A DNA stretch of 40,032 nucleotides from Erysipelotrichales bacterium. GTDB lineage: Bacteria > Bacillota_I > Bacilli_A > RF39 > UBA660. The stretch lies in the NCBI GenBank assembly GCA_022508565.1, contig JAFLUY010000011.1:1-40032 (forward strand), written 5' to 3'. How positions within the stretch are numbered: the first letter of the stretch is position 1; each line of letters starts with the position of its first letter. Position numbers and translations under genes: made by a program. Below, piece by piece: positions 1 to 40,032 of the stretch. A model generated the notes under the pieces. That model ran no database searches, was not told the origin of the DNA, and saw only the letters and a list, made by a program, of their open reading frames with translations.

Positions 1-1
1 C

Positions 2-73
2 GGGTATATCGGTTCGCAGTTCTGGAATCAGGGCAGAACGCAGGAAATCAAAGACCGCGTTCTTCACCTTTAA
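2..73 (+). CDS. 3' end of an unidentified gene (partial)
   Basis: The reading frame is open from the window edge and stops at a TAA at 71-73. It gives a 23-residue C-terminus beginning GYIGSQFWNQGR and ending DRVLHL. About half its bases are G or C, much richer than any neighbouring gene, and it is followed directly by a strong hairpin terminator, which supports a real gene end. The fragment is too short to name. The contrast in base composition could mean transferred DNA or an assembly join. Confidence 0.45.
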   Translation, partial: GYIGSQFWNQGRTQEIKDRVLHL

Positions 74-88
74 CAGAATGAAATTTTT

Positions 89-137
89 CGCACCCCATTT
101 GGCGAAAAGTTGCAAATGGGGTGCGATTTTATAAAAA
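89..137 (+). terminator. Rho-independent terminator of the leading gene
   Basis: A perfect 13-bp stem (CGCACCCCATTTG at 89-101, CAAATGGGGTGCG at 113-125) with an 11-nt loop is followed by an AT-rich tail. Confidence 0.8.
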
Positions 138-161
138 AATATGCTTTTTTATTAAAATTTA

Positions 162-191
162 TTGACTAAATTTTTATTATTATGCTATAAT
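162..191 (+). promoter_or_regulatory. Promoter of the tRNA cluster
   Basis: TTGACT at 162-167 is 18 nt from TATAAT at 186-191. A TGC triplet just before the -10 makes it an extended -10 (TGCTATAAT). The first tRNA starts 26 nt downstream. Confidence 0.8.
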
Positions 192-216
192 CAATTTGTT
201 CCTTAAAAGGAATTAC

Positions 217-307
217 GGAGAAATACCCAAGTCCGGTTGAAGGGACTGGTCTTGAAAACCAGGAGGTCGGCAACGGCGCGGGGGTTCGAATCCCTCTTTC
301 TCCGCCA
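217..307 (+). tRNA. tRNA-Ser (TGA anticodon)
   Basis: The acceptor stem is GGAGAAA/TTTCTCC. The long variable arm is typical of tRNA-Ser, the anticodon loop CTTGAAA reads TGA, and the CCA end is encoded. First gene of a ten-gene tRNA array. Confidence 0.96.
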
Positions 308-324
308 TTTAGTTTTTTAGTTAT

Positions 325-401
<77 letters not shown>

Positions 402-404
402 TTT

Positions 405-481
405 GGTCCGTTAGTCTAGAGGCCTATGACGTCTGCCTGTCACGCAGAAGATCACGGGTTCGAATCCCGTACGGACCGCCA
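405..481 (+). tRNA. tRNA-Asp (GTC anticodon)
   Basis: Acceptor stem GGTCCGT/ACGGACC, anticodon loop CTGTCAC with anticodon GTC, encoded CCA. It lies 3 nt after the fMet gene. Confidence 0.96.
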
Positions 482-486
482 TTTTT

Positions 487-562
<76 letters not shown>

Positions 563-579
563 TTTTTAAGTATTTGCTA

Positions 580-608
580 TTGATTTAAAAGTGAATATAA
601 GTTATATT
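580..608 (+). promoter_or_regulatory. Possible internal tRNA promoter
   Basis: TTGATT at 580-585 and TATATT at 603-608 are 17 nt apart in the longest gap of the array (563-645). This may give the second half of the cluster its own start. Matches to consensus are only moderate. Confidence 0.4.
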
Positions 609-645
609 ATAGTTGTCCGTAAGGGAGAAAAACACGTGGTGTCCT

Positions 646-734
646 GCCCGAGTGGCGGAATAGGTAGACGCACAGGACTTAAAATCCTGCGAGTGTTAAA
701 GCTCGTGCCGGTTCAAGTCCGGCCTCGGGCACCA
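646..734 (+). tRNA. tRNA-Leu (TAA anticodon)
   Basis: Acceptor stem GCCCGAG/CTCGGGC, long variable arm, anticodon loop CTTAAAA giving TAA, encoded CCA, 89 nt. Confidence 0.96.
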
Positions 735-769
735 ATTTAATTTTATATTTTTGCAAAACATTTTGTTTT

Positions 770-846
770 GGGCGATTAGCTCAGTTGGTTAGAGCACCTG
801 CCTTACAAGCAGGGGGTCATAGGTTCGAGTCCTATATCGCCCACCA
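770..846 (+). tRNA. tRNA-Val (TAC anticodon)
   Basis: Acceptor stem GGGCGAT/ATCGCCC, anticodon loop CTTACAA giving TAC, encoded CCA. Confidence 0.96.
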
Positions 847-852
847 TTTTTT

Positions 853-928
853 GCCGACATAGCGTAACTGGCAGCGCAACTGACTTGTAATCAGTAGGTT
901 GGGGGTTCGACTCCCTCTGTCGGCACCA
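853..928 (+). tRNA. tRNA-Thr (TGT anticodon)
   Basis: Acceptor stem GCCGACA/TGTCGGC, anticodon loop CTTGTAA giving TGT, encoded CCA. Confidence 0.95.
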
Positions 929-937
929 CTTTTTTAT

Positions 938-1021
938 GGAGGGTTAGCGAAGTGGTCAAACGCGGCAGACTGTAAATCTGTTCCTTCGGGTTCCATGGTT
1001 CAAATCCATGACCCTCCACCA
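938..1021 (+). tRNA. tRNA-Tyr (GTA anticodon)
   Basis: Acceptor stem GGAGGGT/ACCCTCC, anticodon loop CTGTAAA giving GTA, long variable arm, encoded CCA, 84 nt. Confidence 0.96.
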
Positions 1022-1034
1022 CTTTTTTGTTAAT

Positions 1035-1110
1035 TGTCCCGTAGCCAAGTGGTAAGGCATCAGACTTTGACTCTGACATTCCGATGGTTCGAATCCATCC
1101 GGGACAACCA
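1035..1110 (+). tRNA. tRNA-Gln (TTG anticodon)
   Basis: Acceptor stem TGTCCCG/CGGGACA, anticodon loop CTTTGAC giving TTG, encoded CCA. A second tRNA-Gln isoacceptor (CTG) lies at 20256-20331. Confidence 0.95.
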
Positions 1111-1120
1111 TCTTTTTTAT

Positions 1121-1196
1121 GTTCCGCTAGCTCAGTCGGTAGAGCATTTGACTTTTAATCAAAGGGTCTGGGGTTCGAATCCCCAGCGGGACACCA
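1121..1196 (+). tRNA. tRNA-Lys (TTT anticodon)
   Basis: Acceptor stem GTTCCGC/GCGGGAC (one T:G pair), anticodon loop CTTTTAA giving TTT, encoded CCA. Last gene of the array. Confidence 0.95.
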
Positions 1197-1209
1197 TTTT
1201 AAATACTAG

Positions 1210-1235
1210 CCAACAATATGTTGGTTTTTATTTTT
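1210..1235 (+). terminator. Terminator of the tRNA array
   Basis: CCAACA at 1210-1215 pairs with TGTTGG at 1219-1224 around a 3-nt loop, followed by a T-rich run. Confidence 0.75.
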
Positions 1236-1250
1236 GCAATAAAAAAGGAA

Positions 1251-1676
1251 TTAAATGAATAATTCCTTTTTATATTTCAAATTTTTATCTGTAACAATTA
1301 TTCCAAAACCATCTTCAAGTTCAAGAATTTCTTCATATTTGTTTTCCATTACGCCATTACTTGCGACTCTTTTCTTAGGAATTTTAAATTCTTGTTTACT
1401 TCCATTAGTAAAAGATAAACTGATATTTACAATATCTTTCTTTTCTAATAGTCTATCATAATGGTTTTTCATTTCTTTTGATAAATCATTAAGTATTTTT
1501 ATCATAAAGAAATTTGCGCCTAATTCATTCGAGCTATCAATAATTTCGTACTTTGTTTCATCACCATTATCATCTAAATTAGCAATAAAAAAGTGATCAA
1601 AATAGTCTGATGAGACAGATATAATTTCATTATTGTTCGTTTTTAAATCTATGTTGTATATACATCCTCTGCTCAT
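1251..1676 (-). CDS. Hypothetical protein, 141 aa
   Basis: I do not recognise this family. The protein has no membrane segment or signal peptide and reads as a soluble acidic alpha/beta protein, with a run of Asp/Glu-flanked hydrophobic strands and a Lys-rich end. The ATG at 1676 is chosen because AGGTGAT lies just upstream and an extended -10 (TGATATAAT) lies at 1693-1701 on the same strand; a longer frame from 1706 would put that promoter inside the gene. It is divergent from the restriction endonuclease, and together they occupy the gap between two tRNA groups, a common insertion site for accessory genes. A link to the endonuclease (for example control or immunity) is speculation. Confidence 0.7.
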   Translation of the reverse strand: MSRGCIYNIDLKTNNNEIISVSSDYFDHFFIANLDDNGDETKYEIIDSSNELGANFFMIKILNDLSKEMKNHYDRLLEKKDIVNISLSFTNGSKQEFKIPKKRVASNGVMENKYEEILELEDGFGIIVTDKNLKYKKELFI

Positions 1677-1692
1677 TATATCACCTATAATG

Positions 1693-1701
1693 ATTATATC
1701 A
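1693..1701 (-). promoter_or_regulatory. Extended -10 promoter of the 141-aa protein gene
   Basis: TGATATAAT on the minus strand lies 17 nt before the chosen start codon. No good -35 hexamer was seen. Confidence 0.55.
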
Positions 1702-1768
1702 TACAAAGAAATAGAATAAAAGTTATAAAAAAGTAAATTAGCGGTTAACGTATTATATATATATTGAG

Positions 1769-2506
1769 GTGATAAATATTAATAATGAGATTAAAAGAAT
1801 AAAATCATTAATAAACAATAACTGGATAAAGACAGTAAGACCTGGTAGTACAGGAGTTGGAGCAACATTTGAATATTTAATGAATATAAAAGAAAATAAA
1901 AGTACTGATTCAGATTTAAAAAGAATAGAACTAAAGACAAAAAGAGTCAATTCTAAAGTATCGACGTGTTTGTTTAGTTGTGCGCCAGAGGGTCCCGGAG
2001 AAAATATAATAAAAAGAATTTCTGCTTTATACGGATATAGAGATGAAGAATATCATGATAAGAAAAGATTAACTGCTTTTATATATAATTCATATAAGTC
2101 AAAGGGAAAAACAAATTACCAATTTAGATTAAACGTTAATTACGATAGCAGAACATTAAACTTAATTGTTTATGATAAAAATGGAGTAATTATTGATGAT
2201 AAAATATATTGGACATTTGCAACATTAAGGCAGTGTTTATATAGAAAGTGCACTAGAATAGCTGTAATCGAAGCAGAAAGTAGATTTTTATATGGTGTAG
2301 AACATTTTAAATATAAAAGTTTGAAAATTTATGAGCTAATTAGTTTTAATAAGTTTTTAAAACTAATAGAAGAGAATATAATTTGCGTTGCCATAAATAC
2401 AACAATATACAAATCTGGGCCAAGAATTGGAGAATTGCATGACCACGGAGCTAGCTTTCGTTTATATTTTAGAGACTTTGAAAAATTGTTTAATAAAATT
2501 TACTGA
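1769..2506 (+). CDS. MvaI/BcnI-family type II restriction endonuclease
   Basis: The N-terminal third has the family signature GSTGVGATFEYL followed by DLKRIELK, which is the PD-(D/E)XK core in the D-x4-E-x-K form (D49, E54, K56 counting from the GTG). The C-terminal RIGELHDHGASFR is the other block I associate with the family. Known members cut CCWGG (MvaI) or CCSGG (BcnI) as monomers. At 245 aa the length is normal, so the gene looks intact. No methyltransferase lies in this window, which is odd for a restriction enzyme. The start is unclear: the ribosome binding site GAGGTGAT (1766-1773) overlaps the only usable GTG (1769), and correct spacing points to an ATT at 1778; the next ATG is at codon 38, after the conserved motif. 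It is the only gene here that ends in TGA. Family call firm, specificity unknown. Confidence 0.85.
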   Translation: MININNEIKRIKSLINNNWIKTVRPGSTGVGATFEYLMNIKENKSTDSDLKRIELKTKRVNSKVSTCLFSCAPEGPGENIIKRISALYGYRDEEYHDKKRLTAFIYNSYKSKGKTNYQFRLNVNYDSRTLNLIVYDKNGVIIDDKIYWTFATLRQCLYRKCTRIAVIEAESRFLYGVEHFKYKSLKIYELISFNKFLKLIEENIICVAINTTIYKSGPRIGELHDHGASFRLYFRDFEKLFNKIY

Positions 2507-2611
2507 CTCTATACAAATAATATGCTGTTATTGAAATAAAACCATATTATTTACGATATATTTGAATAATAAAAAATTTTTATTAACAGGGGGACGCATT
2601 ATTTTATTACA
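2507..2611. other. Non-coding gap after the endonuclease gene
   Basis: AT-rich with no gene. A weak inverted repeat (TAATAAAAA with TTTTTATTA, about 2567-2586) may end the endonuclease transcript. The G-rich run at 2589-2594 is unexplained. Confidence 0.35.
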
Positions 2612-2636
2612 TTAAAAAAGTCCACATTATGGACTT
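2612..2636 (-). terminator. Terminator of the minus-strand tRNA pair
   Basis: AAGTCCA at 2618-2624 pairs with TGGACTT at 2630-2636. Read on the minus strand, a run of Ts follows the hairpin. It lies just past tRNA-Pro. Confidence 0.75.
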
Positions 2637-2645
2637 ATAAACAAA

Positions 2646-2722
2646 TGGTCGAGAAGACAGGATTCGAACCTGCGACCCCCTGGTCCCAAACCAGGTGCAC
2701 TACCAAGCTGTGCTACTTCTCG
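2646..2722 (-). tRNA. tRNA-Pro (TGG anticodon)
   Basis: Acceptor stem CGAGAAG/CTTCTCG, anticodon loop TTTGGGA giving TGG, encoded CCA. It lies just upstream of the Pro-specific T-box and proS, on the opposite strand. Confidence 0.95.
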
Positions 2723-2729
2723 ATCTTAA

Positions 2730-2806
2730 TGGTGCGCCCAAAGGGAGTCGAACCCCTAACCTTTAGATCCGTAGTCTAACGCTCTATCCAATTGAGCTAT
2801 GAGCGC
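2730..2806 (-). tRNA. tRNA-Arg (ACG anticodon)
   Basis: Acceptor stem GCGCTCA/TGGGCGC with one T:G pair, anticodon loop CTACGGA giving ACG (first base normally deaminated to inosine), encoded CCA. Confidence 0.95.
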
Positions 2807-2847
2807 ATTCCCTATGAAATGGCGTCAAAATTTCAAATTACTTAATC

Positions 2848-2875
2848 ATTATAACATATATTTAATAAAATGCAA
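2848..2875 (-). promoter_or_regulatory. Promoter of the tRNA-Arg/tRNA-Pro pair
   Basis: On the minus strand TTGCAT (2875-2870) is 16 nt from TATAAT (2853-2848). The remaining AT-rich stretch up to 3041 shows no gene or further clear element. Confidence 0.6.
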
Positions 2876-3041
2876 GATAAATTGTATTTTATATCTTTAA
2901 TATATTGTATGAAAATATGTATTTAAAAATATCTAAGTATATACAATTTTTATGTATGATGAAGCTTTATCTGAAATACAATAAGAATAAATATGGATAG
3001 AGAAAAAAGAAAGAAAACTAATTAAATAATGTACTCCAATA

Positions 3042-3070
3042 TTGACAAAAAACATATATAATAGTATTAT
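3042..3070 (+). promoter_or_regulatory. Promoter of the proS T-box transcript
   Basis: TTGACA at 3042-3047 and TATTAT at 3065-3070 are 17 nt apart, directly before the T-box leader. Confidence 0.75.
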
Positions 3071-3077
3071 CTAATTA

Positions 3078-3270
3078 AATCAAAGACGAGGACAAACGTT
3101 ATTAAATGGCTATACAAAGTGATTCTAGGATAGTGGAAACTAGATTATAAGCGTTAATAATTCCTACCTCTAAGTGGAATGTAAACATTCTCGGAGGATT
3201 TCCGTTATCAAAATAGAGTTAAATAAAGGATGGTACCGTGCTTTGCACTCCTTAATACCATCCTTTTTTT
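3078..3270 (+). promoter_or_regulatory. T-box riboswitch (proline) upstream of proS
   Basis: The leader has the T-box parts in order. Stem I is closed by GAGG (about 3088-3091) and CCTC (3167-3170), with an inner TTATTAA/TTAATAA helix. A proline codon CCT sits at 3163-3165 on the 3' side of the specifier loop. The T-box core TGGTACCGTG is at 3231-3240. The terminator pairs AAGGATGGTA (3226-3235) with TACCATCCTT (3256-3265), followed by Ts. Uncharged tRNA-Pro should bind the specifier and core and let transcription continue into proS. The CCT specifier agrees with the downstream gene. Confidence 0.92.
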
Positions 3271-3298
3271 GTTCAAAAATATATAAGGAGGAAAATTT

Positions 3299-4990
3299 AT
3301 GAAATTAAAAGAAAGTTATTTTTATACTTTAAGAGAAGATGCAAAAGATGAGGATTCTCGTTCAGGAAACTTACTTGTAAGAAGTGGAATGATTAAAAAA
3401 ACTAGTGCAGGTGTATATATGCTATTACCTCTGGGCTATAAAACTATTAATAAAATTAGAAATATAGTTAAAGAAGAGATGGATAATGCAGGAGCACAAG
3501 AACTTTTAATGCCATCACTAATTGCAAGCGAAGTCTATGAATCATGTGGAAGAATTGAAGCTTTTGGCAGTTCCATGTTTCATCTTAAAGATAGAGCAAA
3601 TCATGAAATGGTTTTAGGACCAACTCACGAAGAACTATTTACAATTGCAGCAAAAAGCATGGTAAAAAGTTATAAAGATTTACCATTTAATCTATACCAA
3701 ATTGCTGATAAGTTTAGAGATGAAGCAAGACCACGTTATGGACTTATTAGAGTAAAAGAATTTATTATGAAAGATGCTTATTCTTTTGATGCAGACGAGT
3801 ATTCTTTAGATGAATCTTATAAAAAAATGTATAAAGCATATAATAAAGTATTCGATCGTTGTAAGCTAGATTATAAAATTGTAAGAGCAAACACAGGCGC
3901 AATGGGTGGTTCATTATCCGAAGAGTACCAAGCGGTTACTGATATTGGAGAAGATGTTTTAGTTTTATGTGATTCATGTGACTATGCATCTAATCTAGAA
4001 ATTGCTAAACACAAAATCATTGAAGATCAAGAACAAGAATTAGAACTAGAGATGGTTTCTACTCCTCATCAAGAAACTATTGAAGACGTTGCAAAATTCT
4101 TAGGTATTGATACAACAAAAACAGTAAAAGCCTTACTTATGAATGTTAAAGAAGAATTAGTTATTTTCTTTGTAAGAGGAGATCGTGAATTTAACGAATC
4201 TAAAGCATGTAAACTTTTAGGCGTTAATGAAATCACTTTTGCAAATGATGAACTTATTGCAACTTCTAATGCCGTTTCAGGTTTTACTGGACCAATAGCT
4301 TTAAATGCTAAAGTAGTTATTGATGAAGAAATCTTAACAATGAAAAATTTCGTAGCTGGCGCAAACAAGTCCGGATATCATTATAAAAACGTTAATGTTA
4401 AAGATATTAAATATGATTTAGTTGGCGATATATCTAATGTTATCGAGGGAGATATTTGTCTACATTGCCAAGGTGCATTATACTTTAAAAAGGGAATTGA
4501 AATAGGTAACCTATTTAAATTAGGCACCAAATATTCAGAACACTTAGGTTTAACTTATTTAGATAAAGATAACAAAGAACAACTTGTTCATATGGGTTGT
4601 TATGGAATTGGTCTTGGTAGAATTTTAGCTGCTTGTGTTGAACAAAACAATGATGAGCATGGTATGATTCTTCCGTTTGCGATAGCTCCTTATCAAGTAT
4701 CAATTATTGTAATAAATACAAATGATGAAGTGATGATGAACTATGCTAATAAATTACATGATGACTTAATTGCTAATGGAGTTGAAGTTATCTTAGATGA
4801 TCGTGATGAAAGACCAGGAGTTAAATTTAATGATTCAGATTTAATTGGTATACCAATAAGAATTACAATTGGTAAAGCCTTAAGCAATGGAGAAGTTGAA
4901 TTAAAACTAAGAGGTGAAGAAACTTCTCAAAATATTAAAACAACAGAAATTATTGAAACTGTTCAAAAAATAATTAAAGAAAATATATAA
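3299..4990 (+). CDS. proS: Prolyl-tRNA synthetase
   Basis: This class II synthetase attaches proline to tRNA-Pro in the cytosol. At 563 aa it matches the bacterial form, which carries an editing (INS) domain between motifs 2 and 3. Visible parts are motif 2 (RDEARPRYGLIRVKEF, near residue 140), the INS domain at roughly 225-405, motif 3 (GCYGIGLGRI, near residue 440) and the C-terminal anticodon-binding domain. AAGGAGG sits 9 nt before the ATG. The gene is controlled by the proline T-box in its leader and ends in its own terminator. Confidence 0.97.
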   Translation: MKLKESYFYTLREDAKDEDSRSGNLLVRSGMIKKTSAGVYMLLPLGYKTINKIRNIVKEEMDNAGAQELLMPSLIASEVYESCGRIEAFGSSMFHLKDRANHEMVLGPTHEELFTIAAKSMVKSYKDLPFNLYQIADKFRDEARPRYGLIRVKEFIMKDAYSFDADEYSLDESYKKMYKAYNKVFDRCKLDYKIVRANTGAMGGSLSEEYQAVTDIGEDVLVLCDSCDYASNLEIAKHKIIEDQEQELELEMVSTPHQETIEDVAKFLGIDTTKTVKALLMNVKEELVIFFVRGDREFNESKACKLLGVNEITFANDELIATSNAVSGFTGPIALNAKVVIDEEILTMKNFVAGANKSGYHYKNVNVKDIKYDLVGDISNVIEGDICLHCQGALYFKKGIEIGNLFKLGTKYSEHLGLTYLDKDNKEQLVHMGCYGIGLGRILAACVEQNNDEHGMILPFAIAPYQVSIIVINTNDEVMMNYANKLHDDLIANGVEVILDDRDERPGVKFNDSDLIGIPIRITIGKALSNGEVELKLRGEETSQNIKTTEIIETVQKIIKENI

Positions 4991-5018
4991 CAGAAATATT
5001 CATTTCTGTTTTTTTTCT
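4991..5018 (+). terminator. proS terminator
   Basis: CAGAAAT (4991-4997) and ATTTCTG (5002-5008) form a short hairpin followed by a long T run. Confidence 0.85.
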
Positions 5019-5027
5019 AATCGGATA

Positions 5028-5036
5028 TGTTATAAT
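5028..5036 (+). promoter_or_regulatory. Extended -10 promoter of topB
   Basis: TGTTATAAT lies between the proS terminator and topB. No clear -35 was seen. Confidence 0.55.
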
Positions 5037-5063
5037 AATGTTACTATTAACGGAGGTATAAAA

Positions 5064-7172
5064 ATGATTCTAATAATTGCCGAAAAACCATCTTTAGCTC
5101 GAAACATCGTAAGTGCAATTGGAAACATGAAAAGAAACGATGGATATTATTCTAATGATTCCTACTACGTTTCTTGGGCCTTCGGTCATCTTTTTACTTT
5201 AGCTGATATTGAAGATTATGAAGAAAATGTAACAGATTATAAATGGAAAATGGATAACTTACCATGTTTTCCTAAAAAATTTAAATTTAATTTAAAAAAA
5301 GATGCCAAAAAAGAAGCTGATGCTGGTGTTTTAAAGCAATTTAATATTATTTCAAATCTAGCAAATCAAGAAAATGTGACCGAGATTGTTAATGCAGGAG
5401 ATGCTGATCGTGAGGGAGAGGTTATAGTTCGCCTTGTTATTGAAAATGCTTTAAAAACAGAAAAAAAGTTAACACGACTTTGGCTTCCGGATCAAACACC
5501 AGAAACAATTAATGAAGGTTTAAAAGATTTAAAATTAGAAAATGAGTATGATAATTTAGCTAATGAAGGTTTTGCAAGAACCTATATAGATTGGCTATAT
5601 GGTGTTAACTTAACTCGTTATGCAACTTTAAAAACAGGTACATTACTTCGAGTAGGAAGAGTAATTATCCCGATTGTTAAAGCAATATATGATCGTGATA
5701 TGGCAATACGTAATTTTACTCCAGAAATATACTATGGAATATTTAGTAATGAAGAAACTAATGGAGAAAAGATTGAATTAAATAGTAAAGAGAAATTTTC
5801 TAAAAATGAAAAAAATAAGGCTATTGAAATGTGTCAAAAATATAATGTTGAAAAAGCTATAGTTTTTGACAAAAAAGTAAAAAACGATATTCTAAATCCG
5901 CCAAAATTATATTCGTTATCTAAATTACAAAACTATTTAGGTAAAAAGTATAAAATGTCAATGGATAAATCATTAGATATTGTTCAAAAATTATATGAAA
6001 GTGGTTATTTAACTTATCCACGTACTAATTCAGAATATTTAGCAGTAGCTGAAAAAGACAAGATAAAAACAATTTTAAATAATATAAAAAAAATAGGTTA
6101 TCCGGTTAAGTTTAAAGATAAAAAGACGATATTCGATGATTCAAAAATTGAGTCTCATTCAGCATTAACTCCAACCTATAAAATTCCCGAAAAAGATAAA
6201 TTATCTGAAGAAGAATATTTGGTTTACCAAACTGTCTTCAAAAGATTTGTTGCAGTATTTTGTGAAACAGATTGTGAAATTGAAAAAACAGAAATTAAAA
6301 TTAAAGTTGGTGAATTAGAAGAATTTAATCTAAAGGGAACAATCATTAAAACTCCTGGTTGGACAAGATTCGATGAGCCAAGTACGAAAGATAAAATATT
6401 ACCAAACGTTAATATAGGTGATGAAATAAATATTAATTTTGAGCCAAAAGAAAAAGAAACTACACCACCTAAACATTACACAATTGAGACACTAAATAAT
6501 TATTTAAAAAATCCTTTTAAGGAAGATAAAAAAGAGTTAGAAGAAAAAGAAAACTTAAATGAAGAAGATGATTCAGAAGATTATAAAGCAATCTTTGAGG
6601 GATTAGAATTAGGTACAGAAGCAACACGTACTGGTATAATTGATAATGCAAGAAAATCAGAATATATTTCTTTAAAAAAAGATGTATATACTATTTTGCC
6701 TGGCGGGGAATTCCTAATTGAATCATTACTTCAAATGAATATTTCTATGGATAAATATAAAACTAGTGAAATGGGTAAAGCATTAAAAAAGGTTTATCGT
6801 AATGAAATAACTGTTGATGATTCGGTCAAGCTTGCTTGTGATGAAATAGCTGATGTTTTTAACAAAAAAGAAGTTAATATAGAAAAAGATACAGATATTG
6901 GATTCTATGGAGATATTGTAGGTAAGTGCCCACTATGTGGAAATGACGTTATGAAAAATAGATATGCTTATGGTTGTAAAAACTATAAAGAATGTAATTT
7001 TAAAATAAGTACGACTATTTGTGGTAGAACTATCTCAAAAAGTAATGCAGAATTATTACTTAAAGATGGTGCGTCTTCTAAAATAGAAGGATTTATTTCT
7101 AAAAATGGTAAAAACTTTGATGGTCGTTTAAAATTGGATAATGGAAAAGTTGTTTTTGATTTTAATGAATAA
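5064..7172 (+). CDS. topB: DNA topoisomerase III (type IA)
   Basis: This enzyme cuts and rejoins one DNA strand to remove negative supercoils and separate linked molecules. The Toprim domain starts at residue 1 (IIAEKPSLAR) and has its metal-binding motif DADREGE at 113-119. The catalytic tyrosine is Y318 in TYPRTNS. A C-terminal Cys4 zinc ribbon begins near residue 622 (CPLCG) and continues with two more Cys. Its 702 aa and N-terminus fit the TopB group found in Bacillota. An acidic, Glu-rich insert lies around residues 490-510. Start supported by GGAGGT 9 nt upstream. Confidence 0.95.
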   Translation: MILIIAEKPSLARNIVSAIGNMKRNDGYYSNDSYYVSWAFGHLFTLADIEDYEENVTDYKWKMDNLPCFPKKFKFNLKKDAKKEADAGVLKQFNIISNLANQENVTEIVNAGDADREGEVIVRLVIENALKTEKKLTRLWLPDQTPETINEGLKDLKLENEYDNLANEGFARTYIDWLYGVNLTRYATLKTGTLLRVGRVIIPIVKAIYDRDMAIRNFTPEIYYGIFSNEETNGEKIELNSKEKFSKNEKNKAIEMCQKYNVEKAIVFDKKVKNDILNPPKLYSLSKLQNYLGKKYKMSMDKSLDIVQKLYESGYLTYPRTNSEYLAVAEKDKIKTILNNIKKIGYPVKFKDKKTIFDDSKIESHSALTPTYKIPEKDKLSEEEYLVYQTVFKRFVAVFCETDCEIEKTEIKIKVGELEEFNLKGTIIKTPGWTRFDEPSTKDKILPNVNIGDEININFEPKEKETTPPKHYTIETLNNYLKNPFKEDKKELEEKENLNEEDDSEDYKAIFEGLELGTEATRTGIIDNARKSEYISLKKDVYTILPGGEFLIESLLQMNISMDKYKTSEMGKALKKVYRNEITVDDSVKLACDEIADVFNKKEVNIEKDTDIGFYGDIVGKCPLCGNDVMKNRYAYGCKNYKECNFKISTTICGRTISKSNAELLLKDGASSKIEGFISKNGKNFDGRLKLDNGKVVFDFNE

Positions 7173-7188
7173 AAAATAATATCATTTA

Positions 7189-7217
7189 TTGACAAATTGC
7201 GAGTATGATTATATAAT
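7189..7217 (+). promoter_or_regulatory. Perfect consensus promoter of the structured RNA
   Basis: TTGACA (7189-7194) and TATAAT (7212-7217) are exactly 17 nt apart. This is one of the two perfect sigma-A promoters I found here, and it points into a region with no credible gene. Confidence 0.85.
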
Positions 7218-7223
7218 GTAATT

Positions 7224-7597
7224 ACTTAGTATAGCATATTGTAGTTAATGATTATTTTAATATGATTAGTATACTTTTAATTTTAAAACTATACGAAAAA
7301 TCATATTCATTCCTATAAGGAATTTTATTAAGTATCATTTTAGATACTTACAATTAACTACTAAGATGTTTATTAATAATAAGTTTTCGATTCGTGGTTA
7401 TTATTATCTCGATAGATTACCAAATTATGATAAATTATCTTTCGCGAATGTCCATTAGGATTAGAACTGCGACTAAGTGTACACGTGTATTGGAGAGAGA
7501 AACTCCAAATAGTTCTAGAACTATAATTCTACTGATAATAGTTTATAGTTTATTCAAAAAACTTGGAAAGTGTTGGGTTATCAGACCAATGCTTTTT
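7224..7597 (+). ncRNA. Candidate structured non-coding RNA, about 375 nt, family unknown
   Basis: The stretch is bounded by a perfect promoter and a terminator, and has many compatible helices. CTTAG/CTAAG (7225-7229, 7361-7365) plus TAGTTAAT/ATTAACTA (7242-7249, 7353-7360) close a domain. That domain holds AATATGATT/AATCATATT (7259-7267, 7299-7307), ATTCCT/AGGAAT (7309-7314, 7318-7323) and TAAGTATC/GATACTTA (7329-7336, 7343-7350). The 3' half has AATAATAA/TTATTATT (7375-7382, 7398-7405), TAGAACT/AGTTCTA (7462-7468, 7511-7517) around TTGGAG/CTCCAA (7490-7495, 7503-7508), and AACTATAA/TTATAGTT (7519-7526, 7543-7550). A loop-loop contact ATTCG/CGAAT (7390-7394, 7445-7449) is possible. It lacks T-box, tmRNA, RNase P and SRP hallmarks. 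Because argS has its own promoter after the terminator, a free RNA is more likely than an argS leader, but attenuation of argS cannot be excluded. Confidence 0.7.
7567..7597 (+). terminator. Terminator of the structured RNA
   Basis: AAAGTGTTGG (7567-7576) pairs with CCAATGCTTT (7586-7595), with two G:T pairs, a 9-nt loop and a T run. Confidence 0.8.
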
Positions 7598-7629
7598 TAA
7601 TTGTTTATCTTTATAATAGGTTAAAACTT

Positions 7630-7638
7630 TGCTATAAT
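7630..7638 (+). promoter_or_regulatory. Extended -10 promoter of argS
   Basis: TGCTATAAT lies after the RNA terminator and 28 nt before the argS start, so argS can be transcribed independently of the upstream RNA. Confidence 0.6.
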
Positions 7639-7666
7639 ATGTTTGTATTAAAAGGAAGTGTTTTGA

Positions 7667-9400
7667 GTGAGCTTAATTAAAGAAACTGAAAATTACTTAA
7701 CAAAAGTTATCAATTCTTTAGGTTATCAAGTTGATAGTGTTAAATTAGAAAAATCTAAAATGCCTGAATATGGCCAATATCAAATAAATGTTGCTATGCA
7801 ATTTGCAAAGAGATATGGCAAAAATCCCAGAGATATTGCAGAAGATATAGTTGCATCTTTTGATTCACGTTTTATAAATGTGAATATTCAAGGACCAGGA
7901 TTTATAAATGTAACTTTTGATAATGAAGTATTAACTAATTATTTAAATAAATGTATTGACGATTTTTCTAACTTCGTTGATAAAAGTGAAAATAAAAGAA
8001 AAATTGTTTTAGATTATGGTGGAGCTAATATTGCTAAAGAATTGCATGTTGGTCATTTAAGATGTAATATTGGTGAAGCAATACGTAGACTTATTAAAGT
8101 TTTTGGTGATGAATCAATTGGTGATGTTCACTGGGGAGACTGGGGAACACCTATTGGTCTAGTAATTCGTGAAATTCAAGAATTATACCCTGACCTACCT
8201 TATTTTGATGAGTCTTACACTGGTGAATATCCAAGTGTATCTCCAGTTACTAACGATGATTTAGGAGTTATTTATCCAAGGGCTAGTCTAAGAAAAAAAG
8301 AAGACGAAAAATATGCAGAAGAAGCAAGAGAAATGACTTTAAAATTTCAAAAAGGTGTTCCTGGTATAAGAGCTTTATGGCAACATATTGTTAATGTTAG
8401 CAAAACGGATTGTCAAGCCGTATATGATTATTTAAATTGTCACTTTGATTATTCCTATGGAGAAAGTGATGCGGACCCATTTTCAAAACCAGTAATTGAT
8501 TTCCTAAACAAACAAGGGGCTACTGAGATGAGTAATGGAATATTAATCATGCATGTAGCAAATGAAGATGATAAAAAAGAAATGCCTCCATTACTACTTA
8601 AGAAAAGTGATGGTGCCGTGCTTTATGATACAACTGATTTAGCAACAATTATGCAAAGAATGCAAGATTTTACTCCAGATGCTATTTGGTATTTTGCAGA
8701 TGAAAGACAAAGCCTTCACTTTGAACAAATCTTCCGTGGGTCTTATAAATCAGGGCTAGTACCTGAAACAGTTGAATTAAAATTCAATGGCTTTGGAACT
8801 ATTAATGGACCAGATGGAAAACCATTTAAAACTCGTGATGGTGGAGTAATGAGCTTAAAAGGGTTAATTAAACTTGTTTATGACAAGATTGAGCCAAAGA
8901 TTAAAGAAGATATAACGGGTGAAGAAAGAGCAGTAATTGCTAATAAATTAACAGTAGCAACATTAAAATATGCTGATCTTTTGCCAAGCAGAAAGACTGA
9001 TTATATATTTGATATCGATAAATTTACATCGTTTGAAGGTAAAACTGGAATATATGCTGTTTATACTGCAACACGTATGAAGTCTTTATTAAATAAAGTT
9101 GGAAGTAATAATGTTTCAATCAAAAGTGTACCTAATCAAGATGTCTTAGATATTTTAGTAAAACTAACTGAATTAACTAAAGTATTAAATGCATCCTACA
9201 GTGAAGTATCAACATCATACATTTGTGAATTTATCTATGAATTATGTAGTTTATATAATAAATTCTATGCAAATAACAATATTGCAAATGAAGAAAATGC
9301 GGACACAAAGGAAACATTTATTGCTGTTACTAAATTAGCTTATAATACATTATCTAATTTACTTGATATATTAGGTATTGAGATTGTTGATAAAATGTAA
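7667..9400 (+). CDS. argS: Arginyl-tRNA synthetase
   Basis: This class I synthetase charges tRNA-Arg. The HIGH motif appears as HVGH (residues 127-130) in the typical context KELHVGHLRCN. The KMSKS site is degenerate (KTRDGGVMSL), as is usual for ArgRS. An N-terminal Add-1 domain (residues 1-100) and a C-terminal helical DALR domain (from about 455) flank the catalytic core. The 577 aa are normal. The start is GTG, with AGGAAGTG 6 nt upstream. The long intergenic region before it holds a candidate non-coding RNA. Confidence 0.95.
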   Translation: MSLIKETENYLTKVINSLGYQVDSVKLEKSKMPEYGQYQINVAMQFAKRYGKNPRDIAEDIVASFDSRFINVNIQGPGFINVTFDNEVLTNYLNKCIDDFSNFVDKSENKRKIVLDYGGANIAKELHVGHLRCNIGEAIRRLIKVFGDESIGDVHWGDWGTPIGLVIREIQELYPDLPYFDESYTGEYPSVSPVTNDDLGVIYPRASLRKKEDEKYAEEAREMTLKFQKGVPGIRALWQHIVNVSKTDCQAVYDYLNCHFDYSYGESDADPFSKPVIDFLNKQGATEMSNGILIMHVANEDDKKEMPPLLLKKSDGAVLYDTTDLATIMQRMQDFTPDAIWYFADERQSLHFEQIFRGSYKSGLVPETVELKFNGFGTINGPDGKPFKTRDGGVMSLKGLIKLVYDKIEPKIKEDITGEERAVIANKLTVATLKYADLLPSRKTDYIFDIDKFTSFEGKTGIYAVYTATRMKSLLNKVGSNNVSIKSVPNQDVLDILVKLTELTKVLNASYSEVSTSYICEFIYELCSLYNKFYANNNIANEENADTKETFIAVTKLAYNTLSNLLDILGIEIVDKM

Positions 9401-9424
9401 AAATAGGAAGGTGACTTCCTATTT
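9401..9424. terminator. Bidirectional terminator between convergent genes
   Basis: AAATAGGAAG (9401-9410) and CTTCCTATTT (9415-9424) with a GTGA loop, T-rich on both exits. It serves argS and the facing DUF3419 gene, whose TAG stop lies in the stem. Confidence 0.85.
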
Positions 9425-10369
9425 TTTTGTATATATTAAAGTTGCATCATGATAATTGGATTTGTTATTGTGAGCTAAACCATTCATTCTTTCAAAAGTA
9501 TGATAAGAATACTCTGGAGGTATAAATACTTGATCTCTATATTTTGCTTTATAAATTAGTCTTGCATCTAATTCGTTTTCAATATCATATAAATAACCAA
9601 CAACAATAACTCCATCATCTTTTAATCTAGTTGCTATTTTTTTAACTACTTCTTTAAAATATTCCAAAGGATATAATGGAAACATTTTGTTTGCGTATAA
9701 TATAACATTTGATAAAGTTATAAAATCTATATCTTCAGGTAATTCATCTGCCAATACACGAATATCAGCGTTTAAAAATGAGAAATCAATTTTATCTCTG
9801 TTTTGTCTAATATATTCATAATTTTCTTCTGATAAATAGTTTAGAGCTTCACAAAGTGCCTTGCTACTATATTCATCAGTCTCATTAAATAATTTGGTTC
9901 TAATTTTTATTGGATCATAATTATCAAATAAATCGTTCCAAAAAGTTTTATAATCATGAGTTAAATATTTTGATATTTCTTGATATATATTTTTATCAAA
10001 GGCATGTTTATTATTGTTATATGTAAAATCAGGATATTCATACCATCTAAAGAATTTTAAAAATTCTTCTGGGGTTAGTAAGACAGCAAATGCAGCATCT
10101 TTTAAGAAGTAATAATATTCAGTTAAAGGATTTGTATCAACACCAATTATTTTTTTAGGTTTCTTTAAAGCAAGTTCAAATACATGATCAGAGCTTCCTT
10201 GAATAGTAGCAACTGTTTTGTCTTCTAAATCGAATGGTTCTAAATAAGCTTTTATATTAAGCGTTGCCATAGCCCACATTCTATAGAAGTGGTAGTAATA
10301 GGGAGTGCGTTCAGCTTTATCCTCTATTAAATCATGCGCTAATTTTAAATCTCTTTCTAATTTTGTCAT
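9419..10369 (-). CDS. DUF3419-family SAM-dependent protein
   Basis: This cytosolic protein of 316 aa resembles the DUF3419 family, whose studied members (BtaA-like) move a 3-amino-3-carboxypropyl group from S-adenosylmethionine. A Rossmann-type SAM pocket is suggested by TVATIQGSSDHVFELAL (near 40-56) followed by an acidic strand end, IIGVDTNP. A second part (DFITLSNVILYANKMFP, near 220) looks like the usual motif after the acceptor strand. The ATG at 10369 has GGTGAT just upstream; an alternative start at 10384 has none. Substrate not known; betaine-lipid synthesis is unlikely to be assumable here. Confidence 0.7.
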   Translation of the reverse strand: MTKLERDLKLAHDLIEDKAERTPYYYHFYRMWAMATLNIKAYLEPFDLEDKTVATIQGSSDHVFELALKKPKKIIGVDTNPLTEYYYFLKDAAFAVLLTPEEFLKFFRWYEYPDFTYNNNKHAFDKNIYQEISKYLTHDYKTFWNDLFDNYDPIKIRTKLFNETDEYSSKALCEALNYLSEENYEYIRQNRDKIDFSFLNADIRVLADELPEDIDFITLSNVILYANKMFPLYPLEYFKEVVKKIATRLKDDGVIVVGYLYDIENELDARLIYKAKYRDQVFIPPEYSYHTFERMNGLAHNNKSNYHDATLIYTKK

Positions 10370-10392
10370 ACAAATCACCAGCAATGTTTCGT

Positions 10393-10401
10393 ATTATAGC
10401 A
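10393..10401 (-). promoter_or_regulatory. Extended -10 promoter of the DUF3419 gene
   Basis: TGCTATAAT on the minus strand, 24 nt before the start codon. Confidence 0.6.
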
Positions 10402-10440
10402 TAGATTTTGGCAAATCACATCTAATTATATAAGAATATA

Positions 10441-10470
10441 TTGAAAAAATTGAAACATTTAATATATAAT
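10441..10470 (+). promoter_or_regulatory. Promoter of the yebC-family gene
   Basis: TTGAAA (10441-10446) and TATAAT (10465-10470) with an 18-nt spacer, 23 nt before the start codon. Confidence 0.6.
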
Positions 10471-10493
10471 TATTAGTGAATGGAGTGTTATTT

Positions 10494-11213
10494 ATGGGAA
10501 GAGCTTATGAAGTTAGAAAAGCAAGTATTCAAAAAACTGGAGCAGCTAAGGCTAAATTATATTCAACTTTTGCTAAAGAAATATATTTAGCTGCTAAAGG
10601 CAATCCAGAAGTAGATACTAATATAAATTTAAAAAGAGTTGTTGAAAAAGCAAAACATCAACAAGTGCCAAGCGATATTATTAATCGCGCGATTGATAAA
10701 GCAAAAGGCGCATCTGGTGATGATTATCAAGAACTATCATATGAAGGATTTGGTCCTGGGCAATCAACATTAATTGTTAAATGTTTAACTGATAATGTTA
10801 ATCGTACTGTGTCATTCGTAAGAGAAGCCTTCAATAAATGTCATAAGAGTTTAGGAGTAACTAATTCAGTATCTTATAATTATGACTATTTAGCTATTAT
10901 TGGTTTTAAATCTGATAATGGTGATGACATCATGATGAGTTTATTAGATGAAGGTATTGAAATCGTTGACTTAGAAAGTGATGATGGCGAAGTAGTTATT
11001 ACAGCTAAACCAGGTGATGCATCAAGTGTTAAAGATGTAGTTGAACGTATGATACCTGATGTTGTTTATACTCTTGATGAGATTGGTTGGTATGCAAAAG
11101 AAAAATGTACATTAGAGGGAGAAGATTTAGAAGTATTTGAAAGACTTTTATCACTTCTTGATGCTATCGATGATGTTACAGAAGTTTATCATAATGTTAA
11201 CTTAGGAGAATAA
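10494..11213 (+). CDS. YebC/PmpR/TACO1-family protein
   Basis: The 239-aa protein has the three-domain YebC layout: a basic N-terminal helical domain (MGRAYEVRKAS, then a Lys-rich stretch with NINLKRVVEKAK), the conserved block YEGFGPGQSTLIVKCLTDN near residues 84-102, and a C-terminal alpha/beta domain. The MGR start resembles the Bacillus YeeI branch. The family was described as transcription regulators, and more recent work links it to relief of ribosome stalling, so the role is best left open. Start at 10494 follows TGGAGTG by 6 nt; an upstream in-frame GTG at 10476 has no ribosome site. Confidence 0.9.
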   Translation: MGRAYEVRKASIQKTGAAKAKLYSTFAKEIYLAAKGNPEVDTNINLKRVVEKAKHQQVPSDIINRAIDKAKGASGDDYQELSYEGFGPGQSTLIVKCLTDNVNRTVSFVREAFNKCHKSLGVTNSVSYNYDYLAIIGFKSDNGDDIMMSLLDEGIEIVDLESDDGEVVITAKPGDASSVKDVVERMIPDVVYTLDEIGWYAKEKCTLEGEDLEVFERLLSLLDAIDDVTEVYHNVNLGE

Positions 11214-11227
11214 TAATTCTCTTTTTT
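11206..11227 (+). terminator. Terminator of the yebC-family gene
   Basis: GAGAAT (11206-11211) and ATTCTC (11216-11221) followed by six Ts. The stop codon lies in the hairpin. Confidence 0.8.
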
Positions 11228-11308
11228 ATGTGAAATAGGTACTCTATTCAATTGTGAATTTTCCAAATTACTTATAATAAAAAAATACATTCGAAAGGAG
11301 AATAATAA

Positions 11309-11764
11309 ATGTTATATGATATTGTTGATAGAAATTTAAAAAGAATTGAGAATGATTTAAAAGAAATTGAGGGATTAAAATGCATTGATTTTATGGATAT
11401 ATTTCCAACAAGCGAAGACCACAAAGTTCAGTTAGATCAAGAATTAATTTCAATATCTACAATACTTGAAGAAACAGAAAGAGGAATAGTTTATGCCTTA
11501 AATAATCCGATAGATACAAAATATGGCAAGTTAAAATATGTAAAAATAAGGTTTTTTGATGAAACTCGTTTAAATTGGGAAGCAGCAGCCGATTTTGCCG
11601 TAGTAGATAGAAATATCTTACTAGATAAAGTTGGAAAAGATAATAGATTTAAATACATTGAAAGACCAGACTGGGATGCAGTTGAGTTTAAAACTAACAA
11701 TACGTTAATATATTTCTTAGAGCCTCTAGCTTCTGAGGTTTATAATGATAACAAAGAGGCATAA
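11309..11764 (+). CDS. Hypothetical protein, 151 aa
   Basis: I do not recognise the family. It appears soluble and acidic: an N-terminal helix (residues 1-25), a helix with an ETERG turn near 55, and a strand-rich middle with KLKYVKIRFFDETRLNWEAA (about 74-93). No signal peptide or membrane segment is visible. AAAGGAG precedes the ATG by 9 nt. The stop is 1 nt before the inositol-monophosphatase-like gene, whose ribosome site lies inside this gene, so the two are very likely co-transcribed and coupled. Confidence 0.75.
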   Translation: MLYDIVDRNLKRIENDLKEIEGLKCIDFMDIFPTSEDHKVQLDQELISISTILEETERGIVYALNNPIDTKYGKLKYVKIRFFDETRLNWEAAADFAVVDRNILLDKVGKDNRFKYIERPDWDAVEFKTNNTLIYFLEPLASEVYNDNKEA

Positions 11765-11765
11765 A

Positions 11766-12509
11766 ATGAGCAAAGATTTAGAATTTTTAATTGAGTTAGT
11801 AAAAGGTGCCAGCAACCTAATAACTGATGAATTTGAAGTAAAAGTAAAAGATGATAAGGGTGATTTAGTAACTAATTTTGATTATGAAATAGAAAAGTAT
11901 ATGATAGAAAAAATAAAATTAAATTATCCAGACTTTTCTATTATAAGCGAAGAGTATAATAGTAATAAAAGTTTAACTGATAATTGCTTTACTATTGATC
12001 CAATTGATGGAACTATTAATTTTGCACATAATATTCCTTTATGGGGGATTCAAGTAGCTTGCATAAGAAATAAAAAAACATGTGCTGCTGTCATTTATTT
12101 ACCAAGATTAAATGAATTATATTATGCTGATGAAAATGGCGCCTTTTTAAATGGCGCCTCTATATCTGTTAATAATTGCGAAGTTAATAAAGGCTTATAT
12201 TCTATTGAAGGACCAGGTAAAATGCTAGGTAGTTTAAAAATGCAAAAGATAAGTCGCCATTGCAGAGATTTTTATTGTGCAGCCGTAAATTTCGCTTATG
12301 TTGCATGTGGAAGATTGAGCGGAACTAATTTTGTATGGGACACTTTGTGGGATTATATTCCTGGTCAATATATAGTAGAACAAGCAGGTGGTATAACATA
12401 CAACAATATCAAAATGCATATTGCAGCAAATAATGAGGTTTTTTTAAAAACATTAAAAGAGCATTCTTCAGTTAACAATGATGAAGAAGTGATTATTACA
12501 AAAAAATAA
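11766..12509 (+). CDS. Inositol monophosphatase-family phosphatase
   Basis: The protein (247 aa) has the metal-binding signatures of the Mg-dependent IMPase/FBPase superfamily: EE at 62-63, DPIDGTINF at 78-86, and a C-terminal WD...QYIVEQAGG block. Members remove phosphate from inositol phosphates, 3'-phosphoadenosine phosphate (CysQ), fructose bisphosphate or NAD(P). Substrate cannot be assigned from these motifs. AGAGG, inside the preceding gene, supports the ATG at 11766. Confidence 0.85.
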   Translation: MSKDLEFLIELVKGASNLITDEFEVKVKDDKGDLVTNFDYEIEKYMIEKIKLNYPDFSIISEEYNSNKSLTDNCFTIDPIDGTINFAHNIPLWGIQVACIRNKKTCAAVIYLPRLNELYYADENGAFLNGASISVNNCEVNKGLYSIEGPGKMLGSLKMQKISRHCRDFYCAAVNFAYVACGRLSGTNFVWDTLWDYIPGQYIVEQAGGITYNNIKMHIAANNEVFLKTLKEHSSVNNDEEVIITKK

Positions 12510-12587
12510 TTAATTAGCAAAATTTAAATATAATTTGGTTAGCAGCTTATTTCTATATTATTTTTTCTCTTTTTCGACTAATTTTTA

Positions 12588-12616
12588 TTGTCAAATATCT
12601 ACAAAAATGATAAAAT
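12588..12616 (+). promoter_or_regulatory. Promoter of the TasA-like/SipW locus
   Basis: TTGTCA (12588-12593) and TAAAAT (12611-12616) are 17 nt apart, 37 nt before the first gene of the envelope cluster. Confidence 0.6.
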
Positions 12617-12653
12617 TTACTTGTAGGGTTAGAAATTAAAGGAGACATGAGTT

Positions 12654-13229
12654 ATGAATAGTGGAAAAGGTAATATGATACTACTAACTGTTATGTCGAT
12701 TGCAACATTATTGGTTGCTGTTGTTGGAGCAACATTTGCTTATTTTGGTGCTCTAATGCAAGGAAGTGAAGGTTCACCAACATTCGAAGTAACAAGCGGA
12801 ACATTATCAACAGAATACAATGGAGATGCCAATATTATTAATGGTAATGTTGGCCAAGGAGAAGTTATTGGTACAAAAGAGATTACTGTCACAGGTGTTG
12901 TAACAGGATCTAATAATTTTAAATACGAAGTATTATTAGATGTAACAAACAATACTTACGATGATGGAGAATTATTCTATACAATAATTAGTACAAATGA
13001 ATCAAATAATGGAACTACTATTGCATCAGTTTCAGAACCAATTGCAATTCCAACTGGTGCTAACACTATTTCATTAGGTACTGGAGTATTTGCTGGACCA
13101 ACAACAGTTGGTTTAAACCATAAATACTTTGTAACTATCACTCGTAATGGAGAAACAAGCCAAAATTCAGATAAAGCAATTAATGCAAAATTCTATGTTT
13201 CTCAAGTAGTTTCACAATCAAAGAAGTAA
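12654..13229 (+). CDS. Secreted TasA/camelysin-like protein with SipW-type signal
   Basis: The N-terminus (residues 8-33) is a hydrophobic stretch ending VVGATFAYF, the pattern of signal peptides cut by SipW-type peptidases. The rest (about 160 aa) is Gly-, Thr- and Asn-rich, strand-rich and cysteine-free. It has no sorting signal or second membrane segment, as expected for a TasA/CalY-like secreted subunit that assembles into fibres. The next gene encodes a matching signal peptidase, as in the Bacillus tapA-sipW-tasA operon. A hairpin terminator between the two suggests the subunit is made in excess over the peptidase. Fibre formation is inferred from context. Confidence 0.75.
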   Translation: MNSGKGNMILLTVMSIATLLVAVVGATFAYFGALMQGSEGSPTFEVTSGTLSTEYNGDANIINGNVGQGEVIGTKEITVTGVVTGSNNFKYEVLLDVTNNTYDDGELFYTIISTNESNNGTTIASVSEPIAIPTGANTISLGTGVFAGPTTVGLNHKYFVTITRNGETSQNSDKAINAKFYVSQVVSQSKK

Positions 13230-13253
13230 AGGCCTGAAAAATAGGTCTTTTTT
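13228..13253 (+). terminator. Terminator after the TasA-like gene
   Basis: AAAGGCCT (13228-13235) pairs with AGGTCTTT (13243-13250, one G:T pair), followed by Ts. Confidence 0.75.
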
Positions 13254-13300
13254 CTTTGCAATTAAATACATAATTTATTATAATTAGAATAGGTGGGACT

Positions 13301-13990
13301 ATGAATAAAAAGGGAGTAAAAAAAATATTTGCAAATATTTTAAGAGTATTGTCATATTTGTGTTTAGCAATTCTATTTTTTATTGCTGCTTTTTTAATAT
13401 ACTTTATTGTCTCAAATCAAATTGCAAGAGCTAAGGGTGAAAGACCAACAATAAGTATTTATACAATCGTAAGTCCTAGTATGGAGCCAAAAATAATGGT
13501 TTATGACGTAATAATGGATTTTCGTATAAAAGATGAGGATTCATTGAGTGTTGGAGATATTATAACTTTTTATTCAGATGAGATTGACACAGGAGGTTAT
13601 ACGGTTACTCACCGTATCCACGATATATATATAAAAGATGGAATAAAATATTATATAACCAAAGGTGATAACAACATAGATGTCGATGATGGGGCAATAA
13701 CATTTGATAATATAGTCGGTAAATGTCACTACATCATACCTGACTTAGGAAAAATCCAATTATTTATTTCTTCTAAATTTGGTTGGGCATTAATTATATT
13801 AATTCCTGCTTTGGGAATAATAATTGCTGACATAAAGAAATTGATAAAGATATTCAGAATAAAAGAGCAAATAGAAGATATACCTCAGTTAAAAGAAGTT
13901 GAGTTAATTAAAGAAAAAGAAGAAGATAAAAAACTAAGAGCAGTTGTTGAAGAAGCTAATAGAATGAATAAAGGAATGAAAAATGAATAA
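13301..13990 (+). CDS. Signal peptidase I, SipW (ER) type
   Basis: This membrane serine protease should cut the signal peptide of the neighbouring TasA-like protein. A membrane segment (about 17-40) precedes the catalytic Ser60 in IVSPSMEP. The second catalytic position is His104 in VTHRI instead of the Lys of ordinary bacterial LepB; this Ser-His form defines the SipW/ER type. A box near 120-127 (TKGDNN) completes the active site. A second membrane segment lies near 163-183, and the C-terminus is a charged helix. It overlaps the next gene by 8 nt (ATGAATAA), so the two are translated together. Confidence 0.92.
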   Translation: MNKKGVKKIFANILRVLSYLCLAILFFIAAFLIYFIVSNQIARAKGERPTISIYTIVSPSMEPKIMVYDVIMDFRIKDEDSLSVGDIITFYSDEIDTGGYTVTHRIHDIYIKDGIKYYITKGDNNIDVDDGAITFDNIVGKCHYIIPDLGKIQLFISSKFGWALIILIPALGIIIADIKKLIKIFRIKEQIEDIPQLKEVELIKEKEEDKKLRAVVEEANRMNKGMKNE

Positions 13991-14738
13991 CGAAAGAGAA
14001 AAAATAATAAATAAAGTAGAAGAATGTCTTCGTAACTACAAAGGTGATGATTCGATTTATTATAAACAGCTTAAAGAATCATTCGAAGAGTATAAGAGTT
14101 TAAAAAAACCGGATCAAGTAACTAACGATATTTATGTTAAGCATTTAAATGAATTATGCGATTATATAAAAGAGAGAAAAAACGCCAATAGAACAATTAC
14201 TATTTTAATTATATTCTCAATATTTATTATAGGTATATCAGCGTTTACTTCCTATAAATACTATAATCTTACATCAGATTTAAAAGAAAATATAATTAAA
14301 CACAATGGCTCAACATCTCTAAATGTTCACTTTAATAATTCTTTAAACTTTGATGCTAATAAGTTAAGTGATATTGAACACTTTAAAGATTTGGCACCAA
14401 TGACATTTTCTATTCTTGCAACAAATAAAGATAATGATGATGTAATGGTTCATTATGATGTTTATTTAATTGAACAAAATGATGATATTCCAGAAGAAAA
14501 TAAAATAACTAAAGAAGCATTCCTTTATAATGTTAATTCTGATACTCGTGAAAGTGGTGTTAAAGCATTAAAGGATGCAACAAGTAAGAATGATAAACTG
14601 CTAATATTTAGTGGCGAAACAAAAACAAATATTGAAGAAAATATTGAAATTAGAATGTGGATAGATTCAAATACAAATCTTGACTATATCAATAAAAAAT
14701 ACAAATTTAAGATTTATGTCGATGGATATGTAGTATAA
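13983..14738 (+). CDS. Membrane-anchored protein of the SipW locus
   Basis: The 251-aa protein has an N-terminal charged, probably coiled part (1-65), one membrane segment (about 70-92) and an extracellular domain of about 155 aa. That domain resembles the 14829-15335 product: both have DANKL followed by a Pro-Met/Glu-Met turn, and both end with a strand of the type IRMW(I/L)D/S. It overlaps the signal peptidase gene by 8 nt. It may anchor or start the TasA-like fibre, as TapA does, but no sequence match to TapA is claimed. Confidence 0.7.
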   Translation: MNNEREKIINKVEECLRNYKGDDSIYYKQLKESFEEYKSLKKPDQVTNDIYVKHLNELCDYIKERKNANRTITILIIFSIFIIGISAFTSYKYYNLTSDLKENIIKHNGSTSLNVHFNNSLNFDANKLSDIEHFKDLAPMTFSILATNKDNDDVMVHYDVYLIEQNDDIPEENKITKEAFLYNVNSDTRESGVKALKDATSKNDKLLIFSGETKTNIEENIEIRMWIDSNTNLDYINKKYKFKIYVDGYVV

Positions 14739-14763
14739 ATGCCTAAATTAGGGCATTTTTTTA
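14737..14763 (+). terminator. Terminator after the SipW-locus membrane protein
   Basis: AAATGCC (14737-14743) pairs with GGCATTT (14752-14758), then a T run. Confidence 0.75.
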
Positions 14764-14773
14764 TTCCCAAAAT

Positions 14774-14802
14774 TTGACAACATAGCCTTATTTTGCTATA
14801 AT
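14774..14802 (+). promoter_or_regulatory. Perfect consensus promoter
   Basis: TTGACA (14774-14779) and TATAAT (14797-14802) are 17 nt apart, with an extended -10 (TGC before TATAAT). It drives the exported protein, Cys-rich and radical SAM genes. Confidence 0.85.
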
Positions 14803-14828
14803 ATCCACTCAAAAGAAGGGGTTATTGG

Positions 14829-15335
14829 ATGAAAAATAGAGTTAGGTATTTAGTATTTTCTATTATCGTTGTGTGCTCAGTCTTAATTGTTTCAATACCA
14901 TTTTGGAGTTTTGCCGGTGGATCAAAACTAAGTGTTTTATTTAATGCGCGTTATGATTTACCAATTGCTTATAAAACAGGTGTTTATGAATCACTTGTTA
15001 TAAGTGATGATGTTGATGCAAATAAATTAGTGAATCCAACCGAAATGATTGTTAAAAACAGAAATGGTTTCAACAAAAGTGGAAAAATATTTACATTAGT
15101 TGAAAAAAGAAGTTCTATTCCTTATGAATACTTAAGAGTATCAATTAATGATGAAATATATAAATTGAACGAGTTAAAAGTAGAAGAAGATGAAAACTAT
15201 TATTATTTCTATTTAAAAGATATAGAAATGGAAGCTTATAAAGAAGATAAATTAGATACTAGAATTTGGTTAAGCAAAGATGCTAAGGATGTTTCATCTA
15301 CATCAACATTAATAACTAATATGGTTATAATGTAG
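14829..15335 (+). CDS. Exported protein related to the SipW-locus membrane protein
   Basis: The 168-aa protein has an N-terminal hydrophobic segment (about 7-27) and a strand-rich outer domain. It shares spaced motifs with the product of 13983-14738 (DANKL near residue 62; TRIWL near 148), so it is probably a paralogue. No cleavage motif is obvious, so it may be anchored. It is the first gene of a separate strong transcription unit and lies 8 nt before the Cys-rich gene, whose AGGAGG overlaps its stop. Confidence 0.65.
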   Translation: MKNRVRYLVFSIIVVCSVLIVSIPFWSFAGGSKLSVLFNARYDLPIAYKTGVYESLVISDDVDANKLVNPTEMIVKNRNGFNKSGKIFTLVEKRSSIPYEYLRVSINDEIYKLNELKVEEDENYYYFYLKDIEMEAYKEDKLDTRIWLSKDAKDVSSTSTLITNMVIM

Positions 15336-15343
15336 GAGGTATT

Positions 15344-15895
15344 ATGGCAAAATATTGTGCAGATTGTACTTATATGGAAACAGGCGGACATAAAAAAGGA
15401 AAGTTTGATTGTACAAATCCTAAAAGTGGATTTAGTGAAGTGTCAGCAAGAAAATCAGCTTGTGGATATATCACAGAATGTTTTAATAGTCGTAGATGTC
15501 AAAGTGAAAGAGAAGCATTAATGGAAATATCAAGAAGTTATGGTTGCTATATAATTGGAGCTATAATTAGAACTTTAGATTTACCATTTAATGAAATGGC
15601 ATCGTGCTTATTGACATTTAAATACTATAAAGAAATTATGTTACCAAATATGATTGATGGTGAAGATTGGGTAGAAGACTATGATAAGTTTGGACCAACA
15701 ATAGCATCAAACATTGAAGGTAATGAAAATAAATGTTCATACCTTTATATTTGCTATGTTAGACCATTTAGCGAGTTAATTGAAGCTAATGAAGTAGATG
15801 CAGCAAGAGAACTTTATAATGGAATGTATGAAAATTTAAAATCAGAATATAAACTTGGCCAACAACCAAAAAAATTAGTACAAAGAGCTTCTTAA
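15344..15895 (+). CDS. Cys-rich protein of unknown function
   Basis: I do not recognise the family. The first 52 residues contain six Cys (5, 8, 23, 40, 46, 52), starting CADC, a pattern suited to binding zinc or an iron-sulfur cluster. More Cys follow at 68 and 88. The remaining part (60-183) is helical and acidic, with no membrane segment. It starts with AGGAGG before the ATG and stands between an exported protein and a radical SAM enzyme. It may be a partner or substrate of that enzyme, but nothing in the sequence proves it. Confidence 0.65.
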   Translation: MAKYCADCTYMETGGHKKGKFDCTNPKSGFSEVSARKSACGYITECFNSRRCQSEREALMEISRSYGCYIIGAIIRTLDLPFNEMASCLLTFKYYKEIMLPNMIDGEDWVEDYDKFGPTIASNIEGNENKCSYLYICYVRPFSELIEANEVDAARELYNGMYENLKSEYKLGQQPKKLVQRAS

Positions 15896-15917
15896 AGATG
15901 AACTATGTTCATCTTTT
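15894..15917 (+). terminator. Terminator after the Cys-rich gene
   Basis: A perfect 10-bp stem AAAGATGAAC/GTTCATCTTT (15894-15903, 15907-15916) with a 3-nt loop. The T run is short, so some read-through into the radical SAM gene is likely. Confidence 0.6.
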
Positions 15918-15951
15918 AAAATATAAGAAATGAATTGAAGGGGAGATTCAT

Positions 15952-16794
15952 ATGTATATACAAGATTTGCATTTAGAAATAACTCGCAATTGTACTATAG
16001 AATGTGAACACTGTCTTAGAGGAGATAAGTGTATTGTCAATATGAGTCTCGATATTCTTGATGAAATATTTAACAATGTGAAACATGTTGGCAGTTTACT
16101 TTTAACTGGAGGAGAACCACTTATTGCAATTCAGGTTATTGAAAGATTAATCGAGATTTTAAAAATTGGTAAAGTAACAGTAAGAGAAGTAAAAATAATA
16201 ACAAATGGAACAGTTTTTGGAAAAAGAATAATAGAATCTTTAACTGAATTATCTAAATTAACAATTCTAATATTTAGAGTATCTGATAATATATTCCACC
16301 AACTAGAATTGGATAGATTAAAACTAAGAGATAAAAGAGATTATAATTTAGAAGTAATGCGTAGTTTAAATATTAATTGGAATTTTGCTGATAATTTTGG
16401 TAGAGAAGAAGAAAATTCTAATATGTCAAAAGGTTTATTAAAACTAGGAAGAGCAGCTAGATTAACTCAAAAACGTTTAGATGGAATTAATGCAATATCA
16501 AAACAAAAATATACATTTACTCCATATATAGACAAACACCCTTATACAGTAGTTGATGGTGACAGTGTCATTGGAAATATCACAATTGATGTCTACGGTA
16601 ATATAGTTACCTATAGTAGACCATTTATAGATGAAGATAGGGAAGCAGAAAAAACAAAACTAAATATTATGAAAATGCCTTTTAGAGATGCTGTATGTGA
16701 TTTCGTTGCCAGTAGTCATATTATTACTGAAGATTTTTATAAAAATCAAGCAAGTTATGATTCTAAAAATAAAAAAGAGTTGTCATTAAAATAG
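15952..16794 (+). CDS. Radical SAM enzyme of unknown substrate
   Basis: The N-terminal C-x3-C-x2-C motif (C14, C18, C21) would hold the [4Fe-4S] cluster that cleaves S-adenosylmethionine. LTGGEPL at 51-57 is the SAM-binding GGE motif, and KIITNG follows near residue 81. At 280 aa the protein is short, and only two other Cys are visible (27 and near 250). It therefore lacks the auxiliary-cluster SPASM domain of most peptide-modifying members, although GNITIDVYGNIV (near 209) occupies the place where such a domain begins. GGGGA precedes the ATG. Paired with the Cys-rich gene just upstream. Confidence 0.8.
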   Translation: MYIQDLHLEITRNCTIECEHCLRGDKCIVNMSLDILDEIFNNVKHVGSLLLTGGEPLIAIQVIERLIEILKIGKVTVREVKIITNGTVFGKRIIESLTELSKLTILIFRVSDNIFHQLELDRLKLRDKRDYNLEVMRSLNINWNFADNFGREEENSNMSKGLLKLGRAARLTQKRLDGINAISKQKYTFTPYIDKHPYTVVDGDSVIGNITIDVYGNIVTYSRPFIDEDREAEKTKLNIMKMPFRDAVCDFVASSHIITEDFYKNQASYDSKNKKELSLK

Positions 16795-16815
16795 AGAAAA
16801 AGTTTTCTCTATTTT
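16788..16815 (+). terminator. Terminator of the radical SAM gene
   Basis: A 13-bp stem, AAAATAGAGAAAA (16788-16800) with TTTTCTCTATTTT (16803-16815). The innermost pairs must open to form the loop. Confidence 0.8.
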
Positions 16816-16818
16816 GTT

Positions 16819-16845
16819 TGCTATAATAAATTTGTATGATATAAT
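16819..16845 (+). promoter_or_regulatory. Two extended -10 promoters before the metal exporter gene
   Basis: TGCTATAAT (16819-16827) and TGATATAAT (16837-16845) are spaced 18 nt apart, both upstream of the GAGGGGA ribosome site. Confidence 0.5.
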
Positions 16846-16875
16846 CTATTTGCAAATGAATTGAGGGGAAATTTA

Positions 16876-17709
16876 ATGAAAGAAATAATTGTTGATACAT
16901 TTTTAGATTCGATTAAATTATTGCCGTTTTTATTTTTAGCGTTTCTAATAATTGAATTAATTGAACATAAATTAAGTGAAAAAACGACTAAGGCTATAGC
17001 TAAGTCTAACAAATTTGGACCACTAGTTGGTTCACTTCTTGGTGGCTTTCCTCAATGTGGTTTTTCAGTAGTTGCTACAAACCTATATATAACAAGAATA
17101 ATTTCATTAGGTACGTTAATAAGTATTTATTTATCGACAAGTGATGAAATGTTACCAATATTAATTTCTCACAATGCTGATATAAAAATAATATTCTCAA
17201 TACTTGGAATAAAAATAATTGTAGGTATGCTTTGTGGTTTCATAATTGATTTAATATATAGAAGAAAAGAAAGTGCTCACTTTGATTTATGTGATGATGA
17301 TCACTGTGACTGTGAAGATTCTATCTTAAAATCCTCATTTATACATACATTAAAAACTTTAAGTTTCATTATGGTTGTTTTGCTTGTATTAAATTCAATT
17401 ATGTATTATTTACCTGAAGAGACAATCAGCAATATGTTTTTAAAAAATACAACTTTTGCACCTATTCTTTCAAGTTTAATTGGTCTTATACCTAGTTGCG
17501 CATCAAGTGTAATAATAACAGAATTTTATCTTAATGATGTAATAACTTTTGGAACATGCATTGCAGGGTTATTAACAAACTCAGGTTTATCAATTCTAGT
17601 TTTATTTAAAACTAATAAAAATAATAAGGAAAATTTACTTATATTAACGCTTGTATATTTAATAGGTATAATAGCAGGAATAATAATTAATCTACTTGCT
17701 TTTTTATAA
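16876..17709 (+). CDS. ArsP_2 / DUF2899-type heavy-metal exporter-like membrane protein
   Basis: The 277-aa polytopic protein has two homologous halves. Each carries a Gly/Pro-Cys motif in a membrane segment (GGFPQCGFS near 54-62, and IPSCASS near 209-215). Between the halves is a cytosolic loop rich in Asp, His and Cys (HFDLCDDDHCDCED, about 135-148) that looks like a metal-binding site. This matches the putative manganese/arsenic exporter family (ArsP_2). The transported ion is not determined. The ATG at 16876 follows GAGGGGA; an in-frame TTG at 16861 precedes that site. Confidence 0.8.
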   Translation: MKEIIVDTFLDSIKLLPFLFLAFLIIELIEHKLSEKTTKAIAKSNKFGPLVGSLLGGFPQCGFSVVATNLYITRIISLGTLISIYLSTSDEMLPILISHNADIKIIFSILGIKIIVGMLCGFIIDLIYRRKESAHFDLCDDDHCDCEDSILKSSFIHTLKTLSFIMVVLLVLNSIMYYLPEETISNMFLKNTTFAPILSSLIGLIPSCASSVIITEFYLNDVITFGTCIAGLLTNSGLSILVLFKTNKNNKENLLILTLVYLIGIIAGIIINLLAFL

Positions 17710-17798
17710 AAATGTTAAGTTCAGTTGACAAATTTCAAAGCAAAATTGGTAGTATGCAACTGATAAAATTACTATAATTAATTTGTGAGAGGTGAATT

Positions 17799-18434
17799 AT
17801 GAGTTTAGGAAATAAGTTATCAGAATTAAGAAAGGGGAGTCATTTATCGCAAGAGGAAGCAGCTGATAAATTAGGTGTAACAAGGCAAACTATTTCTAAA
17901 TGGGAACTTGATCAATCAACGCCTGATTTTGATAAGATTGCTCCAATATGTGAGTTATACGGAATTTCTCCAGATGAATTATTAGGATTAACTACTAATA
18001 GAGAAGAAAATGAAGAAATTAAAACAATTGACTATGACAAAGAAAAAAGAAAAAAAGCATTTGGAATAAGCTTAGGCATATTTTTATATTTCTTTTCTGT
18101 TGTTTGGATTGTTGTTTCAATCCCATATTTACAAATTAATCCAATTTTATCTACAGGAATATTCTTACTTTTATGTGGTATAGCAACATTTATTATTGTT
18201 TATGTATCAATAGTATATAATAAGAAAAAGAAAGAAGAAAAAGAAAAGGATGAAAATCCAATTGTGAGTTGCATTAATAATATTTTGGCAGGCCTAACTT
18301 GTGCACTTTATTTAGTTATTAGTTTTGCTACATCTGCTTGGCACATAACATGGATTATTTGGATAATTTATGCTTTCATTACTGAAATTGTTAAATTAAT
18401 ATTTATGTTAGCAGGAGATAAAAATGAAAAATAA
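17799..18434 (+). CDS. XRE-family regulator with membrane segments
   Basis: Residues 4-62 form a standard helix-turn-helix of the Cro/C1 type (LSQEEAADKLGVTRQTISKW then WELDQSTPDFD). A charged linker follows and then a membrane part of about four hydrophobic segments (from residue 87). A DNA-binding domain tethered to the membrane suggests a sensor of envelope state. It overlaps the DUF4097 gene by 11 nt, so the pair is translated together. AGAGGTGA precedes the ATG. Confidence 0.85.
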   Translation: MSLGNKLSELRKGSHLSQEEAADKLGVTRQTISKWELDQSTPDFDKIAPICELYGISPDELLGLTTNREENEEIKTIDYDKEKRKKAFGISLGIFLYFFSVVWIVVSIPYLQINPILSTGIFLLLCGIATFIIVYVSIVYNKKKKEEKEKDENPIVSCINNILAGLTCALYLVISFATSAWHITWIIWIIYAFITEIVKLIFMLAGDKNEK

Positions 18435-19263
18435 GGGTTTAATTATATTTTTAATAGTTTTATTATCAATATGTTGTATTTCATTAGGTTTTATTCTTTA
18501 CTTAGGATTATCAGGAAAAACTGGATTGATTTTTAGCTGGAACGGATTTAAAAATGTTAGTACTGAAAACATATATGATAATACATATGAGGAAGAATTT
18601 GAGAAAATCAATATTAAAACATCCGCTTCAATGATAGAGTTTAAACAAAGCAAAGATGGAAATACAAGAGTTAAAATATTTGGTGATGGCGCATTACTTA
18701 ATAATTCAGATGAATTCAACATACTAAATATTGAATACAAAAATAAACCATGCATTGGTATATGTTTTAATCAAAGCATGGCTAAAATAGAAATAGAGTT
18801 ACCCATAAATTATGAAGGTAATATTACAATTGATAATAAATATGGTGATGTAGAAATTGAAGAATTTATTAAAAGTAATATAAATGTAAGTTCATCTTAT
18901 GGTAATACTTCAATTAAAGGGGCTTATGAGGTAAATATTAATTCTGAAGCAGGAGATATAAATGTTGGTACAGCTTCTAGAGCAATCTTAAATAATAACT
19001 TTGGTGATATTAAAGTAGAAAAAGTATTATCTTATTTAGATATTAATGATGATTGTGGAGATATTAAAATTAATGAAATAAATATAGATACAGACTCTAC
19101 TATTAAAAATAACTTAGGAGATATTAAGGTTAACAAGTCTAATAATATTAGAATAGAAGCAAAAACCTCTTTAGGTGATGAAAAGATAGAAAATAATAAT
19201 TATAAATCTGATATTGTTTTAAAAATCACTAATGATTGTGGTGATATAAAAGTAAACAATTAA
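18424..19263 (+). CDS. DUF4097-family membrane-anchored beta-repeat protein
   Basis: One N-terminal membrane segment (about 5-27) is followed by an extracellular domain built from repeated short strands with the pattern (Y/F/C/L)GD(I/V)(K/E)(V/I). Such repeats are seen near residues 141, 178, 197, 214, 232 and 274, as in DUF4097 proteins that form a beta-solenoid-like sheet. The family is often found beside membrane-linked XRE regulators, as here. It may act as an outer sensor part of that pair; this is inferred from coupling alone. Confidence 0.8.
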   Translation: MKNKGLIIFLIVLLSICCISLGFILYLGLSGKTGLIFSWNGFKNVSTENIYDNTYEEEFEKINIKTSASMIEFKQSKDGNTRVKIFGDGALLNNSDEFNILNIEYKNKPCIGICFNQSMAKIEIELPINYEGNITIDNKYGDVEIEEFIKSNINVSSSYGNTSIKGAYEVNINSEAGDINVGTASRAILNNNFGDIKVEKVLSYLDINDDCGDIKINEINIDTDSTIKNNLGDIKVNKSNNIRIEAKTSLGDEKIENNNYKSDIVLKITNDCGDIKVNN

Positions 19264-19292
19264 AAAAGAGAATTTATTAAAAATCTCTTTTT
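19263..19292. terminator. Bidirectional terminator between convergent genes
   Basis: AAAAAGAGA (19263-19271) pairs with TCTCTTTTT (19284-19292). T-rich on both exits, it serves the DUF4097 gene and the facing metallopeptidase-like gene. Confidence 0.75.
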
Positions 19293-19299
19293 TTATATT

Positions 19300-20232
19300 C
19301 TAAATTATTAATTGTTTTATAAATAAGTTTTTATCTAAACTATTTTCATAGGTGATATCTAATTCTACAAGTATTTCCTCAAGAGTTTTTTTAGCATCAA
19401 ATACTTCTTGTATTTTACTCATAATAAATGTTTTTTCTGTATCACTTCCGCTTATATATTGATCAAATAATTTAAATGCTTTTAATGTTGAAATAATATA
19501 TTTACTAGTTACTGTTGCATCAATATCACTGATGTTGCCATTATTTTCATAATAATAGTTGTATAAAATTTCAAATTCAATTAAAAAATGATTAATTCTT
19601 ATTAGAAAGTCCTTTTTTAAAAGATTATTTTGATTGTTTTCATATGCAAAGACTAATTCAATAAATATACTTAATACATCGTCATTTAAATAATCACTTA
19701 TTGATCCTTTAAATCTAACAAGTTGACTATGCATGATTTCATGAATATAACATAAGCAGCTAAAATCACTTTTCTTTTTGCTAAGCTCAATTCTGCTAAT
19801 TAAAAGCTTTATTTCTTTTAAGAAATCTTCTTCGTATATTTGAGGATTTTGTAAAGATAATAAGCCATGATAGTAATTTTGGTTAACATATTTAATTGGT
19901 ATATCAAATGGACTGATTAGCAATGCCGTGCTGTTGTATAGATTAGCAAGTTCTAAATGGTCATATATCTTTTTACCCTTTAAAGATGATTTAATCATTT
20001 CATCACTTGCAAATAGTACATCGTATAAATTAAGTTTACTTGCCAAAAACTTCTTTGAAGTAGATGTTAATATTTTTGTAGTAAGTTTAATTGGAGTTAC
20101 ACTAATATCATCACAATACTCCATCGTAGCCAAATAGGCTGCTAAATTGGTTAATTTTTCATCTATATTAACAGTGACATCTTCATTATTGTGTCCATAC
20201 ATCAAATTACTTATTTTAATATAATTTTCCAT
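19300..20232 (-). CDS. Putative HExxH zinc metallopeptidase, 310 aa
   Basis: I do not recognise a named family. The protein is soluble, helical and without a signal peptide. Residues 162-170 read YIHEIMHSQ, which gives the zinc-binding HExxH (H164, E165, H168). A glutamate in a helix 24 residues later (E192, in FIELVFAYE) is well placed as the third ligand of a gluzincin. AGGAGA is 5 nt before the ATG. The gene lies 24 nt after tRNA-Gln(CTG) on the same strand with no terminator between, so both are probably on one transcript. Substrate unknown; the HExxH could be chance, but the spacing is convincing. Confidence 0.65.
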   Translation of the reverse strand: MENYIKISNLMYGHNNEDVTVNIDEKLTNLAAYLATMEYCDDISVTPIKLTTKILTSTSKKFLASKLNLYDVLFASDEMIKSSLKGKKIYDHLELANLYNSTALLISPFDIPIKYVNQNYYHGLLSLQNPQIYEEDFLKEIKLLISRIELSKKKSDFSCLCYIHEIMHSQLVRFKGSISDYLNDDVLSIFIELVFAYENNQNNLLKKDFLIRINHFLIEFEILYNYYYENNGNISDIDATVTSKYIISTLKAFKLFDQYISGSDTEKTFIMSKIQEVFDAKKTLEEILVELDITYENSLDKNLFIKQLII

Positions 20233-20255
20233 AGTTTCTCCTAATGATGTAAAAA

Positions 20256-20331
20256 TGGTTACCCCAGTAGGATTCGAACCTACGAAATGTCAGGGTCAGA
20301 GCCTGATGCCTTACCGCTTGGCTATGGGGTA
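20256..20331 (-). tRNA. tRNA-Gln (CTG anticodon)
   Basis: Acceptor stem TACCCCA/TGGGGTA, anticodon loop CTCTGAC giving CTG, encoded CCA. It reads CAG codons and complements the TTG isoacceptor at 1035-1110. It lies directly upstream of the metallopeptidase-like gene. Confidence 0.93.
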
Positions 20332-20366
20332 ATCACATAAATATATTATATCATTAAATAATTATA

Positions 20367-20375
20367 TGCTATAAT
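20367..20375 (+). promoter_or_regulatory. Extended -10 promoter of the symporter gene
   Basis: TGCTATAAT, 41 nt before the start codon. A minus-strand TATAAT at 20345-20350 may serve the divergent tRNA. Confidence 0.55.
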
Positions 20376-20416
20376 AAAATTAGCATAAAGGTAATATGCT
20401 TAAGTAGGAGGAGTCT

Positions 20417-21646
20417 ATGAAGAAAGTTTTAAAGAATTATAAGGGAACACTTATATTGCTCGCATCTTTGATAATTGGTGCAATATGTGGTTTGATTTTT
20501 AAAGATAAGGCAACAGTCGTTAAACCACTAGGAGATATTTTTATTAATTTCCTATTTGTAATAATTGTGCCACTGATATTTTTAACAATATCATCAGCAA
20601 TTATTAAAATGGAAAATCCAAAAAGACTAAGTAAGATTATGATAAGTATTGTTATTACATTTGCAATAATGTCAGTAATAAGTGCCTTAATTGGTATTGC
20701 ATCAACTTATTCATTTAACTTAGTAGCAAATAATAAAACTGAGAGTATTTTAGAATTACTAGATGAAAGTATAGTTGTTGATAAAGATTTATCTTTACTT
20801 GATAGAACAGCTAGTCTTATAACAACAACAGATTTTTATACACTTTTAAGTAAAGAAAATATTGTTGCCATTTTAGTATTTGCAATTATATTTGCTTTTG
20901 CTGTACGTATGAGCAAAGAAAAAGGTAAAGAGGTATCAAAATTAATTACTAGTTTAAATGATGTTGTACTAAATTTTGTTAACATAATAATGTATTATGC
21001 ACCTATTGGTTTAGGTTGTTATATGGCAGCTTTAATTGGAACATATGGTGAATCAATCGCGATAGGTTTTTTGAAGACTTTTATTGTTTATACATTGGTA
21101 TGCGTAGGAGTTTACTTTATTGTTTATTCTCTATATGTACTAATTGTTGGTGGAAAAAATGGCTTAAAACTATATTGGAAAAACATTTTATCTCCAACAG
21201 CAACAGCTTTAGCAACTTGTTCATCAGCTGCTTGTATTCCAGTTAATATCAAAGCAACAAAAGAAATTGGTATATCAAGTGATGTCGCTAATACAACAAT
21301 TCCAATGGGAACAAGTTTCCATAAAGATGGTTCTGTAATTGGAAGTGTATTTAAAATAATGTTCTTAGTATATTTATTTAATATGAATCCAAGTATTTGG
21401 ACAGTCCTTGGCGTTTCCATTGTTGCAACTCTACTTGTAACTGCAGTTCCTGTAGGTGGAGGGACAATTTCCGAAATGTTTATCATAACATTGATGGGAT
21501 TCCCAGCTGCGGCCTTACCAATACTTACAATAATAGCAACTGTAATTGATGCACCAGCAACTGTATTAAATGTTGTAGGTGATACAGCATCATCAATGAT
21601 AGTTGGAAGAATGGTTGACGGTAAAAAGTTTTTGCATAAAAAATAA
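20417..21646 (+). CDS. Dicarboxylate/amino acid:cation symporter (DAACS, SLC1-like)
   Basis: This inner-membrane transporter of 409 aa should couple uptake of an acidic amino acid or dicarboxylate to Na+ or H+. The Ser-rich hairpin (CSSAACIPVNIKA, near 273) and the unwound helix NTTIPMGTSFHKDGS (near 294) correspond to the HP1 and TM7 motifs. VPVGGGTISE (near 346) matches HP2, and NVVGD (near 389) supplies the cation-site residues. The TM7 motif differs from the common NMDGT, so the substrate is uncertain. AGGAGGAG precedes the ATG. Confidence 0.88.
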   Translation: MKKVLKNYKGTLILLASLIIGAICGLIFKDKATVVKPLGDIFINFLFVIIVPLIFLTISSAIIKMENPKRLSKIMISIVITFAIMSVISALIGIASTYSFNLVANNKTESILELLDESIVVDKDLSLLDRTASLITTTDFYTLLSKENIVAILVFAIIFAFAVRMSKEKGKEVSKLITSLNDVVLNFVNIIMYYAPIGLGCYMAALIGTYGESIAIGFLKTFIVYTLVCVGVYFIVYSLYVLIVGGKNGLKLYWKNILSPTATALATCSSAACIPVNIKATKEIGISSDVANTTIPMGTSFHKDGSVIGSVFKIMFLVYLFNMNPSIWTVLGVSIVATLLVTAVPVGGGTISEMFIITLMGFPAAALPILTIIATVIDAPATVLNVVGDTASSMIVGRMVDGKKFLHKK

Positions 21647-21653
21647 AAATATG

Positions 21654-21687
21654 AAAGATGAAGAACCTCTTGTTCTCCATCTTTTTT
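21654..21687 (+). terminator. Terminator of the symporter gene
   Basis: AAAGATG (21654-21660) with CATCTTT (21678-21684), and inner GAAC/GTTC, followed by Ts. Confidence 0.8.
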
Positions 21688-21752
21688 CTTGCCAATTTAT
21701 TTTATTGTTTGTATAATTTAATTAGAGATAATTAGGATTCGGGGGGATGTAT

Positions 21753-22442
21753 ATGTATGAACAAAACAAAATCTCTGCAAATTGGCTTAAAATCGGGTTA
21801 AGAATACTAATCGTTATACTATGTGTCTTATTATTATTTAAAATAGTAGTAGTTATTAAGGATAATAAGACAAATGTAATAGAGCAAGATGAGATGAAAG
21901 AAAAAATTAATCTTTTGGAAGAAGTGGGTAAGAAGTATTTTGATGATGATAAACTTCCAAAAGAGATTGGAGATTCACAAACTATTACATTAAAAGAATT
22001 AGTAGACGCAAAACTAATTGATGAAATAAAAGATAAAAAAGATAAAACTTGTGATTCAGAAAAATCTTATGTAAAGGTTACTCGTTTAGATAAAGAATAT
22101 CAGATAAAAACTTTACTAACATGTGATAACTTTGAAGATTATAAAAATTCATTTGTAGAAATTAAAAAACAAGAATTAGAAACTATAACTACAACAACAA
22201 AAACAACTACTAAAAAAACTACAAAAAAAGCAACAAAAAAATATGAAATATCATTTAATCCAAATGGTGGTTCACTTCTAGATGAAATATATGTAGAAGA
22301 AAATAAAGTTGTAACAAACATTGGTACACCAGAAAGACCTGGATATGAATTTATTGGATGGTACTATCATGGAACTCCATTTGATTTAAATACTAAAATA
22401 AATCAAGACTATGTATTAGTTGCTAAATGGATAAAAGAATAA
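21753..22442 (+). CDS. Membrane-anchored surface protein with an InlB B-repeat
   Basis: One N-terminal membrane segment (about 12-33) anchors the 229-aa protein. Next comes an outer domain (about 50-135) with two Cys and the patterns GKKYF, TLKELV, IDEI and LLTC. These recur in the convergent protein at 22495-23589. A Thr/Lys-rich linker (about 142-163) leads to one Listeria-Bacteroides (InlB B / Flg_new) repeat with the typical FNPNGGS, PGYEFIGWY and VAKW. The ATG at 21753 is chosen because GGGGGGAT then has normal spacing; the ATG at 21747 overlaps that site. Confidence 0.75.
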   Translation: MYEQNKISANWLKIGLRILIVILCVLLLFKIVVVIKDNKTNVIEQDEMKEKINLLEEVGKKYFDDDKLPKEIGDSQTITLKELVDAKLIDEIKDKKDKTCDSEKSYVKVTRLDKEYQIKTLLTCDNFEDYKNSFVEIKKQELETITTTTKTTTKKTTKKATKKYEISFNPNGGSLLDEIYVEENKVVTNIGTPERPGYEFIGWYYHGTPFDLNTKINQDYVLVAKWIKE

Positions 22443-22463
22443 GCGCTTTATAAGTGCTTTTAT
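22441..22463 (+). terminator. Terminator of the InlB-repeat protein gene
   Basis: AAGCGCTT (22441-22448) pairs with AAGTGCTT (22452-22459) around a 3-nt loop. Confidence 0.7.
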
Positions 22464-22471
22464 TTTGCCAT

Positions 22472-22496
22472 AAAAAAAGTGTAGGCTTCTACACTT
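22472..22496 (-). terminator. Terminator of the convergent lipoprotein gene
   Basis: A perfect 8-bp stem AAGTGTAG (22477-22484) with CTACACTT (22489-22496), loop GCTT. On the minus strand it is followed by seven Ts. Confidence 0.8.
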
Positions 22497-23589
22497 ATTT
22501 AAATACGTATGGATTATTTGCTGTTCCATCACCATCAACATATACTACATTACTAGTCAAGTTAAATACAACATTTAAATGATTGTATGAACTACATAAT
22601 GTGGTAATAGGTTTTTTGTATATTGAGAATGCTCTATCAGTTTGAGAAACATTAGCTGTAACACTCCAGAAACTATTTGATATAGAAGTGTACCAGTTAT
22701 AGTTTGTACAAGCACTGCCAGTTGTATTATTACAATTCTTATCTAGACTAGCTTGTAAGTATTCATAAACTGCTAAAGATCCAAATAATTGATTATCAAG
22801 TTTTAATGAGCATTCAGTAGAACCATCTTTAGTAGTATCGCTTGTACTTCTTTTACCAATACATAACGATTGAGTTGCAATATAAGTTCTATTCTCATCT
22901 GTCCATACATTATTATTTTTATAATAATTATCACTTACATTTTTAATATTTGCGTATAAGTTATTATCTACCACATAATCATTTACACCATTAGAATCTT
23001 GTACAGTAGTGTTATATTTACTATCCCAAATAACTTCAGAAATACCAATATTATCGATTAGTCTAATTGTGTTATCTTCATTAATTCTAATGATTCTAAA
23101 TGTTTTACCTGCAAAACTTACATAATTATTTTTAACATCACCTTTAAAAATGTATTCACTTGATGTCTCATATAATCCAGCTCCAGCTTCAACTAAACTA
23201 TTTTCGATTATTTTATCTTTTAAATATGTTGTTTGATAATCTTTTCCACAAGTAAGATATGGAGTATATACATAGTAACCATTATTATTAGTAACTGTTA
23301 CATTTCCATCACATTTAATATTTTCATTATCAAATAATTCGGTTAGTTCATCTATTGAACCATCACTAATCATTTTTTTTAATGTATATGATCTAGTATC
23401 TTTATCTTGACTAGGTAATTCTTTTTCATTATTTTGATAATAATTCTTTGCTACACTTAGCATTTTTTCTTCTAATTTTTCATATGTATATTTAGTATTT
23501 GTACAACTAGCTATTAAAAAAATAATTAAAATAAATACCACAAAACCAGCTATGACAATACCTAAAGTTTTCATCATTTTTTGATCCAT
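22495..23589 (-). CDS. Putative lipoprotein with a pilin-head-like domain
   Basis: Residues 7-29 are hydrophobic and end in IASC, a good lipobox, so C29 is probably lipid-modified and the protein tethered outside. Residues 35-115 repeat the domain of the 21753-22442 product (KNYYQ, YTLKKMI, IDEL, then LTC), and the rest (about 140-364) contains YVSFAGKTFRIIRIN and several Cys, Trp and Tyr residues. I recognise no enzyme motif. The start at 23589 follows GGAGGA; a longer frame would include that site. Its convergent placement opposite its relative suggests an inverted duplication. Expected role: surface attachment or sensing (inferred). Confidence 0.7.
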   Translation of the reverse strand: MDQKMMKTLGIVIAGFVVFILIIFLIASCTNTKYTYEKLEEKMLSVAKNYYQNNEKELPSQDKDTRSYTLKKMISDGSIDELTELFDNENIKCDGNVTVTNNNGYYVYTPYLTCGKDYQTTYLKDKIIENSLVEAGAGLYETSSEYIFKGDVKNNYVSFAGKTFRIIRINEDNTIRLIDNIGISEVIWDSKYNTTVQDSNGVNDYVVDNNLYANIKNVSDNYYKNNNVWTDENRTYIATQSLCIGKRSTSDTTKDGSTECSLKLDNQLFGSLAVYEYLQASLDKNCNNTTGSACTNYNWYTSISNSFWSVTANVSQTDRAFSIYKKPITTLCSSYNHLNVVFNLTSNVVYVDGDGTANNPYVFK

Positions 23590-23684
23590 CGATATTCCTC
23601 CGTTCGACAACTAAATTATAACAAAGAAAATAGTCTCTTTCAATAATTATTTAAGTGTGTTATTATAAATTTGGTGATAGTTTT

Positions 23685-24737
23685 ATGGCGAAAAAAAGAA
23701 AAAGTAAAAAATCAAAGGACGTAAGTTCATTAATCTACATTATTGCAGGAATACTTTTAATAATTAGTTTATTATTTGCAATTGGATTTTTGAATAATAA
23801 AAAAATACCACTACTTGATAATCCAGATGATCAAGAAATAATAATTGAACCAAAAGAAAAATTAAATATTGTTGACTTAAACTCTAAATCAAGAAATGTA
23901 GCAGTTATGATTAATAATATAAGAACTGTTTGGGGATACCAATCAGGTGTTCAAGACGCTTATATAGTTTATGAAATAATAACTGAAGGTGGAATCACCA
24001 GATTAATGGCAATATTTAGGGATGTAAATCCAACAAGAATTGGAACTATCAGATCTGCTCGTGAATACTATGTAGATTATGTTTTAGAAAATGATGCTGT
24101 TTATGTTCATGATGGCGGTTCTCCTCAAGCTATAAGTGATATGAGAACTTATGGTGTTACTGATTTAGGTACAGGAGGAGCATGGAGAGATAAAACTCTT
24201 GGTTTATCAAGTGAACATACAGAATTTACTTCAATGGAAAAAATATATGCCAAAATTTCATCTAAAAATGTTAGAGCAACTAGTGATAAAGATCTGTTAC
24301 TTAACTACAGTGCTAAAGAAATTGATTTAAGTAGTAAAGATGGAGCACAAGTAGCTAATAATATTTCAATTTCTTTCTCTGGTTCACATACTACATCATT
24401 TGTATATGATCCGGATGCTAAAGTTTATAAAAGATATCAAAATAATAAAGAACATAAAGATTATGTGACAAAAGAACAATATACTGTTAAAAATATTATT
24501 ACTTATCAAGTGGGTAATTCAACATATGATTATAAAGGAAGACAAAGACTTAATAACATTGGATCAGGATCTGGATACTTTATAACTGATGGATATGCAG
24601 TTCCAATAACATGGGAAAAAAGCTCAAAAGAATCTCAAACTGTATATAAATATTTGAATGGTGAAGAGATTACTTTAAATGATGGAAATACTCATATAGA
24701 AATTCAACCAATAAATAGAACTATTACAATAAATTAA
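23685..24737 (+). CDS. DUF3048 (YerB-like) membrane-anchored protein
   Basis: The 350-aa protein has a very basic N-terminus, one membrane segment (about 15-37) and an extracellular DUF3048 domain. Signature stretches are VAVMINN (near 70), QDAYIVYEIITEGG (near 90) and IGTIRSAREYYV (near 115), with the C-terminal DUF3048_C part after about 230. The family includes Bacillus YerB, a lipoprotein of unknown function. GGTGAT precedes the ATG at 23685. It has no lipobox and relies on the membrane segment. Confidence 0.9.
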   Translation: MAKKRKSKKSKDVSSLIYIIAGILLIISLLFAIGFLNNKKIPLLDNPDDQEIIIEPKEKLNIVDLNSKSRNVAVMINNIRTVWGYQSGVQDAYIVYEIITEGGITRLMAIFRDVNPTRIGTIRSAREYYVDYVLENDAVYVHDGGSPQAISDMRTYGVTDLGTGGAWRDKTLGLSSEHTEFTSMEKIYAKISSKNVRATSDKDLLLNYSAKEIDLSSKDGAQVANNISISFSGSHTTSFVYDPDAKVYKRYQNNKEHKDYVTKEQYTVKNIITYQVGNSTYDYKGRQRLNNIGSGSGYFITDGYAVPITWEKSSKESQTVYKYLNGEEITLNDGNTHIEIQPINRTITIN

Positions 24738-24790
24738 TTGAATTATCTTTATCAAAGTGATAAAATAAGAATATACTAAGGGTGAGGCTT

Positions 24791-25072
24791 ATGCTAGAAT
24801 TTATTATTTCTAATTATATAATGTTTATTGTAGCAGGAATTGTATTATTATTAGGGTTATTCGGCTATATGATGGATAAAAAGAAATACAAGCAATATCG
24901 TGAGGAAATTGTTAATGAACAAAAAGCAATTGATTCATTAGAAAATGCTCCAGATATTGATAATGTAGCAACACCAGTAATGCTTGATAATATGACTAGT
25001 AGTAATGCAGAACAACCAGTTGCACCAGTTATACAAGATGTAACCCCTCAACCTGAGACAACACAAAATTAA
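24791..25072 (+). CDS. Small single-pass membrane protein, 93 aa
   Basis: A membrane segment covers about residues 5-26, followed by a charged helix (MMDKKKYKQYREE) and a Pro-, Thr- and Gln-rich tail. No family is recognised. GGTGAGG lies just upstream of the ATG at 24791. It sits between the DUF3048 gene and cdaA, with its own terminator. Confidence 0.7.
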   Translation: MLEFIISNYIMFIVAGIVLLLGLFGYMMDKKKYKQYREEIVNEQKAIDSLENAPDIDNVATPVMLDNMTSSNAEQPVAPVIQDVTPQPETTQN

Positions 25073-25099
25073 TGCATACATCACATGCATTTTTTTTAG
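25071..25099 (+). terminator. Terminator after the small membrane protein gene
   Basis: AATGCAT (25071-25077) with ATGCATT (25085-25091) and a T run. Confidence 0.85.
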
Positions 25100-25124
25100 C
25101 AAACTACTAATTATAATCATATTT

Positions 25125-25133
25125 TGATATAAT
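25125..25133 (+). promoter_or_regulatory. Extended -10 promoter of cdaA-cdaR
   Basis: TGATATAAT lies 20 nt before the cdaA start, just ahead of the AGGAGTG ribosome site. Confidence 0.5.
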
Positions 25134-25153
25134 ATTTGAGAGGAGTGAAATTT

Positions 25154-25969
25154 ATGACTCTAACAACAGCATGGAGTTTAATAACAAAAATACTAGATAT
25201 CTGTATTATCTGGTTTATGATTTATTTCTTATTTAAAAATTTAAAAAACAATGTAAAAATGGTACTAATATTTAAAGGTATTATTTTATTAATTTTTATT
25301 AAATTAATGAGCAATCTTTTAAATTTATATACTGTTGGAATTATACTTGAGTATATTGTTTCTTGGGGACCGATTGCTCTTATCGTTATCTTCCAACCAG
25401 AAATACGTAATGTCTTAGAGCAAATAGGTAGAACTCAACTACTTGGAAGACATAAAGTATTGACAGTAGATGAAAGAGAAAAAGTTGTTTATGAATTAAT
25501 GACAGCTATTGAACATTTAAAGAAACAAAGAATTGGTGCTTTAATTGTTATTGAAAGAAATATGTCATTACAAGAATATATAACACCAACAACTAAGTTA
25601 TATGCTGACATTTCAAATCAATTATTAGAAGCTATCTTCTTACCACCAAACCCACTTCATGATGGTGGTGTTATTATCCAAGGTGATAAGATAACTTGTG
25701 CTGGTGCCGTATTTAAAACAAGTATGAATCCTAATGTTAATAAAAAGTTAGGTACTCGTCATAGAGCTGCCTTAGGTGTTGCTGAGGAAACAGACGCAAT
25801 TGCTTTAGTTGTTTCAGAAGAAACAGGAAGAGTAAGTATTGCTTGTGATAATTACTTACATTATAATTTAACATTAGATGAATTTAGATCAATGCTTTTA
25901 GAGGAATTAAAACCAAAAGCAGAAGTATTCTATGATGCTGATGAAAGTGAAGGTGAAGAAGATGAATAA
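25154..25969 (+). CDS. cdaA: Diadenylate cyclase CdaA (c-di-AMP synthase)
   Basis: This membrane enzyme makes c-di-AMP from two ATP. The second messenger controls potassium and osmolyte transport and affects cell-wall balance in Bacillota. N-terminal membrane segments (three, residues 10-80) precede the DAC domain. The catalytic DGA motif reads DGG here (residues 170-172, LHDGGVII), and the RHR motif is intact (202-204, TRHRAAL). At 271 aa it is normal. It overlaps cdaR by 8 nt. Confidence 0.94.
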   Translation: MTLTTAWSLITKILDICIIWFMIYFLFKNLKNNVKMVLIFKGIILLIFIKLMSNLLNLYTVGIILEYIVSWGPIALIVIFQPEIRNVLEQIGRTQLLGRHKVLTVDEREKVVYELMTAIEHLKKQRIGALIVIERNMSLQEYITPTTKLYADISNQLLEAIFLPPNPLHDGGVIIQGDKITCAGAVFKTSMNPNVNKKLGTRHRAALGVAEETDAIALVVSEETGRVSIACDNYLHYNLTLDEFRSMLLEELKPKAEVFYDADESEGEEDE

Positions 25970-27326
25970 GATTTTTAAACCCTTCATTGCGTTATTTAGA
26001 TTAATTTATCGTATTATTGATAAATTAATTGTTACACCAGTGAGTAGACTTATTTATAAGATTAATGAAATATCAAAAGAGAATTCAGGAAGATTTGAAA
26101 AAATCTTAAATAGACCAAATGTTTTGATATATCTATCTCTTATATTTGCAGTAGTGTTATTCTTACTTGTTGATTCACAAGTAATCAACTTAACAGAAAA
26201 TAATGCTGAAATATTAAGAGATCAAAAAGTTAATGTAATTTATAATGAAGAAGCTTATGTAATTGAAGGTGTTCCACAAACAGTTGATATAACTTTAATT
26301 GGAAGTAAATCAACTATCTATATTGCAACTCAATTAGGTGATCATGAAGTAGAACTTGATTTATCAAAATATGGAGTTGGAACATACAAAGTAGATTTAA
26401 AATATAACCACTCAGTTACAAATGTTGATTATAAATTAGATCCAACAACTGTCACAGTAAAAATTAGTGAAAAAGTATCACAAACAAAAACACTTCATTA
26501 TGATTTACTAAATGAAGATAAATTAGATAGTAAACTAAGCATTTCAAATGTAGTATTAGATACTAACGAGGTAGTAGTTAAATCATCACAAGAAATATTA
26601 GATAAAGTTGCTGTTGTAAAAGCTTTAGTTGATGCATCACTTATCGATTTAAAAGAATCTGGTGAAGCAACACTAGAAAACGTTGCCTTAGTTGCTTATG
26701 ATGCTCAAGGGCAAAAAGTTGATAATATTGAAATTGTACCATCTAAGGTTAGTGTTAAAGTTACAATAGATTCATATCATGCAACAAAAGCTGTTAAAGT
26801 TATAACTAGTGGTGAGATGAATAATGGTAAAGCGATTGGCTCTGCTATATCTTCTGTTAAAGAAGTTGAAGTATATGGTGATAAAGATGTAGTAGATAAG
26901 ATTAATTATATTGAAGCACCAGTATCAATTAATAACTTAGAAAGTGATAAAACATTCGCTGTTACTTTAACAAAACCAAGTGGAGTAAGATACTTAAGTG
27001 AAACAAGTACTCAAGTAAGCGTTACAGTGGATGAAGCAAGACAAAGAACAATAACTGGTGTTCCTGTATTACATACTAACTTGGGTGAAAATTTATCTCC
27101 TGGTGCAATCCAAGAAGATAAATTCATAGATGTTATCATCACAGGTGTAGAATCAGTAATAAATGACGATGAAGTTGTTAAAGGAATTACTGCAACTGTT
27201 GACTTATCTAACTTGAAAGTTGGTACTCATACAGTTCCAGTTACTGTAACAAGTCAATCAGAATTAGTTGCTGTTCAACCAGTTAAAACAGAAATTACAG
27301 TTGTTATTTCTCAAAAGAGATCTTAG
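25962..27326 (+). CDS. cdaR: CdaA regulatory protein CdaR (YbbR domains)
   Basis: A membrane segment (about 46-66) anchors 454 aa, most of which is an extracellular series of roughly four YbbR domains. These bind and modulate CdaA. The gene overlaps cdaA by 8 nt (ATGAATAA), supporting coupled synthesis. The start at 25962 follows AAGGTGAAG. In most relatives the next gene is glmM; here a terminator and a pilin-like gene follow instead. Confidence 0.9.
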   Translation: MNKIFKPFIALFRLIYRIIDKLIVTPVSRLIYKINEISKENSGRFEKILNRPNVLIYLSLIFAVVLFLLVDSQVINLTENNAEILRDQKVNVIYNEEAYVIEGVPQTVDITLIGSKSTIYIATQLGDHEVELDLSKYGVGTYKVDLKYNHSVTNVDYKLDPTTVTVKISEKVSQTKTLHYDLLNEDKLDSKLSISNVVLDTNEVVVKSSQEILDKVAVVKALVDASLIDLKESGEATLENVALVAYDAQGQKVDNIEIVPSKVSVKVTIDSYHATKAVKVITSGEMNNGKAIGSAISSVKEVEVYGDKDVVDKINYIEAPVSINNLESDKTFAVTLTKPSGVRYLSETSTQVSVTVDEARQRTITGVPVLHTNLGENLSPGAIQEDKFIDVIITGVESVINDDEVVKGITATVDLSNLKVGTHTVPVTVTSQSELVAVQPVKTEITVVISQKRS

Positions 27327-27333
27327 TTAACGC

Positions 27334-27365
27334 AACAAAGGTAGAAAAAACTACCTTTGTTTTTT
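27334..27365 (+). terminator. Terminator of cdaA-cdaR
   Basis: A perfect 11-bp stem AACAAAGGTAG (27334-27344) with CTACCTTTGTT (27351-27361), six-A loop and Ts. Confidence 0.9.
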
Positions 27366-27371
27366 AATTTT

Positions 27372-27380
27372 TGCTATACT
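27372..27380 (+). promoter_or_regulatory. Extended -10 promoter of the pilin-like gene
   Basis: TGCTATACT, 20 nt before the start codon, after the cdaR terminator. Confidence 0.45.
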
Positions 27381-27400
27381 TATAATAGGTTGGTGATACC

Positions 27401-27937
27401 ATGAAGAAAAATGGATTTACTTTAGTTGAAGTTTTAGCTATCTTAATTGTCTTAGGTTTTCTAGTTGCTTTAACTATTCCAGCATATTTAACTGTATTAA
27501 AAAGTGTTAAAAGAGATAATTATCAATCTAAGGTAAGAGAAATTGAGGTTGCAGCTAAAAAGTATGGAGAATCTGTTAAGGATGATGTTAAAAGTGTTGG
27601 AAATGCCTGCTATAGAATTACTGTTGAAAGATTAATTCAACTTGGTGAGTTAACTTCTGATGATGATAAAGAAGATGTAATTTATAATGCAACAGATAAT
27701 ACTCCATTATTGGGAGAAATAAGAGTTTGCTATGATGAAAAAAATTTTGATATTGAAGCTTATTATACAGTAGAATTTGATTCTTCTAGTCTTTATCATA
27801 AAGGAGATAAAGTAACAATCGGCAATACAATATATGAATGTTTACATGATTATACTGGAGAAAAATCTGGTGGAATAGAAGGATCTTATAAAGAAGATAA
27901 TAAAACATTGTCATATTTTAAAGAATTATGGAATTAA
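27401..27937 (+). CDS. Type IV pilin-like protein with a possible carbohydrate-binding tail
   Basis: The start MKKNGFTLVEVLAILIV is a typical type III (prepilin) signal: cleavage before Phe6, with Glu at +5 of the mature protein. Residues 40-125 form a head domain with AAKKYG, a conserved LIQLGEL turn and two Cys. The last 50 residues (YHKGDKVTIGNTIYECLHDY) resemble a CBM5/12 chitin-binding-like fold. A prepilin peptidase and assembly ATPase are not in this window. Expected location: cell surface or membrane. GGTGAT precedes the ATG. Confidence 0.8.
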   Translation: MKKNGFTLVEVLAILIVLGFLVALTIPAYLTVLKSVKRDNYQSKVREIEVAAKKYGESVKDDVKSVGNACYRITVERLIQLGELTSDDDKEDVIYNATDNTPLLGEIRVCYDEKNFDIEAYYTVEFDSSSLYHKGDKVTIGNTIYECLHDYTGEKSGGIEGSYKEDNKTLSYFKELWN

Positions 27938-27961
27938 AACGAGTATTTCTCGTTTTTTTTT
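27936..27961 (+). terminator. Terminator of the pilin-like gene
   Basis: AAAACGAG (27936-27943) with CTCGTTTT (27949-27956), loop TATTT, then Ts. Confidence 0.85.
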
Positions 27962-27994
27962 ATAATTTATGATAAAATTATAATAGGTGAAACT

Positions 27995-29509
27995 ATGAAA
28001 AAAGTAATTATGCTTATATTAGATGGTTTTGGTATTAACGAAAGTGAATATGGAAATGCCATTAAACAGACTAGTATGGATTGTTATAATGAATTATTTA
28101 ATGAATATCCGCATGCTATTTTAGAAGCAAGTGGAGAAGATGTAGGTTTACCAGATGGTCAATTTGGTAATTCTGAAGTAGGTCATTTAACAATTGGAGC
28201 TGGTAAAGTATTAAAACATGATATAACTTTATGTAATGAAGTACTAGGTAGTACTTTAATTGAGCATGATGAAAAAATGATTCAGTTTTTAAATACTATT
28301 AAACAAAATAAAGGTTCATTACATTTAATGGGTTTAGTATCTGATGGTGGAGTTCATTCAGATATCAAATATATGAAAAATTTAATGAATCATTTAAAAG
28401 CTATGGGAGTAAGAAAAGTTTATTTCCATGCTATAACTGATGGACGTGACACAGGTGTTAAAACATCAATTAATTATTTAAAAGATTTAGAGAACACGAT
28501 GAAAGAAGTTGGAATAGGTTCTATTTCAAGTATCTGTGGTAGATACTATGCAATGGATAGAGACAATAAATGGGAAAGAACAAAAGTCTATACAGATATG
28601 CTTTTACAAGGAAAAGGTTTAAAAGTAAAATCTTTTGATAAAGCAATTGAAGCTTGTTATAAAAGAGATATAACAGATGAATTCTTAATTCCAATCTTAC
28701 TAGATGAAAAAGCAATTATAAATGATAATGATGGACTTCTTTGGTTAAACTTTAGAGGAGACCGTGCAAGACAAATATTAAATGCCTTAGCAGATGAAAG
28801 CTTTGATGGATACCGTATAAAGAAACCTAAGAACTTTAATGTTTTAACATTAGTAGATGTTCCAAATACAAACGGATTAGACCACTTACTTGAAAATGAA
28901 CAAGAAGTTTATTCTTTAGGTAATTATCTATCTGATTTAGGAATGAGGCAAGCAAGAATTGCTGAAACAGAAAAATACGCACATGTAACTTTCTTCTTTA
29001 ATGGAGGAGGAGAAACTAAATTAAAAGGCTGTGATAACTTCTTAGTTCCATCTCCGCGTGTATCTACATATGATAAAACACCAGAGATGAGCATTCGTGA
29101 AGTAACAAAACAAGCAGTTAAATGTTTAGAAAAAGATTATGATTTTATCCTTGTTAATTTTGCTAATCCAGATATGTTAGGACATACCGGTAATATTGAA
29201 GCAACAAAAGAGGGATTAAAAGTTGTAGATGAATGTTTAAATGAAATAATTGAAGCGGTTGATAATAACTTCTATAAACTTATTGTTACAGCTGATCATG
29301 GTAACTGTGATGAAATGTTAAATGAATCTGGGGAAATAATCACAACACATTCAGTTAACCCCGTACCTTTCATTATACGTGATAAACATGTTAACTTAAA
29401 ACATAAAGGTACAATTGCAAGTATTGCTCCAACTATCTTAAAGTATATGGATATCGCAATACCAAAAGAGATGAAAGAAACAAAAACTTTATTTGTTGAA
29501 GAAGATTAA
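27995..29509 (+). CDS. gpmI: 2,3-bisphosphoglycerate-independent phosphoglycerate mutase
   Basis: This glycolytic enzyme converts 3- to 2-phosphoglycerate with two Mn ions and a phosphoserine. The metal-binding Asp is D10 (LILDGFG), and the phosphorylated Ser is S60 in FGNSEVGH. ADHGNCDE near residue 430 supplies further metal ligands. At 504 aa it is normal length. AGGTGAAA precedes the ATG. The next gene follows after 12 nt, so the two share a transcript. Confidence 0.96.
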   Translation: MKKVIMLILDGFGINESEYGNAIKQTSMDCYNELFNEYPHAILEASGEDVGLPDGQFGNSEVGHLTIGAGKVLKHDITLCNEVLGSTLIEHDEKMIQFLNTIKQNKGSLHLMGLVSDGGVHSDIKYMKNLMNHLKAMGVRKVYFHAITDGRDTGVKTSINYLKDLENTMKEVGIGSISSICGRYYAMDRDNKWERTKVYTDMLLQGKGLKVKSFDKAIEACYKRDITDEFLIPILLDEKAIINDNDGLLWLNFRGDRARQILNALADESFDGYRIKKPKNFNVLTLVDVPNTNGLDHLLENEQEVYSLGNYLSDLGMRQARIAETEKYAHVTFFFNGGGETKLKGCDNFLVPSPRVSTYDKTPEMSIREVTKQAVKCLEKDYDFILVNFANPDMLGHTGNIEATKEGLKVVDECLNEIIEAVDNNFYKLIVTADHGNCDEMLNESGEIITTHSVNPVPFIIRDKHVNLKHKGTIASIAPTILKYMDIAIPKEMKETKTLFVEED

Positions 29510-29521
29510 AAGGGTGATATT

Positions 29522-30889
29522 ATGAAGTTTGATACAAGCATTTTAAGAGAAGCAGATATAAGAGGAATTTATCCTGATCAAATTGATGGTGATTTTGCTA
29601 TGCGTTTAGGTAAAGTTTTTGGTACTTTCGTGCGCAATAAAAAAGTATCTTACGTTGTTGTTGGTCATGATAATCGTTTTGGTGGACCAAACTTAACTAA
29701 ACAACTAATTGAAGGACTACTTTCCACTGGTATAAGTGTAATGTATATTGGTTTAGTAACAACTCCAATGTTTAACTATGCTTCAAGAAAGCTAGGACTA
29801 GAATATGGAATAATGGTTACAGCGAGCCATAATCCAAAAGATGATAATGGATTTAAATTATTTGGTAAAAACTATCAACATTGTGATTATGATGAACTTG
29901 ATGCAATATACGAGGCTTTAAAAAACGAATACTATAAATTGAGATTAGGTAAAGGTAAAATTGAATATATTGATGTAACTGATTCATATGCTGAGTATTT
30001 AGCTTCTGCAATTAATGTGGGTAATAGACCATTAAGAGCAGTTGTTGACTGTGGTAATGGTACAGCATCAACAATAATTAGAAAAGTATATGAAAAGTTT
30101 CCTTTTGAAACAATTTTCCTATACAGTGATTCTAACCCAAATTTTCCAAATCATCATCCGGATCCAAATGTCAAAGCTAATTTAGAAGATTTATGCAAAG
30201 CGGTTAAACATAATCGAGCAGACTTAGGTCTTGCTTATGATGGAGATGCTGACAGATGTGGTTTTGTTGATAATAAAGGAAATATTATAGAAGCAGATAT
30301 GCTTATGGCTATTATGTGTAAGGACATAATTAAAGAAAGTAAAAATAAAACAGTATTAATAGATGTTAAATGTTCAAAAGCATTAGAAGATGTAATAACA
30401 GAAAGTGGTGGTAAGATTTTAGTTGAAACACCATCTTCTGCTCGTCAAGAAAGAATTATGAATGAACAACATATTGCTTTTGGTGGAGGATATTCAAACC
30501 ATATCTTCTTTGCCGATCGTCACCCAGGTTATGATGATGGTATATATGTGGGTCTTCGTGTACAAGAAATGCTTTCAAATACTGATAAAACATTAAATCA
30601 ATTAGCATCATCTCTACCACGTTACTACAACACAGAAGAAATTAAAGTTAAAGCAACTGATGAAACTAAATTCAAAATTGTTGAAAGTATAAAAGGCTAT
30701 TGTGATAGCCATAATTACAAATATTCAACAATTGACGGAATTAAAGCCTATAAAGATAATGGCTGGGCTTTAGTTAGAGCAAGTAACACTGGTCCTAACT
30801 TAACTTTAAGATTTGAAGCTGACTCAGAGTCTAATTTAAAGAAAATACAAAAAGAATTCACAGACGTTATTGGAATATTAAAAAAATAA
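29522..30889 (+). CDS. Alpha-D-phosphohexomutase (phosphomannomutase/phosphoglucomutase-like)
   Basis: The enzyme should move a phosphate between C1 and C6 of a hexose. The phosphoserine loop TASHNP (S102) and the metal loop DGDADR (D240, D242, D244) are intact, and the C-terminal phosphate loop is RASNTGPNL (near 420). The sugar-binding loop of domain 3, normally GGExSGH, reads GGGYSNH here (321-327), so the sugar-contacting Glu is missing. The preceding VGH-type segment is also replaced (TPSSAR). The substrate may differ from mannose or glucose phosphate. At 455 aa it is normal length. It might serve the GlmM-like step missing beside cdaAR, but its motifs are not those of GlmM. Confidence 0.85.
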   Translation: MKFDTSILREADIRGIYPDQIDGDFAMRLGKVFGTFVRNKKVSYVVVGHDNRFGGPNLTKQLIEGLLSTGISVMYIGLVTTPMFNYASRKLGLEYGIMVTASHNPKDDNGFKLFGKNYQHCDYDELDAIYEALKNEYYKLRLGKGKIEYIDVTDSYAEYLASAINVGNRPLRAVVDCGNGTASTIIRKVYEKFPFETIFLYSDSNPNFPNHHPDPNVKANLEDLCKAVKHNRADLGLAYDGDADRCGFVDNKGNIIEADMLMAIMCKDIIKESKNKTVLIDVKCSKALEDVITESGGKILVETPSSARQERIMNEQHIAFGGGYSNHIFFADRHPGYDDGIYVGLRVQEMLSNTDKTLNQLASSLPRYYNTEEIKVKATDETKFKIVESIKGYCDSHNYKYSTIDGIKAYKDNGWALVRASNTGPNLTLRFEADSESNLKKIQKEFTDVIGILKK

Positions 30890-30907
30890 GCTTTAAGCTT
30901 ATTTTTT
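30881..30907. terminator. Bidirectional terminator between convergent genes
   Basis: AAAAAATAAGC (30881-30891) pairs with GCTTATTTTTT (30897-30907), loop TTTAA. It serves the phosphohexomutase and the facing XRE gene. Confidence 0.88.
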
Positions 30908-31165
30908 ATTTGTTTTAAAAAGGTCTGATATTTCTACACCTAAGGCATCAGCAATTCTTCCTAAGTATGCAATTGTTATGTGTTTATTCCGTGATTCATT
31001 TTCAACATCACATATATATTCTCTTGAGATATTAGTTAAATCAGCTAAGTCTTGTTGAGTTAGATTTTTTTCTTTTCTCAGTTTTCTAATATTCCTTCTA
31101 ATAACAGTATAATAATATTCATCTGTATGAATAATTATCTCTTCTTTTATCTTTAGTCCAATCAT
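30899..31165 (-). CDS. Small XRE-family regulator, 88 aa
   Basis: Residues 21-80 are a Cro/C1-type helix-turn-helix (RRNIRKLRKEKNLTQQDLAD, then ISREYICDVENE). There is no extra domain, so it is a minimal repressor type. It faces away from the giant surface-protein gene, and a 19-bp palindrome lies 17 nt upstream of its start codon, the expected place for its operator. The start codon is uncertain: GAAGG directly abuts the ATG at 31165, which is poor spacing. Confidence 0.85.
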   Translation of the reverse strand: MIGLKIKEEIIIHTDEYYYTVIRRNIRKLRKEKNLTQQDLADLTNISREYICDVENESRNKHITIAYLGRIADALGVEISDLFKTNKK

Positions 31166-31182
31166 TCCTTCAGCCCATTCTA

Positions 31183-31201
31183 ACAGATTTTAAAAATCTG
31201 T
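31183..31201. promoter_or_regulatory. Perfect palindrome, candidate XRE operator
   Basis: ACAGATTTT (31183-31191), one A, AAAATCTGT (31193-31201). This 9+1+9 inverted repeat lies between the XRE gene and the divergent giant-protein gene. It is not followed by a T run on either strand, so it is unlikely to be a terminator. Confidence 0.55.
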
Positions 31202-31263
31202 AATATATAACTATATTTTTATATAGAAAATTTGCAATTTATATAGCCCAGTAGCCACATATA

Positions 31264-31272
31264 TGTTATAAT
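31264..31272 (+). promoter_or_regulatory. Extended -10 promoter of the giant surface-protein gene
   Basis: TGTTATAAT lies 61 nt before the chosen start. No convincing -35 was seen, which fits a regulated or weak promoter. Confidence 0.5.
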
Positions 31273-31333
31273 TAATTAAGAATAGGGAAGGATAAAAAAG
31301 GGGAATTCCGTAAAAAGTAGGGAGAAGTTGTCT

Positions 31334-34300
31334 ATGAAGGTAATACCAGATATAAGAAAAGAGAAATTAGAAGACGCACAAGAGATTTTAAAAAACGAAG
31401 GAATAAAATATAAGGAAGATGAAGAAAAAGAATTCAGCCTAAAAGTAAGACGAGGAAGAGTAATAAGAACCGAGCCTGAAATAGGAGAAAAAGTAAAGAA
31501 AAATGAAGAGGTAACGATATTCGTATCAAGATTATGGTTGTTACCTATTTTCTTCATACTATTAATTGGTATTCTTTTAATGTTTGTAGGTCTTGGAGTC
31601 TCTAGTATATATACAAGTAATAAACCAGTAATAGCAAGAAAAGGAAAAAACTGGGTAAAAGAAGATATAGTGTATGTCACAAAAGATGTAGATATAGATA
31701 GACTAAATGTATATGAATACTGCCTAAGTACAAAGAAAAGTACAAGAAAATGTGTTTGGAAAGAAACAAAGACAAAAAACATGGTAGTATCAGAAACAGG
31801 AGTATACTATGTAACATTTAGAGGAGTATATAAAGACGGAAGTAAAAGTGCAAAGTCCAATACAGTAACAGTATTTGTAGATAATGATGCACCAGTAGTA
31901 AAAAGAATAGATTCAGAAGAGAAAGCAACATCTCTACATTTTGTAGTGTCAGCAAGTGATAAAGGATCAGGAATAAATAAATATTATTATAAAACTAAAG
32001 ATGGAGAATGGAAAGAAGTAGGAAAAGACTTTACTATTAAAGGATTAGACCCAGATACTGAGTATGATATAACTGTAAGAGTAGAAGACAAAGCAGGAAA
32101 TATCTATGAAGTAGAATTTAAATCAAAAACTTTAAAACCAGAAGAAGATCCAGATTATAATAATAATTCAAACAATAATGGAAACAATTCGAATAATAAC
32201 TCAAATAATGGAGACAATAATTCAAATAACAATGGTAATAATGGTGTAGATAATAACAACGGAAATAACGGCAATAACAACAACGGAGATAATTCAAACA
32301 ATAATAACAATAACAACAACAATAATAATGAAAATAATAACCAAGGTGGAGAAAACGAGAGTAATAATAATCAACCAGGATCAGGAAACCAAGGTGGAAA
32401 CGGCGAAGATAACTCAGGAAATAATCAAGGAGGAAACACATCTACTACAACTACTACGACTAGTAAAACTACGACTAGTACAACAAAAAACGCAAACTCA
32501 ACAACAAGCTCGACTACTGTACGTACAACAAGTAGTACAAGTACAACATCAAAGACAACATCAACTACTTCTAGTACTACAGTAAAAACAACAAGTAGCA
32601 CAACTACTAAAACTACTAGTTCAACAACAAGTAGTACAACAAAAACAACAAGTTCAACAACAAGCTCAACAACTAGTAGTACAACAAGTAGTACAAGTAC
32701 AACTACAGAATCTGAAGATAAAGATCCAGAGCCAGAACTAGAAATACCAACAATAGATTTAGAAGATTTACCTTCTATGTTTGAGTATGGAAGTGATTAT
32801 AAACTACCAAGTCATTATACATTTGGACCAAGTGGTGGAGAAGTTTATTGTGCAATCGATTATGATTGGTCAGTAAACTACACAACAACATCTGAATTGC
32901 CTGTTGGAGAATATACAGTAACATGTAAGGCAGTAAGTGCAGTTGGACCAGTAGCTACAACAGAAAAGCAAATAAGAGTAACAGTACCAGATGGAGAAAA
33001 TGAAGAATGGGATGGATGGATAAGATTAAATCTATATTATCCAGCAGGCTCAACAAATAGGCAATGGAGAATAGGTAGAGTTGATGAGATCCGTGACGGA
33101 GAAGAAGATACAGGATGGAAAGATTATACAGGACCAATCTTAGTTCGAATCAGTGATGTTTCTAATATTTATACAAGATATGAATTAAATGGAGAAGAAT
33201 ACGTAGATTCATTAGATGGAAGTCTTGTAGTAGATATTGAACCAGAGAAATTTGTAGCATCTGAAGGAGAAACAATAAAAGTAAATATATACTATACACT
33301 AGATGCAAAAACAAGAGAGTATCGTATTAACGGTGGAGAATGGCAAGAATATACAGGCGAATTCTATGTTGTAGGAAATACATTAATAGAAGCAAGAACA
33401 ACAAGAGATGAAGATGTATACGATTCAGAGGGAAATTATATATTAACAAGAACTATAAGTGCAAATGATCAAGCATATATCTCACAAAAAGAAGAAGTAT
33501 ATGATTTTGGAACTGTAGAGATAAGTATAATACCAGATGAAACACGTCTAAGAGGAAATGCGAAAACTACAGTAAATATTTATTACGCAGAAGATGCCGA
33601 AGAAAAATATTATAAAATTGACAATGGGGCATGGAAAGAATACGCTGGACCATTCACAGTAGGAAAAAATACTACAATCTATGCTAAAGCAGCAGCAACA
33701 AGAACAATCACTTTAGAAAATGGAATAGAAAAAATTGGAAAAGCAGAAGGAAAAACACAAAGAACAGTTGGAGAAATTAAGAATACAACTGGTGATGAAG
33801 ATGAAGAAGAGACAAGATATACAGTTGATGTATATGGAAGAACGCCAATAGATAATACTGAGACATCACAAACATATGTAAGTGTAGAACGTGGTATAGT
33901 TAGCCTAGAATATAGCATAAATGGTGGAGAATGGATATTAACTGATATAAAAAGATCAGGAAACCATGAATTAATAGAAGTAGCAGAAAATACATTAGTA
34001 ACAGTAAAAGCAACTTATAAAGATGAAAATAATTCATACTACAATGCTTATGATAGCTTATATGTATCAGAGAATAAAAACTCATTAAGAGTTAATATTT
34101 CAACATCAAAGAAAGAACTGGGCTCAAAAGATACTGCAAATATAAGAATAAGTACAAACTATCCAGCAGAAACTTTAGAGTATAGAGTTAATGGTGGAGA
34201 ATGGCAAAAATACGAAGGAGTATTTAAAGTAACAAAGAATACATTAATTGAAGCAAGAGCAACAAAGACAAATACAGATGGAACAACTCAAGAAACATTT

Positions 34301-37300
34301 GCAAGTTTATATATAGATAATATAGATTTAGAAATAGTAATAAATTCAAATGTAGATAGAGTTGTAAAGGGAAGAAAAGCAACAATAACATTAAACACAA
34401 ACTTCAGTAGTGCAAAAATGTATTACAGTTTAGATAATGAAAACTATGAAACATATACTGGAGCCTTCGAAGTTGAAGGTGGTTCAACTGTTTATGCGTA
34501 TGCAGAATCAGAAAATACAGATGGAACAAAAGAATATGCATATGATACAAAAACAATTGGAATAGTAGAAGTACAAGATAAGTTAGCTGGACCAGTGATT
34601 ACACAAAATCCAACAAACTTAACTGAAGTAACTTATGTAACAGTTACTCCACAACAAGAAGCATCAGCAGTTTACTATAGTATCAATGGAAGTAAATATC
34701 AAACATATGAAGGACCTATAGAAATAACAACGAACTCTGTAGTAAGTGCATATTACATAAGAAAAAGTGATGGAAAACAATCACAAACATCTTACTATCA
34801 AGTACAAAATATAAAAGTACCAAATAAACCATATGTAAGAATAGATGCAGAACCAAATAGATTCTTAAGTGAAATAGTGCCAATGGTTAAAGTAACAATT
34901 AGTGGAAGTGACTATGATAGATTAGAATATTCATTTGATAATATTGTATATACACCATACACTGAACCATTAATAATTACACAAAGTCAAACTGTATATG
35001 CAAAAGGAACAAATTCAGTTGGAGAAACAATAGAAAAATTAACAGTTACAACAGCAACTGCACCAACACCAGTTGAAAAACTTGATGTTAAAATTACTGC
35101 AACACCAGCAGAAGAAGATGTTAAAGACATAATAGATAAAGTAGAAGTAAGTATTTATTATGATGAAAAATCAACATCAAGATATTATCAAATAGGAAAT
35201 GGAGCATTACAAGAATATACAGAGCCATTTGAACTTACTGAAAATAAAACAATAAAAGCATATGCTATTAGTGAAAATGGACAAGGAACTGATGAATTAC
35301 AAGTTAATTATTTAACAACAGGAATAGCAAATCCAGTAATTAAAGTTAGTCCAAAAGAACCAGCATCATATGTAAGGGTAGAAATAGATTATGCACCTAC
35401 AGCAAGTGTAAAAAAATATAAACTTAATAATGGTGAATGGTTAGATTATAATGGACCATTTGATGTAATAATAAATGATACATTAATAACAGCATATAAT
35501 GAAGATATTCTAGGACATCATGAAGAAAGTACATATTTAGTAGAAAATATCATACCATATGAAGATTTAACTATACTAGATGATGGAATGTACTATTTAA
35601 TTACTCTAAATTATCCACCAACTTCAAAAGCTGAAGATAGAGAATATAAATGGAAGAAAAATGGAGTATGGAAAAAATATGACGAACATGGGTTTATATT
35701 AATAAAACCAGAATATGCTGATTTAGTAACTGAAGATGGAGTAAAAATAACAATAAATGGTAAAGAAGTAACATTAAAAGACCATTATTATATACTAGAT
35801 GTACCATTAAGTGAATTAGCAGAAAATATCTTCATGAGATGGGATTTAACACCGCCAAGTACACCAACATTCATAGTAAGTAAAACTACATGGGCACAAA
35901 AAGTAACAGTAGGTATTAACTATGATAAAACTAGTACTAAAAAACTATATAAATTAGTTTATGAAGATGAAACAGAAACAGAATGGTTAGAATATACAAA
36001 ACCAATAGAAATAGATAAAAACAATGTTACTATACTTGCTAAATCGCAAAATGAATTAGATATATGGAGTAATATTGGATCTAAGCAAATAACTAATATT
36101 GATTTAGATAAACCAGTTATAGAAGAAGTAGTGGCAACAAAAACTGGATCAAGTGGATTTACAGTAAAAGTAACTGCATCAGATGAAACAAGTAATATAG
36201 ACACTTACCATTATTCAATCGATGGCAAGACATTTACTTCAAGTAAAAATAATGAATATTCATTTACTGGATTAAAACCAAATAAAAAATATAATGTATT
36301 TATTCAAGTAAAAGATGAAGCAGAAAATGTGTCTGAAATTTATAAAATGGAAGTATCAACAGCAAGTGTCGGAGAAATAACATTTGCACTTAATACAGCC
36401 AACTGGGCAGTCTCTAAAAAGTTAACTATAAACTACCCAAAAGATGAATATGAAGGATTCAAATATAAATGCAGTGTTAATTTAGGTGAGACTTGGTTTG
36501 ATTATGAAAAAGAGTTAGATATAACAGAACTAGATACAAATGTTATAGCTATAGTAGAAGATATAGATGGAGAAGTTTTATCATCAGCAAGCTTTACAGT
36601 ACATAAAATTGATCCAACAGAACCAACAATAAGCCTAGATGGATTACCAGAACAAGTATCAAGTGATAAGGAATATAATTTGCCAACAAGTTATACTGAT
36701 GGTCCAAGTGGATCCAGCATAGAATGTACAATGCCTGGATATGATGAAAATTATAAAAATTCAAATGAATTACCTTTAGGTAAAAATACATTAACATGTA
36801 CAATTACAACAGGAGCAGGATTAACTGCAAGTACAGAAAAAGAAGTAGAAGTAATAGCAGCAACAATTAAGGGTGATAGCATAATTGACATCTTAAATAA
36901 CAAAGATGACTTTAAAAATGGTTACTATTACTTTGAAATTAATAATACAGAAGAAATCTACTCAGTGCACATGTATGTATTAGATGGTGATCAAATTATA
37001 GATAAAAATACTCAATATGGTAGCTTTAGCGATGTAGGATCTGCAAGCAGAGATGCCCAAAACATGGTAATTGTAAAAGTAAATGGAAATTACACAGTAG
37101 AAGAGGGAGTAACGGTAGGTCCAATCTATAATAACTATGGAGGACCAAAAGGGTTCATGTTATACGTAACAGGAAAGTTAACAAATAATGGAACAATAGA
37201 TAATTCTCACGGAGCAAAAGCAGTTGGTCAAAATGTATACTTATGGAAAAACGCGAACCCAGAGGATGATCAAGAAGAATATGAATATGTACCAAAAGCA

Positions 37301-39589
37301 GGAGCAACCGGAGGCACAAGGCCAGGAAGTTATTCTGCTGGAAACACAGGCGGAACAGGAACAGGACGCCAAACTGGCGGTGGAGGATCTGGCGCCAAAG
37401 GAAACACCGGAGGAACGGCAGGTCTTGGAGGAACAGGAACAAGCTATTCTGGCGGGCCAGGTGGAGGCGGTGTCTCTGTTGGTACAGGAGGTACACAAAC
37501 TTCAGGTGGCGGAGGAGCCAATGGAGGAGCCGGAGGAAACGCTGCGACAGGAAGTTCCGGTGGAGGAGCCGGAAATCCAGGTGGAACGGGAACTGCAAGT
37601 GGCGGTGCTGGAACAGGCGGTCTTCTAATTATATATGCGAATGAATATGAAAATAAAGGAACAATTAGTGCAAACGGAACATCTGGAGGAAATGCTGCAA
37701 CAGGAGGAGGCTCATCTGGTGGAGGCTCAATCAATATATTTGCAAACAATAATACAGTAACGGCTCAAGAACATGCCACAGTAGCAACAGCAACTAGATA
37801 TAGTAATATCCTTGGAAAAAATTCTCAAACTGGAGGTACTGCAGCAGGAACAACAACTAAAGGTGGAGCAGGTGGAGCCGGAACAATTAACATAGGAGAA
37901 ATCCGAAATGGAACTTACTATGATTTAAAGAAAGTAATAGATCAAGATAGAGAAAAATACAAAGAATCAGTTTCAATAAAAGGAGAAAGTATAATAGATA
38001 TTCTGAATAAGAATAATTTAAAAGAAGGATATTATTACTTTAAAGTTATAGATGAGGAAAATGATATAGATGAAACTTATCCAGTACATTTAATTGTTGA
38101 AGAAGGAAATCAAACAATAACAGAATCCACAACATATGGAAGTTTAAGTGATGTAGCAACTTCAAGTGATTATGCCCAAAACATGGTAATTGTAAAAGTA
38201 AATGGAAATTACACAGTAGAAGAGGGAGTAACGGTAGGTCCAATCTATAATAACTATGGAGGACCAAAAGGGTTCATGTTATACGTAACAGGAAAGTTAA
38301 CAAATAATGGAACAATAGATAATTCTCACGGAGCAAAAGCAGTTGGTCAAAATGTATACTTATGGAAAAACGCGAACCCAGAGGATGATCAAGAAGAATA
38401 TGAATATGTACCGGCCAAAGGCGGAGCTGGAGGAGCAGCAGCGGGAACAAATAGCGCAGGTATAGCGGGAACAGCAGGAACAGCAGGAACACGTCAAACT
38501 GGAGGTGGAGGCTCTGGTGGGGCACATGGCTATGGACCAAGCGGAGCAGGAACGGCAGGAACGTCATATTCAGGAGGAACCGGAGGCGGTGGAAATCAAG
38601 GCGGTGCAAACGGAATCGCTAATGGAGGATCCGGTGGAAAAGGCTCTACTGGTGGAGGAGCTGGAAATCCAGGAGGCGCAGCCGGCACTAGCTATTCAGG
38701 CAACACAGCAGGCGGAAATGGAACAGGTGGTCTTCTAATTATTTATGCAAATGAATATGATAATACTAACGGAAAAATAACAGCAAATGGAAAATCTGGA
38801 GGAACTTCAAGTGCTGGAGGCGGAGGCTCATCAGGCGGAGGCAGCATTAATGTATTCTACACCAATGTGATAAGTAAAGGAGTAACATCCAATGTAACTG
38901 CTAACGGTGGAGCAGCAGTAGGTTCATCAAAAAAAGGTGGAACCGGAGGAAAAGGTACAATAACATATACCCAAATAAATCTAACTTCAACTCCAACAGT
39001 TTCAAATAAAGCACCACAAGCCGTAATAAAACTTCCAAATCCAAAAATTAACATTTCAACAACTGACTTATCTAAAGAAAAAACTATAGCAATTGAATAT
39101 CCTACTGGATATACAAATGAATATAGTTTAGATTTAGGAGAAACATGGAATACATATTCAGAAGAAATAACTATTGATAAACCAACAACAGTAATTGCAA
39201 GAACAATCAATCATGATGGAGAAGTTGTATCATCATCAAGTATGACTATTACAAAGATAGGTGATACAACACCATCTACTACTCTTGATTTAGAAGATGA
39301 ATATGTTGAAGGTACAGATGTTAATATACTAAGTGAAGATATAACTGAATGTCATATTGGTGATACAACTATCACAAATATAAGTGAAATTCCAGTTGGA
39401 ACTCATGAAATAGTATGTACATTAACTAATGAAGAAGAAAATGTTTCAACAGTTTCTAAAAATGTTATAATAAAAGAGAAAGCTGTAGATGCTTCAGAAA
39501 CAACAGAAACTATTGCAACTGAAGAAACAGTTGAGATAGAAAACCAAGAACAAGAAAATATAACTTCGGAGGTAGAAGAAAATGAATAA
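31334..39589 (+). CDS. Giant multidomain surface protein, 2751 aa
   Basis: Domains in order: a PASTA domain (1-65, VIPDI...GEKVKKNEEVTIFVS); one membrane segment (about 67-92); an Ig-like and an FN3-like domain (95-270); an Asn-rich linker (273-368); a Ser/Thr-rich linker (369-460); an HYR-like domain (465-555); about 12 repeats of the type YxINGGEWxxYxGPF...TLIxAxA, resembling chitobiase C-terminal/Fn3_assoc units (to about 1590); a second FN3, one more repeat and a second HYR (1595-1840); two Gly-rich modules (about 1845-2200 and 2215-2555); and a last repeat plus HYR domain. No LPxTG or C-terminal anchor. Positive residues before the membrane segment put the PASTA domain in the cytosol and the rest outside. 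It looks like an adhesin or a matrix protein; function inferred. The ATG at 31334 follows GGGAGAAG; a TTG at 31328 is too close to that site. It overlaps the next gene by 8 nt. Confidence 0.85.
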   Translation: MKVIPDIRKEKLEDAQEILKNEGIKYKEDEEKEFSLKVRRGRVIRTEPEIGEKVKKNEEVTIFVSRLWLLPIFFILLIGILLMFVGLGVSSIYTSNKPVIARKGKNWVKEDIVYVTKDVDIDRLNVYEYCLSTKKSTRKCVWKETKTKNMVVSETGVYYVTFRGVYKDGSKSAKSNTVTVFVDNDAPVVKRIDSEEKATSLHFVVSASDKGSGINKYYYKTKDGEWKEVGKDFTIKGLDPDTEYDITVRVEDKAGNIYEVEFKSKTLKPEEDPDYNNNSNNNGNNSNNNSNNGDNNSNNNGNNGVDNNNGNNGNNNNGDNSNNNNNNNNNNNENNNQGGENESNNNQPGSGNQGGNGEDNSGNNQGGNTSTTTTTTSKTTTSTTKNANSTTSSTTVRTTSSTSTTSKTTSTTSSTTVKTTSSTTTKTTSSTTSSTTKTTSSTTSSTTSSTTSSTSTTTESEDKDPEPELEIPTIDLEDLPSMFEYGSDYKLPSHYTFGPSGGEVYCAIDYDWSVNYTTTSELPVGEYTVTCKAVSAVGPVATTEKQIRVTVPDGENEEWDGWIRLNLYYPAGSTNRQWRIGRVDEIRDGEEDTGWKDYTGPILVRISDVSNIYTRYELNGEEYVDSLDGSLVVDIEPEKFVASEGETIKVNIYYTLDAKTREYRINGGEWQEYTGEFYVVGNTLIEARTTRDEDVYDSEGNYILTRTISANDQAYISQKEEVYDFGTVEISIIPDETRLRGNAKTTVNIYYAEDAEEKYYKIDNGAWKEYAGPFTVGKNTTIYAKAAATRTITLENGIEKIGKAEGKTQRTVGEIKNTTGDEDEEETRYTVDVYGRTPIDNTETSQTYVSVERGIVSLEYSINGGEWILTDIKRSGNHELIEVAENTLVTVKATYKDENNSYYNAYDSLYVSENKNSLRVNISTSKKELGSKDTANIRISTNYPAETLEYRVNGGEWQKYEGVFKVTKNTLIEARATKTNTDGTTQETFASLYIDNIDLEIVINSNVDRVVKGRKATITLNTNFSSAKMYYSLDNENYETYTGAFEVEGGSTVYAYAESENTDGTKEYAYDTKTIGIVEVQDKLAGPVITQNPTNLTEVTYVTVTPQQEASAVYYSINGSKYQTYEGPIEITTNSVVSAYYIRKSDGKQSQTSYYQVQNIKVPNKPYVRIDAEPNRFLSEIVPMVKVTISGSDYDRLEYSFDNIVYTPYTEPLIITQSQTVYAKGTNSVGETIEKLTVTTATAPTPVEKLDVKITATPAEEDVKDIIDKVEVSIYYDEKSTSRYYQIGNGALQEYTEPFELTENKTIKAYAISENGQGTDELQVNYLTTGIANPVIKVSPKEPASYVRVEIDYAPTASVKKYKLNNGEWLDYNGPFDVIINDTLITAYNEDILGHHEESTYLVENIIPYEDLTILDDGMYYLITLNYPPTSKAEDREYKWKKNGVWKKYDEHGFILIKPEYADLVTEDGVKITINGKEVTLKDHYYILDVPLSELAENIFMRWDLTPPSTPTFIVSKTTWAQKVTVGINYDKTSTKKLYKLVYEDETETEWLEYTKPIEIDKNNVTILAKSQNELDIWSNIGSKQITNIDLDKPVIEEVVATKTGSSGFTVKVTASDETSNIDTYHYSIDGKTFTSSKNNEYSFTGLKPNKKYNVFIQVKDEAENVSEIYKMEVSTASVGEITFALNTANWAVSKKLTINYPKDEYEGFKYKCSVNLGETWFDYEKELDITELDTNVIAIVEDIDGEVLSSASFTVHKIDPTEPTISLDGLPEQVSSDKEYNLPTSYTDGPSGSSIECTMPGYDENYKNSNELPLGKNTLTCTITTGAGLTASTEKEVEVIAATIKGDSIIDILNNKDDFKNGYYYFEINNTEEIYSVHMYVLDGDQIIDKNTQYGSFSDVGSASRDAQNMVIVKVNGNYTVEEGVTVGPIYNNYGGPKGFMLYVTGKLTNNGTIDNSHGAKAVGQNVYLWKNANPEDDQEEYEYVPKAGATGGTRPGSYSAGNTGGTGTGRQTGGGGSGAKGNTGGTAGLGGTGTSYSGGPGGGGVSVGTGGTQTSGGGGANGGAGGNAATGSSGGGAGNPGGTGTASGGAGTGGLLIIYANEYENKGTISANGTSGGNAATGGGSSGGGSINIFANNNTVTAQEHATVATATRYSNILGKNSQTGGTAAGTTTKGGAGGAGTINIGEIRNGTYYDLKKVIDQDREKYKESVSIKGESIIDILNKNNLKEGYYYFKVIDEENDIDETYPVHLIVEEGNQTITESTTYGSLSDVATSSDYAQNMVIVKVNGNYTVEEGVTVGPIYNNYGGPKGFMLYVTGKLTNNGTIDNSHGAKAVGQNVYLWKNANPEDDQEEYEYVPAKGGAGGAAAGTNSAGIAGTAGTAGTRQTGGGGSGGAHGYGPSGAGTAGTSYSGGTGGGGNQGGANGIANGGSGGKGSTGGGAGNPGGAAGTSYSGNTAGGNGTGGLLIIYANEYDNTNGKITANGKSGGTSSAGGGGSSGGGSINVFYTNVISKGVTSNVTANGGAAVGSSKKGGTGGKGTITYTQINLTSTPTVSNKAPQAVIKLPNPKINISTTDLSKEKTIAIEYPTGYTNEYSLDLGETWNTYSEEITIDKPTTVIARTINHDGEVVSSSSMTITKIGDTTPSTTLDLEDEYVEGTDVNILSEDITECHIGDTTITNISEIPVGTHEIVCTLTNEEENVSTVSKNVIIKEKAVDASETTETIATEETVEIENQEQENITSEVEENE
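32155..32440 (+). repeat. Asn-rich low-complexity repeat in the giant gene
   Basis: Runs of AAT/AAC codons broken by GGA and GAT encode an Asn-rich, Gly-containing linker. Codon-sized slippage here would change linker length without shifting the frame. Confidence 0.85.
32437..32706 (+). repeat. Ser/Thr-rich repeat in the giant gene
   Basis: Repeated ACA/ACT/AGT/AGC codons encode TSSTTS-type units, including several near-identical AGTAGTACAACA segments. It is likely a stretched stalk or a glycosylated segment. Confidence 0.85.
37053..37293 (+). repeat. Copy 1 of a 241-bp direct repeat
   Basis: It encodes the shared 80-residue start of the first Gly-rich module (AQNMVIVKVNG to EEYEYVP). It is identical to 38172-38412 by reading. 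The sequences just outside differ clearly. Confidence 0.9.
38172..38412 (+). repeat. Copy 2 of a 241-bp direct repeat
   Basis: This is the second copy, 1119 bp downstream and in the same frame. The Gly-rich regions that follow the copies (37294-37740 and 38413-38850) are related but not identical. Confidence 0.9.
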
Positions 39590-39992
39590 AATAAAAAATA
39601 TAAATAAAAAAGCATTTGGAATATTAGCACTAATAATAATAGTAGCAATAGGTTCTATAATTGTATTTAATGTCACATTCTCAGCAGGAGGAGTTAACAC
39701 TTTCTATGATGTAGAATTAAAAGATACAACTGTAGGTGATGTAACAATAACTGATGTAGAAATGAATGCAGAAAATGGAATAACAAAATATACAGCAACA
39801 GTAAAAGCAAGTGCTAATACTGAAGTAAAATATATTAATATCAAAGTATTAGATAAAGATAATAAAGAACTTGTAACTTTAATAGGTTATGTAGGGTCTA
39901 CATTATCAAAAAATGAAACAAAAGAAATAGAAGCTAGCACTGATGCTGATTTAGACAACATCAATTCTATTGAATACGAAGTTATAAACTAA
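39582..39992 (+). CDS. Small FxLYD-like membrane-anchored protein
   Basis: The 136-aa protein has one N-terminal membrane segment (about 11-34). The outer part is strand-rich and resembles an FxLYD-type fold: VTITDVEM, then YTATVKASA, INIKVLDKDNKEL and a Gly-Tyr turn. There is no enzyme motif. It is coupled to the giant gene by an 8-nt overlap (ATGAATAA) and has its own GGAGGT inside that gene. The two proteins probably act together at the surface. Confidence 0.75.
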   Translation: MNKIKNINKKAFGILALIIIVAIGSIIVFNVTFSAGGVNTFYDVELKDTTVGDVTITDVEMNAENGITKYTATVKASANTEVKYINIKVLDKDNKELVTLIGYVGSTLSKNETKEIEASTDADLDNINSIEYEVIN

Positions 39993-39995
39993 AAT

Positions 39996-40028
39996 AAAAA
40001 TATCACTTCAATGAAGTGATATTTTTTT
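39996..40028 (+). terminator. Terminator of the giant-protein operon
   Basis: AAAAATATCACTTCA (39996-40010) pairs with TGAAGTGATATTTTT (40012-40026), so only a few bases form the loop, followed by a T run. Confidence 0.88.
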
Positions 40029-40032
40029 GTTT

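Follow-up and report, generated by a model that had tools for sequence, protein, structure and literature searches.

What does the 494-base gap between topB (5064-7172) and argS encode? The gap lies in the window analysed here, 40,032 bases that make up one complete contig (C3); the draft genome to which it belongs measures 1.69 Mb and has relatives among Bacilli MAGs. A sequence-only reading of the window had proposed that the gap holds a strongly promoted, highly structured noncoding RNA of about 375 nt and of unknown family. Comparison with relatives indicates that the gap very probably carries a standalone structured noncoding RNA characterized by a pseudoknot (P1), helix A and a kissing pair of loops (Table 1). 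With appreciably less assurance, the same RNA is also likely to form homodimers where it carries a palindrome. Elsewhere in the window, positions 31328-39589 hold a single ORF of 2753 aa, which is very large for so small a genome as this.

Table 1. Features of the topB-argS gap and its surroundings (positions in the 40,032-base window).
Feature	Position	Strand	Remarks
Promoter TTGACA-N17-TATAAT	7189-7217	+	12/12 matches, sigma-70; matching upstream site in relatives
Noncoding RNA, about 375 nt	7223-7598	+	Predicted from promoter, terminator, fold and alignment with relatives
P1 pseudoknot, 5' strand UACUUAGU	7223-7230	+	At the very start of the transcript
5'-domain hairpin GUAUA-C-UUUUA ... 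UAAAA-C-UAUAC	7269-7294	+	Double changes in 4/10 pairs
Part matched by Rfam PGK RNA (RF03040)	7456-7545	+	37.6 bits (cut-off 50.8 bits)
Helix A, 5' strand UAGAACU	7462-7468	+	
P1 pseudoknot, 3' strand ACUAAGUG	7472-7479	+	Inside helix A
Palindrome UACACGUGUA	7480-7489	+	Proposed symmetric dimer contact
Conserved purine-loop hairpin UUGGAG-AGAGAAA-CUCCAA	7490-7508	+	Family consensus GAG-AAAGAAAA-CUC
Helix A, 3' strand AGUUCUA	7511-7517	+	
Hairpin	7518-7551	+	Stalk 7518-7520/7549-7551; upper stem 7526-7531/7539-7543
Hairpin loop CUGAUAA	7532-7538	+	Complementary to terminator loop UUAUCAG 7578-7584
Intrinsic terminator	7565-7598	+	Stem 7565-7597, 9-nt loop, T tail; loop 7578-7584 UUAUCAG pairs with 7532-7538
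Separate promoter-like site for argS	7610-7638	+	TTTATA-N17-TATAAT, 10/12, extended TG before -10
argS	7667-9400	+	Downstream neighbour, outside the RNA

Signals and limits of the RNA gene

The signals proposed by the sequence-only reading were recovered. The upstream promoter matches the consensus at every scored position, and a promoter-like site occurs at the equivalent position in 82 of 83 non-redundant relatives (10 to 12 of 12 matches in 75 of them), so the site in the window is not a chance match. The terminator stem with its T tail covaries among nine orthologues; a simple terminator scanner, which is restricted to loops of 3-8 nt, reported none at 7565-7597. The promoter-like site ahead of argS agrees with the suggestion that this gene is transcribed separately. 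Both ends of the transcript are deduced from the positions of promoter and terminator, and we infer that the RNA is transcribed from a start at about 7223-7225.

The region between these signals was said to be highly structured and to hold no credible gene, and both statements were borne out. A scan of the promoter-to-argS interval found no ORF longer than 68 aa, and the frames are broken by indels in the alignment of relatives. A coding reading of 7366-7458 was rejected on account of 1-nt indels that relatives carry within the aligned region. The predicted RNA fold of 7224-7600 has a free energy of -81.9 kcal/mol, compared with a mean of -63.2 (sd 5.1; z -3.7) for shuffled sequences, and none of 100 shuffles was as stable. 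Folding this one sequence alone does not recover P1, the pseudoknot that forms the chief helix of the architecture.

Known families, relatives and neighbouring genes

Is the RNA a member of a family already described? At gathering thresholds, a cmscan of the whole window returned tRNAs only. The models of RNase P, tmRNA and 6S RNA gave no match at the argS locus in scans of the window and of the interval, and all three RNAs lie elsewhere in the genome above their cut-offs (C35:7251-7585, C23:82176-82533 and C1:227037-227206, respectively). T-box and SRP models gave no match in the interval even at E 10. A diverged housekeeping RNA or an argS T-box might be suggested by the size of the RNA and its position before an aminoacyl-tRNA synthetase gene, but these searches and the unrelated genes adjoining its relatives refute that idea and leave it practically no probability. 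The sequence-only reading had likewise set aside T-box, tmRNA, RNase P and SRP.

The best match of the interval in an open-threshold cmscan was the PGK RNA (RF03040), which scored 37.6 bits against a gathering cut-off of 50.8 and thus falls short of membership by score. PGK RNA reportedly goes back to Weinberg et al. 2017, and our literature search found no paper discussing RF03040. The match is full length (model positions 1-92 of 92). When aligned with true PGK loci, the window copy shows the GAG-purine loop-CUC hairpin followed by the UACUGAUAAUA hairpin, and the two are enclosed and joined in the way that the model prescribes. The 92-nt model thus spans helix A, the conserved GAGAAAGAAAACUC hairpin and the UACUGAUAAUA hairpin of the window RNA, but it lacks the P1 5' strand, the 5' domain and the terminator contact. 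It is also filed as Cis-reg, with a placement upstream of pgk, whereas the window copy lies between topB and argS and the family occupies diverse contexts. The RF03040 cut-off is exceeded in 10 of 98 genomes of the host's GTDB family, and at the inspected loci the same arrangement of promoter, P1 and terminator generally surrounds the match. Judged by these alignments, RF03040 is only the 3' domain, or 3' quarter, of a larger RNA to which the true PGK matches also belong. Since the loci above the cut-off generally show the same larger standalone gene, the Cis-reg label is probably wrong, or at least incomplete. The claim of an unknown family needs amending for the 3' quarter, which RF03040 matches below its cut-off.

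Other likenesses are slighter. The GibS sRNA (RF04182) matches 7446-7601 at 25.7 bits, far under its cut-off of 115, and mostly through the terminator and A+T composition. The raiA motif RNA is, like the window RNA, a standalone structured RNA of Bacillota, but it gave no match in the interval and is a known monomer (PMC12286853). A possible likeness to the Mycoplasma MCS4 RNA was dropped when a literature search gave no usable paper.

Relatives of the RNA, nearly all from MAGs, were collected in several ways. By nucleotide search, four genomes of the same genus proved to have clear homologues, and weak BLAST matches in other genera (L006-L013) were taken as chance matches of A+T-rich sequence. 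A covariance model built on the 3' domain (R1), which has few base pairs and whose prevalence figures are lower bounds, detected the RNA in 8 or more of the 9 genomes of the genus, with two copies in five of them, in 70 of 290 genomes of the order, and in 17 of 394 genomes of the class, all within the same GTDB family. In the order, therefore, either the RNA is patchy or the model lacks sensitivity. When 84,980 species genomes were scanned for the pattern, 112 stretches came up, nearly all from gut MAGs of Bacilli or Tenericutes, and the scan of viral contigs found no carrier. Homologues occur in more than 100 other Bacilli MAGs, beside unrelated genes. Three loci of the pattern search (L046, L098 and L117) were left out for want of the architecture, and 83 members were left after redundancy removal. 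As far as searched, the family is confined to one GTDB family of gut Bacilli, by the evidence of these scans. The genome analysed here has a paralogous copy at C12:59203-59304 (L168:604-705) with its own promoter, P1 and terminator. In a Tenericutes MAG, two copies of the argS-locus RNA share an 8-kb stretch with a true OLE RNA (L075:7447-7927; 221.6 bits).

Following the Rfam filing, one might take the RNA to act in cis, as a leader or attenuator that regulates the gene after it, with the terminator kissing contact as its expression platform. Some members do precede a codirectional pgk (L092, L103, L105 and L134), the topB-locus copy of the same genus in L005 precedes pflB, the terminator takes part in the kissing contact, and 86 of 100 downstream genes are codirectional. 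The neighbourhoods speak against it. Family loci adjoin efp, rplL, ftsW-murG, lepA, pgk, gap, topB-pflB, topB-argS, htrA, a lipid kinase gene and others, and the neighbouring proteins fall into 43 clusters downstream and 49 upstream. The remaining 14 of 100 downstream genes are convergent, among them htrA in L085 and L132 and the lipid kinase gene in L060, and codirectional genes are nearly as frequent on the upstream side (76 of 94). Within the host genus, two genomes differ in the gene that follows the same RNA (argS or pflB), and argS has its own promoter-like site. Cis-regulation is accordingly an improbable explanation. A discrete noncoding RNA, as opposed to an argS leader, is what the sequence-only reading had proposed, and the unrelated neighbours across the family, together with the RNA's own promoter and terminator, uphold it. 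In comparative terms, the borders of the gene and its independence from neighbouring genes are established.

P1, helix A and the kissing contact

The 3' strand of P1 lies within helix A, so its pairing with the start of the transcript makes a pseudoknot. Among 61 members, the P1 strands score 9.14 with their own partners, compared with 6.50 (sd 0.18) when re-paired between members, and none of 2000 re-pairings reaches the observed value (kinship ignored). These members have 52 different P1 helix sequences. At least six P1 pairs can form in 76 of 82 non-redundant members, where six of the first seven pair positions show every one of the four Watson-Crick types. Changes on both sides were found in 26 disjoint nearest-relative pairs, several of the more distant ones on doubtful helices; an example is TTACTTAG/CTAAGTAA against TTGTCTAG/CTAGACAA. 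Such nearest-relative counts are only a partial answer to the effect of kinship in the permutation tests. Because MAFFT misaligns helix A, RNAalifold did not return it from the first broad alignment, and it was therefore tested separately. It scores 6.98 against 6.36 (sd 0.18), above all shuffles (kinship ignored).

The test of covariation in homologues proposed with the sequence-only reading revealed covarying helices both in the wider family and among close relatives. In nine orthologues, a structure of 56 pairs has 96.1% of its cells paired, a share that drops to 37-46% if each partner is shifted by 1-3 columns; double changes occur at 24 of the 56 pairs. P1 and the kissing pair hardly vary among these nine, and their support thus comes from the wider family and from paralogues.

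The sequence-only reading had also raised a possible loop-loop contact. This can now be placed between the loop of the 7518-7551 hairpin and the terminator loop, and it re-pairs in paralogues. Across the 112 members, TTATCAG is found within 240 nt downstream in 72, in 66 of them as the terminator loop, whereas permutations of its letters (n=200) gave a mean of 1.6 and a maximum of 8 (kinship ignored). Both sides are changed in paralogues, to CTGACA/TGTCAG in eight non-redundant members and to CTGACAA/TTGTCAG in one. The C12 paralogue of the same genome carries the CUGACA/UGUCAG form, and further genomes of the genus likewise have the two types (CTGATAA/TTATCAG and CTGACA/TGTCAG) alongside each other. 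The comparison shows the CUGAUAA/UUAUCAG pair to be a real contact in the comparative sense.

The purine loop AAAGAAAA is nearly invariant across the family and may well be a functional surface. In most members a conserved AAACUCG or AAACUAGG precedes the terminator (AAACUUGG in the 7490-7564 region of the window). Since the purine hairpin itself contains the AAACUC that this element repeats, the GAG of the hairpin could pair with either copy.

How might these parts work together? The RNA is most likely standalone and trans-acting, and its transcript would begin with one strand of P1. That strand is predicted to fold back some 240 nt onto the loop inside the 3' domain, giving a pseudoknotted core around the conserved purine-loop hairpin, and the 3' end would be locked by the kissing of the hairpin loop with the terminator loop. 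Comparative evidence shows P1 and helix A to be parts of this architecture, which as a whole is firmly supported at the level of sequence.

A palindrome and possible self-assembly

Directly after the 3' strand of P1, the window RNA carries the palindrome UACACGUGUA. Perfect palindromes of at least 8 nt (8 to 14 nt) occur within 22 nt before the purine hairpin in 43 of 83 members, compared with about 8 in shuffles (kinship ignored). Twelve different central tetramers were found, all self-complementary: AATT, ACGT, TATA, TGCA, GATC, ATAT, CTAG, GCGC, GTAC, CATG, AGCT and TCGA. In six disjoint nearest-relative pairs the palindrome has switched with its symmetry retained. Taken across the family, these patterns show selection for palindromy.

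Similar switching has been described in large bacterial RNAs. In OLE, the palindromes of L9.3 change from GGCC to GAUC or AGCU, and in GOLLD, L21a changes from GC to CG; such changes were read as a sign that loops kiss symmetrically between the molecules of these homo-oligomers (PMC12286853). OLE, ROOL and GOLLD share with the window RNA that they are noncoding RNAs with kissing loops (PMC12286853), and the OLE and GOLLD feature of a palindrome covarying at adjacent nucleotides is found in the argS-locus family with 12 centres. The argS-locus RNA differs in that it is smaller (about 200-450 nt), forms an oligomer only by prediction, and has no match to the OLE, ROOL or GOLLD models in the window or the interval.

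Could the palindrome serve a single molecule instead? The same standalone RNA might be a monomer, either a base-pairing sRNA or a scaffold for RNA and protein, with the palindrome forming a short hairpin, a transient contact or something similar. The raiA motif provides a precedent for a large monomeric RNA (PMC12286853), members without the palindrome retain the purine hairpin, P1 and the CTGATAA hairpin, and the near-invariant purine loop could bind a protein or a U-rich target. A hairpin accounts for the outer pairs of the palindrome but not for compensation between neighbouring bases at its centre, since such neighbours cannot pair within the same strand, nor does it sit easily with 12 different centres. 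The monomer is therefore the unlikelier of the two accounts, and the palindrome likely pairs between molecules. We favour homodimerisation as the likely role of the palindrome in the palindromic type. The core of this branch would present its palindrome to the same element of a second molecule, its most likely partner, and the working form would for that reason probably be a homodimer or a larger homo-oligomer.

Dimerisation would not be universal. The palindrome and the kissing contact occur together in 34 members, are both absent from 31, and occur singly in 17; the family is thus split into two types, an association that may stem from shared ancestry. Type II, about half of the family, has neither the palindrome nor the terminator kissing pair, and for this reason dimerisation cannot extend to all members. 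Type II RNAs, with a conserved UGUAAY and a non-complementary terminator loop, often stand directly after rplL (L038, L043, L061, L113 and similar loci), and an L10 leader lies upstream at three such loci among those scanned. Some 180-320 nt downstream of type II copies, weak second matches with the hairpin loop AAGGAAAA (L073:3354-3451, L096:277-361 and L172:706-803) are possibly a degenerate repeat or an extra type II domain.

Copies that reside in one genome mostly differ in their palindrome, and random members usually differ too. Tandem or neighbouring copies were seen at L171:244-1046, L022 and L118; those of L171 have different palindromes (ATAACTAGTTAT and TAATCGATTA), and those of L022 nearly identical ones. 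In the genome analysed here, the window copy has UACACGUGUA and CUGAUAA/UUAUCAG, and the C12 paralogue has UGUGAUCACA and CUGACA/UGUCAG. A tentative proposal, and one that goes beyond dimerisation itself, is that the family represents a new self-assembling class: compact pseudoknotted RNAs that would dimerise with their own kind, by RNA alone, through a palindrome that evolves fast, while differences in palindrome and terminator kissing pair would prevent paralogues in one genome from mixing.

To conclude, a 92-nt Rfam entry filed as a regulator of pgk appears to cover just the 3' domain of an RNA gene that is widespread and standalone. The family is large and barely described, and the databases hold only a fragment of it; P1, the kissing contact and the palindrome are three elements absent from the RF03040 model. 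All three are open to direct tests by compensatory mutation. With this family, the RNAs that likely self-assemble would come to include one much smaller than GOLLD or ROOL; the family also offers a natural series of self-pairing loops for studying the specificity of RNA dimers.
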